Shown here piece by piece: positions 1 through 64,000 of a stretch of 64,000 bases of DNA. The translations under genes were made by a program, and so were the position numbers. The stretch's first letter is position 1. Each line of letters begins with the position of its first letter. This stretch comes from Candidatus Dormiibacterota bacterium (GTDB taxonomy: Bacteria; Chloroflexota; Dormibacteria; Aeolococcales; Aeolococcaceae): NCBI GenBank assembly GCA_003142035.1, contig PLOF01000074.1, forward strand, positions 31,402 to 95,401, in the 5' to 3' direction. A model generated the notes under the pieces. That model did no database searches. It was not told the DNA's origin and saw only the letters and a list, made by a program, of their open reading frames with translations.

Positions 1-112
1 GGCTCCGTGTGCGTCGACGAAGGCGAATGCTAGCCTTGGCGCCTGCTGCTCCGGGGCGGGTGGCTGTCCGCCGCGTGGTGGAAACCGAAGGGGTGGGTGG
101 CTGTCCGCCGCG

Positions 113-700
113 TTGTGGAGACCTAAGGGACCGGTGATCCTCAGAATGGGAGGGCTTTTCGTGGGTCGGACGCGTCGTCTCATCGCCTGGTGGGGGTTCG
201 GAGTGGCGGCCCTTGCCGCTGCCGGGTGCGGGAGCACCTCTACCGTCGCCACGCCGGCCACCGCGGCTCCGACCGTCACCGCGTCTCCGGCCACCACCAA
301 GACACCCGCCGCCACCTCGCCAGCGGCGACCGCGACGTCGACAACGGTGGCAGGTGTCACCGGCGGAGCCGGCGACACCTCCGCCAACCCCGACCAGACC
401 TTCATCTGCGGGGCATCCGGCACCATGGACGGCACCCTCGTTGCCTACCTCACCGTCGCCGGCTCCGACTCGACGTCGGCGAAGTCGCTCTGCACCAGCC
501 TGGAGGGGGCAGCGGGCTGGGTCGCGATAACCACCATTTCTGCCGGTGAGTACGAGTCCGTCCCGGAGTGTTACATGACCCTGGGCGGGGGCGTCATCAC
601 CGCTCGCATCTACACGGCCAAGGGCGGCAGCGATGCGCAGACGAAAGTGCTCTGCGACACCCTTCTCGCGGGTTCCACCCTGCCGACGCTCGCTCCCTGA
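113..700 (+). CDS. Putative secreted lipoprotein (true start may be internal, about 146 or 161)
   Basis: N-terminal hydrophobic segment followed by lipobox-like AAAGC, then a Thr/Ala/Pro-rich linker. Confidence 0.65.
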   Translation: MWRPKGPVILRMGGLFVGRTRRLIAWWGFGVAALAAAGCGSTSTVATPATAAPTVTASPATTKTPAATSPAATATSTTVAGVTGGAGDTSANPDQTFICGASGTMDGTLVAYLTVAGSDSTSAKSLCTSLEGAAGWVAITTISAGEYESVPECYMTLGGGVITARIYTAKGGSDAQTKVLCDTLLAGSTLPTLAP

Positions 701-772
701 CGCGGCGGAAGCCGGGCAGGCGACAGTACCCCGCCCCGTTGCGCGGAAGGCGGGAGTATCGTCTCGGCCGTC

Positions 773-1186
773 ATGCCGCGATGGGCCTCGGTGCTCCCGC
801 TCTGCCTCTTTGCAGCCGCCACCATCGCGGGGTGCGGCAGCCCGGTCGACACGAGCAACCTCACCCAGGTCCAGATGAGCTCCTCGCAGGCCCTCCCGCC
901 CCCCTACGGGTCGGCACAGGCGGTGCTCACCTCCGCGACATCCCTGGCGACCTTCCGGAAGGCGATGTCCTCGAACGGCATCGGCCTGAGTGGCACCACC
1001 ACGACCAGCGATGGCTGCGCCGGTGGGACCCAGTACACCATCGTCCTGGTGAGGAGCGGCGGCAAGGGATCGACGACGCTCAACGCCTACGCCTGCGGGG
1101 GCCAGATCACCGGCAACATGGACGGGAACGTATCGGGATTCCTCGACTACGTCAGGCCCCTGCTGGTCGCGACGCCGTCAGGGTAG
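773..1186 (+). CDS. Putative small lipoprotein
   Basis: MPRWASVLPLCLFAAATIAGCGS signal with lipobox IAGC; TATCGT hexamer 10 nt upstream of the ATG. Confidence 0.65.
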   Translation: MPRWASVLPLCLFAAATIAGCGSPVDTSNLTQVQMSSSQALPPPYGSAQAVLTSATSLATFRKAMSSNGIGLSGTTTTSDGCAGGTQYTIVLVRSGGKGSTTLNAYACGGQITGNMDGNVSGFLDYVRPLLVATPSG

Positions 1187-1905
1187 GGGTAGCGGGCCGC
1201 GAGCACCTCCGCGCGCTGTGCCGGAGAGAGCGACTTGATCGCCTCGGTGAGGGTCACGCCTGACACCCTTCCCGCCCGTGGGAGCAGCCACGCGTAGACG
1301 AGGTCAGGGCGCTTGCGCCCGGTGTCGCGCAACACCCAGCCGATCGCCTTGCGGATGAAGAACTCCCTCTCCTCCAGCATCGTCTCCGCGTACCGCGAGA
1401 ATCGCGAAAAGTCGCCGCCGCCCCGGCGGAGTGGGACCAGCAGGGCGAGGAGCGCGGATCGCCGGATCCAGAAGTCCGGGTCGCCCGCCCAGCGATCGAG
1501 CACGACGCCCAGCTCAGGATGGCGCTCGACCAGTGAGCCGGCCACCAGGGCGGCCAGCCCATCGACGAGCGCCCATGTTTGGGATTCGCGCAGCAAGCGC
1601 TCGATCAGCACGGTGTCCGCCGGTTGGAGGCGATCGCCGCCGAGCTCCAGGAGCTCGACCGCCGCCCTGCGCCACTCGTAGACGGTGCCCGCCCAGAGCG
1701 CCTCCACCAGGGCGAGGAGCTCCTCCCTCTCGAGGGGAGGACGCCGCTTGGCCACTCCCCGGGCCACGGCCCGCACCGCGGGGACACTGACCCCGTAGTG
1801 GTCGAGCCGGCTCTTCAGGTACGCCTTCTCCTGCGCGGCGCGCTCCGGAGAACCCATGGCGCGGAGTTCCGCGTCGATTCCGGCGAGCAGTTCTGCGACG
1901 TCCAT
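1147..1905 (-). CDS. DNA alkylation repair protein, AlkD-like HEAT-repeat family
   Basis: MDVAELLAGIDAELRAMGSPERAAQEKAYLKS...; repeat-rich helical protein typical of AlkD; start trimmed from the ORF at 2001. Confidence 0.75.
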   Translation of the reverse strand: MDVAELLAGIDAELRAMGSPERAAQEKAYLKSRLDHYGVSVPAVRAVARGVAKRRPPLEREELLALVEALWAGTVYEWRRAAVELLELGGDRLQPADTVLIERLLRESQTWALVDGLAALVAGSLVERHPELGVVLDRWAGDPDFWIRRSALLALLVPLRRGGGDFSRFSRYAETMLEEREFFIRKAIGWVLRDTGRKRPDLVYAWLLPRAGRVSGVTLTEAIKSLSPAQRAEVLAARYPYPDGVATSRGLT

Positions 1906-1916
1906 CAGGGCACCCC

Positions 1917-3245
1917 TCAGCGGCGGCTCGCCAGGCAGCAGTGCTTGTACTTGCGGCCACTGCCGCACGGGCACGGATCGTTGCGCGACGCGATCCGCCA
2001 TCGGCGCCGCTCCTCGCGCTCGTCGATCTCCAGCGCTCCCATGATCGCCGCCACCCCCTTGCCGGAGCGGCCCAGGCTCACCATCCGCTCAAGGTGAGGC
2101 AGCATGTGCTGGTACGACTGCCGGTAACCGGCGCAGAGGTGGTTGAGCCCGGGCTCCCCCTCCGGTGTGAGGTCGAAGCGGTCCTTGGGGCAGCCGCCAT
2201 TGCAGAGGAAGAGCACCGGGCAAGCGCGGCAAAGCCCGGGCAGGCCGGACTTCTTGGCCTCGCCAAAGGATAGCTGCGCCGGTGACTCGACGAGCGTGCC
2301 CAGACCGTCGCTGAGGACGTTCCCCAGCCGGTGTGCCGAGTCCACGAAATGGTCGCACGCGTAGACGCTGCCGTCGTGCTCGAGGGCGAGGACCCGCCCG
2401 CAGGTCTCGGACATGACGCAGAGGTTGGCGGGCTGCCCGCTCACCACCTGAAGCGCCTCGGCGAAGTTCTGCACGGCGATCCGGCCCACGTCGTGGCGCA
2501 CCCATTCGTCGAAGACGGTGCAGAGGAAGGCCGACATCGCCTCCGGAGTAACGGAGCGCTCGGTGACCGCGCCGCCGCCGTCCCGCTCGACCACGGGCAG
2601 GAACTGCACCCAGCGCACCCCCTCGGCGAGGAAGAAACGGTAGACCTCGAGCGGCGCGGAGGCGGTCCGCGCGTTGAGGGTGCAGAGGACATCCGGCTCG
2701 ACACCGTGCTCACGGAGACGGGCCAGCCCCCGCATCGTCCGGGCGTGAGTCGGGAGGCCGTGGCGATCGGGGCGGCTGCGGTCATGGAAGCGGGCCGGGC
2801 CATCGATGCTGATCCCCACCGCGAAGCGGTTCGCGGCGAGGAACGTGCACCAGGCGTCGTCCAGGCGGGTCCCGTTGGTCTGCAGGTTGTTGAGGCAGCT
2901 CCATCCCCGCGGGAGGTGCCGCTCCTGCAGCTCGACCACGCGCCGGAAGAAGTCGAGGCCGGCGAGGGTCGGCTCCCCGCCGTGCCAGGCGAAGTAGACG
3001 AGCGGACCCGGGCTCGCTTCGATGAAGGCGCGGATGTGCGCCTCCAGGACCGCGTCGGACATGCGGTACCGCTCCCCGGCCGGGAAGAGGCTGGTCTTGC
3101 CGAGGTAGTAGCAGTAGTCGCAGGCGAGGTTGCAGAGAGGCCCGATCGGCTTTGCCATCACCCCGAAGGGTTCCGTCGCCCGTGGCGGAGCGGCCGTCGC
3201 GGATGGCGCGGCGTCAGGCGGGCGGGGAGGCGTGAGGGCGTTCAT
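1917..3245 (-). CDS. Radical SAM protein, anaerobic sulfatase-maturase (anSME/SPASM) type with C-terminal SEC-C motif
   Basis: CNLACDYCYYLGK radical SAM motif; Cys-rich SPASM-like segment; C-terminus NDPCPCGSGRKYKHCC (SEC-C). Confidence 0.85.
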   Translation of the reverse strand: MNALTPPRPPDAAPSATAAPPRATEPFGVMAKPIGPLCNLACDYCYYLGKTSLFPAGERYRMSDAVLEAHIRAFIEASPGPLVYFAWHGGEPTLAGLDFFRRVVELQERHLPRGWSCLNNLQTNGTRLDDAWCTFLAANRFAVGISIDGPARFHDRSRPDRHGLPTHARTMRGLARLREHGVEPDVLCTLNARTASAPLEVYRFFLAEGVRWVQFLPVVERDGGGAVTERSVTPEAMSAFLCTVFDEWVRHDVGRIAVQNFAEALQVVSGQPANLCVMSETCGRVLALEHDGSVYACDHFVDSAHRLGNVLSDGLGTLVESPAQLSFGEAKKSGLPGLCRACPVLFLCNGGCPKDRFDLTPEGEPGLNHLCAGYRQSYQHMLPHLERMVSLGRSGKGVAAIMGALEIDEREERRRWRIASRNDPCPCGSGRKYKHCCLASRR

Positions 3246-3344
3246 GGCGGTTCGGAGCACCGCTGATCATCCGCTCCACGAGGGAGGGTCGGAGCCGACC
3301 GGGCCTCCCGTCAGATGCGCCGATAACTTGATTGCAACTATCTC

Positions 3345-3373
3345 TTGACAGTCGCCACCATGTTGGTTAGTAT
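3345..3373 (+). promoter_or_regulatory. Sigma70-like promoter for the MFS efflux gene
   Basis: TTGACA (3345-3350), 17-nt spacer, TAGTAT (3368-3373); AAAGGAGG RBS before the ATG at 3409. Confidence 0.75.
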
Positions 3374-3408
3374 CGAATGGCAGTCAGCATCAAAAGGAGG
3401 ACGCCACC

Positions 3409-5022
3409 ATGAACGCACCGGCACCCCCGCGCGGAGTCGGGGCCCGGAGGTGGTGGGCGCTGGGAGCCGTGATGCTCGCCGTCCTCGCCGTTGGGCTCGA
3501 CGCGACCGTGCTCAGCGTGGCCCTCCCCACCCTGGCCACCCAGCTGCACGCCTCGGAGTCCGACCTGCAGTGGTTCTCCTCCGGATACCTGCTGGTGCTG
3601 GCGGCCCTGATGCTCCCCGCCGGCCTGCTCGGCGACCGGATCGGACGCAAGCGGGTCATGGTCGGGGCGCTGCTCCTCTTTGGCCTCGCCTCGGCCGCCT
3701 GCGCCGTCTCCAAGACCCCGGCAGAGTTCCTCGCCGCCCGGGTGCTGCTGGGCTTCGCCGGCGCCCCGCTCATCGTGATGGCCATGACCGCCCTGGCGGT
3801 GCTCTTCACCCCCGAGGAGCGGCCGAAGGCGGTCGGCATCTGGGCGGCGGTCAACTTCATCTCCTTTCCCATCGGCCCCATCCTGGGCGGCTACATCCTC
3901 AGCCACGCCTGGTGGGGGTGGGTCTTCCTGATGAACGTGCCGGTCGCCCTGCTCGGGCTGGTCGCCGTCCTGATGCTGGTCCCGGAGTCGAAGTCGACGC
4001 AGCGGCCCGGCCTCGACCCGGCGGGCGTGGGCCTCTCCACCGCCGGCCTGGTGAGCCTCACCTACGGCCTGATCCAGGCCGGCCAGAATGGTTGGGGGAG
4101 CGCCATCGCCATCGGCCCGATGCTGGCCGGGGTTGCCCTGCTGGCGGCCTTCCTGGGCTGGGAGGTCCTGCTCACCCGGCGGCCCGGCGGCCAGCCACTC
4201 GTCGACCTCGAGCTCTTCCGCTCGCGCAGCTTCACCTGGGGAGTGCTGCTCCTCGCCGTCTCCGCGGTGGTGATGATCGGCGTCATCTTCACCCTCCCCC
4301 AGTACTTCCAGGGCATCACCGGGGTGGACCCGATGGGCAGCGGCGTCCGGCTCCTCCCCCTGCTGGCCGGCCTGCTGCTGGGGGCTCTGCCCTCGGCCCT
4401 CTTCATCCGCTGGATCGGGGCCAAGCTGGTCATGAGCCTGGGCTTCCTCATCCTCGTGCTCACCGGCCTGTGGGCGGCGTCCACCACCCTCGGAACCGGA
4501 GCCGGCGTCACCGCGGCGTGGATGGTGGCCGGCGGCCTGGGCATGGGCCTGGTATTCGCCCCCGCCGCGTCGGCGGCGCTGGCTCAGATCGACGCCGAGC
4601 GCAGTGGCGTGGCGAGCGGCGTGCTCCAGGCGATCAACAAGATGGGAGGCCCGCTCGGCGCGGCCGTCTTCGGGAGCGCCCTCAGCTCCGTGTACCAGGC
4701 TCATCTTCCCGTCGCCGGCCTCACCGGCAGCCTGGTCGCCACCATGAAGGAGGGGCTGACCCAGGGGCTGGCCGTGGCCCGCAAGCTCGCATCCCCGGCG
4801 CTCGCCCACGGGGTCCAGGCGGCCTTTGTCCGCGGCATGGATGCGGCCTTCCTGGTCTCCGCCGGCATCGCCGGCATCGGCCTGGTGCTCACGCTCCTGT
4901 TCATGCCGCTGCGCACCCCGGCGCTGGCTCCCACGCCAGAGAGCGGCGCCGCCGACCCAACCGGGCCGGGCCCGCAACTCCTGCTCCCCGACAGTGCGGC
5001 GGCAGCACCGACGTCCTTGTGA
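3409..5022 (+). CDS. MFS transporter, DHA2 (EmrB/QacA) family
   Basis: About 14 TM segments; GDRIGRKRVMV motif; DHA2-like length. Confidence 0.9.
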   Translation: MNAPAPPRGVGARRWWALGAVMLAVLAVGLDATVLSVALPTLATQLHASESDLQWFSSGYLLVLAALMLPAGLLGDRIGRKRVMVGALLLFGLASAACAVSKTPAEFLAARVLLGFAGAPLIVMAMTALAVLFTPEERPKAVGIWAAVNFISFPIGPILGGYILSHAWWGWVFLMNVPVALLGLVAVLMLVPESKSTQRPGLDPAGVGLSTAGLVSLTYGLIQAGQNGWGSAIAIGPMLAGVALLAAFLGWEVLLTRRPGGQPLVDLELFRSRSFTWGVLLLAVSAVVMIGVIFTLPQYFQGITGVDPMGSGVRLLPLLAGLLLGALPSALFIRWIGAKLVMSLGFLILVLTGLWAASTTLGTGAGVTAAWMVAGGLGMGLVFAPAASAALAQIDAERSGVASGVLQAINKMGGPLGAAVFGSALSSVYQAHLPVAGLTGSLVATMKEGLTQGLAVARKLASPALAHGVQAAFVRGMDAAFLVSAGIAGIGLVLTLLFMPLRTPALAPTPESGAADPTGPGPQLLLPDSAAAAPTSL

Positions 5023-5077
5023 GCAGCTACGATCGTGGCCGGAGGCACCTGGCACGCGCAATGAGGATCGGGTCGAG

Positions 5078-5704
5078 ATGACTTCGTCAGAGGCGATCGA
5101 GGGCCGAGGTCCCGGGCTCCGCGAGCGGAAGAAGGCGAAGACCCGCGCCGCCATCCAGCAGGAGGCGATGCGCCTCTTCGTCGAGCGGGGCTACGACGGC
5201 ACGACCGTCGAGGACATCGCCGAGGCCGCCGAGGTCTCACCGAGCACCTTCTTCCGCTACTTCCCGACCAAGGAGGACGTGGTCCTCCGCGATGACTACG
5301 ACGAAGCGCTGATGGAGGTGTTCCAACAGCTGCCAGCTGACCTCACGCCGCTGCAGGCCTGCCGCGAGGCGCTTCGCAGCATCGGTGGCATCACCAGCGG
5401 GCTCTCCCCCGAGGAGCGGGAGCTGGAGAAGGTGCGGATGGCCCTCACCTTCTCGGTCCCGGAGGTCAGAGCCCGCTGGATCAACGAGCTGGTCCGCTCC
5501 TTCCAGGTGCTCGCCGGAGCGGTCGCTGCCCGAGCCGGACGCCCAGCCGATGATGTCCAGGTGCGCGCCTTCGTCGGTGCCGTGCTCGGCGTGATGCTGG
5601 TGGCGATGGAGCCGCTCGTCAACGACCCGACCCGGGAGTGGACCGAGTTCCTACCGGACATCGACGAGGCGCTCGGGTATCTGGAGCAGGGCCTCCCCCT
5701 CTGA
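5078..5704 (+). CDS. TetR/AcrR family transcriptional regulator
   Basis: RAAIQQEAMRLFVERGYDGTTVEDIAEAAEVSPSTFFRYFPTKEDVV. Confidence 0.9.
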   Translation: MTSSEAIEGRGPGLRERKKAKTRAAIQQEAMRLFVERGYDGTTVEDIAEAAEVSPSTFFRYFPTKEDVVLRDDYDEALMEVFQQLPADLTPLQACREALRSIGGITSGLSPEERELEKVRMALTFSVPEVRARWINELVRSFQVLAGAVAARAGRPADDVQVRAFVGAVLGVMLVAMEPLVNDPTREWTEFLPDIDEALGYLEQGLPL

Positions 5705-5819
5705 GCCGGCACCGCCCATTTCCGGCCAGCTCTGCGTCAGCTCCGGTGCTCGGGCGGTCACGCACATCAGTGCGCTCCCTTCCTGCGCTCCTCGCTTCCT
5801 TGATCTGACCGGCCTGGGC

Positions 5820-5836
5820 GGCGCCGAACCGGCGCC
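5820..5836. terminator. GC hairpin between convergent TetR and TrpB-like genes
   Basis: GGCGCCG-AAC-CGGCGCC; no U-tract. Confidence 0.4.
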
Positions 5837-5888
5837 ACCCACCCCGGACGCCCGCTGACCGGACGCCCGGGGATGGAGCGTGCGGGTT

Positions 5889-7139
5889 TCAGCTTCCGGC
5901 CAGCTTCCCGGTGAGGAAGTCGTCGTAGGCCTGCAGGTCGAGGAGCCCGTGCCCGGAGTAGCCGAAGAGGATCACCTTCTCCTTGCCCTCTTCGCGGGCC
6001 TGGAGGGCGGCATCGATGGTCGCCTTGATCGCGTGCGCGGTCTCGGGTGCGGGGATCGTCCCCTGGGTCCGCGCCCACTGGATGGCGGCCTCGAAGACGG
6101 CGGTCTGGTTGTATGCCGAGGCGCGCATCCGCCCGGTATGCACCAGGTTGCTGATGATCGGTGAGTCGCCGTGGTAGCGGAGCCCGCCGGCGTGGATCGA
6201 GGGCGGCACGAAGTCGTGGCCCAGCGTGTACATGGAGAGGAGCGGGGTGAGTCCGGCGGTGTCGCCGAAGTCGTATTCGAACTTCCCGGTGGTGAGGGTG
6301 GCGCAGCTGGTCGGCTCCACCGCCAGCAGCTCGACGCCCTCGTCGGGGACAAAGGGCAGGGCGAGGCCGCCGAGGTTGGAGCCGCCACCGCAGCAACCGA
6401 TGACCAGGTCGGGCTTCTCCTCGCCCGCCAGCTGGAGCTGCTCCTTGGCCTCCAGGCCGATCACGGTCTGGTGGAGGAGCACGTGGTTGAGCACCGACCC
6501 CAGCGAGTAGTGGGTGTCCTCACGGCTGCCCGCGTCGCGGACGGCGTCGCTGATCGCCATGCCGAGCGAGCCGGGGCTGTCGGGCTGGTCCACCGGCGAG
6601 GCCACCACCTCACCGCCCCAGGTCTCCATCATCAGGCGCCGGTAGGGCTTCTGCTGGTAGGAGGCCCGCACCATGTAGACCTTGCACTTGATGCCAAAGA
6701 GCGCACAGGAGAAGGCGAGCGCGCTCCCCCACTGGCCGGCACCCGTCTCCGTGGCGATGCGCTTGATCCCCTCCTCACGGTTGTAGTAGGCCTGGGGAAC
6801 GGCGGTATTGGGCTTGTGCGAGCCGGCCGGGGAGACCGACTCGTCCTTGTAGTAGATCCGCGCCGGGGTGTCGAGCGCCTGCTCGAGGCGGCGGGCACGC
6901 ACCAGGGGAGTAGGGCGCCAGAGGCGGAGGATGTCGAGGACCGGGCCCGGGATGTCGATCCAGGGGTCGGTCGACACCTCCTGGAGGATCAGGGCCATCG
7001 GAAAGAGGGGGGCGAGGTCCTGTGGGCCAGCCGGCTGCCGCGTTACGGGGTGGAGTGCCGGGTCAATCGGCTGCGACAGCCGCGGCACGATGTTAAACCA
7101 GGCTTCAGGAAGTCGATCGGGCGGCATATTCCAGCGCAT
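5889..7139 (-). CDS. TrpB-like pyridoxal-phosphate enzyme (TrpB2-type tryptophan synthase beta)
   Basis: [16 protein letters not shown]...[21 protein letters not shown]-lysine motif; long N-terminus typical of TrpB2. Confidence 0.85.
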
Positions 7140-7302
7140 GAATCTTCCCCAGACGATCGGCGGGCGGTCGCCGGGACTCTAGCGCGCTCCCCCGGTGGGG
7201 GCGCGGTCCGTCACTCTGGAATCGCGCTGTCGGGGGATTCGCCGAAGTCACCGCGGGGAGAGAACTGTGCAGCGCTTCAGCCTTGTGCGGGTGTCAGAGC
7301 GT

Positions 7303-7332
7303 TTGACAGGAGAGGACAGATCCTGATAGCCT
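7303..7332 (+). promoter_or_regulatory. Promoter of the 7337 gene, likely leaderless
   Basis: TTGACA (7303-7308), 18-nt spacer, TAGCCT (7327-7332), ATG at 7337. Confidence 0.7.
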
Positions 7333-7336
7333 GACC

Positions 7337-8128
7337 ATGCCCAGGAGTGGTGTGCCCGCAGGGCGGACGCTGGGTTTGGGGGAAGCTGAGGTGTCGTTGC
7401 TGAGGCGCCGGAAGGCGGTCGAGGCGGAGATCGTCGGCGTGCCTGCAGCCTCACCCGGACACCCCAGCGAGCAGCCGTGCTCCGAGCCCGGCTGCCAGGC
7501 TCCCAACCGGGTCTCGTGCGATTACCGTGACCGGCGGGGAGCCCCGTGCCCGACGGCGTGGTGCGGCGACCACATCGTGACGGTCAACTCCTGGCATCTC
7601 TGCCGGCGTCATGCCAGCACCGTCCAGGCCCTCGCCCCCGTGGAGTTCCGCGGGCAGCTGCCGCCGCCCGACCTGGACAACCGCTCGCCATCGCTGGCGT
7701 CCTACCTCGCCGAGGCGCTCGACTCCCGGATGCGCGCGGCTCTCACGGTGCTCTCCCGACCGGCAAGCGGCGAGCGCGTCGGCACCGAGGCTCTCGCTTT
7801 GGTGACCGACCAGAACCGCGGCCGCCGCTGGGCCCAGGGCTGGGAGCTCTTCGACAACACCGGGCCGCTGCTGCGCATCGACGTCGAGGTCGACGAGGCT
7901 CGGGACCCGGAGTGCGCCCTCCGGCTCAACAGCCGGGTGATCCTCCGCTGCGTCCCACCATGGATCCAGGACCGCAAGACGGCGGGGCCACCGCTGGAGG
8001 GGGACGAGGACGCGCGGCGCCGTCAGGTCTTCTACGACGGCCTCATGGAGCAGCACGTCTGGCCGGCGCTGGTCGCCGAAGAGCGCTGGGTGCGACGGTG
8101 GGAGCGCACGCCGAACGCCACGGTCTAG
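7337..8128 (+). CDS. Hypothetical protein with a Cys/His-rich putative zinc-binding N-terminal region
   Basis: CSEPGCQAPNRVSCDYRDRRGAPCPTAWCGDHI...WHLCRRHA; good promoter upstream. Confidence 0.7.
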   Translation: MPRSGVPAGRTLGLGEAEVSLLRRRKAVEAEIVGVPAASPGHPSEQPCSEPGCQAPNRVSCDYRDRRGAPCPTAWCGDHIVTVNSWHLCRRHASTVQALAPVEFRGQLPPPDLDNRSPSLASYLAEALDSRMRAALTVLSRPASGERVGTEALALVTDQNRGRRWAQGWELFDNTGPLLRIDVEVDEARDPECALRLNSRVILRCVPPWIQDRKTAGPPLEGDEDARRRQVFYDGLMEQHVWPALVAEERWVRRWERTPNATV

Positions 8129-8132
8129 CCGT

Positions 8133-8153
8133 CCGTCCCCACTGACGGGACGG
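8133..8153. terminator. Hairpin between convergent genes
   Basis: CCGTCCC-CACTGAC-GGGACGG followed by GCGTTT. Confidence 0.5.
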
Positions 8154-8185
8154 GCGTTTCCCCGCGGCGCGCCGGATGCGCCGCC

Positions 8186-8824
8186 TCAGACCTGGAGACC
8201 CAGCGCCTGCAGCGCCCGCCGGTACTTGGAGGTGCTCTCCGGTGGTCCCGCGCCGGCCTTGCGGAGCCGCGCCGCCACCCGGTCCGCGAGATCGTCCGCG
8301 CCGTCCTGCATCTCGACCTCGAGCTCGCGGAAGCGGTCGACGACGGGACCGCCCCCCGGGGCGGTGACCTCGACGGTGTCGTCCATCACCTCGACGGTGC
8401 CGGCCCCCTTCTCACCCGATGCGGCACGGCCCAGGGTGAGCACCCGCCGGGTGGCGCTGAGCACCGCCACGGGGTGCAGGGCGACGGGATCGACCGCCTC
8501 CGGGATCAACGCGAGCAACTCCGCCGGCGGCGCCGTCCCCTCTGCGCGCAACTCGTGTTCCCCCCTCACCATCCGGTCGGCGTCCATCCGCCCTGGGGTC
8601 TTGAGCGTCCAGACCCCAGGGTCACCCGACCGGTCGAGGCGGCGGCGGTGGCGAAGCCCATAGCCCTGCCGCACGAGCTCCAGGGAGTCGCTGTCCCAGT
8701 ACGTCGACTCCTGTGGCTCCGGCCCCGAGTCCTCCACCACCCCGGCGGTCAGGTCGTTGAGATCAGGGAGGAGATAGCCACCGTCCGCGCTCAGCTTGAT
8801 CTCGCGCTCCACACCGCCTGACAT
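8186..8824 (-). CDS. CYTH domain protein
   Basis: MSGGVEREIKLSADGGYLLPDL...; EIKL start motif and CYTH-like charged strands; CATAAT 6 nt upstream of the ATG. Confidence 0.75.
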   Translation of the reverse strand: MSGGVEREIKLSADGGYLLPDLNDLTAGVVEDSGPEPQESTYWDSDSLELVRQGYGLRHRRRLDRSGDPGVWTLKTPGRMDADRMVRGEHELRAEGTAPPAELLALIPEAVDPVALHPVAVLSATRRVLTLGRAASGEKGAGTVEVMDDTVEVTAPGGGPVVDRFRELEVEMQDGADDLADRVAARLRKAGAGPPESTSKYRRALQALGLQV

Positions 8825-8874
8825 GCCGCGATTATGCGCGAGCAGCCGCGGGGGCACCGCAGCCCGCCGGGATG

Positions 8875-10191
8875 TCAGCTCTGCGCGCGGCGCTGGTCGA
8901 GCATGGCGAAGAGCCGCTCCGCCACCCGTCCCGGGGTCACCCGGTACGCCTGGTGCTCGTGCTCGTTGGTGATCCACACCTCGCAGTTGCCGAGCAGCTC
9001 GGCGGTCTCCAAGGCCAGGCCACGTTCCACGTAGGGGTCGTTCCAGTAGACGGTGCCGACCACCGGGACCCGGTTGGCCCGCAGGCGGTCGACGTCGTAG
9101 AGGGGCGTCCACGAGACCTGGGTGGCGATTGCCTCCGCCGCCGCCCGGAACGGACGCAGCGATGCCCACTCCTCGAACATCCAGGGGAAGATCATCTCGC
9201 CGGTGAGGCAGGGTGCCGGCTCTGCGTCGAGCCGGTAGCGAGGATCGGCGCCGAGCACGCGCGCCGCCGCCCACCGGGTCGGCCCACCCTGCCCGTAGCA
9301 CGCCTCCTGGAGCAGGGAGTAGAGGGGATTGGTCGCCGGCGACATCAACCCGGCGACCTGCTGGTGCACGCCACCACCGAGCACCCCCAGCGTCTCCAGG
9401 TCGTGGGCGGCCCGCTCGACGGCGTCGTGCACCTCGGCCGCCCCATGGAGGTGGCCCAGGCACGTGCCCAGGGTGAGGAACGCGCGGGCGGTGAGGCGCT
9501 CCCCGTGCGCGTCGACGTCCTGCGCGGACAAGAGGTGGTCGACAATCCGGCGCAAGCGCTCCGCGTCCTCCGGGAAGCGCGCCAGGAAGTCCGCGTTGCG
9601 CTCGACCATCCGACCGGCCAGCGCCGTGTAGACGCCGTCGACGTCGCGAAGCACGGGGGCGAAGCCGCCGGTGATGATCACCCCCGCCACGTGTTCAGGA
9701 AGGAACGAGAGGTGGGTGAGGCTGCAGAAGCCTCCGAAGCTCTGCCCGAAGAGATGCCAGCTCGCCTCCTCGCCGAGCAGCACGGAGCGGAACCGGTCGG
9801 CGTCGCGCACGATCGAGTCGGCGCGGAAGTGACGGAGGTACTCCGCCAGCTCACCGGGATCGCTGCGCGGCAGCGACCGCGCCTCGAGCGGTGAGCTCAT
9901 GCCGGTGCCGCGCTGGTCGAGGAGAAGCACCCGGTAGCGGGTGAGCAGCTGCTCCAGCCAGGCCCCCCGTGACACGGGAAAGGCGAACTCCATCCCCGGT
10001 CCGCCCTGGTACCAGCAGATCATGGGAAGGTCCCGATCGTCCGCCTTCTCCGCGGCCACCACCTCGCGGGCAAAGACGCTGATGGTCCCCCTGACGCCGG
10101 GCCGGCTCCAGTCCAGCGGCACCTCGATGCGGTGGCCGGTGACGATCATCCGGTCCACCGCGACCCGGGAGACGATCTCGTGGGCGCTCAT
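8875..10191 (-). CDS. Alpha/beta hydrolase, proline iminopeptidase-like
   Basis: YQGGPG, DQRGTGMS and GQSFGG motifs. Confidence 0.85.
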   Translation of the reverse strand: MSAHEIVSRVAVDRMIVTGHRIEVPLDWSRPGVRGTISVFAREVVAAEKADDRDLPMICWYQGGPGMEFAFPVSRGAWLEQLLTRYRVLLLDQRGTGMSSPLEARSLPRSDPGELAEYLRHFRADSIVRDADRFRSVLLGEEASWHLFGQSFGGFCSLTHLSFLPEHVAGVIITGGFAPVLRDVDGVYTALAGRMVERNADFLARFPEDAERLRRIVDHLLSAQDVDAHGERLTARAFLTLGTCLGHLHGAAEVHDAVERAAHDLETLGVLGGGVHQQVAGLMSPATNPLYSLLQEACYGQGGPTRWAAARVLGADPRYRLDAEPAPCLTGEMIFPWMFEEWASLRPFRAAAEAIATQVSWTPLYDVDRLRANRVPVVGTVYWNDPYVERGLALETAELLGNCEVWITNEHEHQAYRVTPGRVAERLFAMLDQRRAQS

Positions 10192-11453
10192 GCTCCGGGC
10201 GGCACCAGGCGGTCGACGCCGCCCATGTAGTACCGGAGCGGCTCAGGGATGTCGACGCTCCCGTCCTCGCGCTGATAGGTCTCGAGAACCGCGTCGAGGA
10301 CACGGGGAACGGCCAGGCCGCTGCCATTCAGCGTGTGGACGAATCGGGGCCGCTCGCCCGCCGCGGGCCGGTAGCGGATGTTGGCCCGGCGCGCCTGGAA
10401 GTCCCCGAAGACGCTGCAGGAGGAGACCTCCAGCCAACGCTGCATCCCCGGCGCCCAGGCCTCGACGTCGTACTTCTTCCACTGGGCAAATCCCATGTCA
10501 CCGGTGCACATGGAGAGCACCCGGTGGTGGATGCCGAGACGCTCCAGGAGTGATTCTGCCTGATGTGTCAGCAACTCCAGCTCGTCGAGCGAGGTCTCGG
10601 GACGGGTGAAGCGGACCATCTCGACCTTGTCGAACTGGTGGAGCCGGATGTAGCCGCGGGTGTCCTTGCCGGCCGCCCCCGCCTCGCGCCGCCAGCAGGC
10701 GGTGTAGGCGACATGGCAGATGGGGAGTGCCGCGCCGTCCAGGATCTCCTCGCGGTAGAGGTTGGTCACCGGCACCTCGGCGGTGGGAACCAGGAAGAGG
10801 TCGTCGTCGGTGCGGTAGGCGTCGTCCTCGAACTTGGGCAGCTGGGCGGTGCCGACCATGCACTCGCGCCGCACCAGGTAGGGCGGCAGGATCTCTGTGT
10901 AGCCGTGCTCGCGGGTCGCGATGTCGAGCATCCAGGCGATCAGGGCCCGCTGGAGCCGGGCCCCCTCGCCGCGCAGGATGGCGAAGCGGGCCCCGCTGAT
11001 CTTGGCGGCGCGCTCGAAGTCGAAGATGCCGAGCCGGTCGCCCAGCTCGAAGTGGGGTCGCGGCTCGAAGTCGAAGTGCGGAGGCTCGCCCCCGGTGCGG
11101 ATCTGCACGTTGCCACTCGCGTCGGGGCCGATGGGCGCGGACTCGTGCGGCGGGTTGGGGACATAGAGGAGGAGCGACTGGATGCGCCCCTCCAGCTCGC
11201 CCAGCTCGGCCTCGCCCGACTGCATCCGGGTCTTGAGCTCGGCGAGCTCCGCCCGCTGCTCGTCGGTGGGGGCACCGTGGATGGCGGAGGATGCGCGGCG
11301 GCGCTCGGCCTGGGCCGATTCGACCTCGTTGCGAAGCCGCCGGGCGCGCAGGTCGAGCTCGAGGATCTCGTCGACGGGGGCAGCCTCGTGCTTGAGCTCC
11401 GCCCCCCGGCGGAAGTGGTCGGGGTCATCGCGCAGGGCCTGGAGAGGGATCAC
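10188..11453 (-). CDS. serS: Serine--tRNA ligase
   Basis: Class II aaRS motifs and N-terminal coiled coil; MIPLQALRDDPDHFRRG start. Confidence 0.95.
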   Translation of the reverse strand: MIPLQALRDDPDHFRRGAELKHEAAPVDEILELDLRARRLRNEVESAQAERRRASSAIHGAPTDEQRAELAELKTRMQSGEAELGELEGRIQSLLLYVPNPPHESAPIGPDASGNVQIRTGGEPPHFDFEPRPHFELGDRLGIFDFERAAKISGARFAILRGEGARLQRALIAWMLDIATREHGYTEILPPYLVRRECMVGTAQLPKFEDDAYRTDDDLFLVPTAEVPVTNLYREEILDGAALPICHVAYTACWRREAGAAGKDTRGYIRLHQFDKVEMVRFTRPETSLDELELLTHQAESLLERLGIHHRVLSMCTGDMGFAQWKKYDVEAWAPGMQRWLEVSSCSVFGDFQARRANIRYRPAAGERPRFVHTLNGSGLAVPRVLDAVLETYQREDGSVDIPEPLRYYMGGVDRLVPPGA

Positions 11454-13003
11454 GCGTCAGCCTCCGCGTCGCCGGTCGGGCGCATCGTGGGGAAGAGCAG
11501 CACATCGCGGATGCCGGGGCTGTCGGTGAGCAGCATCACCAGACGGTCGACGCCGATGCCGAGACCCCCGGCCGGCGGCATGCCGGCCTCGATGGCCTCC
11601 AGGAAGTCCTCGTCCAGCGGCTGGGTCTCGGTCGCGCCCAGATCGCGCTGGCGGGCCTGTTCCTCGAAGCGAGCGCGCTGGTCGATGGGATCGTTGAGCT
11701 CGCTGAAGGCGTTGGCCAGCTCCCGGCCGACGACCACCAGCTCAAAGCGCTCCACGAACCGCGGGTCGTCCTTGCGCCGCCGCGCCAGCGGGCTGACCTC
11801 GGCCGGGTAGTCGAGGACGAAGGTGGGGTCGAAAAGGGTGCGCTCGACCTTCTGCTCGTAGATCTCGTTGAACACTGTGCCGGGGCCCTGGCCGGGCTGG
11901 AGCTCCACCCCCGCCCGCCGGGCCTGCGCCTCCAGGCTGCCGTCGTCCCAGGCCCGGACCGGGTCGAATCCGCAGACCTGCTCGATCAGGCGGGCCATGG
12001 TCTCGGCTCGGAAGGGAGGGGTGAGATCGAGATCGCGACCGCCGTAGCGGCGGTGCAGCGGGTCGAGGTCGGGGGCGGAGGCGCCGTCCTCCTCCATCCC
12101 GGGTGGTACGGCCCGGGCGGCATCGACGACGATCGCCTCGGTCAGCTCGCGCATGTCGACGTAGTCGGCGTACGCCTGGTAGGCCTCGAGCATCGTGAAC
12201 TCAGGATTGTGCCGTGGCGAGAGGCCCTCGTTGCGGAAGACGCGGCCGATCTCGTACACCCGGCGGTAGCCACCGACCAACAGGCGCTTGAGGTGCAGCT
12301 CGATGGCGATCCGGAGGTAGACCTCGGTGTGCAGGGCGTTCCAATGCGTGCGGAATGGCACGGCATGTCCGCCCCCCGGGATGAGCTGGAGGATGGGGGT
12401 CTCGACCTCGAGGAAGTCGCGCCCCTCCAGGGTGCGCCGGACGCTGCGCAGCAGCTCGGCGCGGTGCTGGAAGTGGCGCCTCTGGCCGGCGCTCGACATC
12501 AGGTCGTAGTAACGCTTGCGGTAGCGGGTCTCCTGGTCGTGGAGCCCGTGGAACTTCTCGGGCGGCTGGCGCAGCGCCTTGACGAGCGGGGTCAGGGTCT
12601 GAACCAGCACCGTCGGCTCCCCGCGGCGGGTGCGCATCAGCGTCCCGGAGACGCCCACGATGTCACCGAGGTCGAGCAGCCGCACCGCTTCGAAGGCGGC
12701 CTCGCCGAGCTGGTCCTGCCTGAACCACACCTGCATCCGGCCGCCCTCGTCCTCCAGATGGGAAAAGACGCTCTTGCCCTGGACGCGGTGGAGCATCAGC
12801 CGCCCGGCGACCGCGACCGGGGGGCCGGGGGTGTCCGCAGGCGGGCTGGTCGCCTCCCACTCCGCCAGCGCGCGGCGCGCCTCCTCCAGGGTGCGGTCGG
12901 GCCGGAAGTCGACGTTGTAGACGGGAAGGCCGAGGGCGGCGAGGGCTTCGGCCTTTCGCCTCCGTTCAACCATGAGGGGATCGTCGGGCATGCGACCGTA
13001 CAT
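11450..13003 (-). CDS. lysS: Lysine--tRNA ligase, class II
   Basis: Class II motifs: RNEGLSPRHNPEFTMLEAYQAYADYVDM; GLGIGVDRLVMLLTDSPGIRDVLLFPTMRP. Confidence 0.95.
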   Translation of the reverse strand: MYGRMPDDPLMVERRRKAEALAALGLPVYNVDFRPDRTLEEARRALAEWEATSPPADTPGPPVAVAGRLMLHRVQGKSVFSHLEDEGGRMQVWFRQDQLGEAAFEAVRLLDLGDIVGVSGTLMRTRRGEPTVLVQTLTPLVKALRQPPEKFHGLHDQETRYRKRYYDLMSSAGQRRHFQHRAELLRSVRRTLEGRDFLEVETPILQLIPGGGHAVPFRTHWNALHTEVYLRIAIELHLKRLLVGGYRRVYEIGRVFRNEGLSPRHNPEFTMLEAYQAYADYVDMRELTEAIVVDAARAVPPGMEEDGASAPDLDPLHRRYGGRDLDLTPPFRAETMARLIEQVCGFDPVRAWDDGSLEAQARRAGVELQPGQGPGTVFNEIYEQKVERTLFDPTFVLDYPAEVSPLARRRKDDPRFVERFELVVVGRELANAFSELNDPIDQRARFEEQARQRDLGATETQPLDEDFLEAIEAGMPPAGGLGIGVDRLVMLLTDSPGIRDVLLFPTMRPTGDAEADA

Positions 13004-13071
13004 GGTGCCCGAGCGACGGCCCCTTCCGTGCGGATTGGGGCCAGTTTGACGCGATCTAGCGGGTTTGCCCC

Positions 13072-13533
13072 TCAGCGGAGGGCGGTGACCTTGAGCTCGC
13101 GCACTCCACCGGGGCTCTGGACAGCGACCTTGTCCCCGATCCGCCGGCCGAGCAGGGCCTTGCCGACCGGCGATTCCATCGAGATGCGGCCCGAGGTGAC
13201 GTCAACCTCGGCCGGGCCCACGATGGTGAAGGCCTGGGTTCCGTACTCGTCCTTGACCTCGACGGTGGAGCCGACCTGGACGACCCCGCCGACCTCCGTC
13301 GGCTCGATGATCACGGCGTTGCGGACCATCATCTCCAGGGTGAGGATCCGCCCCTCGAGCATCCCCTGCTCGTTCTTCGCGGCCTCGTATTCGGCGTTCT
13401 CGCTGATGTCGCCAAAGTCCTTGGCGTACTTGATCCGCTCGGCGACCTCGGCGCGCCGGACCGTCCGCAGTTCCTCGAGCTCAGCTGCGAGCTTGTCGAG
13501 GCCCTCTTTGGTGAGCAAGACCGGCTTGTCCAT
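13072..13533 (-). CDS. greA: Transcription elongation factor GreA
   Basis: MDKPVLLTKEGLDKLAAELEEL...AEYEAAKNEQGMLEGRI. Confidence 0.93.
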   Translation of the reverse strand: MDKPVLLTKEGLDKLAAELEELRTVRRAEVAERIKYAKDFGDISENAEYEAAKNEQGMLEGRILTLEMMVRNAVIIEPTEVGGVVQVGSTVEVKDEYGTQAFTIVGPAEVDVTSGRISMESPVGKALLGRRIGDKVAVQSPGGVRELKVTALR

Positions 13534-13669
13534 GGTGGTGGATGACCTTCGTGAACGTGGGTGGCCCTGCCGAGCGCCGCCCGGCGCATCAGTGGGGAGG
13601 CAGGGGAGTATAGGTGCTGCGCGTGAAACGATGGTGGCGACGTTCAAGTAACAAACTGACCCCACCTGG

Positions 13670-13699
13670 TTGACCCCGATCTGATAACCTACCTATCAT
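13670..13699 (+). promoter_or_regulatory. Sigma70-like promoter of a predicted small RNA
   Basis: TTGACC (13670-13675), 18-nt spacer, TATCAT (13694-13699); no + strand gene downstream. Confidence 0.6.
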
Positions 13700-13705
13700 C
13701 CTCAC

Positions 13706-13780
13706 AGCGGTCGGGGACCGCACCTCATAAGCCCCCCCTCTCGGGGCGTCTCTGGACTTCCAGGGGCGCCCTCTTTTTTT
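13706..13780 (+). ncRNA. Predicted free-standing small RNA of about 75 nt
   Basis: Promoter upstream; 5' hairpin GCGGTC-GGG-GACCGC (13707-13721); terminator at the 3' end; no coding potential. Confidence 0.55.
13744..13780 (+). terminator. Rho-independent terminator
   Basis: GGGCGTCTCTGG-ACTT-CCAGGGGCGCCC (12-bp stem with two G.U) followed by TCTTTTTTT. Confidence 0.8.
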
Positions 13781-13881
13781 GGGTGGCGCGGGCTCACATC
13801 TTCGGATACCCAGGGACTCAGGTTTTCCGATCCCCGGCGAGTGGATCTTCGCCGCCGGGGGTGTGCCCTCGGGGCCGGGGC

Positions 13882-14952
13882 TCAGCCCTCGCCGCTCGTG
13901 AAGATCGGCTGGAACCAGCCACCCGGGCCGAGGCCGGCGGCGAGCGCCTGGCCCAGGATGGCATCGAGGTCAGCCCGCGTGACCAGGGTCTGCACCATCG
14001 CCCGGAGCTTGGCCGCGCCGTTGCACCCCTTGATGGTCCAGGACACGTACTTGCGGCCGACCACCAGGGCGCGAGCCTCCCCGTAATGCTCGATGAGCAG
14101 CTCCACGTGCCTCCGGGTCAGCTCGATCCGGTCCGCGAAGCCGAGGTCGGGGAGGAGCTCGCCGGTCGCGACGTGGTGGACGGCCTGGCGTACGAGCCAG
14201 AGGTTGCCCAGGGCGCCCCGGGCGATCACCACGCCGTCCACATCGCCGGCGAGCAGCCGGCGCCGGATCTCGCTGACGTCGGTGACATCGCCGCTCCCCA
14301 CCACGGGGATGCGGACCGCCTGCTTGACCCGGGCGATCTCCGCCCAGTCCGCATGCCCTGTGTAGCGTTGCGCCCGGGTGCGCCCGTGGACGGTCACCAT
14401 CGCGCACCCAGAGTCCTCCAGGGCCCGCGCCAGCTCCGAGGCGTTGATCGAGGAGTGGTCCCAGCCGAGCCGCATCTTGGCGGTGACGGGGACGTCGACC
14501 GCCTCGACCATGGCCCGGATCACCCGCGCCGCGCCGGCCACATCCCTCGCCAGGCCCGCGCCCGAGCCCCGCGTGGTGACTCGCGGCACGGGGCAGCCGA
14601 GGTTGACGTCGACCACGGACGCCCCCCGCTCGACGCAGATCGCGGCGGCCTCGGCCATCATCGCCGGGTCGCAGCCGACCAGCTGGGCGGCGGCCGGGCG
14701 CACCCCGGGATCGAAGGTGAGCAGCTCCAGGGTCCGGGGGATGCGGCGCACCACCGGCTCGGCGGCGGTCATCTCGGCGGAGACCAGTCCGGCCCCGAAC
14801 TCCCGGGCAAGCCGCCGGAAGGGGTCGTCGGTGATCCCGACCATGGGGGCGATCAGCACCGGGGAGTCGACCTCCAGCCGCCCGATCCGCAGCGGGGCGG
14901 GGGCGGGAAGGGAACGGGGTGGCGCCGCCGGTGCCGGCTCCGCGACAGTCAT
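13882..14952 (-). CDS. dusB: tRNA-dihydrouridine synthase
   Basis: LIAPMVGITDDPFRRLAREFGAGLVSAEM; NLGCPVPRVTTRGSGAGL; TVHGRTRAQRYTG. Confidence 0.92.
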   Translation of the reverse strand: MTVAEPAPAAPPRSLPAPAPLRIGRLEVDSPVLIAPMVGITDDPFRRLAREFGAGLVSAEMTAAEPVVRRIPRTLELLTFDPGVRPAAAQLVGCDPAMMAEAAAICVERGASVVDVNLGCPVPRVTTRGSGAGLARDVAGAARVIRAMVEAVDVPVTAKMRLGWDHSSINASELARALEDSGCAMVTVHGRTRAQRYTGHADWAEIARVKQAVRIPVVGSGDVTDVSEIRRRLLAGDVDGVVIARGALGNLWLVRQAVHHVATGELLPDLGFADRIELTRRHVELLIEHYGEARALVVGRKYVSWTIKGCNGAAKLRAMVQTLVTRADLDAILGQALAAGLGPGGWFQPIFTSGEG

Positions 14953-15046
14953 GCAGCCATGGTAGGGGGCGAGCCGCGCGCAGCTCACCTCCCACTCGGC
15001 GCCACTCGGCGCCGGACGAGCTCCACAGATGAGCGCCCTCGCGAGC

Positions 15047-15814
15047 TCAGGAGGCGTTGAGCTCGTGGATGAGGCGGAGACCCACAAGGGTCAGGCGCTC
15101 GTCGACGGCGCGGACCCCGGAGATGAGGCCGGCCATCAGTGGAGCGAGGCCCCCGGTGAGGATCAGCTTGGGGTCACCCTCCATCTCCCGGCGCATCCGG
15201 ACCACCAGCCCCTCCACCAGGCCGGCGTAACCGAGGACGAGGCCGGCCTGCATCGAGGCTCGGGGGTTGCGTCCCAGGACGGTCTCGGGTGCTGCCAGGT
15301 CGACGGGGGAGAGTCGGGCGGCCCGCGCAACCAGCGCGTCGTGGCTGACCATGAGACCCGGAGCCACGGCCCCACCCAGGTAGTCGCCGGCGGCGTCGAT
15401 GGCGTCGATGGTGGTGGCGGTCCCGAAGTCGCAGATGATGGCCGGACCGCCGTAGAGGTGCTGAGCGGCGACGGCGTTGGCGATCCGATCTGCCCCGACC
15501 AGCGACGGGTCGTCGTAGTTGATGCGGATTCCGGTCCGAACCCCCGGCCCGACGACGAGCGGGGGATGGCCGAAGCGCTGGCGGGCCAGTTCTTCGATGC
15601 TCCGGGAGAGATCGGGGACCACATTGCTGACCGCGACGGCCGATATCGCCTCAGGCTCCAGCCCGGCGGAGCGCAGCAGGGAGACGACCACCAGCCCGAG
15701 CTCGGCGCCCGTCGCCCGGGGCTCCGTGTGGTATCGGAAATCGGTGACCAGCCGGCTCCCGTCGAAGACGCCGACGACGGTGTCGGTGTTGCCGACATCG
15801 ATGGCAAGCAGCAT
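15047..15814 (-). CDS. coaX: Type III pantothenate kinase
   Basis: MLLAIDVGNTDTVVGVFDG; GADRIANAVAA; DFGTATTIDAI. Confidence 0.93.
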   Translation of the reverse strand: MLLAIDVGNTDTVVGVFDGSRLVTDFRYHTEPRATGAELGLVVVSLLRSAGLEPEAISAVAVSNVVPDLSRSIEELARQRFGHPPLVVGPGVRTGIRINYDDPSLVGADRIANAVAAQHLYGGPAIICDFGTATTIDAIDAAGDYLGGAVAPGLMVSHDALVARAARLSPVDLAAPETVLGRNPRASMQAGLVLGYAGLVEGLVVRMRREMEGDPKLILTGGLAPLMAGLISGVRAVDERLTLVGLRLIHELNAS

Positions 15815-15840
15815 CGAGGCCGATTGTGACGCGCAGCGCC

Positions 15841-15960
15841 AGCAGGGCGCTGAAGAACATCCACCGATGGAATCCAAGGCCGAGCCCCCGCAGGAGGCGA
15901 CGCACGCATCACCGAGGATGGGGGCGGCAGGACCGTCGGGGGTTCTTCAGCGCCCTGCTA
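15841..15960. repeat. Dispersed inverted-repeat element, copy A
   Basis: Perfect 18-bp terminal inverted repeat AGCAGGGCGCTGAAGAAC / GTTCTTCAGCGCCCTGCT; 80-bp right part matches copy B with 4 differences. Confidence 0.85.
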
Positions 15961-16021
15961 GAGGCGCGCGACCACGGCGACGGCGGCGACCACGGGCCGG
16001 ACGGGTAGGATCACTGCCGCA

Positions 16022-16879
16022 GTGAAACGCGTGCACCTGGTGTGTGACAGCACCGCCGACCTCGGCCTCGCCTACTACCCCGCCCACGACGTGGAGATGG
16101 TCCCGCTCAGCATCATCTTCGGAGAGGAGCAGTACCTCGACCAGGTGGAGATGCCGACCAGGGAGTTCTACCGGCGGATGCGCGCCGGCGGGCCCCACCC
16201 ACAAACCTCCCAGCCATCGCCGGGCGTGTTCGCGGAGGTCTTCGAGCGGCTGGGAAGTGACGGCGCTCCGGTGATCTGCACCACCATCAGCTCCGATTTG
16301 AGCGGTACCGCCGGCTCGGCGATGCAGGCGCGCCAGGCTCTTCCCGACCTCGACATCCGGATCGTCGAAACCAAGTCCTGCGGGCCGGCCCATGGCGCCG
16401 CGCTGGCCATGGCCGCGGCCATCCGCGACCGGGGCGGCAGCGCTGACGCGATCGTGGCCGCCATTGACCGGCTGAAGGCGGCGCAGCACCTCGTGTTCAC
16501 CGTCGAGAACCTCGAGTACCTCCGGCGCGGCGGGCGCATCGGCGCCGCCCGGGCGCTGCTCGGCACCGTCCTCAGCATCAAGCCGATCCTCGCCTTCATC
16601 GACGGCAAGGTGCAGGTCCTCGACCAGGTGCGCACCTATCCCCGGGCCCTGGATCGCGTCGTCCAGGAGCTGGCGTCCACGGTCCGGGAATGGGGCCGGA
16701 CCGTGACCACATTGGCCCACGCCGACAACCGCGAGGGTGCCGAGGAGCTGGCCCGCAAGGTGGCGGCCGTCACCGGGGAGGCCCCGCAGATCGTCGAGGT
16801 CGGCGCCGTGCTCGGCTGCCACGTGGGGCCGGGCGCCTTCGGCCTCTTTTACCATCCGGCCTCGGCGGTGCAGGCGTGA
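16022..16879 (+). CDS. DegV family (fatty-acid binding) protein
   Basis: VHLVCDSTADL; TSQPSPGVFAEVFERL; TISSDLSGTAGSA. Confidence 0.92.
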   Translation: MKRVHLVCDSTADLGLAYYPAHDVEMVPLSIIFGEEQYLDQVEMPTREFYRRMRAGGPHPQTSQPSPGVFAEVFERLGSDGAPVICTTISSDLSGTAGSAMQARQALPDLDIRIVETKSCGPAHGAALAMAAAIRDRGGSADAIVAAIDRLKAAQHLVFTVENLEYLRRGGRIGAARALLGTVLSIKPILAFIDGKVQVLDQVRTYPRALDRVVQELASTVREWGRTVTTLAHADNREGAEELARKVAAVTGEAPQIVEVGAVLGCHVGPGAFGLFYHPASAVQA

Positions 16880-16957
16880 TCGGCACGTGACGCGACTGGA
16901 TAGATCGCTGTACTTTATGCATGGACGGGATGTCAGACAGTTAGGATCGGACCCTCA

Positions 16958-17815
16958 GTGAGCCCGATCCACCTCGTGTGCGACAGCACCGCCGACCTCG
17001 ACGCCGCCTACGCCGCCGCCCACGGGGTCACGGTGGTGCCGCTGCGGGTCTTCTTCGGGGAGGAGGAGTTCCTCGATCAGGTCGAGATGTCCACTGCCGA
17101 GTTCTACCAGCGCATGCGCGCCGGCGGGCCTCACCCCCGGACGTCCCAACCACCCCCCGGCGACTTCGCCGCGGTCTTCTCCCGTCTGGGAGCTGATGGC
17201 GGCACCATCATCTGCACCACCATCTCGGGCGACCTGAGCGGGACGGTCGGCTCGGCGCTCCAGGCGCGCGGCTCCCTCCCCGATCTCGACATCCGGGTGG
17301 TCGACACCCGGTCAGTCGGGCCCGGCCACACCAACGCGGTCGAGGCGGCCGTCGCCGTCCGGGACCGGGGCGGCGAGGCGGACGACATCGTGGCCACCCT
17401 GAACCGGCTGGTGGCCGCGCAGCAGCTCGTCTTCACCGTGGAGACCCTCGAGTACCTCCATCGCGGGGGGCGTATCGGCGGCGCCCAGGCCGTCCTCGGC
17501 ACCGTCCTCGACATCAAGCCCATCCTCGGCATCCACGACGGCAAGATCGACGTGGTCGAACGGGTGCGCACCTACCCGCGGGCGCTGAAGCGCCTGGTGC
17601 AGGAGATGGCGTCCATGGTCCCCGAGTGGGGCCCCACAAAGGCCGCGGTCGCCCACGCCGCCAGCCCCCAGCACGCCCACGCCGTGGCCGCTCAGATCGC
17701 GGCGGTCACCGGTGAGCTGCCCACCATCGTGGAGGTGGGAGCGGTGCTCGGCTGCCACGCCGGACCGGGTGGATTCGGTCTCGCCTTCCACCCGAAGTCC
17801 GTCCTCGACGGCTGA
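16958..17815 (+). CDS. DegV family (fatty-acid binding) protein, tandem paralog
   Basis: IHLVCDSTADLDAAYAAAHGV; TSQPPPGDFAAVFSRL; same length as the preceding gene. Confidence 0.92.
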   Translation: MSPIHLVCDSTADLDAAYAAAHGVTVVPLRVFFGEEEFLDQVEMSTAEFYQRMRAGGPHPRTSQPPPGDFAAVFSRLGADGGTIICTTISGDLSGTVGSALQARGSLPDLDIRVVDTRSVGPGHTNAVEAAVAVRDRGGEADDIVATLNRLVAAQQLVFTVETLEYLHRGGRIGGAQAVLGTVLDIKPILGIHDGKIDVVERVRTYPRALKRLVQEMASMVPEWGPTKAAVAHAASPQHAHAVAAQIAAVTGELPTIVEVGAVLGCHAGPGGFGLAFHPKSVLDG

Positions 17816-17927
17816 GCGGACCCCGCTCGGGGTTCGGCGGAGCCCCGCGACGCTCTCGCGCCAGACCCCAGTTACCGGTGTTAGGATGCTGGTCGGACGC
17901 CCAATCAATGTGAAAAGAGGACCGCCC

Positions 17928-18620
17928 ATGAACCTTGCGGTGGCGAACCCGGCGTCGGGAAGCGCGGGCGGTCGCGCGGCGATCAGCCGGCGGCGGCGCG
18001 CTGAGATCGTCCGGGCGGCGGCCACCGTGCTGGGCCGCCAGGGCAGCGCGGACACCTCGATGAAGGAGATCGCGCGCGAGGCGGGGGTCGCCCCCGGTCT
18101 CCTCCACTACTACTTCGAGTCCAAGGACGAGCTGCTGCTGGCCGTTGCCGGGGAGCTCGACCGGCAGATGAGCGAGGCATGGGCGGCGGCGGTCGAGGGC
18201 ATCGAGGACCCCCTGGAGCGACTGGTGGCGGCGCTGGACACCGCCGCCGGCTTGTGCGCCCGCCACCCGGAGCTATGGCGAGCACTGCTCGACGTCTCGA
18301 TGCTGAGCCTCTCCCATCCGGCGCTCCAGGCTCGGTGCCAGGAGCTGCGGACGCGGTTCGTCGCGGGCATCGAGGCCGAGGTGCGCGGGGCCCTGGGGCG
18401 GCTGCCCGCCTACTCGCTGGTGGCCCCGGGGGACCTCGCCAGCGCCATCGGTGGGGCCATCGAGGGGGCTGCCGTCGCCGCCCTGGTCGGGGGCCGCGAC
18501 ACCACCTCGTGGATGCGAGCGCTCAAGGTGATGGTGCTGTCGGTCGTGGTCACCGCCTACGTCACCGCCGGCCTGGAGCCACCCGTGGCCCGGCTCGCCC
18601 AGCTGCTCCGGCCGCGCTGA
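17928..18620 (+). CDS. TetR family transcriptional regulator
   Basis: RRAEIVRAAATVLGRQGSADTSMKEIAREAGVAPGLLHYYFESKDELL. Confidence 0.9.
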   Translation: MNLAVANPASGSAGGRAAISRRRRAEIVRAAATVLGRQGSADTSMKEIAREAGVAPGLLHYYFESKDELLLAVAGELDRQMSEAWAAAVEGIEDPLERLVAALDTAAGLCARHPELWRALLDVSMLSLSHPALQARCQELRTRFVAGIEAEVRGALGRLPAYSLVAPGDLASAIGGAIEGAAVAALVGGRDTTSWMRALKVMVLSVVVTAYVTAGLEPPVARLAQLLRPR

Positions 18621-18621
18621 G

Positions 18622-18990
18622 ATGCGCCACCGCGATCTCCGCTGCCCGAGCGGCTGCACCGGGGGCCGTTTCGAGGCGCTCAACGCCCCGGTCTACGTGG
18701 ATTCGCAAGCGCGCTACCTGGAGCACGACGACAGCTTCGCCACCTTCGTCTGCGCCGAGTGCCAGTCGGTGGCCGTCGACCTGATCCAGGCAGCCGATCT
18801 GATGCAGCGCGATGACGACGTCGAGCCCCAGGTGCTGGTCTGTCCCCAGTGCAGCACCCAGATGCTGCCGCCCCTCGACGACGAGCTGGCGCCCTTCGTG
18901 GAGTGCCCGATGTGCGAAACGCGCTTTGCACTCGAGGAGGGGATGCCACACCTTCACGGCACCACGTTTGACGCCGGGGAGGACACGTAG
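18622..18990 (+). CDS. Small multi-Cys protein, probable multiple zinc ribbons
   Basis: CXXC-type motifs: CPSGC, CAEC, CPQC, CPMC. Confidence 0.65.
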   Translation: MRHRDLRCPSGCTGGRFEALNAPVYVDSQARYLEHDDSFATFVCAECQSVAVDLIQAADLMQRDDDVEPQVLVCPQCSTQMLPPLDDELAPFVECPMCETRFALEEGMPHLHGTTFDAGEDT

Positions 18991-19040
18991 GCCCGGGTGC
19001 TGGCGGGCAACCCACGCGCCGATGCCATCATGGGCCGGCC

Positions 19041-20342
19041 GTGCTCGAAATCCTCCGGGCGCTCCTGACCCGCCGCCTCGAACCCGCCCACCGGCTGCTG
19101 CTCGGCCAGCTGGTGATGTTCACCGGCATCGCCGCCCTCTTCCCGGTCGTGCCCCTCTACGTCCGCTCCCATGGCGGCACCTCCGCCGACATCGCCCTCT
19201 TCGTCGCCGGGCCACTGGTGGCCAGCGCCCTGGTACAGCTCCCGGCGGGACACCTCGTCGACCGCATCGGTCGCAAGCCGGTGCTGATCGGCAGCCGGCT
19301 GCTCTACGCGGCCCTCTCCGGCGGGCTCTTCCTCAACCTGGGACCGCTCTGGCTGCTGGCCCTGCTGCGCGTCGGGCAGGGAGCGAGCGGCGGCGCCTAC
19401 GTCCCGGCCCTCCGCGCCGCGCTCGCCGACCTCACCGCGCCCGCGGAGCGGGGCCACCGCTACGCGCAGCTCCAGGGCTGCGAGATGGTCGGGCTGCTCC
19501 TCGGGCCCGCCATCGGCGGGGCCATCGCCCTCTGGGCGTACTCGGGGATCTTCGCGGCCTCGGGGATCGCCGTCCTGCTCGGCCTGGGGGCTCTGATCCG
19601 CATGCCCGAGACACGCGGCGCTGACATCGCCGTGTCACCGCCCGCGCCGGCGCCCTCCGCGGCGCGGGTCGGCTCTCCGTCGCCGGCCGCGACTCCGGCT
19701 CCGGTCACCCCGCCGGCACGGCGCTGGTGGTGGCTCCGACCCGCGCTGCTCGTCCCGAGCGTGGCCCTGGCGGCATCCGGAACGATGTTCAGCATGTACG
19801 ACGTCGTCTGGCCGCAGTATCTGACCGCGCGCGGCTACGACAGCCTGGTCATCGGGCTCTCCATCTCCTTCTTCGCCGTGCCCATCCTCCTGCTCACCGG
19901 CAAGGGCGGCCGGCTGAGCGACCGAGCCAACCGGCGGCTGCTGGTGCCCGCGGCGCTCTGCGGAGTGGCCGCCTGTGCCTCCACCTACCCATGGCTCCGC
20001 AGCATCTTCCCGATCCTCGCCGTCGGCACGGTCGAGTCGCTCGCCGTCATGCTCGTCGAGCCCTCCCTCTTCGCCGTCATCAGCGAGTCGACGGCGACTT
20101 CGCTGCGGGGACGGGCGATGGGCATCGGTGGGCTCTTCGAGGCAGGCGGAGGTGCCTTCGGAGCCGGCGTGCTCGGTGCCCTCTACGGGATCGCCGAGCC
20201 CCTCCCCTTCCTGGGCGGCGCCACCGTCTGCCTGCTGGCCGCCCTGGTGTGTGCGCGCGCCCTCCCCCGCCATCGCCCCGCCGGAGCGGCGCCGGACCTC
20301 CAACCGGCAGGCATCGCCCGCCCCGAGGTGGACGTCGTCTGA
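19041..20342 (+). CDS. MFS transporter (12 TM type)
   Basis: GHLVDRIGRKPVLIGSRLLYA motif; 12 TM-like segments. Confidence 0.9.
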   Translation: MLEILRALLTRRLEPAHRLLLGQLVMFTGIAALFPVVPLYVRSHGGTSADIALFVAGPLVASALVQLPAGHLVDRIGRKPVLIGSRLLYAALSGGLFLNLGPLWLLALLRVGQGASGGAYVPALRAALADLTAPAERGHRYAQLQGCEMVGLLLGPAIGGAIALWAYSGIFAASGIAVLLGLGALIRMPETRGADIAVSPPAPAPSAARVGSPSPAATPAPVTPPARRWWWLRPALLVPSVALAASGTMFSMYDVVWPQYLTARGYDSLVIGLSISFFAVPILLLTGKGGRLSDRANRRLLVPAALCGVAACASTYPWLRSIFPILAVGTVESLAVMLVEPSLFAVISESTATSLRGRAMGIGGLFEAGGGAFGAGVLGALYGIAEPLPFLGGATVCLLAALVCARALPRHRPAGAAPDLQPAGIARPEVDVV

Positions 20343-20451
20343 GCCCGACGGGCGAGCAACGGCCGCAGGAGCTGCGGGCGGGAGATGTGGCAACGTGTCC
20401 GCCGCAAGCAACGCAGGCGTGCGGCGATGTCTGCCGCACCAGGAGGGGCCC

Positions 20452-20970
20452 ATGTCCGTGATCGACGACATCCAGGAGGACAACCTGATGCGCGCGTCCC
20501 GCTACGACGTGCGTGCCGGCTCCCTGCACGCGATCCCGGCCCGGCACATCGCCGTGGTCGGCTGCATGGACGGGCGGATCGACCTTCCCGCCATCCTCGG
20601 GCTGCAGACCGGGGATGCCCACCTCATCCGCAACGCGGGCGGCGTCGCCACCGATGACGTCATCCGCTCGCTGGTCGTCTCCCAGCGCATTCTCGGCACC
20701 CGCGAGGTGATGCTGGTCCACCACACGGGGTGCGGGATGCTCGGCTTCCGCGATGACGATCTGAAGGCACAGATCGAGCAGGAGACCGGCGTCCGGCCGC
20801 CCTTTGCCCTCGAGGCCTTCTCCGACCTCGATGCCGACGTGCGGCAGTCGGTCAACCGCATCCGCCTCAGCCCCTACCTGCCGTACCGGGACGAGGTGCG
20901 GGGGTTCGTCTTCGATGTGCTGACCGGCCGCCTCCGGGAGGTGTACGCCGGTATCGCGGCGGGCGGCTGA
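20452..20970 (+). CDS. Beta-carbonic anhydrase family protein
   Basis: VVGCMDGRID; LIRNAGG; LVHHTGCGM motifs; start trimmed. Confidence 0.9.
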   Translation: MSVIDDIQEDNLMRASRYDVRAGSLHAIPARHIAVVGCMDGRIDLPAILGLQTGDAHLIRNAGGVATDDVIRSLVVSQRILGTREVMLVHHTGCGMLGFRDDDLKAQIEQETGVRPPFALEAFSDLDADVRQSVNRIRLSPYLPYRDEVRGFVFDVLTGRLREVYAGIAAGG

Positions 20971-21747
20971 TCAGGCGAGCGCGGGGGGCATCGGCGGGAG
21001 CAGGGCGACCGTGGCCCCCACCGGGCCCGCATCCTCCCCGGGATTGCGTCCCCAGTAGCGGGAGAAGCGGCCGTCGAAGCCGATCACCCGCCCCCCCTGG
21101 CGCACGTACGGAACGGCCTTCCAGTGCGGGGTGTGGCCATGGACCACGCGCCGGGCGCCGAAGCGGCGCAGATGCGCGTCGAGGCGCTCGCGGTCCTCGA
21201 AGGCTCGCCGCCCGATCAGGTGGCGGAGGAGCACGACCACCCCTCCAGGTTCCTGGCTCAATAGGCCGGTCGCAGCCCGGTTCACCGCCTCGACGCTCTC
21301 ACCCAGGGCGGAGTAGTCGTCATCGTCGGTGTGCTGGACCAGGGTGCCGTCGTCGAGCAGCAGCATGACCGGCAGCCGGCGCAGCCAGGCCTCCATCTCC
21401 ACGTCGCCGGCGAGCGCCTCGAGGTCGGCGGGGTCGCCCCGCCGCCGCCGCCAGACGGACTCCAGCAGCTCGCCGTCACCCGCCCGCAGCCGCTCCCCGC
21501 CGAGACGCCGCTCCTCGATCAGCGCCATCACGAGCAGGTCGTGGTTGCCCAGGATGGCCCGGCTGTGGCGCCGCTCCATGGCGATCCGGGCCGCCTTGAG
21601 GCCACCTGCGTCGCCCGGCCGGCCACCGGTGAAGAAGTCGCCGAGGAAGACGGTCTCCACCTCGTCCTCGGGGAAGGCGGCCAGCGCCACAGAGAGGCGC
21701 TCGTGGTCGCCCTGGACGTCCCCGACGATGAGGACCGGCAGCGTCAT
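20971..21747 (-). CDS. Metallophosphoesterase
   Basis: LIVGDVQGDHERL; FLGDFFTGG; ILGNHD; HGHTPHW motifs; TACCCT 6 nt upstream of the ATG. Confidence 0.88.
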   Translation of the reverse strand: MTLPVLIVGDVQGDHERLSVALAAFPEDEVETVFLGDFFTGGRPGDAGGLKAARIAMERRHSRAILGNHDLLVMALIEERRLGGERLRAGDGELLESVWRRRRGDPADLEALAGDVEMEAWLRRLPVMLLLDDGTLVQHTDDDDYSALGESVEAVNRAATGLLSQEPGGVVVLLRHLIGRRAFEDRERLDAHLRRFGARRVVHGHTPHWKAVPYVRQGGRVIGFDGRFSRYWGRNPGEDAGPVGATVALLPPMPPALA

Positions 21748-21853
21748 CGGCTCAGGGTACCGGGGACGGAGGGCAAAGGCCATGGCCCGATGGGAAGTGG
21801 AGGGAGGTCCGCCCCACCTCCGAGAGGAGGAGGGACGTGCGTGTCTGATGGGG

Positions 21854-21877
21854 GTTAAGGACAGCGAAGTCCTTAAC
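21854..21877. repeat. Palindromic hairpin repeat, copy 1
   Basis: GTTAAGGAC-AGCGAA-GTCCTTAAC; same 9-bp arms recur at 63752-63775. Confidence 0.8.
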
Positions 21878-22055
21878 AGGGTGCTGAAGAACCCCCGACG
21901 AGGGATGTCGTTCCCAGACCGGTGAGGCGAAGGAGCCGACGAGGAGGCGAGGGAGCATACCTGCAGGTATTCGACCGAGCCCCCGCAGGAGGCGACGCAC
22001 GCATCGCCGAGGATGGGGGCGGCAGGACCGTCGGGGGTTCTTCCGCACCCTGTTA
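21874..22055. repeat. Dispersed inverted-repeat element, copy B
   Basis: 26-bp terminal inverted repeat TAACAGGGTGCTGAAGAACCCCCGAC with 1 mismatch; core matches copy A; internal 14-bp palindrome ATACCTGCAGGTAT at 21957-21970. Confidence 0.85.
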
Positions 22056-22187
22056 GGGGGTTTGAAGGGTGGGGTGCGTCCCTCGCCTTCCACAAGGTGG
22101 GGATGCCCTCCGGCGGGCACGGAGCCCCGGACGCGGGGGCCGGGGGAGAGCCGACCGATCAGACTGAAGTGACGCCCTCGGTGCGGT

Positions 22188-23639
22188 TCAGCCGGCCAGG
22201 GTGCCGGCCAGCTTGCGGGTGCGGGCGACCGCGGCCGCGGCCCGGGTCAGGGCGCGGCCGACCGTCCGCGGGCCGGGCCCGCCGGGCAGCTCGCGGCGGC
22301 GCAGCGCCGCGTCGACGTCGAAGAGCGCCACGACCTCGCCGTCGAATCGGTCGGAGAGCTGCCGCCACTCCCCGACGCTCAGATCGGCGAGCGTCCTGCG
22401 CTCGGCGACGCAGCGCCGCACCGCGGCGCCCACCAGCGCGTGGGCCTCGCGGAAGGGCATGCCGCGCGCCACCAGGTGCTCGGCGACGTCGGTGGCGAGC
22501 AGCATCGGATCGGATGCGGCGCGGCGCATCGCCGCCACGTCGAAACGGAGCCGGCGGACCACGTCGGCGAGGATGCCGAGCGTCGCCAGGCTCGTGTCCA
22601 CGGCGTCGAAGAGCGGTTCCTTGTCCTCCTGGAGGTCCCGGTTATAGGCGAGCGGCAGCCCCTTGAGGACGGTCAGCAGCGCGACCAGGTCGCCGGTCAC
22701 TCGGCCCACCCGGCCCCGGGCCAGCTCGAGGACGTCGGGATTCTTCTTCTGCGGCATCAGCGAGGAACCGGTGGCGTGGGTGTCGGGCAGCTCGGCGAAA
22801 CCGAACTCCGCGGTGGTCCAGAGCACGATCTCCTCGGCCAGCCGGGAGAGATGGACCATCAGCAGCGCGCAGGTCGAGACCAGCTCCACCACGAAGTCGC
22901 GGTCGGAGACGGCATCGAGGCTGTTGGCGCTGAGCGCCGCGAAGCCGAGCGCGCGCTGGGTGCTGGCGCGGTCGATGGGCAGCGTGGTGCCGGCCAGCGC
23001 CCCGCTGCCGAGCGGCAGCACGTCGCAGCGGCGGTAGCCGTCGCCCAGCCGCTCCGCGTCGCGCTGGAGCATCTCGACGTAGGCCAGCAGGTGGTGGGCG
23101 AGCGAGACGACCTGGGCACGCTGGGTGTGGGTGTACCCGGGCAGCGGGGTGGCCCGGTGCTCGACCGCGCGTCCGAGCAGCGCCTGCTGCAGCCCGGCGC
23201 AGCCGAGCATCAGGTCGACGGTGCGGCGCCGGCACCAGAGGCGCAGATCGGTGGCCACCTGGTCGTTGCGACTGCGACCGGTGTGCAGCCGGCCGGCGAC
23301 CGGTCCGATCAGCTCGTGGAGGCGGCGCTCCACGGCGGCGTGGATGTCCTCGTCGGCCGGGTCGACGGCGAAGTCACCCCGGTCCAGCTCGCGACCCACG
23401 GCGCGCAGGCCGGCGAGGAGGGCGCGGAGGTCACCAGCCGTGATGAGGCCGACCTCGCGGAGCATCCGGGCGTGGGCGATCGACCCCTCGATGTCCTCGG
23501 CGTGGAGCCGGAGGTCGAACCCGAGGCTGCTCGTGTACTCCTCCACCCCCCGGGCGGTGCGGGTCCCCAGCCGCCCCTCCCAGACCTTGGAGGGGGCGCG
23601 CCGTGCCGGCTCGGGGTCCTTGCGCTTGCCCCGCGCCAT
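22188..23639 (-). CDS. argH: Argininosuccinate lyase
   Basis: VWEGRLGTRTARGVEEYTSSLGFD; HTGRSRNDQVATDLRLW; GSSLMPQKKNPDVLE. Confidence 0.96.
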   Translation of the reverse strand: MARGKRKDPEPARRAPSKVWEGRLGTRTARGVEEYTSSLGFDLRLHAEDIEGSIAHARMLREVGLITAGDLRALLAGLRAVGRELDRGDFAVDPADEDIHAAVERRLHELIGPVAGRLHTGRSRNDQVATDLRLWCRRRTVDLMLGCAGLQQALLGRAVEHRATPLPGYTHTQRAQVVSLAHHLLAYVEMLQRDAERLGDGYRRCDVLPLGSGALAGTTLPIDRASTQRALGFAALSANSLDAVSDRDFVVELVSTCALLMVHLSRLAEEIVLWTTAEFGFAELPDTHATGSSLMPQKKNPDVLELARGRVGRVTGDLVALLTVLKGLPLAYNRDLQEDKEPLFDAVDTSLATLGILADVVRRLRFDVAAMRRAASDPMLLATDVAEHLVARGMPFREAHALVGAAVRRCVAERRTLADLSVGEWRQLSDRFDGEVVALFDVDAALRRRELPGGPGPRTVGRALTRAAAAVARTRKLAGTLAG

Positions 23640-24889
23640 CAGCGCCGCCTGACCTTGCGCTCGAGGCTGAGCGGAACGCTGTCCTCCAGGGCTCCCTGGA
23701 TGCGCGCCTGGGTCCGCAGCGGCAGACCGAACAGCTCGATGAAGCCCCGCGCCGCGGAGTGGTCAAAGGTGTCCTCGCGGCGGTCGTACGTCGCCAGCTC
23801 CTCGCGGTAAAGGGAGCCGGGCGCGCGCCGCCCGGCGACGCTCACGGTGCCGCGCCAGAGGCGGAGCTTGACCTCGCCGCTCACCGGCTCCTGGGTCACG
23901 GCGACGAAGGCGGCGAGGGCGCTGCGCAGCTGGCCAAACCAGAGGCCGTCGTAGACCAGCCGGGCCCACTCGTCGCCGAGGCGGCGCTTGAGATGGAAGA
24001 CGTCACGGCCCAGGGTCAGCGTCTCCAGGGCGGTGTGGGCGGCGTGGAGCACGACCGCGGCCGGCGCCTCGTAGATCTCGCGGGACTTGATCCCGACCAG
24101 ACGGTTCTCGACGTGGTCGATCCGGCCGACCCCGTGGGCACCGGCGAGGGCATTGAGCCGGGTGACCAGGATGTCCCCGGTGAGCCGCTCACCGTCCAGG
24201 GTCACCGGGATGCCGTGCTCGAAACCGAGTGAGATCAGAAGCCCCTCCTCGGGGGCCAGGTGCGGATCCACGGTCCAGGCGAAGACGTCCTCGGTGGGCT
24301 CCCGCCACGGGTCCTCCAGGGGACCAGCCTCAATGCTGCGCCCCCAGATGTTGGCGTCCACCGAGTACGGGGACTGCTGGGTGACGGGGACCTCGATGCC
24401 GTGCTCGCGGGCGAATTCGATCTCCTGGGGACGGCCCATCTCCCAGTCGCGGACGGGGGCGATCACCTCCAGCTCCGGTGCCAGAGCGGCGGTGGCGACG
24501 TCGAAGCGGACCTGGTCGTTGCCCTTGCCGGTGCAGCCGTGGGCAATCGCCTCCGCGCCCTCGTCGCGGGCGACGTCGACCAGGATTTTCGCGATCAGGG
24601 GCCGGGCCAGAGCGGTGGCCAGGGGATAGACGCCCTCGTACATCGCCGAGGCGGCAAGCGTCGGAAAGCAGAACTCCTCGATGAAGAGGCGGCGCGCGTC
24701 GATGGAGTAGGCGGCCACCGCCCCGGTGCGCAGGGCCCGGTCGGTGACCTCCTCGATGTTCTTGGCCTCACCGATGTCGGCGGTGCAGGTGATCACCTCG
24801 TAGCCGAGCCGCTCCTGGAGCCAGCGGATCGACACCGAGGTGTCGAGACCGCCGGAATATGCGAGGACGCAGCGCTTGGGCTTGCTCAC
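23639..24889 (-). CDS. argG: Argininosuccinate synthase
   Basis: VLAYSGGLDTSVSIRWL; AHGCTGKGNDQVRF. Confidence 0.96.
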   Translation of the reverse strand: MSKPKRCVLAYSGGLDTSVSIRWLQERLGYEVITCTADIGEAKNIEEVTDRALRTGAVAAYSIDARRLFIEEFCFPTLAASAMYEGVYPLATALARPLIAKILVDVARDEGAEAIAHGCTGKGNDQVRFDVATAALAPELEVIAPVRDWEMGRPQEIEFAREHGIEVPVTQQSPYSVDANIWGRSIEAGPLEDPWREPTEDVFAWTVDPHLAPEEGLLISLGFEHGIPVTLDGERLTGDILVTRLNALAGAHGVGRIDHVENRLVGIKSREIYEAPAAVVLHAAHTALETLTLGRDVFHLKRRLGDEWARLVYDGLWFGQLRSALAAFVAVTQEPVSGEVKLRLWRGTVSVAGRRAPGSLYREELATYDRREDTFDHSAARGFIELFGLPLRTQARIQGALEDSVPLSLERKVRRR

Positions 24890-25431
24890 CGGACACCTCC
24901 GTGACCGCTCGGATGATTGCCTTCCAGAGCGCGGGCAGCGGTCGGCCCCCCGCCCAACGCGTCGCGCAACCGCTCCGCGAGCCGGCGCGCGCCCGGCCGC
25001 GAGCGGACCACGACCAGGACCGTGTCATCGCCCGCGACCGTGCCGGCGACCTCGTCGAAGTGGGCGGAGTCGATGAGTGCCGCCACGAGCGGCGCGCTGC
25101 TCGGGCGCGTGCGCAGGATCCCGATGTGCTCCACGAACTCCATGGAGCGGACATGTTCGCGCATGACCGCGCGCAGCCGGGTGCTGAGCGGTGACGGCTC
25201 GTCGGTGGCGGCAGCCGCCACATAGCGGAGTCCATCCGGGTCATGGACACGGGCCAGTCCCAGCTCCCGGATGTCCCGGGACACGGTGGCCTGGGTGGCA
25301 TCGAGGCCGCGGCGGTGCAGGGCGGCCACGATCTCGTCCTGGGTGCGCACCTTCCGGTCCCGGACCAGGTCGAGGATGGCCTGCTGCCGCTCCGTCTTGG
25401 CCGCGGGGACGACAGCGGAGATGACGTTCAC
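24886..25431 (-). CDS. argR: Arginine repressor
   Basis: RQQAILDLVRDRKVRTQDEIVAALHRRGLDATQATVSRDIRELGL. Confidence 0.94.
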   Translation of the reverse strand: MNVISAVVPAAKTERQQAILDLVRDRKVRTQDEIVAALHRRGLDATQATVSRDIRELGLARVHDPDGLRYVAAAATDEPSPLSTRLRAVMREHVRSMEFVEHIGILRTRPSSAPLVAALIDSAHFDEVAGTVAGDDTVLVVVRSRPGARRLAERLRDALGGGPTAARALEGNHPSGHGGVR

Positions 25432-26690
25432 GGCTTCCCGCCCTCGGGCGTCGCACCCGTGCGCGCGGCGGCGGCGGCCACCAGGTCGAAGGCGGCGGCC
25501 AGCCGTTCGACCGCCTCGTCGGCCTGTGCCTCACTGAGGATGAGCGGCGGGACGAGCCGGAGCGCCGAGGCCCCGGTCGCGGTGATGAGGAGGCCGCCCC
25601 GGAGCGCGGTCTCAACCAGCTGCTGCGCCACCGGCTGGGTGAGGACGACGCCGAGCATCAGGCCTCGACCCCGCACCTCGGCGATGGGCGCGCCCGCCTG
25701 GGCGAGCCGGAGCAGACCAGCACGAAGGCGCTCGCCGACCCGTGCGGCGCTCTCGACCAGCCCCTCACGCAGGATGGCGTCGATGACGGCGGCCGCCACC
25801 GCGGTCACCAAGGGACCGCCACCGAAGGTCGAGCCGTGGTCGCTCAGGGTGAAGATGTCGGCACGCGGCCCGGCGAGGGTGGCGCCGATGGGCAGCCCGC
25901 CACCCAACCCCTTGGCCACCGCCATCACGTCGGGGACGATCCCGGCGTGCTGATGCGCCCACCACCTCCCGGTGCGCCCCATCCCGCTCTGGATCTCGTC
26001 GAGCATGAGCAGAAGGTTGCGCTCGTCACAGAGGCGACGCAGGCCCCGCAGGGTCTCGTCGCTCATCGGCACGACCCCGGACTGGCCCTCGATCGGCTCC
26101 ATGAGCACGGCCACGGTGCTGTCGTCAATGGCGCTCTCGACCGCGCCGAGATCGTCGTAGGCGACGTGGATGAAACCACGTGGCAGCGGCTCGAACGGCT
26201 CGCGATAGTGACGGTTGGCGGTGGCCGCCAGCGCGCCCATGGTGCGGCCGTGGAACGCGCCCCGCGCGCAGATGATGGTGGACGCGCCGTTGCGGTTCAG
26301 CTTCCCCCACTTGCGGGCGATCTTGATGGCGGTCTCGATCGCCTCCGCCCCGCTGTTGCAGAAGTAGACCCGGCTCGGGAAGGCGGTGGCCACCAGCTTC
26401 TCCGCAGCCTCCAGCTGGGGCTCGGAGAAGTAGAGATTGCTCAGGTGGATGGCGCGGGCGGCCTGCTCGACCAGAATGCCCAGCACCGCCGGATGCGCGT
26501 GCCCCAGCACGTTGACGGCGATCCCGCCGGCCAGGTCGAGATACTCACGGCCGTCGACGTCGGTGAGGATGCAACCCTTGCCGGTGCGCATCGCCACCCT
26601 TTGGGGCGCGTACGTGTGCATGAGCACGGTGGCCGCCCGCTCCTCGATGGCGGAGAAAGCAGCGCTCATCTCGGGAGCCGGTTGGCTCAC
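25428..26690 (-). CDS. argD: Acetylornithine aminotransferase
   Basis: GREYLDLAGGIAVNVLGHAHPAV; MLDEIQSGMGRTG; GTG start overlapping argB stop (GTGA); long ORF extension rejected. Confidence 0.94.
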   Translation of the reverse strand: MSQPAPEMSAAFSAIEERAATVLMHTYAPQRVAMRTGKGCILTDVDGREYLDLAGGIAVNVLGHAHPAVLGILVEQAARAIHLSNLYFSEPQLEAAEKLVATAFPSRVYFCNSGAEAIETAIKIARKWGKLNRNGASTIICARGAFHGRTMGALAATANRHYREPFEPLPRGFIHVAYDDLGAVESAIDDSTVAVLMEPIEGQSGVVPMSDETLRGLRRLCDERNLLLMLDEIQSGMGRTGRWWAHQHAGIVPDVMAVAKGLGGGLPIGATLAGPRADIFTLSDHGSTFGGGPLVTAVAAAVIDAILREGLVESAARVGERLRAGLLRLAQAGAPIAEVRGRGLMLGVVLTQPVAQQLVETALRGGLLITATGASALRLVPPLILSEAQADEAVERLAAAFDLVAAAAARTGATPEGGKP

Positions 26691-27571
26691 CGGGTCACCA
26701 TGGTGCCGACGCCCTTCTCGGTGAGCAGCTCCAGTAGCAGAGAGTGGGAGACGCGGCCGTCGATGATGTGCGAGGCCGTGACCGTGTCGAGGGCGCGCAG
26801 CGCCGCGCGCACCTTGGGGATCATGCCGCCGTGGATGGCGCCGCTCTCGATCAACCGGTCGGCGGCCGCCGCGTCCAGAGCGCTGATCAGCTCCCCATCC
26901 GCATCGCGCACGCCCTCCACATCGGTGAGCAGCACCAGCTTGGTCGCCTTGAGCGCGATGGCCAGCTCGGCGGCCACCGTGTCGGCGTTGACGTTGTAGG
27001 CGTCGCCGTCGACACCCAGGCCGATGGAGGCGATCACCGGGATGCGCCCCTGGTCGAGCACGGAGACGATCGGCTCGGCGTTGACCTGGTCGACCTCGCC
27101 GACGAAGCCGAGATCCTGACCGTTTTCGGGGCCACGCGGGCGGACCAGCAGGGTGGGACCGTCCTCGCCGCTCATCCCCACCGCCTGGCCGCCGAGCCGG
27201 TGGATGCGGCTCACCAACTCGGGGCCGATCTTGCCGGTGAGCACCATCTTCACCACCTCCATGGTGGCTCCGTCGGTGACCCGCAACCCGTTGACGAACC
27301 TCGGCTCGATGCCAAGGCGCTTCTGCCACGAGGAGATCTCGGGGCCGCCGCCGTGGACCAGCACGGGGCGCATGCCGACGAAGCGGAGCAGCACCACGTC
27401 CTGGAGAAAGGCGTCGACATCCTCGCCGATCGCCGCTCCGCCGAGCTTGATCACCAGGGTGTGGCCGGAGAAGCGCCGGATGTAGGGAAGCGCCTCGACG
27501 AGCACCTCGGCCCGCCGGATCCGCTCCTCCATGGTCTCGACTTGGGTGGTCATGGAGATCTCCGTGCTCAT
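26687..27571 (-). CDS. argB: Acetylglutamate kinase
   Basis: TLVIKLGGAAIGED; LVHGGGPEISSWQKRLGIEPRFVNGLRVTD. Confidence 0.95.
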   Translation of the reverse strand: MSTEISMTTQVETMEERIRRAEVLVEALPYIRRFSGHTLVIKLGGAAIGEDVDAFLQDVVLLRFVGMRPVLVHGGGPEISSWQKRLGIEPRFVNGLRVTDGATMEVVKMVLTGKIGPELVSRIHRLGGQAVGMSGEDGPTLLVRPRGPENGQDLGFVGEVDQVNAEPIVSVLDQGRIPVIASIGLGVDGDAYNVNADTVAAELAIALKATKLVLLTDVEGVRDADGELISALDAAAADRLIESGAIHGGMIPKVRAALRALDTVTASHIIDGRVSHSLLLELLTEKGVGTMVTR

Positions 27572-28860
27572 GTGGTGTACTCCGCATTGATCCGCACGTA
27601 GCCGGCGGTCAGGTCGCATCCCCAGGCGTGGCCGCGCCCGTCACCGGCACCGAGATCGATGTCGATCTCGCTCCGGGGCTCGCGCAGCGCAGCGACGACC
27701 GGGCTCAGGTCGGTGTCGAGGGGCGCCCCGTGCTCGAAGACGGTGGTGCCCGCGAAGGTCACCCGGACCCGGTCGAGGCTGAAATGGGCCCCGCTCCGGC
27801 CCAGCGCCGCGACGATCCGTCCCCAGTTGGGATCGGCTCCGTGGACGGCCGTCTTGACGAGCGGGGAGACGGCCACGGTGCGGGCGGCAAGGCGGGCCTC
27901 GGCGTCGTCGCGACCGCCGGCGACGGTCACCCGGAAGTGCTTGGTGGCGCCCTCCGCGTCGGCGACCACCTGCTCCGCCAGCGACTCGCAGACGCCCAGG
28001 AAGGCGTCGCGAAGAGCCGCGAAGCCGGCTCCGCCCGGCACCAGCGCCGGCCCGCCCGCGGCGCCGTTGGCCAGCGCGAAGAGGGTGTCGTTGGTAGAGG
28101 TGTCACCGTCGACGGTGATCGAGTTGAAGCTGGATTCGGCGACCTCGGTAAGCAGCGCCTGGAGGTCCGGGGCGGCGACGTCCGCGTCGGTCGTGACCAG
28201 GGCGAGCAGGGTCGCCATGTCGGGGTGGATCATCCCGGCGCCCTTCGCCATCCCGCCCACCCGCTGCTCCACGCCGTCGACGGTGAAAGTGGCGTTCGCC
28301 ATCTTGGGGACGGTGTCGGTGGTCATGATCGCCCGGGCGGCCAGCTCACCGGCCTCCCTGCTCTGGCTGCGCGCGGCAGCGCGGAGACCGTCGGCGACCC
28401 GCTCCATGGGCAGCGGACGGCCGATCACGCCGGTGCTGCAGACCAGCACCTCGACGGGATCGCGGCCCAGAGCTCCGGCGGTGAGCGCGCACATCCGGAG
28501 CGCATCGCGCAACCCCTGGGCGCCCGTGCAGGCATTGGCATTGCCGGCGTTGGCGACGACGGCGTGGATCGGGGTTCCGCGGCGCAGGGTGAGCTGGGAG
28601 ATGACCACCGGCGCGGCCTTGACCAGGTTCCGGGTGAAGACGCCGGCGCCCGCGCAGGGGCGATCGCTCAGGACCACCGCGATGTCGGCGCGCGTCATGT
28701 CGCCGTCGCCGCGGATGCCGGCCGCGGCGGTGCCAGCGCTGAAGCCGCGCGGCGTGCAGACGCCGACGCCCACCGCGACATCCGCCGCGGAGGCGTCCGT
28801 ATCGGAGGCGCCCGTCTCGGAGGCTTCCGTCTCGGAGGTGCCGGTCTGGGTCATGGCCAC
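27568..28860 (-). CDS. argJ: Bifunctional glutamate N-acetyltransferase / amino-acid acetyltransferase
   Basis: VVANAGNANACTG; MAKGAGMIHPDMATLLALVTTDA. Confidence 0.95.
   Translation of the reverse strand: MAMTQTGTSETEASETGASDTDASAADVAVGVGVCTPRGFSAGTAAAGIRGDGDMTRADIAVVLSDRPCAGAGVFTRNLVKAAPVVISQLTLRRGTPIHAVVANAGNANACTGAQGLRDALRMCALTAGALGRDPVEVLVCSTGVIGRPLPMERVADGLRAAARSQSREAGELAARAIMTTDTVPKMANATFTVDGVEQRVGGMAKGAGMIHPDMATLLALVTTDADVAAPDLQALLTEVAESSFNSITVDGDTSTNDTLFALANGAAGGPALVPGGAGFAALRDAFLGVCESLAEQVVADAEGATKHFRVTVAGGRDDAEARLAARTVAVSPLVKTAVHGADPNWGRIVAALGRSGAHFSLDRVRVTFAGTTVFEHGAPLDTDLSPVVAALREPRSEIDIDLGAGDGRGHAWGCDLTAGYVRINAEYTT
28787..28846. repeat. In-frame minisatellite, four 15-bp units, in the argJ 5' end
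   Basis: gcggaggcgtccgta / tcggaggcgcccgtc / tcggaggcttccgtc / tcggaggtgccggtc, encoding SETEA-SETGA-SDTDA-like units. Confidence 0.75.
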
Positions 28861-29873
28861 TGCGACGACACCGGCAACCCGGTGGTCTCGCCCAGCCCAA
28901 AGCGGATGTTGACCGCCTGGACCGCCTGCCCGGCGCCGCCCTTTACCAGGTTGTCCTCCGCGACCGTGACCACCGCGACCCCGTCCTGGTCCGTGACGTT
29001 GACCGCGGCCGTGTTGCTCCCGGTCACCGACTTGGTCGCCGGAGACACCTCGTCATAGCGGAGGAAGGGGTTGGCCGCGCAGAGGCCGCGCATCAGCTCG
29101 GCGACGTCGGCGACGCGGCGCCCGGCGACCGGATGGAGGTAGGTGGTGGCCAGGATGCCCCGGGTCATGGGGATGAGGTGGGGCACGAAGGTCAGCCGCA
29201 CCGCGCGGCCGGCCGCCGCGTTGAGCTCCTGGATCATCTCGGCCTTGTGGCGGTGGCCGTCCACACCGTAGGCCCTGACCGATTCGTTCACCTCCGAGAA
29301 GTGGAAACCCAGCGATGGTGAACGGCCCCCGCCGCTCGCACCGCTCTTGGCGTCGATCACCACGTCGGGCTCCACCAGCCCCTCCCGCAGCGCGGGGAGG
29401 CTGCTGAGCAGGCTGGCGGTCGGGTAGCAACCCGGGATGGCCAGCAGGTCGGAGGCGGCAATGGCCTCGCGGTGGAATTCGACCAAGGAGTACACCGCCT
29501 GCTTGCAGAGGTCCGGGGCGGGATGTTCGAGCCCGTACCAACGCGCGTAGGCAGCGGGATCGGTGAGCCGGAAGTCGGCGCTCATGTCGACCACCACGCG
29601 GCCGGCGTCGAGCCACTCCCGGGCGTGGGCGGCGGCCACCGTGTGAGGCAGGGCGGCGAACACCACCTCCGCGTCGCCGACGTCCATCCCGCCCTCCACC
29701 TGGAGGCTGATCCGGCTGCCCGGGACGGCGGCGGCGAAGGGCTTGCCGGCGGAGCTGCGGCCGAGCAGGCGCGTGAGCTCGATGGCGGGATGGCGGTCGA
29801 GGATCTCGACGCACTGGGCGCCGATGTAGCCGGTGGCGCCGCAGACCGCGGCACGGATCACAGAGGCGGGCAT
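28851..29873 (-). CDS. argC: N-acetyl-gamma-glutamyl-phosphate reductase
   Basis: AAVCGATGYIGAQCVEIL; GCYPTAS active site. Confidence 0.95.
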   Translation of the reverse strand: MPASVIRAAVCGATGYIGAQCVEILDRHPAIELTRLLGRSSAGKPFAAAVPGSRISLQVEGGMDVGDAEVVFAALPHTVAAAHAREWLDAGRVVVDMSADFRLTDPAAYARWYGLEHPAPDLCKQAVYSLVEFHREAIAASDLLAIPGCYPTASLLSSLPALREGLVEPDVVIDAKSGASGGGRSPSLGFHFSEVNESVRAYGVDGHRHKAEMIQELNAAAGRAVRLTFVPHLIPMTRGILATTYLHPVAGRRVADVAELMRGLCAANPFLRYDEVSPATKSVTGSNTAAVNVTDQDGVAVVTVAEDNLVKGGAGQAVQAVNIRFGLGETTGLPVSSQWP

Positions 29874-29882
29874 GGCCGGTGG

Positions 29883-29912
29883 ATTATACGTGTCCGGTGC
29901 ATGTTTATGCAA
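29883..29912 (-). promoter_or_regulatory. argC promoter with overlapping ARG-box-like palindrome
   Basis: Minus strand: TTGCAT (29912-29907), 18-nt spacer, TATAAT (29888-29883); palindrome TGCATAAACATGCA (29898-29911) overlaps the -35; ATG 9 nt after the -10. Confidence 0.75.
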
Positions 29913-30046
29913 CCGTGGTCCGGCGGCCTCCCGCCCCGGCCCCGGGCGAGTCGGGTTCCTCTCTGCAGGGGCACCACAAAGGACAGCACGTGCCCTGGGC
30001 CGTCTCCGTCAGGTTGCCCGTACCGCCCCCGCGTCGCCGGCCTGGG

Positions 30047-31936
30047 TCACCTCGTCGGGGCGAGGCCGGAGTGGCCGGCGGCGGGGAGCCCACGGGCGCC
30101 GAGCAGCCGGTGGCGCGCCCGCTCGATGTTGACGGCCGCGCCGATCAGGGCCAGGTGGGTGAAGGCCTGCGGGTAGTTGCCGAGCAGCTCCCCGGTCGCG
30201 CCGTCCGCCTCCTCGGCCATCAGCCCGAGTGGCGATCCGAAGGCGAGCAGCCGCTCGAAGCGACGCTGGGCCTGCTCCACCTCGCCGATGTGGGCGAGGG
30301 CGTCGGCCAGCCAGAAGGAGCACATCAGGAATCCCCCCTCCGCGCCGTGCTCGATGCCGTCGTCGGTCTCCTCGGGGCGGTAGCGGCTGACCAGCGCTCC
30401 CTGACCAAGGTGGCGGGCGACCGCCCGCACCGTGCTCACGATGCGCGGGTCGCGATCCTCGAGGAAGCGCACCTGGCCGGCCCGGAGCAAGGCGGCGTCG
30501 ACGGTCCTTCCCCCCAGTGTCTGGGTGAAGCTGCGCAGCCGCCGGCTGTACCCCTCCGCGGTCACCCGCCGGTGGATCGCCCGGCGCGCCTCCTCCCAGC
30601 GCTCGCGATCGCAGCTCAGTCCAAAGCGCTCGGCGAGCCGCAGGCCCCGGTCGACGGCGACCCAGCACATCACCTTGCTGTAGGTGTAGTGGAGCACCCG
30701 GCCTCGACTCTCCCAGATGGAGGCGTCGGGCAGCTGCCAGCACTCGATGGCCATGTCGACCACGGCGTGCAGCTCCTTCCAGAGCGTCTGGCTGATCTCG
30801 CCGCCAAAGCGGGCGTAGAGGTAGGCGCTGTCCAGCAGCTCGCCGTAGACGTCGAGCTGGAGCTGGTCGACGGCACCGTTGCCGATCCGGACCGGCGCCG
30901 ACCTCCGGTACCCGGACCAATGGCCGAGCACCTCCTCGGCGACCCGGGTGCCGCCGTCGACCCGGTAGAGGTTCTGGAACCTGCCGCCCTCGCCGATACC
31001 GGTGGTGCGCAGCCAGCCGAAGAAGCCATCGGCCTCCTCGTGGAGGCCGAGCTGAAAGAGGCCGAAGAGGGTGAGGGAGGCGTCCCGCAGCCAGGTGAAG
31101 CGGTAGTCCCAGTTTCGCCGGCCCCCGATCGCCTCGGGAAGTGAGGCGGTGGGCGCGGCCACGATGGCGCCGGTCGGCGCGTAGATCATCAGCTTGAGGG
31201 CGAGCGCCGAGCGCCAGACCGCCTCGGGATAGGCTCCGGCGTAGCGGACCTTCCCGATCCAGTGCCACCAGTAAGCCTGGGTCTCGCGCAGCAGACCGAG
31301 CGCCCGCTCCACCGTCCAGGCGCTCTCCGAGGTGGTGCAGTCCCCGCTGTCATGCTGGCAGCGGAGGGAGAGGGCGACCGCATCGCCCGCATGGAGCGTG
31401 AAGCCGCTGGTGGCACCGCGGATCTCGGCCGTCGACACGACACAGAAATGGAGGCCACCCACGTCACCGTGGAAACGCCTGCTCTCGGCCTGGAACTCGG
31501 CAGGGGAGCGACCGTAGTCGGGCCGGGGAGCGATCCGGTGCTCCATGCTCACGCTGCCGGTCAGGCAGTCCACGATGCGGACGATCCGCGGGCGGCGGTG
31601 AGGACGCGCGTGGTGCCCGATGGTCTCCTGGTCAACCGGCATGAAGTCGACCACCTGGACCGTGCCGGTGGGCGTGGAGAAGATGGTCCGGAGGATGTTG
31701 GTGCGGTCGTCGTAGCGCTGCTCGGCCCGGTGCGCGCCCCGCGGCCGGAGCTGCCAGTGCCCACCATCGCGCGCGTCGAGGATGCGGCCGAAGAGCGACG
31801 GCGAGTCGAAGCGGGGCAGGCAGCACCAATCGATGCTGCCGTCGACACCGACCAGCGCGGCGCTGCGGCAGTCGCCGATCAGCCCGTAGGCCCCGATGGG
31901 GAGGTAACCGCCGGTCCTGCCCACCCCCTGGATCAT
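30047..31936 (-). CDS. Glycoside hydrolase family 15 (glucoamylase/trehalase-like)
   Basis: YLPIGAYGLIGDCRSAALVGVDGSIDWCCLPRFDSPSLFGRILD; RRNWDYRFTWLRDASLTLFG; ATG overlaps hisI stop (ATGA). Confidence 0.92.
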   Translation of the reverse strand: MIQGVGRTGGYLPIGAYGLIGDCRSAALVGVDGSIDWCCLPRFDSPSLFGRILDARDGGHWQLRPRGAHRAEQRYDDRTNILRTIFSTPTGTVQVVDFMPVDQETIGHHARPHRRPRIVRIVDCLTGSVSMEHRIAPRPDYGRSPAEFQAESRRFHGDVGGLHFCVVSTAEIRGATSGFTLHAGDAVALSLRCQHDSGDCTTSESAWTVERALGLLRETQAYWWHWIGKVRYAGAYPEAVWRSALALKLMIYAPTGAIVAAPTASLPEAIGGRRNWDYRFTWLRDASLTLFGLFQLGLHEEADGFFGWLRTTGIGEGGRFQNLYRVDGGTRVAEEVLGHWSGYRRSAPVRIGNGAVDQLQLDVYGELLDSAYLYARFGGEISQTLWKELHAVVDMAIECWQLPDASIWESRGRVLHYTYSKVMCWVAVDRGLRLAERFGLSCDRERWEEARRAIHRRVTAEGYSRRLRSFTQTLGGRTVDAALLRAGQVRFLEDRDPRIVSTVRAVARHLGQGALVSRYRPEETDDGIEHGAEGGFLMCSFWLADALAHIGEVEQAQRRFERLLAFGSPLGLMAEEADGATGELLGNYPQAFTHLALIGAAVNIERARHRLLGARGLPAAGHSGLAPTR

Positions 31937-32379
31937 GGTGCGGCAGGCTCCGGTCCGTACCGTGCAGCAGGGGCCCCCACGCCGCCCGCGGCGGGGGGAG
32001 GCGCGACGAAGCAGGATCGGGCACCGGTGTGGCAGGCCGGGCCGGCGGGCTCGACCAGCAGCAGCACGGCGTCGCCATCGCAGTCCAGCCGGACCTGGAT
32101 GATGCGCATGCTGTTGCCGCTCGTCTCGCCCTTTTGCCAGAGACGCTCCCGGCTCCGGCTCCAGAAGGTGGCCCGCCGGGTGACCAACGTGGCCTCGTAG
32201 GCCTCGCGGTTCATGTGGGCGACCATCAGCACCTCGGCGGTGTCCACGTCCTGGACGACGGCGGTGACCAGCCCGCGGCTGAAGTCGGGGCTGCGCCCCT
32301 CCGGTGCGGCGACCAGGGGCAGCACCGAGGCAACCGGCTCTCCGGGGGGCGAGAGGGCGTCGCGGTCTGCATCGTTCAC
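31933..32379 (-). CDS. hisI: Phosphoribosyl-AMP cyclohydrolase
   Basis: [43 protein letters not shown] start overlapping hisF stop. Confidence 0.93.
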
Positions 32380-33134
32380 AACCGCACCTCGATCCCGTGC
32401 TCGCGCAGGTAGGCCTTGGTCTGGGGGATGGGGTGGATGCCGTCGTGGAAGATGGAGGCCGCCAGGGCGGCATCCGCGCCCCCCTCGTCGAGCACCGCAC
32501 GCAGGTGCTCGGGCTCCCCCGCCCCCCCGCTCGCGATCACCGGGATGGTGAGCCGGTCGGAGACCGTCCGGGTGAGCAGGAGGTCGTAACCGTCCTGGGT
32601 GCCGTCCCGATCCATGCTCGTCAGCAGGATCTCGCCGGCGCCCCTTTCGGCGGCCTCCTGCGCCCAGGCGAGCGCGTCCAGCCCGGTGTCGCGGCGACCG
32701 CCGTGGGAGAAGACATGCCAGCCATCGCCCTCGCGGCGGGCATCCACCGCGACCACGATGCATTGCACCCCGAAGCGCTCGGCTGCCTCACCGATGAGCT
32801 CGGGACGGGCCAGCGCCGCCGTGTTGAGCGACACTTTGTCCGCACCGCTGCGCAGCATCCGGTCGATGTCATCGAGCCCGCGCAGCCCACCTCCCACGGT
32901 GAGCGGGATGAAGACGGAGTCGGCGGTGCGGCGCACCGCGTCGAGGAGAATCTCCCGAGCGTCGCTGCTCGCGGTGATATCGAGGAACACCAGCTCATCG
33001 GCGGATTCGGCGTCGTACCGCGCCGCCAGCTCGGCGGGGTCGCCGGCGTCGCGGAGGTTGACGAAGTTGACCCCCTTGACCACGCGACCGTGATCGACGT
33101 CGAGGCAGGGGATGATCCGCTTGGCCAGGGTCAT
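32376..33134 (-). CDS. hisF: Imidazole glycerol phosphate synthase cyclase subunit
   Basis: [35 protein letters not shown]. Confidence 0.95.
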
Positions 33135-33856
33135 CGTGGGAACCGCATCATGGCGGCGCGCAGGTCGAAGCTGCCCTCGTACATGGCGCGCCCCACGATG
33201 GCGCCGGCAGCTCCGGCCTCGGCGCAGCGGGCGATGTCGTCGACCGTGCTGATCCCTCCGCTCGCGATCACCGGTCCCGGAAACACCCGCACCGCCTCCT
33301 CGAGCCCGGCGAGGTCGGGGCCGCTCAACATCCCGTCGAGAGCCACGTCGGTCCGGACCAGGCCGCCGAGCGGCCAGACCGCCCAGCGTTCCAGGTGGGT
33401 GGCGGCGCTTCCCGCGCCCTCGGTCCAGCCCTCGGCCTGGGCGACGTCGCCGCGCACATCAAGGGCGACCAGGCAGCGCCCCGGCAGGGCGGCGCAGATC
33501 GCCTCGGCGGCCTCGGGCTCGCGCACCGCCACGCTCCCCAGCACGACGAAGGTCGCCCCGGCGGCCAGCCATCGCTCCGCCGCCGCCAGGGTGCGGACGC
33601 CCCCTCCCACCTCGATCTCGACACCACCCTGCCGGGCCACCTCCAGCACGCCGCGGACCGCGGCGGCGGAGTCCGCGTCCGCGGTCCCCCGGGCGGCGTC
33701 GAGGTCCACGAGGTGGATGCGGTGGGCGCCACTCTCGATCAGCCGCCGGGCGACCCCGGCGGGATCCTTCTCGTAGACCTGCTCTCGGTTGTAGTCGCCC
33801 TGGATGAGACGGACGCAGCGGCCCCCTCGGATGTCGATGGCAGGGATGACGATCAC
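33131..33856 (-). CDS. hisA: Phosphoribosylformimino-AICAR phosphate isomerase
   Basis: [36 protein letters not shown]. Confidence 0.95.
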
Positions 33857-34500
33857 GGCAGCGACGGCTCAGCCGGCCTCCGCTCACCCATCGAGGCGGC
33901 CACCAGGTTGGCGTAGATGCGCAGCCCGGCCGGGCCGCTCTTCTCGGGGTGGAACTGGGTGCCCGTCACCACTCCCCGCTCGCAGATGGCGACGATCTCG
34001 CCGCCGTAGTCCACGGTGGCGACCACGTCCGCGGGGTCGGCATCAGCCGCGTAGGAGTGGACGAAATAGCACCGGGTGCCCTCCTCGACCCCCTCGGTGA
34101 GCACGGCGGGCCGGCGCAACCGGAGAGAGTTCCAGCCCATGTGCGGCACCTTGAGCGGAGGTGTCGCCGCAATGCGGCGCACCCGCCCGGCGAGGAGGCC
34201 GAGCCCGGTGCCGCCCTCCCCCTCCTCGCTCGAATCGAAGAGCAACTGGAAGCCGAGGCAGACCCCGAGGACGGGGCGGCCGCGACCGGCCGCCTCCCTC
34301 ACGGCGTCACCCAGCCCGGAGCCCAGCAGCAGGGCCGCCGCCGGAGCGAAGGCGCCGACACCGGGCAGCACCACCCCGTCGCTGCCGGCGACGACCCGCG
34401 GATCCGGGGTGATCACCGCCTCTGCACCGGCACGCGCCAGCGCCCGCTCGACACTGCGCAGGTTGCCGACCCCGTAGTCGACGATCGCGATCCGTGGCAT
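33853..34500 (-). CDS. hisH: Imidazole glycerol phosphate synthase glutamine amidotransferase subunit
   Basis: IAIVDYGVGNLRSVERAL; PVLGVCLGFQLLF; GTQFHPEKSG. Confidence 0.95.
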   Translation of the reverse strand: MPRIAIVDYGVGNLRSVERALARAGAEAVITPDPRVVAGSDGVVLPGVGAFAPAAALLLGSGLGDAVREAAGRGRPVLGVCLGFQLLFDSSEEGEGGTGLGLLAGRVRRIAATPPLKVPHMGWNSLRLRRPAVLTEGVEEGTRCYFVHSYAADADPADVVATVDYGGEIVAICERGVVTGTQFHPEKSGPAGLRIYANLVAASMGERRPAEPSLP

Positions 34501-34593
34501 CAGGGAGCCGCCTCGGTGAAGCACCGCGAGCACCGGCTCCGCGGCATCAGGGGACCCGCACCATGGGGGACGCGTCACGCCCGTCTCGGAGCA

Positions 34594-35202
34594 TCAGAGC
34601 ACTCCCTTGGTGGAGGGCACCCCACGCCCGACCACCGTCAGCGCATCGCGGGTGGCCAGCCCCAGGGCCTTGAAGGCGGCCTCGGCGACATGGTGGAGGT
34701 TGACCCCCCGGATCAGGTCGACATGGAGGCTGATCCCCGCAGATTGGGCCAGCCCCTGCACGAACTCGTGGAGGACGGTCACATCGAAGTCGTTGATGCG
34801 TCCTTTGAGGGCGCTCATCTCCCACTCCAGGTGGGGGCGGTTGGAGAAGTCCAGGACGCAGCGGACCAGCGACTCGTCGAGGGGCGCGTAGGCGTGGCCG
34901 AAGCGCCGGATGCCGGCGCGGTCGCCGAGGGCCCGGCTGATCGCCGCGCCCAGGGCCAGCCCGCAATCCTCCACCAGGTGGTGGGCATCGACGTCGATAT
35001 CGCCGGAGCCGTGGAGCCGGACATCCATGCCGCTGTATTTGACGAAGGATTCGAGCATGTGGCGGAAGAAGGGCAGGGGAACGTCGATGTCGGCCACCCC
35101 GCCGCCGTCGATCTCGACGTCGACCTGGATGCGCGTCTCCTTGGTGACCCGCGCCTCGGTCGCGGTCCGCCGCGACGCCGGGCCTGGGCTGCTCTCACTC
35201 AT
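34594..35202 (-). CDS. hisB: Imidazoleglycerol-phosphate dehydratase (single-domain)
   Basis: FRHMLESFVKYSGMDVRLHGSGDIDVDAHHLVEDCGLALG. Confidence 0.94.
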   Translation of the reverse strand: MSESSPGPASRRTATEARVTKETRIQVDVEIDGGGVADIDVPLPFFRHMLESFVKYSGMDVRLHGSGDIDVDAHHLVEDCGLALGAAISRALGDRAGIRRFGHAYAPLDESLVRCVLDFSNRPHLEWEMSALKGRINDFDVTVLHEFVQGLAQSAGISLHVDLIRGVNLHHVAEAAFKALGLATRDALTVVGRGVPSTKGVL

Positions 35203-36533
35203 CGGGCACCATCCTCCATCCTGAGCCGGATCGCCCGCTCATGGCCGCGCAAGCCCTCGGCGGCAGCGAGAGCGCAGGCGACGGGCGACAGGTCGTCGAA
35301 CTCCTTGGCCGAGAGATCGACCACCGACTGCCAGCGCTGGAAGTCCATGACCGAGAGCGGCCCGCGGTGGCGGGCCGCACCACCGGTCGGCAGAGTGTGG
35401 TTGGGCCCGGCAACGTAATCGCCCATCGACACCGGCGAGCGCCGGCCGACGAAGACCGCGGACGACGTGTGCGGCTCGTCGCGGAGCGCCTCGGCGGCCT
35501 TGCCCTGAAGCGAGAGGTGCTCGGCGGCAAACTCATCGGCGAGACGGCGGGCCGCGTCGAGCGACTCGGTGACGACCACCGCGCCGTGGCGGCCGGCGGC
35601 CTGCGCGATGATCCCGCTTCGCGCCGCGGCCGACGCCTCCTCGGAGAAGGCTTCCGCCACCTGGCCGGCCAGTCCCGGGGAGTCGGTGATGCACACCGCC
35701 CAGGCCAGGGGGTCGTGCTCGAGCTGGGAGACCAGGTCGGCGGCGACCAGGCGCGGGTCGGCGCCGTCCGAGGCGATGACCACGATCTCGCTGGGGCCGG
35801 CCACGCCGTCGATGCCGACCTCGCCGAAGACGGCGCGTTTGGCCAGGGTCACGAAGAGGTTGCCCGGCCCGGTGATCTTGTCCACCCGGACGATGGTCTG
35901 GGTCCCGTAGCCGAGGGCTCCGATGGCCTGCGCACCTCCGATCGCGTGGACCTCGGACACCCCCAGGTGGTGGGCGCTGGCGAGGACAAGCGGGTGGACC
36001 GACCCGTCGGGGCCGGGAGGCGACACCAGGGCGATCTCCCCGACGCCGGCGATCTGGGCCGGGATCACGTTCATCAGCACGGTGCTCGGGTAGGCGGCCC
36101 GACCGCCGGGGACGTAGCAGCCAACCCGCCGCAGGGGCAGGGGACGGAGGTGCGCGGTCGCCGTGCCCCTGATGGTGGTGTCGCGCTGGGGCTCGTGGAT
36201 CGCTCGGATGCGAGCCGCTGCGGCGCTGATCGCATCGCGCACCTCGGGGGCGGTCTGCTCCCAGGCGCGGGCCATGGCCTTCGGCGGGACGCGGGTCTCG
36301 GCGACGTCCACGTGGTCCAGCCGCTCGGTCCAGCGCCGGACCGCGGGGTCGCCCTCGCGGGCGACGTCGCCGAGGATGGTGTGGACGACGTGCTCGGCGG
36401 CGACGGGCAGCTCAAACCACGCTGCCAGCGGCCCCGCGGTCTCGCCGTCCAGGAGGACGGTCGCACCGCGCCTCTCGGCGCGGACCTGCGCCCGCCACTC
36501 CTCGGGGGTCAGGGATCGGAGCCGGACGATCAC
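35199..36533 (-). CDS. hisD: Histidinol dehydrogenase
   Basis: RRVGCYVPGGRAAYPSTVLMNVIPAQIAGV; ITGPGNLFVTLAKR; GTG start overlapping hisG. Confidence 0.95.
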   Translation of the reverse strand: MIVRLRSLTPEEWRAQVRAERRGATVLLDGETAGPLAAWFELPVAAEHVVHTILGDVAREGDPAVRRWTERLDHVDVAETRVPPKAMARAWEQTAPEVRDAISAAAARIRAIHEPQRDTTIRGTATAHLRPLPLRRVGCYVPGGRAAYPSTVLMNVIPAQIAGVGEIALVSPPGPDGSVHPLVLASAHHLGVSEVHAIGGAQAIGALGYGTQTIVRVDKITGPGNLFVTLAKRAVFGEVGIDGVAGPSEIVVIASDGADPRLVAADLVSQLEHDPLAWAVCITDSPGLAGQVAEAFSEEASAAARSGIIAQAAGRHGAVVVTESLDAARRLADEFAAEHLSLQGKAAEALRDEPHTSSAVFVGRRSPVSMGDYVAGPNHTLPTGGAARHRGPLSVMDFQRWQSVVDLSAKEFDDLSPVACALAAAEGLRGHERAIRLRMEDGAR

Positions 36534-37189
36534 GGCGCGGCAGCGGGTGCGGCCGCCGCCGTGACGGTGCGGCGGAGGGCGGCGGCGAGTTGGTTGACCG
36601 CCTCGCTCCTGGTCTTGAGCGAGGCCTGGTTGGAGATCAGCCGGGCCGTCGCGCGTCCCGCTTCGGCGACCTCGACGAGATGATTGGCGATGAGCGTCCG
36701 CCCCGTCGCGGTGATGTCGACGACGCAGTCGGCGAGGCCCATCGCCGGAGCCAGCTCGACCGACCCGTGGAGCTTGATCAGCTCGACCGCCAGCCCCAGC
36801 GAGTCGAAGAAGCGGCGGGCGGCAATCGGGTACTTGGTGGCGGCCCGGAGCGACTGAGGGAAGCGCCCCTCGGCGAGCGGCGAGCCCTGGGGCGCGGCCA
36901 GCACCAGCCGGCAGGCTCCGAAGCGGAGGTCCACCAGCTCGTAGCAGTCGCGCGGCGATTCCCAGAGGACGTCCTTGCCCACGATGCCGGCATCGCACGC
37001 ACCCATCTCCACGTAGACGGGGACGTCGGTGGGCCGCACCTTGACCACGGTGGCGGTCGGGGTGACGATCTTCAGCTGCCGGTCAAATCGGCTGGCGTCG
37101 ATATCCGCGACCCCGGCGTCCGAGAGCAGCCGGCAGGCATCCTCGAAGAGAGCGCCGCCGGGCAAGGCGAGCCGCAGGCCGCCGCTCAC
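36530..37189 (-). CDS. hisG: ATP phosphoribosyltransferase (short form)
   Basis: LRLALPGGALFEDACRLL; VYVEMGACDAGIVGKDVL; VVDITATGRTL. Confidence 0.94.
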   Translation of the reverse strand: MSGGLRLALPGGALFEDACRLLSDAGVADIDASRFDRQLKIVTPTATVVKVRPTDVPVYVEMGACDAGIVGKDVLWESPRDCYELVDLRFGACRLVLAAPQGSPLAEGRFPQSLRAATKYPIAARRFFDSLGLAVELIKLHGSVELAPAMGLADCVVDITATGRTLIANHLVEVAEAGRATARLISNQASLKTRSEAVNQLAAALRRTVTAAAAPAAAP

Positions 37190-38442
37190 AGGGTGCCCCG
37201 GGCGTGCGCGGCGAGGAGCGCCTCGACCCCGCGCCCCTCTTCGCCCCGGTACCGCCAGACAACGGCGCCGTCGTCGTCCAGACGGGCCATGCCTTCGATC
37301 ACCGGCTCCTCGCGGTGGCGGGCGGTCGGCTCGAGCTCGAGCGCGACGGCGACCCCCGCCTGACGGAGGCGGGCGGCCAGGGCCGGCGCCTCGCCGGCCC
37401 GCCCTGCCGAGTAGCCGAGACGAAGCGCCTCGACCTTGCCGTCCTGGCCAGAGCCACGCAACAGGGCGTCGCAGCAGCGGTCGACGTGGAGGACGAAGCC
37501 GGTCGCCGGAGCATCCGTGCCGAAAGCGGCGAGCAGCCGGTCGTAGCGCCCGCCCGCGCCGAGCGGAAAGCCCAGATCCGCGCTGAACAGCTCGAAGGTC
37601 GGGCCGGTGTAGTAATCCCAGTCACGGACGGCACCGAGGTCGAGGTGGACGCTGGCGGTGATCCCGTGGCGATCGAGGACATCCCAGAGCTCCGCCAGGT
37701 CGGCGAGGACCCGCCGCGGCCGGGGGGCGCTGATCCGGGCGCCGGCAGTGTCGAGGATCTCGCGACCACCGCGCAGGGTGGGGAAGGCGAGCAGCAGCTC
37801 CCGCTCGGCATCCCCCGCGTCCGTGCCGCGCAGGGCATCCTCGACCGCCACCAGGTCGCGGCCACGAAGCGCGTCGGCGACCCGACCCCGGGATTCAGCG
37901 TCAAGGTTGGCGGAGTCGAGCAGGGAAGGGACGAAGTCGGCGTGCCCGACATCGATCTGGACTCCGGTGACCCCGGCCCGCTCGAGCGCGGCCGCGGCCA
38001 CCGCGATGCACTCCGCGTCAGCCGAGAGCCCCGGGTGCCCGATCAGCTCGCAGCCCGCCTGCATCGCCTCTCGGCGCCGGCCGCCGAGCGGGGGGCGGTT
38101 GAAGAGCACCGGTCCCGCGTAGCAGAGGCGGAGAGGCGGGCGCACCCCCTGAAGCTGCGTGGACACCACCCGGGCGACGCTCACGGTGCGCTCCCCGACC
38201 AGGGCGAGCAAACTGCCGTCGGCGTCCATGAAACGGAAGAGCTGGGTCTGGAGACCGCCTCCGACGCCGGCCGCCACGGTCTCGAGCGGCTCCACGAGAG
38301 GGGTGGAGAGGTACTCATAGCCCCAGGCGGCAAAGGTGTCGACGAAGGCTTCGGTCACGACGCGCCGGCGCTGTGCCGCCGCTCCGATCCAATCGGCGAA
38401 ACCGCCCGCGCGGCCTCGCGCCGGACTCTGGAGGGCGCTCAT
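37186..38442 (-). CDS. hisZ: ATP phosphoribosyltransferase regulatory subunit, HisS-like
   Basis: HisS-like core without a tRNA-binding domain; coupled to short-form hisG. Confidence 0.88.
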   Translation of the reverse strand: MSALQSPARGRAGGFADWIGAAAQRRRVVTEAFVDTFAAWGYEYLSTPLVEPLETVAAGVGGGLQTQLFRFMDADGSLLALVGERTVSVARVVSTQLQGVRPPLRLCYAGPVLFNRPPLGGRRREAMQAGCELIGHPGLSADAECIAVAAAALERAGVTGVQIDVGHADFVPSLLDSANLDAESRGRVADALRGRDLVAVEDALRGTDAGDAERELLLAFPTLRGGREILDTAGARISAPRPRRVLADLAELWDVLDRHGITASVHLDLGAVRDWDYYTGPTFELFSADLGFPLGAGGRYDRLLAAFGTDAPATGFVLHVDRCCDALLRGSGQDGKVEALRLGYSAGRAGEAPALAARLRQAGVAVALELEPTARHREEPVIEGMARLDDDGAVVWRYRGEEGRGVEALLAAHARGTL

Positions 38443-38533
38443 ATGGGCGAAGTCTACCCAGGCTCCGCCCCGAATCGAGGCGAAACGGCGTTGACGGCTG
38501 TTTTGGGTGGGATGACCTGACGTGACGAGGGTT

Positions 38534-38566
38534 GAGGGCCACCGCCCGCTGGGGACGGCGGCCCTC
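38534..38566 (-). terminator. Terminator-like hairpin after the 38593 gene
   Basis: GAGGGCC...GGCCCTC stem, no long U-tract. Confidence 0.4.
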
Positions 38567-38592
38567 GATACTCCTCGCCTATGCGGTGAGGG

Positions 38593-39129
38593 TTACTGCG
38601 CCGGAGGCGGCGGAGGAGTCTGGTTGAAGCCGGAGAACGTGGTGCTGAGCGGCGCGGTCGCCGGCTGGGCGTCGCTCTTGCTGAGCCAGCCGCCGACGGC
38701 AACCGCCGCAGCCGTGATCACCCCGACGAAGAAGCCGATGGAGATCCCCGCCGAGTATCCAGGCCCGGAGTAGCTCGCACTCCCAGCGTAGGTCAGGTAG
38801 AGGACGACCATCAGCAGGATGAAGACGCCGCCCACGGCGTAGATCAGGTAGTCGGCGGCCGGGAGGGCGGGCAACACCTGCGGGGCGAAGGTCCGGAGAG
38901 CGAACAGCACGATGAGGACGAGTAGGACGATGAATCCCAACAAGCCCGACCAGTTGCCGAAGCCGCTGCTGCCACCGCTCGTGCTGACGCCGTAGCCCGC
39001 GAGACCCGAGTAATTGAAGCTGAAGGCCCACCACCACGGGATGAACCAGTTGATCAGAGCGAGGATGAGGCCACCACCCAGGATCAACTGGCCGTTCGAA
39101 TAGGTCTTTCCACCTATCTGTGCTGGCAT
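38593..39129 (-). CDS. Hypothetical membrane protein
   Basis: MPAQIGGKTYSNGQLILGGGLILALINWFIPWWWAFSFNYSG; four TM-like segments; PPPPPAQ C-terminus. Confidence 0.7.
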   Translation of the reverse strand: MPAQIGGKTYSNGQLILGGGLILALINWFIPWWWAFSFNYSGLAGYGVSTSGGSSGFGNWSGLLGFIVLLVLIVLFALRTFAPQVLPALPAADYLIYAVGGVFILLMVVLYLTYAGSASYSGPGYSAGISIGFFVGVITAAAVAVGGWLSKSDAQPATAPLSTTFSGFNQTPPPPPAQ

Positions 39130-39378
39130 TTCAGGTACTTGAACTCCTTTGCGCGTATTGGGTTGGGCGACGGACGAAGGCTACCGCCTTGTGGTAGCCA
39201 CTCACAACTAGGAATCAGGATTCACATACGCGGATGTCGCAACCCCTGGTCGGCCGGTGCGCCGGCCCCCCGGATGGGGCGCTCCCCGACTGGCCATCCC
39301 CCTCGCGGAGCGGTCCACGCCCTCGCGGAGCCGGCGGTGCTCCCCTCCGCAACTCCTCGCCCCCTCCCCGTGCCCATC

Positions 39379-39573
39379 TCAGTCCGACTCCACGACCGGC
39401 AAGGCGAGCAGGGTGTCGAGCTTGGCCTGAGCCAGTTCCAGCAGGTTGGGCACCGCCTCGACCGGCAGATCCAGCCGGGCGGCGATCGCCGCGTGGTCAA
39501 CGCCCTGGTCGCGCAGGCGGAGCGCCACCGCATAGGCCGGAGTCAACTCCGAAAGGGCCAGCTCCCGGTTCAT
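39379..39573 (-). CDS. Small HTH (sigma70 region 4-like) protein
   Basis: AVALRLRDQGVDHAAIAARLDLPVEAVPNLLELAQAKLDTLL. Confidence 0.5.
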   Translation of the reverse strand: MNRELALSELTPAYAVALRLRDQGVDHAAIAARLDLPVEAVPNLLELAQAKLDTLLALPVVESD

Positions 39574-39675
39574 CGAAGGGCACGCTAGGCAGATCCGGGA
39601 GCCACGTCATGAGTACCGCGGTACCCAGCCCGGGTCCGCGGACACCCCGAGGTACTCAGAAGGAGTTGTCAGTAC

Positions 39676-42327
39676 TCATTCGACGCGGGCCGGGACCGTG
39701 GCGAGCACCACAGCAAGCTGCGCCCGTGAGCTCACCCCGAGCTTGGAGTACGCCTGCTGAAGGTGGTTCTCCACGGTGCGGACGGAGAGCCCGAGCCGGG
39801 CGGCGAGGTCCGCGCTGCTCGCCCCTCCGGAGGCCATCTGGGCCACCTGGAACTCGCGGTGGGTCAGAGCGCGCCGCGTGGCGACGCGGGCGATGACGGG
39901 TGACCCGCTCTGCTCGCAGTCCGCCGTCAGAGCGGCGCTCCGGAGCATGGGCACCCGGGCGCGGTTCGGCATCCCCGCTTTCTGGTGGACCTCGGCCGCT
40001 TCCGTCGCCGCCTCGGCGGCGAGCAGGGTGAGCCCCATCCGTTCGAAGTCGAGGGAGATGCGCTCGAGACCGGGGCCGTCGGCAGCAGCGAGCGCTCGCA
40101 CGTGGGCCGCCAGGGCGGGGATGAGATCCCCCTCGCAGCAATCGGCAAGGAGCACCAGCCGGTGGGCTCCGACGAGATCGCCGAGGCGCGCGGCGTCGTG
40201 AAGCGCCCACGCCTCCAGGGAGGAGAAGCCGACCTCGCGCCAGCCGGCGGCCGCACGCAGGGCGGCCTGAGCAGGCCGCGCGGCCTCGCCCTGCGCCCAG
40301 AGGACCCACGCTTCGCAGAGATCGACCCAGGGCACCTCGGTAGGCGGAGCGACGACGGCGGCGCGAGCCGCGGCGAGGGCCGTCTCGGCGCGCCGGAGGT
40401 CGCCGCGGAGGCTGGCGGCCTGCGCGAGGAGCCCCTCCACGGTCACCACGTGACCTCCGCCAGCCATGTAGCGGTGGCAGATCGAGCCTCCCTCCTCCAG
40501 CCATGACCGGGCCGTCCGGCTCCTCCCCGACAGCAGGGCCGCCCAGCCCACCAGTCCGGTCCAGTAGCCGCGCAGCGGTTCGAGGCTGGACTCCACGAGC
40601 CGGTCGTGAACCTCTGCGGCGAGCCGGGCGGCCTCAGGGATCCGGCCGGCGAAGCAGAGCGCCATCCATCGCCCGGTGAGCAGGGTGGAGCGAGTGGCCA
40701 GCAGTTCCGGGGAGTCACGGAGGAGCTCCACCCCGGTGTCGAGAGCGGTGACGGCCTGGAGGGGCCGCCCGGAGAAGGCGAGTGCCAGACCGCGCACGCC
40801 GATGGCTCCGATCTGCGCGGCCAGGGGCAAGGCGGCGCGCTCGAGGACAGCGGTGCTGAGGGACTCGGCCGTCCCGAGGCGGCCCGCCGACAACTCGAAG
40901 AGAGCCCGGGTCACGATCAGTTCGGAGGCGGCGTCCTCGGGGAGGCGGTCCAACGCCTCGCTGAGGACCTCCAGGGCCCGGTCGGCGCGACCCAGCCCGT
41001 GGTGGAGGTTCTGGGCGCTGGCCAGGGCCAGATCGGCCGCCTGGGCGGCCCCGACGGGGCGGGCGGCCTCGAGCACAGCCTGTGCCTCCTCCGGCCGGCG
41101 CAGTCCGGTCATGGCCCGGGAGAGCGCGATCTCCGCGGGGAAGCCCGCACCCGAGTCCACGGCGGCCCGCGCCAGCGCCGCGGCGGTGTCGAAGCGGCCG
41201 GAGCCGAGCATCCAGCGGGCCGCCGCCAGGGCGGACTCCGCGTGGACCGGCTGCCCCGCCTCCAGGCGGATCATGGCCAGCCGGCTCGAGTCGTCACCGC
41301 GGCGGAGCGGCGTCGCCTCCAGGGCGTCACCGAGCCGCCCGAGCAGCTCCCGCCTCCGGAGCGGGGTCAGGCCTCCGCGCAGCGCCTCGGCGTAGAGGGG
41401 ATGGGCCAGCCGCACCTGCCAGCGCCGCCGGTACCTCTCCGTCACGGTGGAGGTGGTGATCACTCCCGCCGCCTCGAGTTCCCGGATGACGGCGGGCGCC
41501 GCCAGCCTCTCCAGAACGTCGAGGGGAAGTGGCTCGGAGAGAGCGAGCGCCTCGGCCGCCCCGCGCTGGGCCGCGGAGAGGGGGCGAAGCCGCTGCTGGA
41601 TGGCCTCGAGAGGGCCTCCCGCCGCCACCGGCTCTCCTTCCCAGCGCCACACGCCGTCCCGCTCCGCCAGGGCGCCGGACCCGAGCCCGATCTCGACCAG
41701 CTCATGGAGGAAGAGAACGTTGCCCTGGCTCAGCCGGCTCAGCTCGTAACGCGTGCCGGCGTCCAGGTGACCGTCGAGCGCCTGGCCGAGGAGCGCCTCC
41801 ACCTCGGTCCGGGAGAGGGGTTGGAGCTCGATCCAGCCGATGGCCCCCTCCTTCCGCAGCCCCACAATCGGGTCGGGAAGGGCCTCGCCGGAGCGTGCCG
41901 TGAGCAGCAGAGACGCGGTCTGAGTACTGGCCAGTTGATGCAGGAGGGCGGACGAGGCGGCATCGAGGAGGTGGGCATCGTCGACGGAGACCACCAGCCG
42001 CCCGTTCCCTCGCTCGTGGCGGAGCTCGCGAACGCTGTGCCGGAGGACGTCGAGCGGGCTCATGGAGAGCGCCTCCGGGAGGAGCGGCGCGAGGGGACCG
42101 AAGGGGATGGTCGCCGCCGCCTCCGTGGCGGTCACCTCACGGATGAGCCATCCATCGCGGCGCAGTCTGGCGAGCGCCTCGCCGCGGAGCCGGGTCTTGC
42201 CGACCCCATGGGCGCCCGCGATGATGACGCCGCACGAGGCCGGGCGCTCGAGCTCACGAGCTAGCAGCGCCAGCTCCTCGTGCCGGCCGACGAGTGGCCA
42301 CGGCGACCGGCTGGCGGTGGAGGGCAT
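39676..42327 (-). CDS. Large LuxR-family (LAL/STAND-type) ATP-binding regulator
   Basis: N-terminal Walker A GAHGVGKTRLRGEAL; C-terminal LTHREFQVAQMASGGASSADLAARLGLSVRTVENHLQQAYSKLGV. Confidence 0.92.
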   Translation of the reverse strand: MPSTASRSPWPLVGRHEELALLARELERPASCGVIIAGAHGVGKTRLRGEALARLRRDGWLIREVTATEAAATIPFGPLAPLLPEALSMSPLDVLRHSVRELRHERGNGRLVVSVDDAHLLDAASSALLHQLASTQTASLLLTARSGEALPDPIVGLRKEGAIGWIELQPLSRTEVEALLGQALDGHLDAGTRYELSRLSQGNVLFLHELVEIGLGSGALAERDGVWRWEGEPVAAGGPLEAIQQRLRPLSAAQRGAAEALALSEPLPLDVLERLAAPAVIRELEAAGVITTSTVTERYRRRWQVRLAHPLYAEALRGGLTPLRRRELLGRLGDALEATPLRRGDDSSRLAMIRLEAGQPVHAESALAAARWMLGSGRFDTAAALARAAVDSGAGFPAEIALSRAMTGLRRPEEAQAVLEAARPVGAAQAADLALASAQNLHHGLGRADRALEVLSEALDRLPEDAASELIVTRALFELSAGRLGTAESLSTAVLERAALPLAAQIGAIGVRGLALAFSGRPLQAVTALDTGVELLRDSPELLATRSTLLTGRWMALCFAGRIPEAARLAAEVHDRLVESSLEPLRGYWTGLVGWAALLSGRSRTARSWLEEGGSICHRYMAGGGHVVTVEGLLAQAASLRGDLRRAETALAAARAAVVAPPTEVPWVDLCEAWVLWAQGEAARPAQAALRAAAGWREVGFSSLEAWALHDAARLGDLVGAHRLVLLADCCEGDLIPALAAHVRALAAADGPGLERISLDFERMGLTLLAAEAATEAAEVHQKAGMPNRARVPMLRSAALTADCEQSGSPVIARVATRRALTHREFQVAQMASGGASSADLAARLGLSVRTVENHLQQAYSKLGVSSRAQLAVVLATVPARVE

Positions 42328-42385
42328 GTGCAGTGAGGTGCATTGTGCCAGCGCCGGCGCGGGTCCGCACGCGGGCTAGCCGGTG

Positions 42386-43261
42386 CTAGTACTGGTCCTC
42401 CGGACGCACGTCCTCGTCGACGTCGTCGTCCTCCTTCTCCACGTCCTCGAGCGGTGCGGGCTCCTCGAACTCCTCGCCGGACGCGAGCGGCTCGGCCTCC
42501 TCGCCGGTCCCACCGGCCTCGGCAACATCCTCGTCGTTGCCATCTGCCGTGGCGCCCTCGTCCACCCCACGCTGCGCGAGCAGGGACTCCTTGGCGTAGG
42601 GCCTGAACTCCTCTCGCCGCTGCCGGCTGACCGGGAAGGACGACTTGCGGGCGTTCTCGGTGGACTGGAAGGCCTCGCGGATGATGATCTCGATCTGGCT
42701 CTCCTCCGCCCGGGCCACCACCGCCGTGTAGCGGTTGCCGGTGGAGATGAGGGGCACGAGCCGGCGGGCGATCTTGCTGTCGACGTCGCCGAGCACGACA
42801 CCCGCGATCGTCTGGGCCTGGAGGCCGCCGTCCTGAAGATGCAGCTCCACGACCTCGCCGGGCGCGACCACTATCACCACTCCGGACTTGGGCGGGTTGA
42901 GCACGGTGAGCGCGCTCTTGCCGGGCTCCTCGGCGAAGAGGTCGACGTCGATCGCCCCCTTGGCTCCGGCGATCTTCTCGCGGCTTTCGAGAAGGAGCCG
43001 AAGCTTGCGAACGTTCTTCTGGGCGATCACGTTCTCCGAGTTGATCTGCAACGCCTGCGAATACGCATCGAGGGCGGCCTGATGCTCGCCGAGCTCGGTC
43101 AGCGCCTTGCCGATCCTGTTGAAGGTCTCCTCGACGCCTCCGTGCCGCTCGACCAGGGCGCGGTTGATGGCGAGGGCGTCCTGCCATCTGCTCTCCAGGG
43201 CCGCCTGGACGGCCTCTTCCACGTATAGGGCGCGCGGTTTGACACGTTCGGCTTCAGCCAC
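42386..43261 (-). CDS. TPR protein with acidic C-terminal tail
   Basis: FNRIGKALTELGEHQAALDAYSQALQINSENVIAQKNV; last ~60 aa very Asp/Glu-rich. Confidence 0.8.
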   Translation of the reverse strand: MAEAERVKPRALYVEEAVQAALESRWQDALAINRALVERHGGVEETFNRIGKALTELGEHQAALDAYSQALQINSENVIAQKNVRKLRLLLESREKIAGAKGAIDVDLFAEEPGKSALTVLNPPKSGVVIVVAPGEVVELHLQDGGLQAQTIAGVVLGDVDSKIARRLVPLISTGNRYTAVVARAEESQIEIIIREAFQSTENARKSSFPVSRQRREEFRPYAKESLLAQRGVDEGATADGNDEDVAEAGGTGEEAEPLASGEEFEEPAPLEDVEKEDDDVDEDVRPEDQY

Positions 43262-43406
43262 TGACGAACTCCCTCAGCGTCGACTCGATCGTTCGGCCCG
43301 CTGCCGGATTGGCTTTGGCAATAGGCGGGGTCCGCTATGATACCGGCTCAGTGCGGCGCATCTGTTCGACAAGGTTTTCCACCCCCGCTCCGGCTCGGGT
43401 CGTGCT

Positions 43407-44240
43407 GTGACGCGGGTCATCGCCATCGCCAACCAGAAGGGCGGCGTGGGCAAGACCACCACCGCCGTCAACCTGGCCGCCGCCCTCGCCGAGGCAGGCG
43501 CCCGGGTGCTGGCGGTCGACCTCGATCCGCAGGGCCACCTGACCATCAACATGGGCGTGCGCCGACCAGATGAGCTGGAGGTGACCGTCTACAACATCCT
43601 CACCGAGCCGAACACCACCGCGGCCGAAGCCCGGCTGCGCTCGGAGCCGATCGGTTTGGACTTCCTGCCCGCCAACATCGAGCTCTCGGGTGCCGAGCTG
43701 CAACTGGTGACCGAATTCGGCCGGGAGTCGGTGCTCCAGGAGAAGCTCACCCCCCTGCTGCCCGAATTCGACTACGCCATCATCGACTGCCCCCCCTCGC
43801 TCGGCCTCCTCTGCGTCAATGCCCTGGTGGTCGCCACCGAGGTGATCATCCCCCTGCAGTGCGAGTACTTCGGGATGAAGGGGATGCAGCAGCTCCAGAA
43901 GACCATCGATCGGGTGCGGGCAAAGCTCAACCCTCAGCTCAGCATCTGCGGCATCCTCCCGACCATCTACAAGCCGCGGACGCTGCACAGCCAGGAGGTT
44001 CTCGAGCTGGTCAAGGAGCGCTACGGGAAGGAGGTCTTCGACGTTCGGGTGGACGCCTCCATCCGCTTTGCCGAGACACCGCTGGCGGGGCTCTCCATCC
44101 TCCAGTACGCCCCCGAATCCCCGGGCGCCAGGGCGTACCGCGCCCTCGCCCGCATCGTCATGGCCCAGAGTGCCGAGCCGGAAGTCCCGGAGGCGGAGGC
44201 TGCGCCGGCACAACCCAAGGCGCGGGCGGGGCACCCGTGA
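43407..44240 (+). CDS. ParA family ATPase (no ParB seen nearby)
   Basis: IAIANQKGGVGKTTTAVNLAAAL deviant Walker A; YAIIDCPPSLG. Confidence 0.94.
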   Translation: MTRVIAIANQKGGVGKTTTAVNLAAALAEAGARVLAVDLDPQGHLTINMGVRRPDELEVTVYNILTEPNTTAAEARLRSEPIGLDFLPANIELSGAELQLVTEFGRESVLQEKLTPLLPEFDYAIIDCPPSLGLLCVNALVVATEVIIPLQCEYFGMKGMQQLQKTIDRVRAKLNPQLSICGILPTIYKPRTLHSQEVLELVKERYGKEVFDVRVDASIRFAETPLAGLSILQYAPESPGARAYRALARIVMAQSAEPEVPEAEAAPAQPKARAGHP

Positions 44241-44524
44241 TGCCCGGGTTCCGCCGTGCCCAGCTGCGCGGCTCCGAAGAGCTGTTCCGCAGCACCGAGG
44301 AGCCCGCCCCGGCCGAGCACCCCCTGCCGGAACCAGCGGTCCACCCAGTCCCGGCGGCGCCCACGCACAACCTCCGATCGGTTCGCCTCAGCGAGGATGA
44401 CATCCAGCTCCTGGCGGAGGCCGTCCAGCACCTCAAGTTCCCGGGAAAGACACCTGCCCGCCCATCGATCGGCGACTTCGAGCGCCTCGAGGCGCTGCGG
44501 CAGAAGCTGCTCCGAATTCTCTAG
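44240..44524 (+). CDS. Small protein, putative partner of the orphan ParA
   Basis: ATG overlaps ParA stop (TGATG); Pro-rich middle; helical C-terminus. Confidence 0.65.
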   Translation: MPGFRRAQLRGSEELFRSTEEPAPAEHPLPEPAVHPVPAAPTHNLRSVRLSEDDIQLLAEAVQHLKFPGKTPARPSIGDFERLEALRQKLLRIL

Positions 44525-44588
44525 AGCACCCCTTCCCAGCGGCTGGAGGGAAGGTCAGTCCCCCTGCCGGTCTGCTAGCTTGCCGGGG

Positions 44589-44876
44589 ATGGTCATCGGA
44601 ACCCTCGTGCTCCGCCTCCAGATCCCGGGGAGCGAGTCCCTCAAGGACAAGCGGCAGGTGGTGCGCTCGCTGGTCGCCCGCGTGCGCCGGACGTTCGACG
44701 TCGCCATCGCGGAGGTCGGCGACCAGGATCTCTGGCAGGCTGTGGAGCTGGGGGTGGCCTGTGTCTCCAACGACGCGCGTCACGCCGACGAAGTCTGCCA
44801 GAAGGTGCTCAATTACGTGGGCGAGGACGCGGAGGCGCTGCTCGTCGACTCCAGGTTCGAGGTGGTGCGCCTGTGA
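44589..44876 (+). CDS. DUF503 domain protein
   Basis: LRLQIPGSESLKDKRQVVRSLVARVRRTFDVAIAEVGDQDLWQ; TAGCTT 7 nt upstream of the ATG. Confidence 0.88.
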   Translation: MVIGTLVLRLQIPGSESLKDKRQVVRSLVARVRRTFDVAIAEVGDQDLWQAVELGVACVSNDARHADEVCQKVLNYVGEDAEALLVDSRFEVVRL

Positions 44877-46315
44877 ATACGGGACCCGGGGTGTCCCGGA
44901 GGCTGACGCTCGCCGGCCCCGCAGGCCGCTGGCTCCTGATCGCGGCCGTGCTCGGTTCGGGGATGGCGCTCCTCGACACGACGATGGTCATCGTCGCCCT
45001 GCCCGCCATCGGGCGCACCCTGGGCGGAGGCCTCTCCACGCAGCAATGGGTGCTCGATGCCTACCTGATCACCCTCGCCGGGTTGGTCCTCCTAGGCGGG
45101 GCTCTCGGTGAGGTGGCCGGCCACGGCCGGGTCTTCCTTGCCGGAGCAGTGGCCTTTGGGGTGACCTCCGCCGTCTGCGGGGTGGCTCCCACCGGTGCTG
45201 TCCTCATCGTCGCCCGCCTGTTCCAGGGAGCCGCGGCCAGCCTGCTGGTACCCGGGGCCCTGGCTCTCGTCTCCACGAGCTTCTCCGGCGAGGAGCGCGG
45301 ACGGGCGATCGGGGCCTGGTCGGGGATCTCCGGCCTCGCCACCGTCATCGGCCCGCTCCTCGGGGGACTGCTGGTCGACCACGCCGGCTGGAGATGGGTC
45401 TTCCTCATCAACATCCCGCTGGCGGCCGCAGCTGTCGCGGCCGCATACCACCACCTCCCCCCTCGAGAGCTGCGGTCCACAGCACTCGGCGCACACCAGG
45501 ACGGCGGCGGGGCGCTCACCGCGACGGCCGGTCTCGGGCTGCTGGTCTGCGGCCTGATCGAGGCCCGCAACGTCGGGACGCCGCTCGCGGCCGGCGCGGT
45601 GGTCCTGGGCCTCGCGCTGCTGGTCGCCTTCGGGGTCATCGAGTCGCGCCGCGAGCGCCCCCTGCTGCCGCTCTCGCTATTCGCCATCCGGGGGTTTGCG
45701 GTGGCCAACCTGACCACCCTCCTCGTTTACGGTGCCCTGAGTGCCGCCCTCTTCCTGGTGGTCCTCGAGCTGCAGCAGGTAACCGGCTACAGCGCCCTGG
45801 CCTCCGGAGCGGCCATCTTCCCGATCACGCTGCTGCTGTTTCTCCTCTCCCCGCGACTCGGGGGACTGGTGTCCCGCATGGGTTCCCGCCGCCTGATCAC
45901 CCTGGGGCCCGTCGTCGCCGCGCTGGGTCTCCTGCTCTTCCTGCGGGTGGCGGCTTCGGCCTCGTACCTGACGGTGGTGCTGCCCGCCGCCGCCGTCTTC
46001 GGGCTCGGCCTCGCCCTCACCGCCGCACCCCTCACCACCACCATCCTGGGAGCCGTGCCATCGACGCGTGCGGGGATCGCCTCCGGGGTCAACAACGCCG
46101 TCACGCGGGTGGCCGGTCTCCTCGCGGTGGCGGCGGTCCCCTTGGCGGCCGGGCTCGCAGGCGCGGCCGACGGGGCCGGAACCGGCTTCACCAGCGGCTT
46201 TCACCACGCCATGCTGATCTCCGCCGTCCTCTGCCTTCTCGGCGCCGTGGTCTCCTTCGTGGGACTCCGGCCACCTCGGCATCCCGCACCTCCGAACGAA
46301 GCGACCACCGAGTGA
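44873..46315 (+). CDS. MFS transporter, DHA2 family
   Basis: ALLDTTMVIVALPAIGRTLGGGLSTQQWVLDAYLITLAGLVLLGG. Confidence 0.92.
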   Translation: MNTGPGVSRRLTLAGPAGRWLLIAAVLGSGMALLDTTMVIVALPAIGRTLGGGLSTQQWVLDAYLITLAGLVLLGGALGEVAGHGRVFLAGAVAFGVTSAVCGVAPTGAVLIVARLFQGAAASLLVPGALALVSTSFSGEERGRAIGAWSGISGLATVIGPLLGGLLVDHAGWRWVFLINIPLAAAAVAAAYHHLPPRELRSTALGAHQDGGGALTATAGLGLLVCGLIEARNVGTPLAAGAVVLGLALLVAFGVIESRRERPLLPLSLFAIRGFAVANLTTLLVYGALSAALFLVVLELQQVTGYSALASGAAIFPITLLLFLLSPRLGGLVSRMGSRRLITLGPVVAALGLLLFLRVAASASYLTVVLPAAAVFGLGLALTAAPLTTTILGAVPSTRAGIASGVNNAVTRVAGLLAVAAVPLAAGLAGAADGAGTGFTSGFHHAMLISAVLCLLGAVVSFVGLRPPRHPAPPNEATTE

Positions 46316-48768
46316 GCGGCGTGAGGAGGGTCACGTCGCCAGCCGTGCCGGCCCCGAGCGCGGCCACCCTGGCGGCAGCCTTCAGCGCCCACGTCGGGCT
46401 CACCCTCGACCCCTTTCAACTCGAGGCGATCGAGAAGCTGGAACGCTCACGAGGGGTGCTGGTCAGCGCCCCCACATCGAGCGGCAAGACGCTCATCGCC
46501 GAATACCCGATCTGGCGCTGCGTGGCGGCGCCGGCAAGCCTCCGGCGCGACGCCGACACCCCCCACCGGGTCATCTACACCACCCCCCTGAAGGCGCTGT
46601 CCAACCAGAAGTTCCGTGACCTCGGGGAGCGCTATGGCGAGCAGAACGTCGGTCTGGTCACCGGGGAGCACACCGTCAACGAGCAGGCGCCGGTGGTCGT
46701 GATGACGACCGAGATCCTCCGCAACATCCTCTACGACGAGCCGGCACGGGTCGACACCGTCGGTGACGTCATCCTCGACGAGGTCCACTACATCGACGAT
46801 TACCCGCGAGGAACCGTCTGGGAGGAGGTGATCATCGAGGCTCCGCGCCACATCCGGATCACCGGCCTCTCCGCCACCATCAGCAACGTCGACGAGGTGG
46901 CGGCGTGGATGAGTGGCCTCCGCGGCGGCATGGAGGTGGTGACCCAGACCGAGCGCCCGGTTGCCCTGGAGCTGTGGCTCTGCCTCGACAACCAGCTCTG
47001 GCCGCTCTTCGACGAGCGCGGTCAGGTGGCCCGAAGGACCCTTGATCAGGCCCAGAACCTGAGTGCCGGCGACCTGCGGCTGCGCTACGCGCGCCGCGCC
47101 CCGGAGAATGACCTGCTCCAGGTCATCGAGCGCCTGCGCGCCGGCGGGATGCTGCCGGCGATCTACTTCATCTTCTCCCGCCGCGGCTGCCGCGAAGCGC
47201 TCTCCCGCTGCGCGGTGCACGGCCTCGACCTCACCGACCCGGCCGAGAAGTCGGCCGTCGACACCGAGATGGCGCGTCGCATCCAGGGCATCGCGGACGA
47301 CGACGAGCGGCGGGTGTTCGTCGACGCCGTCGACACCAGGCTGCTCCGCCGCGGGATCGCCATGCACCATGCGGGCATGCTCCCGTACGCGAAGGAGACC
47401 GTCGAAACCCTCTTCCAGCGCGGGCTGATCAAGGTCGTGTTCGCCACCGAAACGCTCTCGCTCGGCTTGAACATGCCGGCGCGGGCTTGCGTCGTCTCCT
47501 CGTTCACCAAGTTCGACGGGACCGGGTTCCACGCCCTGACCTCGACCGAGCTGACCCAGCTGATGGGTCGCGCGGGACGGCGGGGCATCGACACCCTCGG
47601 CCACGGCATCATCCTCAAGGAGTCGGATGTCGACGTCCGCGACATCTACGAGGCCGCCATTGGCGGTGAGATGAGCGTGGAATCGAAGTTCGCGCCCACC
47701 TACACGATGGTGCTCGCCCTGCTCAAGACGCGCACCCTGGAGCGGGCCGAGGAGCTGCTCGATCGATCCTTCGGTCAATACCAGGCGCTGCAGCGGAGTG
47801 AGCACTGGGTGCACCGCAAAGCCAATCTCGAGCAGTTGCGCCTGGACCTGGGTCGGAGAATCTTTCGCCATCCCCGGCAGGCCTGCACCGAGACGACCCT
47901 CACCCGTCATCTGCGTGTGGCCGCCCAGGTCGAGGTCATGGAGACCGAGGTGCGGCGCGCCCAGCGCCAGCACTGGCGAGACAGCCGGTCCGGCCGCTAC
48001 GGAGGCCGGGCGGCCGACCCCGGGGGGAAGTTCGAGACCATGCGACGCTCGCTGAAGGGGACCCGGGCGCGGCTGGAGGAGAGTCCCTGCACGGGCTGCC
48101 CCTACCTGAGCGAGCATCGCAATCACCGGAGGGAGAGCGAAGAGGTCGAGGGGACGCTCCGACACGGCGAGGAGGAGCTGCGCTCTGCGCGTGGCCGCTA
48201 CCGTCGCGAGTTCCGGGCGCTGCGCGCGGTGCTCCGGGAGGGCGGCTTCCTGGAGAACGATCGGCCGACCGAGCTGGGCCTGCTGGCCGAGGCGCTCTTC
48301 GGCGAGAGCGCGCTGCTGGTCGCCGACGCGGTCCGGGCGGGCTGGCTGGAGGAGTTGACCGCGCCCGAGCTCGTGGGCACGCTCACCATGCTGGTGGCCG
48401 AGGACAGGGGACGGGAGCGACCCCAACCCGCGCGTCGCCAGTGGCCGAGCCGCGGTGTCGAGCGCGGATACCGCCTGCTGCGCACCGATCTGCAACGGCT
48501 CGCCGCGGTCGAGGAGCACCACGGTGTCGCCACCCTCCGGCCGCTCTCCTTCGACTTCGTCGCCGCGGCGTACCAGTGGGCCTCCGGGGTGGCGCTCGCC
48601 GAGATCGACGTCCCCCCGGGCTCCGACGTCGGAGACGTTGTGAAGGTCGTCAAGAACCTCTACTCCCTGCTCCGCCAGATGGAACAGGCTCTCCGCGAGC
48701 ACCCGCTCGCGTCCCGGGTCCGGCGGGCCCGCGAGGCCGTCGAGCGCGAGATGATCCGCCGGATCTAG
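46312..48768 (+). CDS. DExH-box RNA helicase, Ski2/Mtr4-like
   Basis: SAPTSSGKTLIAEYPI; LDEVHYIDD; TGLSATISN; LMGRAGRRGID; GTG start overlapping MFS stop. Confidence 0.92.
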   Translation: MSGVRRVTSPAVPAPSAATLAAAFSAHVGLTLDPFQLEAIEKLERSRGVLVSAPTSSGKTLIAEYPIWRCVAAPASLRRDADTPHRVIYTTPLKALSNQKFRDLGERYGEQNVGLVTGEHTVNEQAPVVVMTTEILRNILYDEPARVDTVGDVILDEVHYIDDYPRGTVWEEVIIEAPRHIRITGLSATISNVDEVAAWMSGLRGGMEVVTQTERPVALELWLCLDNQLWPLFDERGQVARRTLDQAQNLSAGDLRLRYARRAPENDLLQVIERLRAGGMLPAIYFIFSRRGCREALSRCAVHGLDLTDPAEKSAVDTEMARRIQGIADDDERRVFVDAVDTRLLRRGIAMHHAGMLPYAKETVETLFQRGLIKVVFATETLSLGLNMPARACVVSSFTKFDGTGFHALTSTELTQLMGRAGRRGIDTLGHGIILKESDVDVRDIYEAAIGGEMSVESKFAPTYTMVLALLKTRTLERAEELLDRSFGQYQALQRSEHWVHRKANLEQLRLDLGRRIFRHPRQACTETTLTRHLRVAAQVEVMETEVRRAQRQHWRDSRSGRYGGRAADPGGKFETMRRSLKGTRARLEESPCTGCPYLSEHRNHRRESEEVEGTLRHGEEELRSARGRYRREFRALRAVLREGGFLENDRPTELGLLAEALFGESALLVADAVRAGWLEELTAPELVGTLTMLVAEDRGRERPQPARRQWPSRGVERGYRLLRTDLQRLAAVEEHHGVATLRPLSFDFVAAAYQWASGVALAEIDVPPGSDVGDVVKVVKNLYSLLRQMEQALREHPLASRVRRAREAVEREMIRRI

Positions 48769-48851
48769 CCGCTGTCCACGGCGGCGCGGCGGGTGCAGGA
48801 CGTGCCCGGCGCGCCGGGCCGGCGTACCGTTGGGAGCACGGACCCGAGGCC

Positions 48852-50234
48852 ATGACCGACAGCGACCCCGCCGGTACCGAGGGAGAGCCCCCACCGCACC
48901 GGTTCGACCGATCCGCCTCCGGCGGCTTGGACGGCGAAGCACGCCACCCGGCCCAGCGGCTTCGGCGGGCCCTGGCGGGCGAGATTGCGGGCCGGCGTAC
49001 GGAGCAGACGGCCGAGGCGGCACCGCCGGACGGGGAGCCGGAGTTCGAAACCTTCTCCGGGCCTGTTTCACCCTCTGACCACGCCCACTGGACGCGGCGG
49101 ATCACCCGCCGGACGGTGATCACCGGGGTGTCCCTCGCAGCCCTGGTGGCGGCGGCCACCGGCACCCTGGTGCTGACACCGGCGACCCACCATCCGCCCA
49201 TGGAAGTGGTGACGGGCACCCCGCCGATCGCGCTCCCCCCCGCTCCGCCCAGCCGGCCATCCGCCCGGGATGACGCGGCGATGGCCTACGACCCCGCCGA
49301 CGGCGCCGTGCTCCTCTTCGGAGGGCTGGTGATCGGCGGTGAGGGGCTCAACGCGCTCGACGACACCTGGAGCTGGAACGGCACCCGGTGGGCCGAGCTG
49401 CACCCGACCGCCTCGCCTCCGGGGCTGAGCGGAGCCCTCCTCGGCTACGACCCGGCAACCGGCAGCCTGGTGCTGACCGGCGGAGACACCAGCACCCCGG
49501 GAGGTCAGCTCGAGGAGAGGGATGCCACCTGGAGCTGGGGCGGCTCGGCGTGGACCGCTGAGGCGGCCGCTGCCCTGCCGGCAGCGGACCGCCCCACCGC
49601 GCTCGCCACCGACAGCGCCAGCGGGCAGCTCATCCTGACGACCACCAGCGCCGGGTGCGAAGGGTTCGACACCTGGGAGTGGGGAGGCAGCGCCTGGAAG
49701 CTGCTCCACCCGGCGACCTCTCCACCGGCCACCTTGGAGGCCGGTCTGGTGTTCGACCCGAGAACGGATGGTCTGGACCTCTTCCCCTCTGTCGCGGGAT
49801 GCTCCGGGGTCGACGAAACCGCGTCGACCAACCCGCCCGTGTGGTTCTGGAACGGATCCACCTGGAGCACCACCATCGCCCAGTCCGACACCGTGCTGAC
49901 CGGGTCCTGGGAGCTGGTCACATCGTCCAGCGCAGCGCTCGTGGTCACCTCGGGAGGCACGTATCAATGGAGCGGCGGTGATGGCGGCGGATGGAGCCAG
50001 GTCTCGACAAGCCCGGCGGCCGGCGATGCCGCCGTCGCCTACGACGCGGCGGACGATCAGGTCGTCCTCTTCGGCGGGATCTGCTCCAGCTGTGATGGCA
50101 CGGCGGTCGCCGAAACCTGGACATGGGACGGAAGCTGGACACCACGCGCAGTGACGGCGTCGAACCCGACGCCCAAGCCGGGCCCAACTCCCTCTCCGGC
50201 CGTGCGGCACACTCCTAACCCGACGGCAATGTGA
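48852..50234 (+). CDS. Membrane-anchored kelch/beta-propeller protein
   Basis: TM segment after a charged N-terminus; repeated DDTWSWNGTRW..., LLFGG... kelch-like units. Confidence 0.78.
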   Translation: MTDSDPAGTEGEPPPHRFDRSASGGLDGEARHPAQRLRRALAGEIAGRRTEQTAEAAPPDGEPEFETFSGPVSPSDHAHWTRRITRRTVITGVSLAALVAAATGTLVLTPATHHPPMEVVTGTPPIALPPAPPSRPSARDDAAMAYDPADGAVLLFGGLVIGGEGLNALDDTWSWNGTRWAELHPTASPPGLSGALLGYDPATGSLVLTGGDTSTPGGQLEERDATWSWGGSAWTAEAAAALPAADRPTALATDSASGQLILTTTSAGCEGFDTWEWGGSAWKLLHPATSPPATLEAGLVFDPRTDGLDLFPSVAGCSGVDETASTNPPVWFWNGSTWSTTIAQSDTVLTGSWELVTSSSAALVVTSGGTYQWSGGDGGGWSQVSTSPAAGDAAVAYDAADDQVVLFGGICSSCDGTAVAETWTWDGSWTPRAVTASNPTPKPGPTPSPAVRHTPNPTAM

Positions 50235-50343
50235 CGGAGAGGATGCGACGGCGGTGATCGAGCGCTACTTCCCCGAGTGGCGCGAGGAGATGCGGCGCCG
50301 CTGGCGCTGATCGGCACGACGCCGGTGAGCGCGCGCTTCCCCG

Positions 50344-51036
50344 TCAGGGGACGGCGTCGACGGCCTGCTGCAGCCAGCGGGCGATAACCCCGCGGCGCAG
50401 CGCCTCGGTCTGACGCAACCACCCCTGCGCATCCTCGGGCAGGGGGATCTTGCCCGACCAGGCATCGAGGAGCTGGGAGTCCATCTCGATGTGGAACTGA
50501 AAGCCGTACGCACGTCCCAGCCGGAAGGCCTGGTTGACATAGGCGTCGCTGCTCGCGAGGTGGCACGAGCCACGCGGCAGATGAAAGGTGTCGCCGTGCC
50601 AGTGAAGCACGGGGAGTGCCGGGCCGCAGCCGGCGAAGACCGGATCGTCGCGTCCCGACCCCGTGAGTGTGATCGCCCCGAGGCCAACCTCCTGACCGTG
50701 CTCACCCGGCGTGACCGCGGCTCCGCAGGCAGCGGCGAGCAACTGCGCTCCGAGGCAGACCCCGAGGATGGGCAGTCCACGGGTCACCGCATCATGGATC
50801 AGCGCCACCTCGTCGCGCAGCCGCTGATCGGGGGCGTACACGGCTTGCGGACCGCCCATCACAACCAGGAGCGGCATCCGGTCGAGGTTGGGAAGCGGAT
50901 CGCCCGTCCCGACCCGGTGCACCTGCAGACCGATCCCCGCCGCCATCTCCCCGATCAGGCCCGGCCCCTCGTCCTCAACGTGCTCGATGACGACCAGCAG
51001 AGGCGGGCGCGCGAACACTTCCGCGCCAACTGTCAT
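50344..51036 (-). CDS. Class I glutamine amidotransferase-like protein
   Basis: LPILGVCLGAQLLAAACG; FQFHIEMD. Confidence 0.9.
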   Translation of the reverse strand: MTVGAEVFARPPLLVVIEHVEDEGPGLIGEMAAGIGLQVHRVGTGDPLPNLDRMPLLVVMGGPQAVYAPDQRLRDEVALIHDAVTRGLPILGVCLGAQLLAAACGAAVTPGEHGQEVGLGAITLTGSGRDDPVFAGCGPALPVLHWHGDTFHLPRGSCHLASSDAYVNQAFRLGRAYGFQFHIEMDSQLLDAWSGKIPLPEDAQGWLRQTEALRRGVIARWLQQAVDAVP

Positions 51037-51572
51037 TCGTCGCGAACCATCGCCTCAGGGACGGAGACCACCCGATAGGGGAGGTCGGTGATGTCGTAGT
51101 AGCGGACCTGCTTGTGGAAACGCTTGGCGATCCCGATCTGGACCTTCACGCCGAGCGAGGTGCTGCCGAAGACCCACATCTCATCGCACTTCACGATCAG
51201 GTTGTTGAAGGCCTCGCGCACCGTCTCCTTGGGGACGGTGTGGAGAAGGTAGTAGTCGAAGAGCATGAAGGGGACGATGGGCACGGCCCCCTCGTCGAGC
51301 ACGAACTTGCTGATGTGCTGGCGCCAGTAGAAGTTGCGATTGCTGATGGCGCAGTAGACGACCCGCCGGGGGCGGCGCAGCACACGCTCCGCCTGCTCCG
51401 CGGGAGAGGCCTTGGGTCGCGGTGTGAAGATCCGCTCGAGGATGTCCTCGGCGTCCTTGACCACCCCGCTGACGGGCGGCATCGGAGTGGATTCGGTATC
51501 GGGCACGGAGGCGCCCTGGCCCTCACTATGCGAAAACAAAAACAGCGTCCGATGATAGCATCGCCCGCTCAT
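51033..51572 (-). CDS. Conserved protein, possibly nucleoside 2-deoxyribosyltransferase-like fold
   Basis: VVYCAISNRNFYWRQHISKFVLDEGAVPIVPFMLFDYYL...CDEMWVFGSTSLGVKVQIGIAKRF; ATG overlaps UDG stop. Confidence 0.55.
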   Translation of the reverse strand: MSGRCYHRTLFLFSHSEGQGASVPDTESTPMPPVSGVVKDAEDILERIFTPRPKASPAEQAERVLRRPRRVVYCAISNRNFYWRQHISKFVLDEGAVPIVPFMLFDYYLLHTVPKETVREAFNNLIVKCDEMWVFGSTSLGVKVQIGIAKRFHKQVRYYDITDLPYRVVSVPEAMVRDE

Positions 51573-52321
51573 CCAGATTCCGACCAGCCGATCAGAGGAG
51601 CCAGTCGCGACAGGGCGCTGTCCAATTGGCGGACGCGGGCGGGGTCGTTGAGCCAGCGGCTCTGCCCCGACGGGTGGGGCAGGGGAAGCAGCAGGGGGAG
51701 CACCACCGGAACCACTCCCGGCGCCTCAACCACAGCTCCCGAGGCGTCGAAGAGGCGGCCCACCACATCGTCCAGGCGGCGGCCCGGGAGGAAGCGGGCG
51801 AGAGCGAGGCTGCCGATGGGCATCACCAGCCGCGGTGCGAGGAGGCCCAGGATCGTGTCCAACCACCCCGAGCAGAGGGCCACCTCCCGGGAGCTGGGCC
51901 GGCGGTCCCCACGGCCGTCGACGGTGCGCCCGGGGAAGCAGGTGGTCATCGACGTCATGTAGACGCGGCGGCGGACGTCCGCCTCGCCGGCAAAACCGCC
52001 ACGCTCGAACCAGCGCATCAGCTGACGGCCGGCGCGCCCGGCGAAGGGTCGAGTGGAGTCGTTCTCCACTGGCCCCGGAGCCTGGCCGACGAGCAGGATG
52101 CGCTGCCCCACGTGGCCGCTGAAGACGGGGTTGGAGGTGGCGAGGTAGCCGGCATCCACGCACCGAGTGCAGCGGCGCTGGGCCTCCTGCACGGACTGCA
52201 GCGTGGTCTCGCCCGAGCCGGGCTGATCAGCGTCCGCCACGCCCGCGCTCCAGCGCTCGGATGCGCTGACGGCCGAGCCGCCGCGAGTGGTGGCTGGGGC
52301 CGATGCGACGGTCGACCGCAC
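51569..52321 (-). CDS. Uracil-DNA glycosylase superfamily (family 4/5-like)
   Basis: CTRC; ILLVGQAPGPVENDSTRPFAGRAGR; LPHPSGQSRW. Confidence 0.9.
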   Translation of the reverse strand: MRSTVASAPATTRGGSAVSASERWSAGVADADQPGSGETTLQSVQEAQRRCTRCVDAGYLATSNPVFSGHVGQRILLVGQAPGPVENDSTRPFAGRAGRQLMRWFERGGFAGEADVRRRVYMTSMTTCFPGRTVDGRGDRRPSSREVALCSGWLDTILGLLAPRLVMPIGSLALARFLPGRRLDDVVGRLFDASGAVVEAPGVVPVVLPLLLPLPHPSGQSRWLNDPARVRQLDSALSRLAPLIGWSESG

Positions 52322-52409
52322 GCGCCCCCGGGGGTATCATCGAAATGCGGCCACCCGTCATCGTCCACATCACGGCCGGCGGACCGCATGGCGTGCGCAG
52401 TGGGACGTG

Positions 52410-52796
52410 ATGCCTGACGAAGATTTCCGTCCGACCCACGAGTTCCCCGCGGATTCGCGGCCGACGAACGTGCCTCCAGAGTGGTGGGACCTTCTCGATC
52501 GCAACGATCTCCCCAAGGGGGGCGGCGAATCCGACCGCGGCTCCCGCCGCCGGAGGAGCCGGGACGAGGACATCATCCACGGTCTCCAAGGCGGGAGCGT
52601 CCCAGGCACCCCGCTGAGGTGGCGCCTGTGGGTCACCAACGTCGCGCTCGTCGTCATCGCAGCGCTCCTGCTGGCGGTCGGTCTCGGCAACACCACCCCG
52701 AACGGGCTTGGCGCGATCCTGCTTCTGATGGGGATCGCTGCGCTGCTGGCGCTGGTGGGCATCCAGGTGGCCCGCAGCACGCACCGCCGAGGGTGA
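52410..52796 (+). CDS. Hypothetical protein with two C-terminal TM segments
   Basis: WRLWVTNVALVVIAALLLAVGL...LGAILLLMGIAALLALVGIQVA. Confidence 0.65.
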   Translation: MPDEDFRPTHEFPADSRPTNVPPEWWDLLDRNDLPKGGGESDRGSRRRRSRDEDIIHGLQGGSVPGTPLRWRLWVTNVALVVIAALLLAVGLGNTTPNGLGAILLLMGIAALLALVGIQVARSTHRRG

Positions 52797-52825
52797 GACC
52801 GGGCGCGGGGCACTAGCATCTCCCC

Positions 52826-53704
52826 ATGGACGTGGAGCCGCAGCGGCGGCGCCGTGGGCGGCGACACCTGGACCCGGGTGCGGGAATGCGGTTCGGGCGC
52901 CTCGCGGCCGATGCCGACGCGGTGTCAGCGCAGCGCAGGTTCACCCGGGCGGCTGGGGACATCGCGGCTCTCGCGTCCGGGGAAGACGCGGCGGCCGTCG
53001 AGCAGCTGGCCACCGCACCGATCCGGGCGATGGGCCGGATCGCCCAATCCAGCAACGCCGTCTTCCTGCTCGAGCTGGACGCTCCCGACCCCCACCGCGC
53101 GGGACAGCCAATGCGCGCGATCTACAAGCCGACCCGCGGCGAGCGACCACTCCACGACTTCACCCGCAACACCCTGCACCTTCGCGAGCGCGCCGCCTAC
53201 CTCGTCAGCGCGGCGGCAGCCATGGGCGTGGTGCCTCCGACGGCGCTGCGCGACGGGCCGCATGGACCGGGGAGCGTGCAGCTCTACATCCACCCGGGAG
53301 ACGAGCCGCTGCCGGAGAGCGCGGCCCCCGATCTGGAGGCACAGCTCCACAGGCTCGCCGTCTTCGACGTCCTCGCCAACAACGCCGACCGCAAACGTGC
53401 CCACCTCCTGGTGGACGGTGTGGGACACGTCTGGGGGATCGACAACGCGCTCACCTTCCTCCCCTACCCGCGCCAGCGGACGGTCCTCCTCGACCTGGGC
53501 GGGAGCGACCTGGACCCCGACGACGCAGAGCTGGTGCGGCAGCTCCGAGATGGAGACTCCCGCACCGCCCTCCGAGCCGCGCTCCGCCGGCTGCTGAGCG
53601 CCACCGAGGTCGAAGCGTTCGAGGGAAGGCTGGAAGAGCTGACCGACCACCCGTGGTACCCGCGGCTGGACGATTGGGACGGCCGGCCCTTCGAATGGTG
53701 GTGA
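52826..53704 (+). CDS. SCO1664-like (PI3/4-kinase-related) family protein
   Basis: FLLELDAPDPHRAGQPMRAIYKPTRGERPLHDF; FDVLANNADRKRAHLLVDGVGHVWGIDNALTF; TAGCAT 6 nt upstream of the ATG. Confidence 0.85.
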   Translation: MDVEPQRRRRGRRHLDPGAGMRFGRLAADADAVSAQRRFTRAAGDIAALASGEDAAAVEQLATAPIRAMGRIAQSSNAVFLLELDAPDPHRAGQPMRAIYKPTRGERPLHDFTRNTLHLRERAAYLVSAAAAMGVVPPTALRDGPHGPGSVQLYIHPGDEPLPESAAPDLEAQLHRLAVFDVLANNADRKRAHLLVDGVGHVWGIDNALTFLPYPRQRTVLLDLGGSDLDPDDAELVRQLRDGDSRTALRAALRRLLSATEVEAFEGRLEELTDHPWYPRLDDWDGRPFEWW

Positions 53705-53711
53705 CCGACGC

Positions 53712-53911
53712 GGGCCCCCACGCGGCCTGCCGCGGGGGCGAGGGGCCTGCAAAGGCCCCCTGTCAGTCGCCGGGGCCCCCACGCGGTTTGCCGCGAGCGC
53801 GCGCAGCGCGCAGTCATGGCGGGGTGAGGCGAGGCCGGCTTGGCCGGGCCGCCGAGGGGCGGCGAGCCCCTGTGACGGGAGCCGGGGCCCCCACGCGGCC
53901 TGCCGCGTGGG
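53712..53911. repeat. Three copies of a GC palindrome, GGCCCCCACGCGGYYTGCCGCG
   Basis: Copies at about 53712-53734, 53773-53796 and 53883-53911; last copy is a perfect 11-bp stem CCCCACGCGGC-CT-GCCGCGTGGGG. Confidence 0.8.
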
Positions 53912-53919
53912 GAGGAAAG

Positions 53920-53992
53920 TACGCCCGGAGGGACTTGAACCCCCGCTCCCGGCTCCGGAGGCCGGTGCTCTATCCAACTGAGCTACGGGCGC
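53920..53992 (-). tRNA. tRNA-Arg (anticodon CCG)
   Basis: Minus strand GCGCCCGTAGCTCAGTTGGATAGAGCACCGGCCTCCGGAGCCGGGAGCGGGGGTTCAAGTCCCTCCGGGCGTA; full cloverleaf; anticodon loop CT-CCG-GA; no encoded CCA. Confidence 0.95.
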
Positions 53993-54087
53993 ACGCTGCG
54001 ATCGAGTATACGGGCTGCCAGGTCCATGCCCTCCGGACGGCTCCGGCGAAGGGGCCGCCCGCCTGTGCAGACTTGCTCCGAGAAACC

Positions 54088-54909
54088 GTGAACGACGAAG
54101 CCTCTCCGCCGCCGCCGCCCCCCGCACGCGGGGGAGCGCCCTGGGATCAGGCTCCTCCGCCGCCATCCCCACCCCCACTGGGATGGTCATCCCAAGGTCA
54201 GGCGCCGCCGCCACCCCCGCCGCCACCCGGATGGGCACCCTGGGGTCAGGCGCCGCCGCCCCCTCCACCCGTGCCGGCGTGGCCACCCTGGGGAGCGCCG
54301 CCCCCACCTCCCCCATCCCGGCCGGGTGGGGGCACCTCAGGGTGGAAGCTCGCGGCGGCGGCCCTCGCCGGCGCGGCCCTCGCCGCGGTGGCGGGCGGCG
54401 GCGCCTACCTCCTCGTCAGTCGCGCCTCTCCCGGCTCACCGACCAGCAGCACGGGCACGGCGACACCCGTGCCGCTTCCCAGTGGGTCGACGGCCCCGAC
54501 CTCCGGCGAGCCGCCGATCCAGCCGGCCACCGACTGCGCCGGGGGCAGCTCGACGGACAGCTACATGGCGGCGGCGGTGAAGGACATCTGCCAGGTCCTG
54601 ATCCCGATCGCCGCCATGGACCCCGCCTGCGCGGGTACTCCCGGGGCCGGCTGCGAGAGCGCCGCCCGCGAACTGAACCAGGTCGCGGCAGCGGCCCTGA
54701 AGGATCTCGGGGCTCGCAAGCCGGTCACCGCGGGCGAGCGGACGGCCGGCCCCCATCTCAAGGCGGCCTTCCAGGACTACGCGAAGGCGGGTGCCGAGAT
54801 CTCGAAGGGGGTCGCCACCGGCAGCCGCTCTCTCGAGAGCGACGGGTTGACCGCGGAGACAGCGGGCACCGACGCGCTGAGCGCGGCGGGAGTGGATCTG
54901 AGCAGCTGA
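54088..54909 (+). CDS. Proline-rich membrane-anchored protein
   Basis: N-terminal repeats of GWxxxGQAPPPPPPPP type, one TM segment, extracellular-like domain; GTG start. Confidence 0.75.
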   Translation: MNDEASPPPPPPARGGAPWDQAPPPPSPPPLGWSSQGQAPPPPPPPPGWAPWGQAPPPPPPVPAWPPWGAPPPPPPSRPGGGTSGWKLAAAALAGAALAAVAGGGAYLLVSRASPGSPTSSTGTATPVPLPSGSTAPTSGEPPIQPATDCAGGSSTDSYMAAAVKDICQVLIPIAAMDPACAGTPGAGCESAARELNQVAAAALKDLGARKPVTAGERTAGPHLKAAFQDYAKAGAEISKGVATGSRSLESDGLTAETAGTDALSAAGVDLSS

Positions 54910-54912
54910 GCC

Positions 54913-55806
54913 TCAGCCTCGCAGCCGGCCGCCGACCACGCGGGTGATGCCGTCGGGGTCCGCCTGGACGGTGACCTCGAGATCGGCCCGGCGCATCAGC
55001 GCCTGAACCGGCCGGCTGAGGTAGGGGGCGACCTCGAAGAGGAGCACGCCACCTCGGCGGAGCCACCCGGGGGCCTCCTCGACGAGATCCCGGACCAGGC
55101 CCAGCCCGTCGGGCGAGCCGTCGGTCAGGGTGTGGCGGGGCTCGAAACCCCGGATCTCGCGGGGCAGGGTGCGGACCTCCCGCCGGGCCACGTAGGGGGG
55201 GTGCATGGTGAAGGCACCGATCTCGCCGCGAAGGCGTCCGGGCAGGGCGGTGAGGAGGTCGGACACCCGGAAGTGGGCGTTGCCGAGGTGATTGCGCCGA
55301 GCATTGGCCCGGCTCAGGGCGACGGCGGCCGGATCGATGTCCAGCCCCCAGACCTCGGCCGAGGGCAGGGCGTCGGCGATCGCGCAGGCGACGGGCGCAG
55401 CCCCGCAGGCGACGTCCACCACAACCTTGACCGGGCGGCGCCGGAGCGCGGCGACCGCCGCCTCGGCGAGGAGCTCGCTGGACCCCCGGGGAATGAAGAC
55501 GCCGGGGCGGACGGCCAGGGTGAGACCGGCGAACTCGACGACGCCCCGGATCAGGGCCACCGGCTCGCCCGCGGCCCGCCGCAGCAGGAACTCGAGGTAG
55601 CGCCGCGCCAGCCGGGCGGGAACGAGGGCCTTGGGGTCGAGGGCGTCGGTCTCCACCCCGAGGGCCAGGGCGAGGAGGTCCGCGGCGTCCTCCCGGGCGA
55701 TCGACGCCCTCCAGTGGTCGATGGCCGTCGACTCCCTCAGCACCGTGCGACCATCGGCTAACAGCTGACCTACTCTGGGCGCGGCGGAGCTCATTCGTGG
55801 TTGCAT
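54913..55806 (-). CDS. SAM-dependent methyltransferase, HemK/PrmC-like
   Basis: VDVACGAAPVACAIADALPSAEVWGLDIDPAAVALSRANARRN; MHPPYV in place of the usual NPPY. Confidence 0.8.
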   Translation of the reverse strand: MQPRMSSAAPRVGQLLADGRTVLRESTAIDHWRASIAREDAADLLALALGVETDALDPKALVPARLARRYLEFLLRRAAGEPVALIRGVVEFAGLTLAVRPGVFIPRGSSELLAEAAVAALRRRPVKVVVDVACGAAPVACAIADALPSAEVWGLDIDPAAVALSRANARRNHLGNAHFRVSDLLTALPGRLRGEIGAFTMHPPYVARREVRTLPREIRGFEPRHTLTDGSPDGLGLVRDLVEEAPGWLRRGGVLLFEVAPYLSRPVQALMRRADLEVTVQADPDGITRVVGGRLRG

Positions 55807-55814
55807 GGGCGGGC

Positions 55815-56639
55815 ATGGTAGTCGCAGAACCCCGACCCTGGCGCATCGCGGCCTTCTTCGACGTCGACCGGACCCTGGTGCGCGGCTCCTCGATCGTCGC
55901 CCTCGCGGGCCCTCTCTGCCGCGCCGGCCTGCTCCCGCGGCGGGCGCTCCTCGGGGCCGCCGTCCGGGGCTTGCAGTTCAGCGCTCGTGGCTTCGACGAG
56001 GTGGAGGTCCAGCGGGCGGTGGGCCGCATCGGCGACGCCGTCCGTGGCATGGATGCGGCCGAGCTTCGCCGGGTAGCGGACCGGGCCATCCCCCGCGTGC
56101 TCGGCCCCCGCCTGTACGCCGAGGCGCTGCAGCTCATCGCCTGGCACCGCGCACGCGGCCACCTGGTGTTCCTCGTCTCCGCGTCCACCCATGAGCTGAT
56201 CGACAGGCTCGGCAGCATCGTGGGGGCCGACGGAGTGGTCGCCTCCGAGGCCGATGTCGTCGCCGGCCGTTACACGGGCACGGTGGCCCTCTGCCACGGT
56301 GCGGCCAAGCTGGAGGCGGTCCGCCACCTGGCCGCGGCTTACCGCGTCGACCTGGAGAGCTCCTTTGCCTACGGCGACGGCGCCGGGGACATCCCGATGC
56401 TCCTGGCGGTTGGCCACCCGACCGCTGTCAACGCCGATCGCCGGCTCCGGGCGACCGCGGCACGCCGCGGCTGGCCGCAGCTCCGTTTCCGTGCGAGGGA
56501 CGGACTGTCGTGGCTGGACGACCCCGGCTGGCCGCTGGCATCGGGACGGACCGCCGGGCCGCCGAGGCGCGGAGAAGCCGGCGAGGTCCTGCTCACCGGC
56601 GAGCTCCCCCCGGAAGGGGCCAGCACCCCCGCCTACTGA
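55815..56639 (+). CDS. HAD-IB family hydrolase
   Basis: AFFDVDRTLVRGSSIVAL; VSASTHELIDRLG; YGDGAGDIPML. Confidence 0.9.
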   Translation: MVVAEPRPWRIAAFFDVDRTLVRGSSIVALAGPLCRAGLLPRRALLGAAVRGLQFSARGFDEVEVQRAVGRIGDAVRGMDAAELRRVADRAIPRVLGPRLYAEALQLIAWHRARGHLVFLVSASTHELIDRLGSIVGADGVVASEADVVAGRYTGTVALCHGAAKLEAVRHLAAAYRVDLESSFAYGDGAGDIPMLLAVGHPTAVNADRRLRATAARRGWPQLRFRARDGLSWLDDPGWPLASGRTAGPPRRGEAGEVLLTGELPPEGASTPAY

Positions 56640-56764
56640 CGCCGGCCCCAGTCCGCGGACGGCGGCACCCCACCGGCTGAGACCGGGACGGATGGTGACG
56701 GTTCGCGTGGCCAGATCCGCGCGGGACGGCGCTTACAATCCGCCGACCGGCATCCACCGGTCCC

Positions 56765-58159
56765 ATGGACAACGCTTCCCCGCCCCCGCCACCGCTCCCC
56801 CCACCGCCCGGTTGGGGCCCGCCGCCGCCGTGGTCCCCGCCAGTCCAGGCCGCGGCACGTCCGGGGATGGCGCCGCCCGGAGCGGAGCTCCACCTCGCCG
56901 GGTTTGGCCGGCGGCTGAGTGCCTTCGCGCTGGACGGGGTGCTCATCGCGGTGATCGCCGTGGCCGGACTGACCGTGGGGGCGATCCTCATCCGGGCAGC
57001 CATCCCGGGGACGGCCTCGATCCCCACGGCGGACCAGAATCTACCGCTGGTCCTGCTGGGCCAGCTGATCGACCTGCTCAGCCTGATCGCCCCTCCTTTC
57101 GTCTACCCGGCCATCGGCTGGCACTCGGGCGCCACACCGGGGATGCGCACCCTCGGCCTCCGCGTGGTCGACGCCCGAAGCGGCGACCGGCTCAGCTGGG
57201 GGCAGTCGCTGCTGCGCACCACCGGGTGGTGGTGGTCCCTGCTGACGCTCGGAGCCGGCTTTGTGCCCATCCTGGCCGGCCGCTGGCGGCGCGGCCTCCC
57301 CGACTGGATGGCAAGCAGCCTGGTGCTCGCGATTCAGCCCCTGCCGCTCACCTGGATTGCCGGCCCATACGGCTGGGTCATGGGGCCGGCGCGGCCAGCG
57401 CAGCCGGCCCCGCTCATCCCCACGGCGCGCGACACCACGGAGGCGGAGGAGGCGACTCGCACCTCCTGGACCTGGACCGACGTGGTCCCGGTGCTGGTGA
57501 CGTTCTTCCCGATCATGTTCGGAGCCAACTGGCTCGCCGAGGCCACGGCCCAGGGGCTTCGGATCAACGCCGGGAGCGGTGGTGCCCTGGTGCTCTCCTA
57601 TGCCGACGAGATCGCCGTGTACGGCGCCAGCCTGCTGCTCATCGTGCTGCTGGTGCGGTGGCGCCGGCACACCCCAGTGACAACGCTCGGTCTCCGGCTG
57701 CCGGCGTGGCCGTGGCTTGTCGCCGGCGTCCCGCTGGGCTTCGCCGCCTACGTTCTCGAGGATGTGGGCGGGGTGATCGGCCGCATCGTCCTCCCCACGG
57801 CCAACGCCACCAACCAGTGCGTCGGCATTCGCGGCGAGTTCGGCGGTTCGGTGGTGCTCACGCTGCTCGCGGTCGCGGTGATCGCCCCCGTCTCCGAGGA
57901 GATCATCTTCCGCGGCTTCGTATTCCGCTGGCTGCAGGGGCGGATGCCCCTCTGGGGCGCCGTGCTGGTGAGCGCCGCCATCTTCTCCGCCGCCCACGCC
58001 GGTTGGGCGGAGCCCAGCCTCTTCCTCCCCGTCTTCCTGGGAGGCGTCCTCCTCGCCTACGTGTACGCGAAGTCGAGGTCGGTGTGGCCGGGTGTGATCA
58101 TCCACATGGCCATCAACATCGTCGGCGTGATCCTCATCCTCGCCTACAGCGGGTGCTGA
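56765..58159 (+). CDS. RDD domain fused to CPBP intramembrane metalloprotease (Abi)
   Basis: Pro-rich N-terminus; RDD segment LAGFGRRLSAFALDGVLIAV; C-terminal EEIIFRGFVFRWLQ, FSAAHAGW, HMAINIVG. Confidence 0.88.
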   Translation: MDNASPPPPPLPPPPGWGPPPPWSPPVQAAARPGMAPPGAELHLAGFGRRLSAFALDGVLIAVIAVAGLTVGAILIRAAIPGTASIPTADQNLPLVLLGQLIDLLSLIAPPFVYPAIGWHSGATPGMRTLGLRVVDARSGDRLSWGQSLLRTTGWWWSLLTLGAGFVPILAGRWRRGLPDWMASSLVLAIQPLPLTWIAGPYGWVMGPARPAQPAPLIPTARDTTEAEEATRTSWTWTDVVPVLVTFFPIMFGANWLAEATAQGLRINAGSGGALVLSYADEIAVYGASLLLIVLLVRWRRHTPVTTLGLRLPAWPWLVAGVPLGFAAYVLEDVGGVIGRIVLPTANATNQCVGIRGEFGGSVVLTLLAVAVIAPVSEEIIFRGFVFRWLQGRMPLWGAVLVSAAIFSAAHAGWAEPSLFLPVFLGGVLLAYVYAKSRSVWPGVIIHMAINIVGVILILAYSGC

Positions 58160-58195
58160 GCCGGTCGAGCCGACCGGTGATGCCCGGTGGGGCGG

Positions 58196-59497
58196 TCAGG
58201 CGAGGCGGGCGCCCGCCGGCCGCCCCGCGGCGGCGACCGCGTCGGCCACCTTGCCTGCCTCCGCCGGGTCCAGGCTCGCGCACGTGATCCGCACCCCAGG
58301 CCCGGTGGCGATCCGGAAGCGCTCTCCGGGGAGGGCGGCGTAGCCCGCCTCGGCGAGCGAATCGAGCACCGGAGCCTCGGCCTCCACCGGCACCCAGACG
58401 TTGAAGCCGGTGGCTCCCTGGGCGGCGATGCCGCGCTCCGCGAGAGCGTCGATGAGCGCCTCCCGCCGCTGCCGGTAGGTATCGGCGGAATGCGCGAGCA
58501 GGAGATCCTGTCCTGGGCGCGACCAGAGGCTCAGGACCAGCCGCTGGAGCAGGTGGCTCACCCATCCGGACCCCACCGCCAGCCGCCCCTCGACCCGTGC
58601 CACCGTCCCCTGGTCACCGCAGACGACGGCCAGCCGGAGGTCGGGCCCGAGGGTCTTGGAGACGGAGCGGACCACGGCCCAGGCGGGCGATCCGGGGACG
58701 GCGACACCGACCACCGACCCACCCCCGACCGCCTCGGCGTGGTCGTCCTCCACCACCAGGACGTCCGGGTGCCGGGCCAGCACCCGGCGCAGCTCGGTGC
58801 GGCGGAGGTCGTCGAGTGCGCTGCCAAAAGGATTTTGACTTCGGGGGGTCATCACCACCGCCCGGGCGCCGCGGCGCAGCGCGCCCTCCAGGTCGTCGGC
58901 GAGCATGCCCCGGGCGTCGACCCGGACCGCCTGCGCCCGGAGCGACATCGCCCGGAGAAGGTCGAGGATCGGCGGATAGACGGGATCCTCCACCGCCACG
59001 CTGTCGCCAGGCCGGAGATGGGCCTCGAGAACCCGCTCGATGCCGTCGACGGCGCCGCCCACGACGGTGAGGTGGGAGGCGTCCAGCCCGTCGGCACGGA
59101 GCCGCTCCCGGGTGAGGTCGGCCAGGTCGCTGTCGACCATGGGCAAGCCGTAGGGGACGGAGCGGCGAGGCAGGGTGGCCAGGGCCCGGCTCCAGTCGGG
59201 CAGGAGCTGCGGGTCGGGCTGGCCCTGGGCGAGGTCGCGAAGGCCCGGGCGGATCCGGGCGGTGACCCCCGCGTGCAGGGGGGGGCGCGGCGCGATCGAA
59301 GTCCCCGCGCGGCCCGACCCGACCGCCAACCCGCGGCGGCCCAGCTCCCGGTAGGCCGCCGCGACGGTCGCCGGGCTCACCCCCAACTCGCTCGCGACCC
59401 GGCGCACGGTGGGCAGGTGTTCCCCCGGTTGGAGACGTCCGTCACGGACCTCCCCCTCGACCGCGGCGGCGATGTCGACCGCCCTCCGGCCGGTCAT
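58196..59497 (-). CDS. MocR/PdxR-type GntR-aminotransferase regulator
   Basis: N-terminal winged helix (HLPTVRRVASELGVSPATVAAAYRELGRRGL) fused to a class I aminotransferase domain. Confidence 0.9.
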   Translation of the reverse strand: MTGRRAVDIAAAVEGEVRDGRLQPGEHLPTVRRVASELGVSPATVAAAYRELGRRGLAVGSGRAGTSIAPRPPLHAGVTARIRPGLRDLAQGQPDPQLLPDWSRALATLPRRSVPYGLPMVDSDLADLTRERLRADGLDASHLTVVGGAVDGIERVLEAHLRPGDSVAVEDPVYPPILDLLRAMSLRAQAVRVDARGMLADDLEGALRRGARAVVMTPRSQNPFGSALDDLRRTELRRVLARHPDVLVVEDDHAEAVGGGSVVGVAVPGSPAWAVVRSVSKTLGPDLRLAVVCGDQGTVARVEGRLAVGSGWVSHLLQRLVLSLWSRPGQDLLLAHSADTYRQRREALIDALAERGIAAQGATGFNVWVPVEAEAPVLDSLAEAGYAALPGERFRIATGPGVRITCASLDPAEAGKVADAVAAAGRPAGARLA

Positions 59498-59582
59498 GTA
59501 AAATAGTTCGGTAACGTTCAACGGTTTGTATCATTACATAGATGCAAAACTTGGATGCAGACATTTGGGAGGCAGGCCTGAG

Positions 59583-60269
59583 GTGCGCGATCCCGAGAGC
59601 GCCGGACCGGCGAGCCCCCGGGTCCAGCTGCACCGGCACGCGGAGCGCGCCCGGTATGACCGGGAGACCATCGACGCCATCCTCGACGAGGCTCTGATCT
59701 GCCACCTCGGGGTGGTCATCGACGGGGAGCCGCTGGTACTACCCACCGGGTTTGGCCGGGTGGACGACACCCTCTACCTCCACGGAGCGGCCACCAATCG
59801 CAGCCTGGCCGCGGCACTGGACGGAGTCTGCATCACCGTCACCCACGTCGACGGGCTGGTGCTGGCCCGCTCCGCGTCTGGCCACTCGATGAACTTCCGC
59901 AGCGTGGTGGTGCGGGGACACGCCCGCGCCGTCACCGATCCGGAGGAGCGCCGGGCCGCACTGGTGGCCGTGGTCGAACACGGCATCCCGGGTCGGTGGG
60001 CGGAGGTGCGCCCACCCAGCGCCAAGGAGATCGAGAGCACCACCGTGGTCGCCGTGGACCTGGCCGAGTGCTCAGCCAAGGTCCGTACCGGCCCACCCCT
60101 CGACCCGGTCTCCGATCGCGGCCTTCGCGTCTGGGCGGGTGAGATCCCCCTCCGGCTGGTCGCCGGAGCCCCCCGCCCGGACCCCCATCTGAGCGAGGGC
60201 ATCGACGAGCCCGCGAGTGTCACCGAGGTCCTGCGGCGGTTTCCTGGCCCAGCGCCCGCCGGCGCGTGA
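59583..60269 (+). CDS. Pyridoxamine 5'-phosphate oxidase-related flavin-binding protein
   Basis: ALICHLGVVIDGEPLVLPTGFGRVDDTLYLHGAATNRSL; divergent from MocR. Confidence 0.88.
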   Translation: MRDPESAGPASPRVQLHRHAERARYDRETIDAILDEALICHLGVVIDGEPLVLPTGFGRVDDTLYLHGAATNRSLAAALDGVCITVTHVDGLVLARSASGHSMNFRSVVVRGHARAVTDPEERRAALVAVVEHGIPGRWAEVRPPSAKEIESTTVVAVDLAECSAKVRTGPPLDPVSDRGLRVWAGEIPLRLVAGAPRPDPHLSEGIDEPASVTEVLRRFPGPAPAGA

Positions 60270-60273
60270 CGGG

Positions 60274-61224
60274 GTGACCCGAGCCCGCCTCACTCCCCTG
60301 CTCGTCGCCGCCTTCGCGGCCGTCTACCTGATCTGGGGGTCCACCTTCCTCGCCATCCGGCTGGCGATCGACACCGTCCCGCCGCTCGCCATGGCGGGGG
60401 TCCGGTTCCTCATCGCCGGCGCGCTCCTCTTCCCCATCGCCCTCCTCACCGGGGACCGGGGGGATCGGCTGACACCACGGCATTGGCGCTCGGCGCTCGT
60501 CATCGGAGTGCTCCTGGTCACCGGGGGCAACGGGGTGCTCACCTTCGCGGAGCTGCATGTGTCCTCCGGGGTGGTCGCCATGCTGGTCGCCACCGTGCCG
60601 ATCTGGATGGTCGCCCTCGCCCACTTCCGCGGTCTCCAGAAGACGAGCCGGCTGGGGGCGGCGGGGCTGGTCATCGGCCTGATCGGGGTCGGACTCATGC
60701 TCCGCCCCGGCAGCACCGGCTCCGCCGCACCCATCTGGCTCGTCTTCACGCTGATCTCGCCGGTCTCCTGGGCGCTCGGCTCCATCTACGCCCGCAGCGC
60801 GAGCATGCCGCGCCGGCCGCTGCTCGCGACCTCGATGGAGATGCTCTGCGGTGGAGCGGCGCTCTGCCTCATCGCCGCTCCGCTCGGCGAGTGGGGCCAG
60901 GTCCACCTGGCGGCGATCTCGGGGCTCTCGGTGGCCGCGTTCTTCTACCTGGTGATCCCCGGTTCCATCGTCGGCTACAGCGCCTACGTGTACCTGAACC
61001 GGAAGGTCTCGCCCCAAGCGGCGTCCAGCTACGCGTACGTCAACCCGCTGGTGGCGGTGCTCCTCGGGTGGGGGTTCCTCGGTGAGAGCGTGACCGCGAC
61101 GATCCTCGTCGCCGGGGCCCTGATCGTGATCGCGGTGGCGGTCCTCCTGGCGGGGGGGCGCCGGCCCTCGGCATCCGGCGCCGAGGCCACCTGCATGGAG
61201 GGCGGCCAGCCGGAGGTGGCCTGA
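60274..61224 (+). CDS. EamA (DMT superfamily) transporter
   Basis: YLIWGSTFLAIRLAIDTVPPLAMAGVRFLIAG; 10 TM-like segments. Confidence 0.9.
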   Translation: MTRARLTPLLVAAFAAVYLIWGSTFLAIRLAIDTVPPLAMAGVRFLIAGALLFPIALLTGDRGDRLTPRHWRSALVIGVLLVTGGNGVLTFAELHVSSGVVAMLVATVPIWMVALAHFRGLQKTSRLGAAGLVIGLIGVGLMLRPGSTGSAAPIWLVFTLISPVSWALGSIYARSASMPRRPLLATSMEMLCGGAALCLIAAPLGEWGQVHLAAISGLSVAAFFYLVIPGSIVGYSAYVYLNRKVSPQAASSYAYVNPLVAVLLGWGFLGESVTATILVAGALIVIAVAVLLAGGRRPSASGAEATCMEGGQPEVA

Positions 61225-61269
61225 CCTCCGGGGACCGCCGCCGTCGCGCCCCATGGGCACAATGGCCAG

Positions 61270-61998
61270 GTGACCTCTGAAGCGGTGCGGTCCCCGGGCG
61301 AAACGGCCCCTCGCCCTCCGCGCCAGCGCCTCATCGAGGGACGCTGGGGATGGCTGGACGTCCTGATCGTCGGGCCCCTGGTGGCCAGCTCCATCTACTA
61401 CTACGTGGGACTGCCTCTCGGCACCTGGCTGATCCTGAACAACCAGCCGGTGAAGGCCGCGCTGCTCCGGGGGTCCACGGCGTCGATGATCCTGACCGGG
61501 GCCGCGGTCCGGACCTCCGGCCTGAGCATCTGGGTGGCACTGCTCGCCCCCCTCCCGATCACCATGTGCACCGATCCCTGCTTCTTCTACGGGGGCCGCC
61601 GCTACGGCCGGTCCCTCATCGACTTCCTTGGCCGCAACGACCCCAGGTGGAGCCGGCGGCTGGCCCGGGGGGAGCGGATCTTTGCCCGCTGGGCCGGCTG
61701 GGCGGTCTTCCTCGCCCCGGTGATCTGGCTGCCCAACTCCGTCTTCTACTTCCTGGCGGGGGAGCCCCGGAAGATGCGGTTCTGGCGGTTCATCCTCCTG
61801 GACGCCGCCGGCGAGCTGGCCTACATCGCGGAGATCGAGGCTCTTGGCTACTTCATCGGCAAGCCGGCCGAGGACGTCGCCAAATCTCTCTCCAACTACA
61901 GCCTCCCGATCGTGATCGGGATGGTGGTCCTGGTCGTGCTCGTCTCGGTGGTGACCGGGGCTCGGCAGGCGCGCACGGGTTCAGGTCCCGCGAGGTGA
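61270..61998 (+). CDS. Membrane protein, DedA/VTT-like
   Basis: GRRYGRSLIDFLGRNDPRWSRRLARGERIFARWAGWAVFLAP; CACAAT 6 nt upstream of the GTG. Confidence 0.7.
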   Translation: MTSEAVRSPGETAPRPPRQRLIEGRWGWLDVLIVGPLVASSIYYYVGLPLGTWLILNNQPVKAALLRGSTASMILTGAAVRTSGLSIWVALLAPLPITMCTDPCFFYGGRRYGRSLIDFLGRNDPRWSRRLARGERIFARWAGWAVFLAPVIWLPNSVFYFLAGEPRKMRFWRFILLDAAGELAYIAEIEALGYFIGKPAEDVAKSLSNYSLPIVIGMVVLVVLVSVVTGARQARTGSGPAR

Positions 61999-62030
61999 CG
62001 GACCTCGCCGATTCGGCGACAATCTCCCCC

Positions 62031-62681
62031 GTGGCCGACAGCCCACGGCAGTTCGTCCTCGGTGTGGACCTGGATGGCGTCTGCGCCGACTACTACCCGT
62101 TCATGCGTGGGGTGATCGCGGAGTGGCTCGGCCGGGACCTGGAGTCCCTCCCCCCCGATGTCGGCTGGGAGCTGACCGAGTGGGGCATCGAACCGGGCGA
62201 GTTCCACAAGGTGCATCGCTTCGCGGTGGTGGAGCGCCATCTCTACCGGGACATGGGGATGATCGCCGGCGCCGGGCCCGCGCTGCGCCGCCTCTCCAAC
62301 CTCGGCATCCGGATCCGGATCATCACCCACCGCCTGGTCATCGAGCACTTCCACCGGATGGCGGTGGGCCAGACCATCGAGTGGCTGGACCGTCACGGCA
62401 TCCCCTACTGGGACCTCTGCTTCATGGGGGAGAAAGGGGCCGTCAACGCCGATCTCTACCTCGAGGACGGTCCGCACAACATCGAGGCGCTGCTGCGCGA
62501 GCAGCGGGACGTGGTCGTCTTCAGCCATGCGGCCAACCAGCATCTCAAGGTGCCCGCCGGGGACCGCGCCCGCAACTGGGCGGAGGCGGAGCCGCTCGTC
62601 CTCGCCCGCTTCCGCGAGTGGGAGCAGCGCGGCGGGGCGACGGGGATGCGCCGCCGCGCATCGGATCGCGCCGCCGAGTGA
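62031..62681 (+). CDS. 5'-nucleotidase-like HAD protein
   Basis: VLGVDLDGVCADYYPFMRG; IRIITHRLV; NADLYLEDGPHNI. Confidence 0.85.
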   Translation: MADSPRQFVLGVDLDGVCADYYPFMRGVIAEWLGRDLESLPPDVGWELTEWGIEPGEFHKVHRFAVVERHLYRDMGMIAGAGPALRRLSNLGIRIRIITHRLVIEHFHRMAVGQTIEWLDRHGIPYWDLCFMGEKGAVNADLYLEDGPHNIEALLREQRDVVVFSHAANQHLKVPAGDRARNWAEAEPLVLARFREWEQRGGATGMRRRASDRAAE

Positions 62682-63676
62682 GCGCGGAGACCGTCGAGGT
62701 CGACGGCCGGGACCTCGCGATCAGCAACGGCGACAAGCTCTTCTTCCCCGAACGTGGGATCACCAAGCGCCAGCTCATTGACTACTACCTCGCGGTCGGT
62801 GAGGGAGCCTTGACCGGCTGCTTCGACCGCCCCTCCGTCCTCAAGCGCTACCCCAACGGGGCGACCGGCCCGTACTTCTTCCAGAAGCGCGCTCCAGTCG
62901 GCGACGCCGGATTCCTGCACACCACCACGGTGCAGTTCCCGAGCGGCCGCAGCGCCGACCTGCTGGTCATCGACTCGCTGGCGGCTCTGATCTGGTCGGT
63001 CAACCTCGGCTGCATCGACATCAATCCCTGGCCGGTGCGAAGCGGCGACACCGACCACCCCGACGAGCTGCGGGTCGACCTCGACCCCCAGCCCGACATC
63101 CCCTTCTCCGACATCCGCAAGGTGGCGCTGGTGGTGCGCGAGGTGCTCGAGGAGATGGACCTGAAGGGCTATCCCAAGACGTCGGGATCGCGGGGCATCC
63201 ACATCAACGTCCGGATCGTCCCCGAGCACGGCTTCACCAAGGTCCGGCGGGCCGCCCTGGCGCTCGCGCGCGAGGTCGAGCGCCGCGCCCCGACCCTCGC
63301 CACCAGCAAGTGGTGGAAGGAGGAGCGCCACGGCGTTTTCATCGACTACAACCAGAATGCCAGGGACCGCACCGTCGCCAGCGCCTACTCGGTGCGACCC
63401 GTGCCCGATGCGCGGGTCTCCTGTCCGCTGGAGTGGGACGAGGTGGCCGGCGTCGAGCCCGCCGACCTGACCGTGGAGACGGTGCCACGCCGATTGAGCC
63501 AGAAGGGGGACCCGGGCGCCGGCATCGACGCCGTCGCGTACCGGCTGGACCCCCTGCTGGAGCTGTCCGACCGCGACGAGCGCGAGGGACTGGGCGACGC
63601 CCCCTGGCCACCCCACTTCCCCAAGGGCGACGGCGAGCCCCGCCGCGTGGCTCCGTCGCGCGCCCGCAAGACCTGA
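62678..63676 (+). CDS. Stand-alone LigD-type NHEJ polymerase/primase
   Basis: LAISNGDKLFFPERGITKRQLIDYYLAV; INPWPVRSGDTDHPDELRVDLDPQPD; KTSGSRGIHINVRI. Confidence 0.92.
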   Translation: MSAETVEVDGRDLAISNGDKLFFPERGITKRQLIDYYLAVGEGALTGCFDRPSVLKRYPNGATGPYFFQKRAPVGDAGFLHTTTVQFPSGRSADLLVIDSLAALIWSVNLGCIDINPWPVRSGDTDHPDELRVDLDPQPDIPFSDIRKVALVVREVLEEMDLKGYPKTSGSRGIHINVRIVPEHGFTKVRRAALALAREVERRAPTLATSKWWKEERHGVFIDYNQNARDRTVASAYSVRPVPDARVSCPLEWDEVAGVEPADLTVETVPRRLSQKGDPGAGIDAVAYRLDPLLELSDRDEREGLGDAPWPPHFPKGDGEPRRVAPSRARKT

Positions 63677-63751
63677 GGTACCACCCCCGCATCACGTCGC
63701 AAGCCTCGCTTCGCGCGACCTCCAGGCGGAGTGGGTTCACCCCCAAACCCC

Positions 63752-63775
63752 GTTAAGGACACGAACGTCCTTAAC
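63752..63775. repeat. Palindromic hairpin repeat, copy 2
   Basis: GTTAAGGAC-ACGAAC-GTCCTTAAC; same arms as 21854-21877. Confidence 0.8.
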
Positions 63776-63804
63776 CGGCTGCGAGGCATGCAGGGGGTGC
63801 TACC

Positions 63805-63823
63805 GGCGGTGAAGAGCACCGCC
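63805..63823. terminator. Hairpin between convergent polymerase and ligase genes
   Basis: GGCGGTG-AAGAG-CACCGCC. Confidence 0.45.
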
Positions 63824-63863
63824 CGAGTCGCTTCGAGCCCACCTCAGCGTCGAGGCGATTGGC

Positions 63864-64000
63864 TAGGCGCTGCTTCCCAGGATCCGTGCGAGGTCGAAGG
63901 GGTGGGGCGGCAGCAGCTGGTCGTACCCGCATTCCGCCGCGGCCTTGTCGGGGCGCCAGCGCAGGAAGCGGGAGGCGTGGCGGAAGCGGTTGCCCTGCAG
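63864..64000 (-). CDS. C-terminus of an ATP-dependent DNA ligase (partial, runs off the window)
   Basis: Minus-strand translation LQGNRFRHASRFLRWRPDKAAAECGYDQLLPPHPFDLARILGSSA*; (F)RHxxRFLRWRPD is typical of LigC/LigD ligase C-termini; open at window end so absent from the ORF track. Confidence 0.72.

Follow-up and report, generated by a model that had tools for sequence, protein, structure and literature searches.

ERIC and Correia-type repeats are imperfect intergenic palindromes of about 100-180 bp that can fold when transcribed, and in this they resemble the elements described here. In contrast to them, our elements have regular G.A loops, strand polarity, changed arms, and YTAR targets, and we know of no sequence common to the two groups. 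REP/BIME sequences are likewise multi-copy extragenic palindromes, some of which plausibly act as RNA, but REPs are 20-40 bp long, carry GTAG/CGTC tags, and are tied to RAYT, whereas the elements here, at ~180 bp, fall outside that size range and have DDE-type terminal repeats with target duplications (PMC3733652). BrickBuilt, an IS5-family MITE of Porphyromonas gingivalis, is also short and noncoding with IS5-like terminal repeats, and it contains internal tandem units, as do some of our copies (those in genome G058, for example); however, it carries a 23-nt minisatellite in one species, whereas the unit here is an 82-nt covarying hairpin found phylum-wide between different ends (PMC4596501). 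IS1272/IS1182 elements have a related transposase domain (a sub-threshold match to NF033551) and hairpin-like ends, but the elements here duplicate their target, and it is the IS5 cut-off that the partner-type protein exceeds (PMC5678879). We found no accounts of such repeats in Dormibacterota in the open literature, and a broader literature search for published structured MITE cores yielded no matching case.

Here, we analyzed a 64-kb stretch of a Candidatus Dormiibacterota genome (the window) together with genomes of its class and phylum. We conclude, with a probability of roughly 0.8, that its dispersed inverted repeats are IS5-type MITEs whose full-length form carries a selected, strand-polar folded core between changing ends.

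Copies A and B are mobile insertions

A perfect 18-bp inverted repeat, with 15841-15858 (AGCAGGGCGCTGAAGAAC) the exact reverse complement of 15942-15959, lies between the coaX and degV genes (Pfam Pan_kinase and DegV), and the window has no other perfect inverted repeat of at least 16 bp whose arms are 20-200 bp apart. A sequence-only reading had described this repeat, its 80-bp match to a second copy, and compensatory changes in its arms, and each of these observations is borne out: 15881-15960 and 21976-22055 are identical at 76/80 positions, the four differences fall at 15911, 15949, 15952, and 15958, and the changes at 15952 and 15958 are compensated on the opposite arm. The difference at 15949 is uncompensated and leaves copy B mismatched (left GCTG, right read back GCGG). 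CACAAT, where that reading placed the -35 of coaX, is present at 15823-15828 on the minus strand. With the edges of copy A set at CAGGG...CCCTG, the left flank is CCAG and the right flank CTAG, which gives the following features.

15843-15957, plus strand: copy A, a 115-bp internally deleted MITE (terminal inverted repeat CAGGGCGCTGAAGAAC at both ends; absent in relatives; weak covariance-model match)
15839-15842, no strand: left target duplication of copy A, CCAG, that is, CTAG with one change (sequence reading; empty sites of equal length)
15958-15961, no strand: right target duplication of copy A, CTAG (sequence reading; empty sites in relatives)
15878-15911, plus strand: right half of the core hairpin retained in copy A (identity with copy B apart from the differences above)

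The second copy is full-length.

21877-22052, plus strand: copy B, a full-length 176-bp MITE (full-length copies in congeners; RNA fold)
21873-21876, no strand: left target duplication of copy B, TTAA (congener loci L325 and L333 with an unoccupied GTCC-TTAA-CGGGGT)
22053-22056, no strand: right target duplication of copy B, TTAG (sequence reading)
21877-21900, plus strand: left terminal inverted repeat of copy B (arms 21871-21900 and 22029-22058, 93% complementary, 28/30)
22029-22052, minus strand: right terminal inverted repeat of copy B (same arms, 21871-21900 and 22029-22058)
21924-22005, plus strand: core hairpin of copy B (covariance model R1, 101.9 bits; short covarying helices separated by a series of G.A/G.A internal loops)

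The left half of this core is missing from copy A, which scores only 24.9 bits (E 0.016) with the core covariance model. Copy A is a dead, decayed, internally deleted member of the family that has kept its terminal stem but not its core, so the evidence for structure rests on copy B and its relatives.

The repeat exceeds chance by far. In a similarity search of the window's own genome (E<=1e-3), copy A as query returns 13 matches and copy B 17, and near-full-length matches to copy B occur in congeners at 97-99% identity (G001, G002, and G005) and 91% (G003). Judged by the adjoining degV gene, the closest named relatives are Candidatus Dormi(i)bacterota MAGs. Copy A is missing between coaX and degV in all six congeners and in five named Dormibacterota relatives, where the empty sites have equal length and a single 4-bp copy (CCGG or TCAG). 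Two congeners show the empty copy B target TTAA, as against TTAA...TTAG in the occupied site here, and a copy on contig C13 is likewise absent in two congeners. By hand alignment, the occupied sites have the length of the empty site plus exactly one extra 4-bp YTAR-like copy, the duplications of A and B each being imperfect with 3/4 positions matching.

These repeats are 81-176 bp long, dispersed, and without a transposase gene; their terminal inverted repeats are perfect over 18 bp in A and match at 28/30 positions in B, and the 4-bp duplications agree with the lengths of the empty sites. Because their ends and 4-bp YTAR-like duplications match those of IS5-type transposons, the repeats are MITEs, and copies A and B are insertions of mobile YTAR-type elements. 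Thus, the suggestion of a MITE-like element stands, on its terminal repeats, its YTAR-type duplications, its empty sites, and its IS5-type-like ends. The sequence-only reading had staked itself against there being just two copies, with no homologs, empty sites, or covariation, and the family departs from that picture.

Other deletion derivatives are 81-130 bp long, and single-end remnants are common. Two hairpin elements (L010 near 1499 and L006 near 1555) contain assembly gaps (NN), and the contig at L024 ends within a terminal repeat; copy numbers in these MAGs are therefore underestimates. At C56:76254-80089, two opposed ends separated by 3.8 kb suggested a composite element, but they enclose ordinary genes, including an aconitase-like ORF, and were set aside as two separate remnants.

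IS5-type transposons with related ends

IS5 elements target YTAR sites (PMC10359306). Elsewhere in the family and class, other genera have transposases of ~390 aa within elements that end in CTAG|CAGGGTGNTGAA...TTCANCACCCTG|CTAG. Insertion sequences of this type with CTAG|CAGGGTGNTGAA ends are present at L196 (1405-2707), L198, L203, L204, L206, and L218; several look complete and some carry stop codons. Their target duplications are of the YTAR type (CTAG/CTAG at L196, CTAA/CTAA at L198, and CTAG/CTAG at L218). The L196 protein scores 249.8 bits with NF033581, the NCBIfam IS5 model (cut-off 140), an assignment that belongs to this related insertion sequence since the MITE itself has no gene. 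The same protein scores 204.8 bits with the IS1182 model, under its cut-off of 270; we considered IS1182 as the partner family and rejected it, the proteins being related but the element with matching ends passing the IS5 model instead.

A proposed search for an autonomous insertion sequence with the ends of copies A and B was answered in part: related CTAG|CAGGGTGNTGAA ends occur in other genera of the same class, but in genus g1 we found no complete element of this kind and no autonomous element with exact CAGGGTGCTGAAGAACCC ends. Nor did we find an autonomous partner for the arms in G058 or G010. MAG assemblies lose repeats, so a missing autonomous partner is weak counter-evidence in each case. 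Judging from the related ends, IS5-type transposases may well mobilize the MITE ends in trans.

A covarying core hairpin with fixed G.A mismatches

The weaker matches to copy B in the class share with it only an interior of ~80 bp at 75-78% identity, and they lie in palindromic elements with other ends rather than in copies of the same MITE. The aligned core reads G-GA-GCC-GA-C-GA-GC-a-CGC-GA-GG-GA-stem-loop-stem-GA-CC-GA-GCG-c-GC-GCA-G-GA-GGC-GA-C, in which the G.A loop columns are mostly 85-100% invariant while the helix positions vary in pairs. Among 66 distinct core sequences, in an alignment that is partly the model-building set and fitted to the model, standard pairs fill 96.2% of the pair cells and 17/20 pairs show compensatory changes. 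The covariation score of this set is 0.351, compared with 0.119 for shuffled (0/500) and at most 0.081 for slid controls, and that of 17 distinct out-of-sample sequences is 0.436 compared with 0.134 for shuffled ones, with controls that in both sets ignore relatedness among the sequences. The out-of-sample sequences, 14 of them matches from other phylum families and the rest from the window's own genome, were aligned by the model and have 96.4% standard pairs with 14/20 pairs compensated. Compensatory base changes thus support one fold, and the covariance model that the sequence-only reading had called for captures a strongly covarying core, of predicted structure, in the full-length version of the element.

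As RNA, copy B is predicted to form one continuous hairpin (-114.9 kcal/mol, z -10.9), and its complement is predicted to fold to only -93 kcal/mol. Rfam 15 gives a single tRNA at gathering cut-offs in the window and leaves the core unmatched; across seven core-bearing loci it gives one chance match (E 0.57) that lies off the core. The core is an 82-nt covarying hairpin with fixed G.A mismatches and is a fold without an Rfam family.

The core persists while the outer arms change

The core begins ~48-50 nt from the element end, a constant offset, and full-length elements are mostly 175-200 bp (~180). The arms around it are of different types (CAGGGTGCTGAAG, TAGTGTCCGG, TAGTGGAC, AAGCCTGGATCCACC, AGAACGTGTTTTGACC, and more), often flanked by CTAG. 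A third core hairpin in the window has arms unlike those of copy B.

5727-5807, minus strand: third core hairpin in the window (covariance model R1, 46.4 bits, E 3.7e-9; sequence and fold)

The element around it spans roughly 5700-5840 and is flanked by genes of the TetR and PALP families. The window's own genome holds three arm types, namely that of copy B, that of L304, and that of L305/L307 and the 5727 element, and G010 holds two. The core therefore persists as a module while the terminal repeats change, both within one genome and across the phylum. At L304 (~1501-1583), the core has unusually long, near-perfect arms (GGGCTCGTGCCAGAACAAATG); L305/L307, on contig C38, has two cores 114 bp apart and has the arm motif GCCGCYCAGATCAAGGA in common with the 5727 element.

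Using the covariance model, we detected the core in 71/110 genomes of the class and in 52/399 sampled genomes of the phylum, 18 of these 52 belonging to families f21 and f32 outside the class. It was not found in the listed genomes of class family f2 (G032-G049), which suggests loss or patchy transfer; this family shares its order with the window's genome, and other class orders and phylum families have the core. We found no match to the core in phages, plasmids, or viral contigs by DNA similarity or with two exact patterns.

G058 has at least 42 scored core copies and 116 end-like sites, compared with 4 for a reversed control. Some of its cores occur in tandem with a 128-bp period in elements with GCCCGAATCCACCG ends (L256, 466-1059; L257, 2048-2513), followed by a second tandem unit of ~58 bp (GGCCGCATCCGCGCCCAAGATGCGAGTTTGT...).

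Strand polarity of the fold

Across the arms of 38 non-redundant elements, G.A mismatches outnumber C.U mismatches 168:27 and G.U outnumber A.C 113:50. Base composition predicts ratios of 1.43 and 1.06, respectively, and swapping arms between elements yields ratios of 2.4 and 1.3. The polarity persists in the outer 20 nt of the arms. Selection on double-stranded DNA alone cannot yield this polarity, and the excess of G.A and G.U mismatches indicates that selection acts on the folding of one strand, whose polarity is fixed. A single strand of the core is under selection to fold as a hairpin. The designated strand is predicted to be the more stable in 49/52 elements, by a mean of 13 kcal/mol, a result that largely restates the mismatch bias as RNA parameters inherently favor G.A and G.U. 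The G.U pair beside the G.A loop is kept in 52/66 core sequences and in 16/17 of the out-of-sample set, which includes other families.

Relative to neighboring genes, 22 elements are antisense, 9 sense, 14 convergent, and 10 divergent, in counts that include array copies repeatedly and use genes from a simple home-made gene finder. No sense-strand bias is seen in these counts, so they do not support routine read-through of the folding strand.

Discussion

Several other explanations of these repeats were weighed. Nothing in the terminal repeats, target duplications, empty sites, and numerous truncated copies goes beyond an ordinary MITE, and the elements could be no more than that, with an inherited core, no function of the folded strand, and a symmetry left by a palindromic origin. 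This account is already strained, and we regard it as improbable: the core is 75-78% identical across the class between completely different arms, its pairs covary around fixed G.A loops, and its mismatches are strand-polar. An insertion mechanism of the IS1272/IS1182 type, in which a target stem-loop is replaced without target duplication (as IS1272 does; PMC5678879), had in its favor that our initial automatic alignments lacked an obvious duplication and that the flanks are GC-palindromic. We rejected it and give it next to no chance, since empty sites keep their full length, occupied sites add one 4-bp YTAR-like copy with no replacement of a target inverted repeat, and the related insertion-sequence protein lies over the IS5 cut-off but under that of IS1182. 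It is very improbable as well that copy A is a terminator, attenuator, or operator of the coaX/degV promoter. It does lie close to both genes, starting 28 bp upstream of the coaX start codon and ending ~64 bp before the degV start, and its hairpin is very stable (z -6.7), but every relative examined has the same promoter without the element, unrelated genes adjoin the other copies, and copy A is without the core. Any effect of copy A on coaX is probably incidental. The idea of a structured RNA or regulatory element holds on its structural side, through the covarying core predicted to fold in full-length copies.

The nature of the folded strand is a separate matter. Tandem G.A pairs are stable in DNA too, and elements found in all gene orientations need no transcript, so the selected fold could be a hairpin of single-stranded DNA that serves transposition or replication, like those of IS200/IS605 or REP elements. 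We consider this rather unlikely, because the conserved G.U/G.T pair by the G.A loop (52/66; 16/17) better suits RNA, and 4-bp YTAR duplications with long double-stranded terminal repeats indicate a DDE enzyme and not Y1. Most likely, then, the folded molecule is RNA.

We propose that the repeats are IS5-type MITEs that would behave as non-autonomous cut-and-paste transposons, ~176-198 bp at full length, that duplicate a YTAR target (CTAG/TTAA) when they insert and whose ends are moved in trans by IS5-type transposases. The folding RNA might be made by read-through or from a promoter of the element's own, and the module may be retained since the folded RNA serves the element, for instance by binding a host protein. 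Alternatively, palindrome read-through transcripts could be made RNase III-resistant, or the RNA could aid transposition. Somewhat short of an even chance, in our judgment, is the broader proposal of a new phylum-wide structured RNA class, a hairpin of repeated tandem G.A pairs, which as a transposon passenger is taken up by elements with different ends, presumably served by different transposases, and helps the element or its host.

MITEs are usually defined by their ends, with interiors that drift, whereas here the ends vary from genus to genus and family to family of one phylum around a conserved interior. With the covariance model of the core, these elements can be annotated in a soil phylum about which little is known. 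Should the core act as RNA, a structured RNA would be spreading through a switch of transposase partners, and the system would offer a testable model for why bacterial MITEs retain particular interiors.

Follow-up and report, generated by a model that had tools for sequence, protein, structure and literature searches.

Location and structure of the element

The window, i.e., the whole 64,000-nt stretch of DNA analyzed, belongs to a draft genome (G000) of 2.55 Mb that is about 90% complete. An inverted-repeat element, designated copy B, lies in it between two genes on the minus strand, on the 3′ side of argH and ahead of the start of a phosphoesterase-like gene. The features of this locus and two further copies in the window are as follows.

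5724–5810, minus strand: third copy, of the short class, with unrelated arms (GCCGCCCAGG...GGAAATGGGCGGC); 51 bits, E 6.9e-12
15830–15970, plus strand: copy A, a deletion derivative in which the left core half is missing; 24.5 bits with model R1
20971–21747, minus strand: downstream neighbor, metallophosphoesterase-like ORF, start ATG at 21747, named from its own sequence motifs
21873–21876, no strand: left flanking tetranucleotide TTAA (YTAR target), from the empty-site comparison
21874–21899, plus strand: left arm of copy B, a terminal inverted repeat (TIR) corresponding to IS5-family IS ends
21877–22052, plus strand: copy B, full-length hairpin element without the flanking tetranucleotides; purine-rich "GA" strand, the best-folding one
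21921–22008, plus strand: conserved core of copy B, 88 positions and 26 pairs, from covariance models R1 and R2; 106 bits with R1
21950–21978, plus strand: apical signature AGG-GA-G-[stem-loop]-C-GA-CC-GA with invariant tandem GA mismatches
21957–21970, plus strand: apical stem-loop ATACCTGCAGGTAT, with lineage-variable sequence and retained pairing
22030–22055, plus strand: right arm (TIR) of copy B
22053–22056, no strand: right flanking tetranucleotide TTAG, an imperfect duplicate of the target, from the empty-site comparison
22188–23639, minus strand: argH, upstream neighbor in transcription, stop at 22188

Copy B is 176 bp long and contains no gene, in line with the size of MITEs (<500 bp without a transposase gene). 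Comparison of its arms recovered the 26-bp repeats with one mismatch that a sequence-only reading of this DNA had reported; including the flanks, they comprise 30 nt at 93%. The number of matches to the arm pattern expected from shuffles of the 64-kb window was 0, and the apical signature had 0 matches in 40 shuffles. The 14-bp palindrome seen in the earlier reading was also found; it forms the tip of a hairpin that is conserved and shows covariation. The extent of this hairpin had been underestimated, since the entire 182 nt form one hairpin, and the element had been placed upstream of argH, whereas the stop side of this minus-strand gene faces it and the element is located downstream. A spurious ORF crosses copy B, but covariation and mismatches, not codons, were conserved, and a coding peptide was therefore rejected.

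Other copies in the window and the genome

The right part of copy A was 94% identical to that of copy B over 85 nt. As previously noticed, the right arm of copy A has GTCGGGGGTTCTT and its left arm is without CCCCCGAC. A DNA search of the same genome yielded one more near-complete copy, which an assembly gap interrupts, as well as several shortened copies. The sister species carry single copies that are 97–99% identical to copy B, which indicates that copy B is full length. Three loci (L004, L006, and L045) have lost the apical hairpin, apparently through deletion between short AGGAGGCGA-type repeats that lie on either side of it. The left interior, which had been taken as variable, thus reflects internal deletions, several of them between short direct repeats, and not a swapped module. 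The suggestion of modular evolution did not stand for the left interior and held in another sense, because one conserved core occurs within unrelated arms across lineages. The presence of the TIR in further copies, which had been proposed as a check, was observed in the DNA of the same genome and of relatives.

Several other repeats were noted. Four loci of G000 (L010, L011, L016, and L024) are solo arm remnants of 23–40 bp near gene starts; these remnants end in TGCTAGACT/TGCTAGAGT, resembling an extended −10 promoter, and L010 is present at the same locus in the sister species G006 (L046). At 53712–53907 of the window, a GC-rich repeat (GGGGCCCCCACGCGG..GCCGCG) occurs several times next to a tRNA gene (53920–53992). 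Two 300-nt stretches at 16000–17235, 74% identical and spaced by 936 nt, are probably paralogous adjacent genes.

Empty sites and target sequences

The region downstream of argH was without the element in all six sister species. In G005 and G006, the flanks aligned and revealed a precise empty TTAA site, GTCC-TTAA-CGGGG, corresponding to the filled site GTCC-TTAA-[CAGGGTG...CACCCTG]-TTAG-GGGG of G000; in the remaining four species, the intergenic region was different or too short. The orthologous locus of relatives, which the earlier reading had named as a place to look, therefore did not contain the sequence, and these empty sites ruled out a conserved locus-specific feature. Target-site duplications were TTAA/TTAG at copy B, with one mismatch, and CTAG/CTAG at L039 and L045; at most distant elements, no duplication was visible. 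A clear terminal repeat was present in 97 elements. YTAR adjoined at least one computed end in 34 of these and both ends in 11, compared with at most 6 and 0, respectively, in outward-shifted controls. YTAR was found at neither computed end in the other 63, including the short class (110–136 bp), which matched no known TIR. Copy B is read as a young, full-length non-autonomous mobile element.

Source of the arms

The pattern TAGCAGGGTGNTGAAGAAC was found at contig ends in G028 and beside transposase genes in G024 and G031. A complete IS in G031 has the left end CTAACAGGGTGATGAAAAACCCC and the right end TTCTTCATCACCCTGCTAA, and encodes a transposase of 363 amino acids that matched Pfam DUF772 and DDE_Tnp_1 and the IS5 family model NF033581 of NCBIfam (4.6e-75); its likeness to IS1182 was below the cut-off. 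Two 1.30-kb IS in G028 and one 1.22-kb IS in G058 have the same end type between CTAG tetranucleotides. Six contigs of G028 (C1, C16, C75, C111, C153, and C274) end exactly inside the IS5-type terminal repeat, so that the full IS is collapsed in the assembly and undercounted.

The earlier reading had likened the ends to those of DDE-transposase IS of the IS5/IS1182 type. This idea is supported because the arms of copy B match the ends of full IS in G031 and G028, which have CTAA/CTAG flanks and an IS5-family transposase. Within the genus, no IS with the exact ends of copy B was found. Copy B resembles IS5-family IS (NF033581; DUF772 and DDE_Tnp_1) in its arms and YTAR/CTAG flanks, whereas it lacks a transposase gene and its interior is unrelated to these IS. 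TIRs shared with an autonomous IS were found for the copy B family (G031 and G028), not for all arms, and no IS was identified as the source of the arms in G058.

Arms of other Chloroflexota copies, such as CTAGTGTCCCGGACCGGAGG in L120, resemble the ends of IS630 from the same phylum (CTAGTGTCCTGTACCGGAGATTC in G002), with about 13–16 shared bases, a shorter and weaker match than in the IS5 case. The CTAG-flanked ends of IS630/Tc1-mariner elements (CTAGTGTCC...) resemble the arms of several Chloroflexota copies, but agree with them in the outermost bases alone, and IS630 is not the family of copy B. Where PMC2170065 cites Tenzen and Ohtsubo (1991), the target preference of IS630 is given as TA in CTAG. 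IS630 was ruled out as the origin of the copy B arms, which match IS5-family ends.

Copy B therefore showed every testable feature of a MITE, namely, small size, shared TIRs, a target duplication, and multiple copies together with empty sites. An IS5-family transposase acting in trans may have cut copy B out of its former location and pasted it into TTAA.

Folding and covariation of the core

The plus strand (182 nt) folded into a single imperfect hairpin of −127.1 kcal/mol, compared with −78.3 ± 3.9 for shuffled sequences (z −12.6), and the minus strand folded less well (z −6.4). With DNA energy parameters, the GA strand was not favored (−52.7 versus −49.9) and the GA fold was not reproduced. 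Written in duplex form, the core has the sequence GCGaa-GgaGCCgaCga-GGaGGCgaGGgaG[stem]CgaCCgaGCCcCCgcaGgaGGCgaCgcaCGC, i.e., short Watson-Crick runs between 2×2 GA/GA loops. In distant genera, the arms and apical stems differ and the core is the same; its pairing and mismatches were retained in many lineages and in at least two phyla besides Chloroflexota.

The covariance model R1 was built from eight sequences of relatives, and core conservation was seen in alignments A1, A2, and A4, the last of which is a realignment of 86 loci fitted to the R1 structure. In A4, 24 of the 26 pairs had changes on both sides, with 432 such cells compared with 120 in shuffles and 28–52 in slid controls, and 92.5% of the cells were paired compared with 26–35% in slid controls; because of the way R1 and A4 were made, the paired percentage is inflated, while the count of compensatory changes is hardly affected. 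Pair types in the core alignment were GC (1491), AT (295), and GT (58). The mismatch columns nearest the apex were identical in 85–86 of the 86 loci, so that the tandem GA is near-invariant. Loop 17-18/92-93 was either GA/GA or GC/AA, switching in concert in 77 of 78 distinct sequences (Fisher 3e-21), and pair 18/92 was A.G in 44, C.A in 33, C.G in 1, and A.A in none of them. Both states of this loop were found inside six genomes.

Distribution of the core

A search with R1 yielded matches in 29 of 61 relatives, with at least 72 copies in G058 and 30 in the 1.5 Mb of G010. With the model R2, at least 39 of 301 Chloroflexota genomes matched; 14 candidates per genome were scored, and the counts are lower bounds. 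Named contigs with the same elements were overwhelmingly labeled Chloroflexi/Dormibacterota, and G000 is accordingly taken as a member of Chloroflexota. Outside this phylum, the Lentisphaeria MAGs G336 (2.5 Mb) and G335 had 57 and 10 copies, respectively, a "Deltaproteobacteria" MAG (G337, 3.2 Mb) had at least 143 (143 of the 150 candidates scored), and a MAG labeled Klebsiella pneumoniae (G338; L127 and L186) had 30. The taxon labels were taken from the MAG records, and all genomes are draft MAGs; the Klebsiella label or the binning is probably wrong.

The core was found in 3 of 60 Lentisphaeria genomes and was missing from the other 57, which indicates a patchy distribution and a low false-positive rate. 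The negative controls, Planctomycetia, Phycisphaerae, Acidimicrobiia, Cryobacterium, Streptosporangium (10.8 Mb), and Pengzhenrongella, gave pattern matches and no model match, and one marginal match each was obtained in Halorubrum and one other Deltaproteobacteria genome. Rfam 15 contained no match above the gathering score, and the only hit there, to Tombus_5 (E 2.7), was put down to chance. In plasmids and phages, blastn detected no match to copy B, and three pattern matches in viral contigs were discarded because the covariance model did not support them. No description of the element or the core was found in the open-access papers searched.

Arrays and candidate mobilizers

Head-to-tail arrays consisting of several (5′ arm + core) units followed by one to three 3′ arms were observed in G058 and the Lentisphaerae MAG SIG78. 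The periods were 128 nt in Chloroflexota and 110 nt in Lentisphaerae, and the arrays were located as follows.

L082, 421–1200: tandem array
L083, 900–1570: tandem array
L178, 2330–2990: tandem array

In G337 (L305–L324), the outer arms were copy-specific yet complementary, and may be made by hairpin-templated copying.

The occurrence of possible mobilizing enzymes was compared with that of the elements. DDE_Tnp_1 was present in G010, G058, G055, and G338, and had no match in the draft genomes G336, G337, G374, G317, G199, and G127; DDE_3 was scattered. Since G337 has its numerous copies without DDE_Tnp_1, an IS5-family transposase is not the mobilizer there, unless it is missing from the draft. 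With no DDE_Tnp_1 in several rich genomes, one transposase shared by all arms was rejected. Y1 transposase (PF01797) was absent from G058, G010, G055, G057, G059, and G000. Reverse transcriptase was found in none of G010, G058, G055, G057, G336, G337, G317, G199, and G127; a reverse transcriptase or retron origin, for which the enzyme is absent from most element-rich genomes, is not required. No single enzyme tested accounts for all lineages.

We consider it likely that copy B is a MITE-like element moved in trans via its arms. Its core would be a portable module kept by selection on its folded single strand, either RNA or ssDNA, and would ride on whatever transposon ends it has acquired, IS5-like at copy B and IS630-like in several Chloroflexota copies. 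As a working guess, the fold may be bound by a widespread host factor, aiding the persistence or spread of the element and not the host.

There is a smaller chance that the hairpin itself is the mobile unit, with an enzyme moving the GA-hairpin as ssDNA, complementarity as the sole demand on the arms, and the IS-like ends as secondary acquisitions. Such a mode would suit the arms, which vary among lineages, and in G337 even among copies, while staying complementary, the many copies in the six genomes without DDE_Tnp_1, the strand-specific, invariant mismatches, and the (5′ arm + core) arrays in two phyla. However, the arms of copy B are real IS5-family ends with YTAR flanks, the element-rich Chloroflexota are without Y1 transposase and no candidate enzyme was found, and the GA strand does not stand out by its folding energy as DNA.

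Genomic context and proposed selection on the fold

Of 94 Chloroflexota elements with callable neighbors, few were in divergent, promoter-containing gaps. Between co-directional neighbors, the GA strand was antisense to both in 47 cases and sense in 21 (p 0.002), and copy B was likewise antisense; the genes were called with a crude caller, and the bias was stable at three thresholds and absent in the small samples from G337 and G338. This bias results either from selection against GA hairpins inserted in the mRNA sense or from a strand preference of the insertion process.

These data bear on the idea that the core is a structured RNA with a cellular role, such as a cis-regulatory or 3′-UTR hairpin, a terminator, or a processing site, and is repeated incidentally. 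RNA energies favor the GA strand, Watson-Crick and non-Watson-Crick pairs covary, and the elements are intergenic with few in divergent promoter regions, all in favor of such a role. Nevertheless, we regard it as improbable: the site is empty in all sister species, the distribution in Lentisphaeria is patchy, and the GA strand, being more often antisense than sense, is usually not the mRNA strand, which counts against a 3′-UTR hairpin.

Slightly less probable still is that DNA repair has brought about the compensatory changes as a side effect, one arm being copied onto the other by quasi-palindrome correction without selection on the fold. In G337, the outer arms often pair perfectly and differ from copy to copy, and in L317 perfect pairing has replaced the outer GA/GA mismatch that L311 and L313 retain. 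However, correction of this kind would be expected to remove the tandem GA mismatches, which are instead nearly constant from phylum to phylum, and the concerted exchange of one mismatch for another in loop 17-18/92-93 is not expected of palindrome repair.

A REP/BIME-type element moved by RAYT or an IS200-type Y1 transposase is suggested by the multi-copy, extragenic palindromes and their strand-specific hairpin, but can practically be dismissed, since the present elements are 110–200 bp and not the 20–40 bp with a GTAG or CGTC tag of REP hairpins (PMC3733652), PF01797 is missing from element-rich Chloroflexota, which refutes RAYT/IS200 as the general mobilizer in this phylum, and G053, with eight PF01797 matches, has hardly any element.

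Relation to known systems

Prokaryotic MITEs such as Correia/NEMIS, RUP, QMITE2, and Chunjie are, like the present elements, small, gene-free, and multi-copy, with TIRs and target duplication; their stem-loop transcript and their mobilization by an IS in trans would be further shared features, and RUP/IS630-Spn1 is the model for TIR sharing (PMC10969869, PMC2229807). Known families have been described in single species or small groups of relatives, and their identity is carried by the TIRs (PMC10969869, PMC2229807), whereas here a folded core with constant tandem GA mismatches is common to several phyla and combined with unrelated arms. The core family was set apart from Chunjie (Geobacter), QMITE2, and the rickettsial palindromic elements (RPE) by their descriptions, not by sequence. 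RPE share the length (105–146 bp), the long stem-loop, and the TIRs (PMC2229807); by description, they differ in being from Rickettsia and often within genes, and a cross-phylum core does not appear in that review. REP elements with RAYT are also repeated extragenic hairpins with strand-specific imperfect pairing (PMC3733652), while the present elements are much longer, have no tag tetranucleotide, and occur in rich genomes without Y1 transposase. The attC sites of integrons also form an imperfect hairpin in which one side has unpaired bases, and their recognition as a single strand may be a further likeness; the differences are that no R/L boxes were noticed by eye and that no cassette genes lie between the present copies.

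In summary, the observation of the sequence-only reading was confirmed and its interpretation was partly supported. Whereas the ends normally define a bacterial MITE, in the present elements they vary around a folded core that is retained, and a core conserved across arms and phyla lies outside the MITE concept. Its cross-phylum covariation of Watson-Crick and non-Watson-Crick pairs has the look of functional structured RNAs or recognized ssDNA hairpins. We tentatively propose, as a possibility short of an even chance, a cross-phylum superfamily of mobile structured nucleic acids, in which a GA-mismatch hairpin of about 90 nt would be selected as a folded single strand, exchange its outer arms freely, exceed 100 copies per genome in hosts that have neither IS5-type transposase nor reverse transcriptase, and be moved or maintained by a factor recognizing the fold. 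The core with its GA mismatches, present in up to >100 copies per genome in unrelated phyla and without an Rfam entry, suggests that a kind of mobile structured sequence has been overlooked. R2 provides a searchable model of this core and raises the question of what recognizes the fold, as RNA or as ssDNA.
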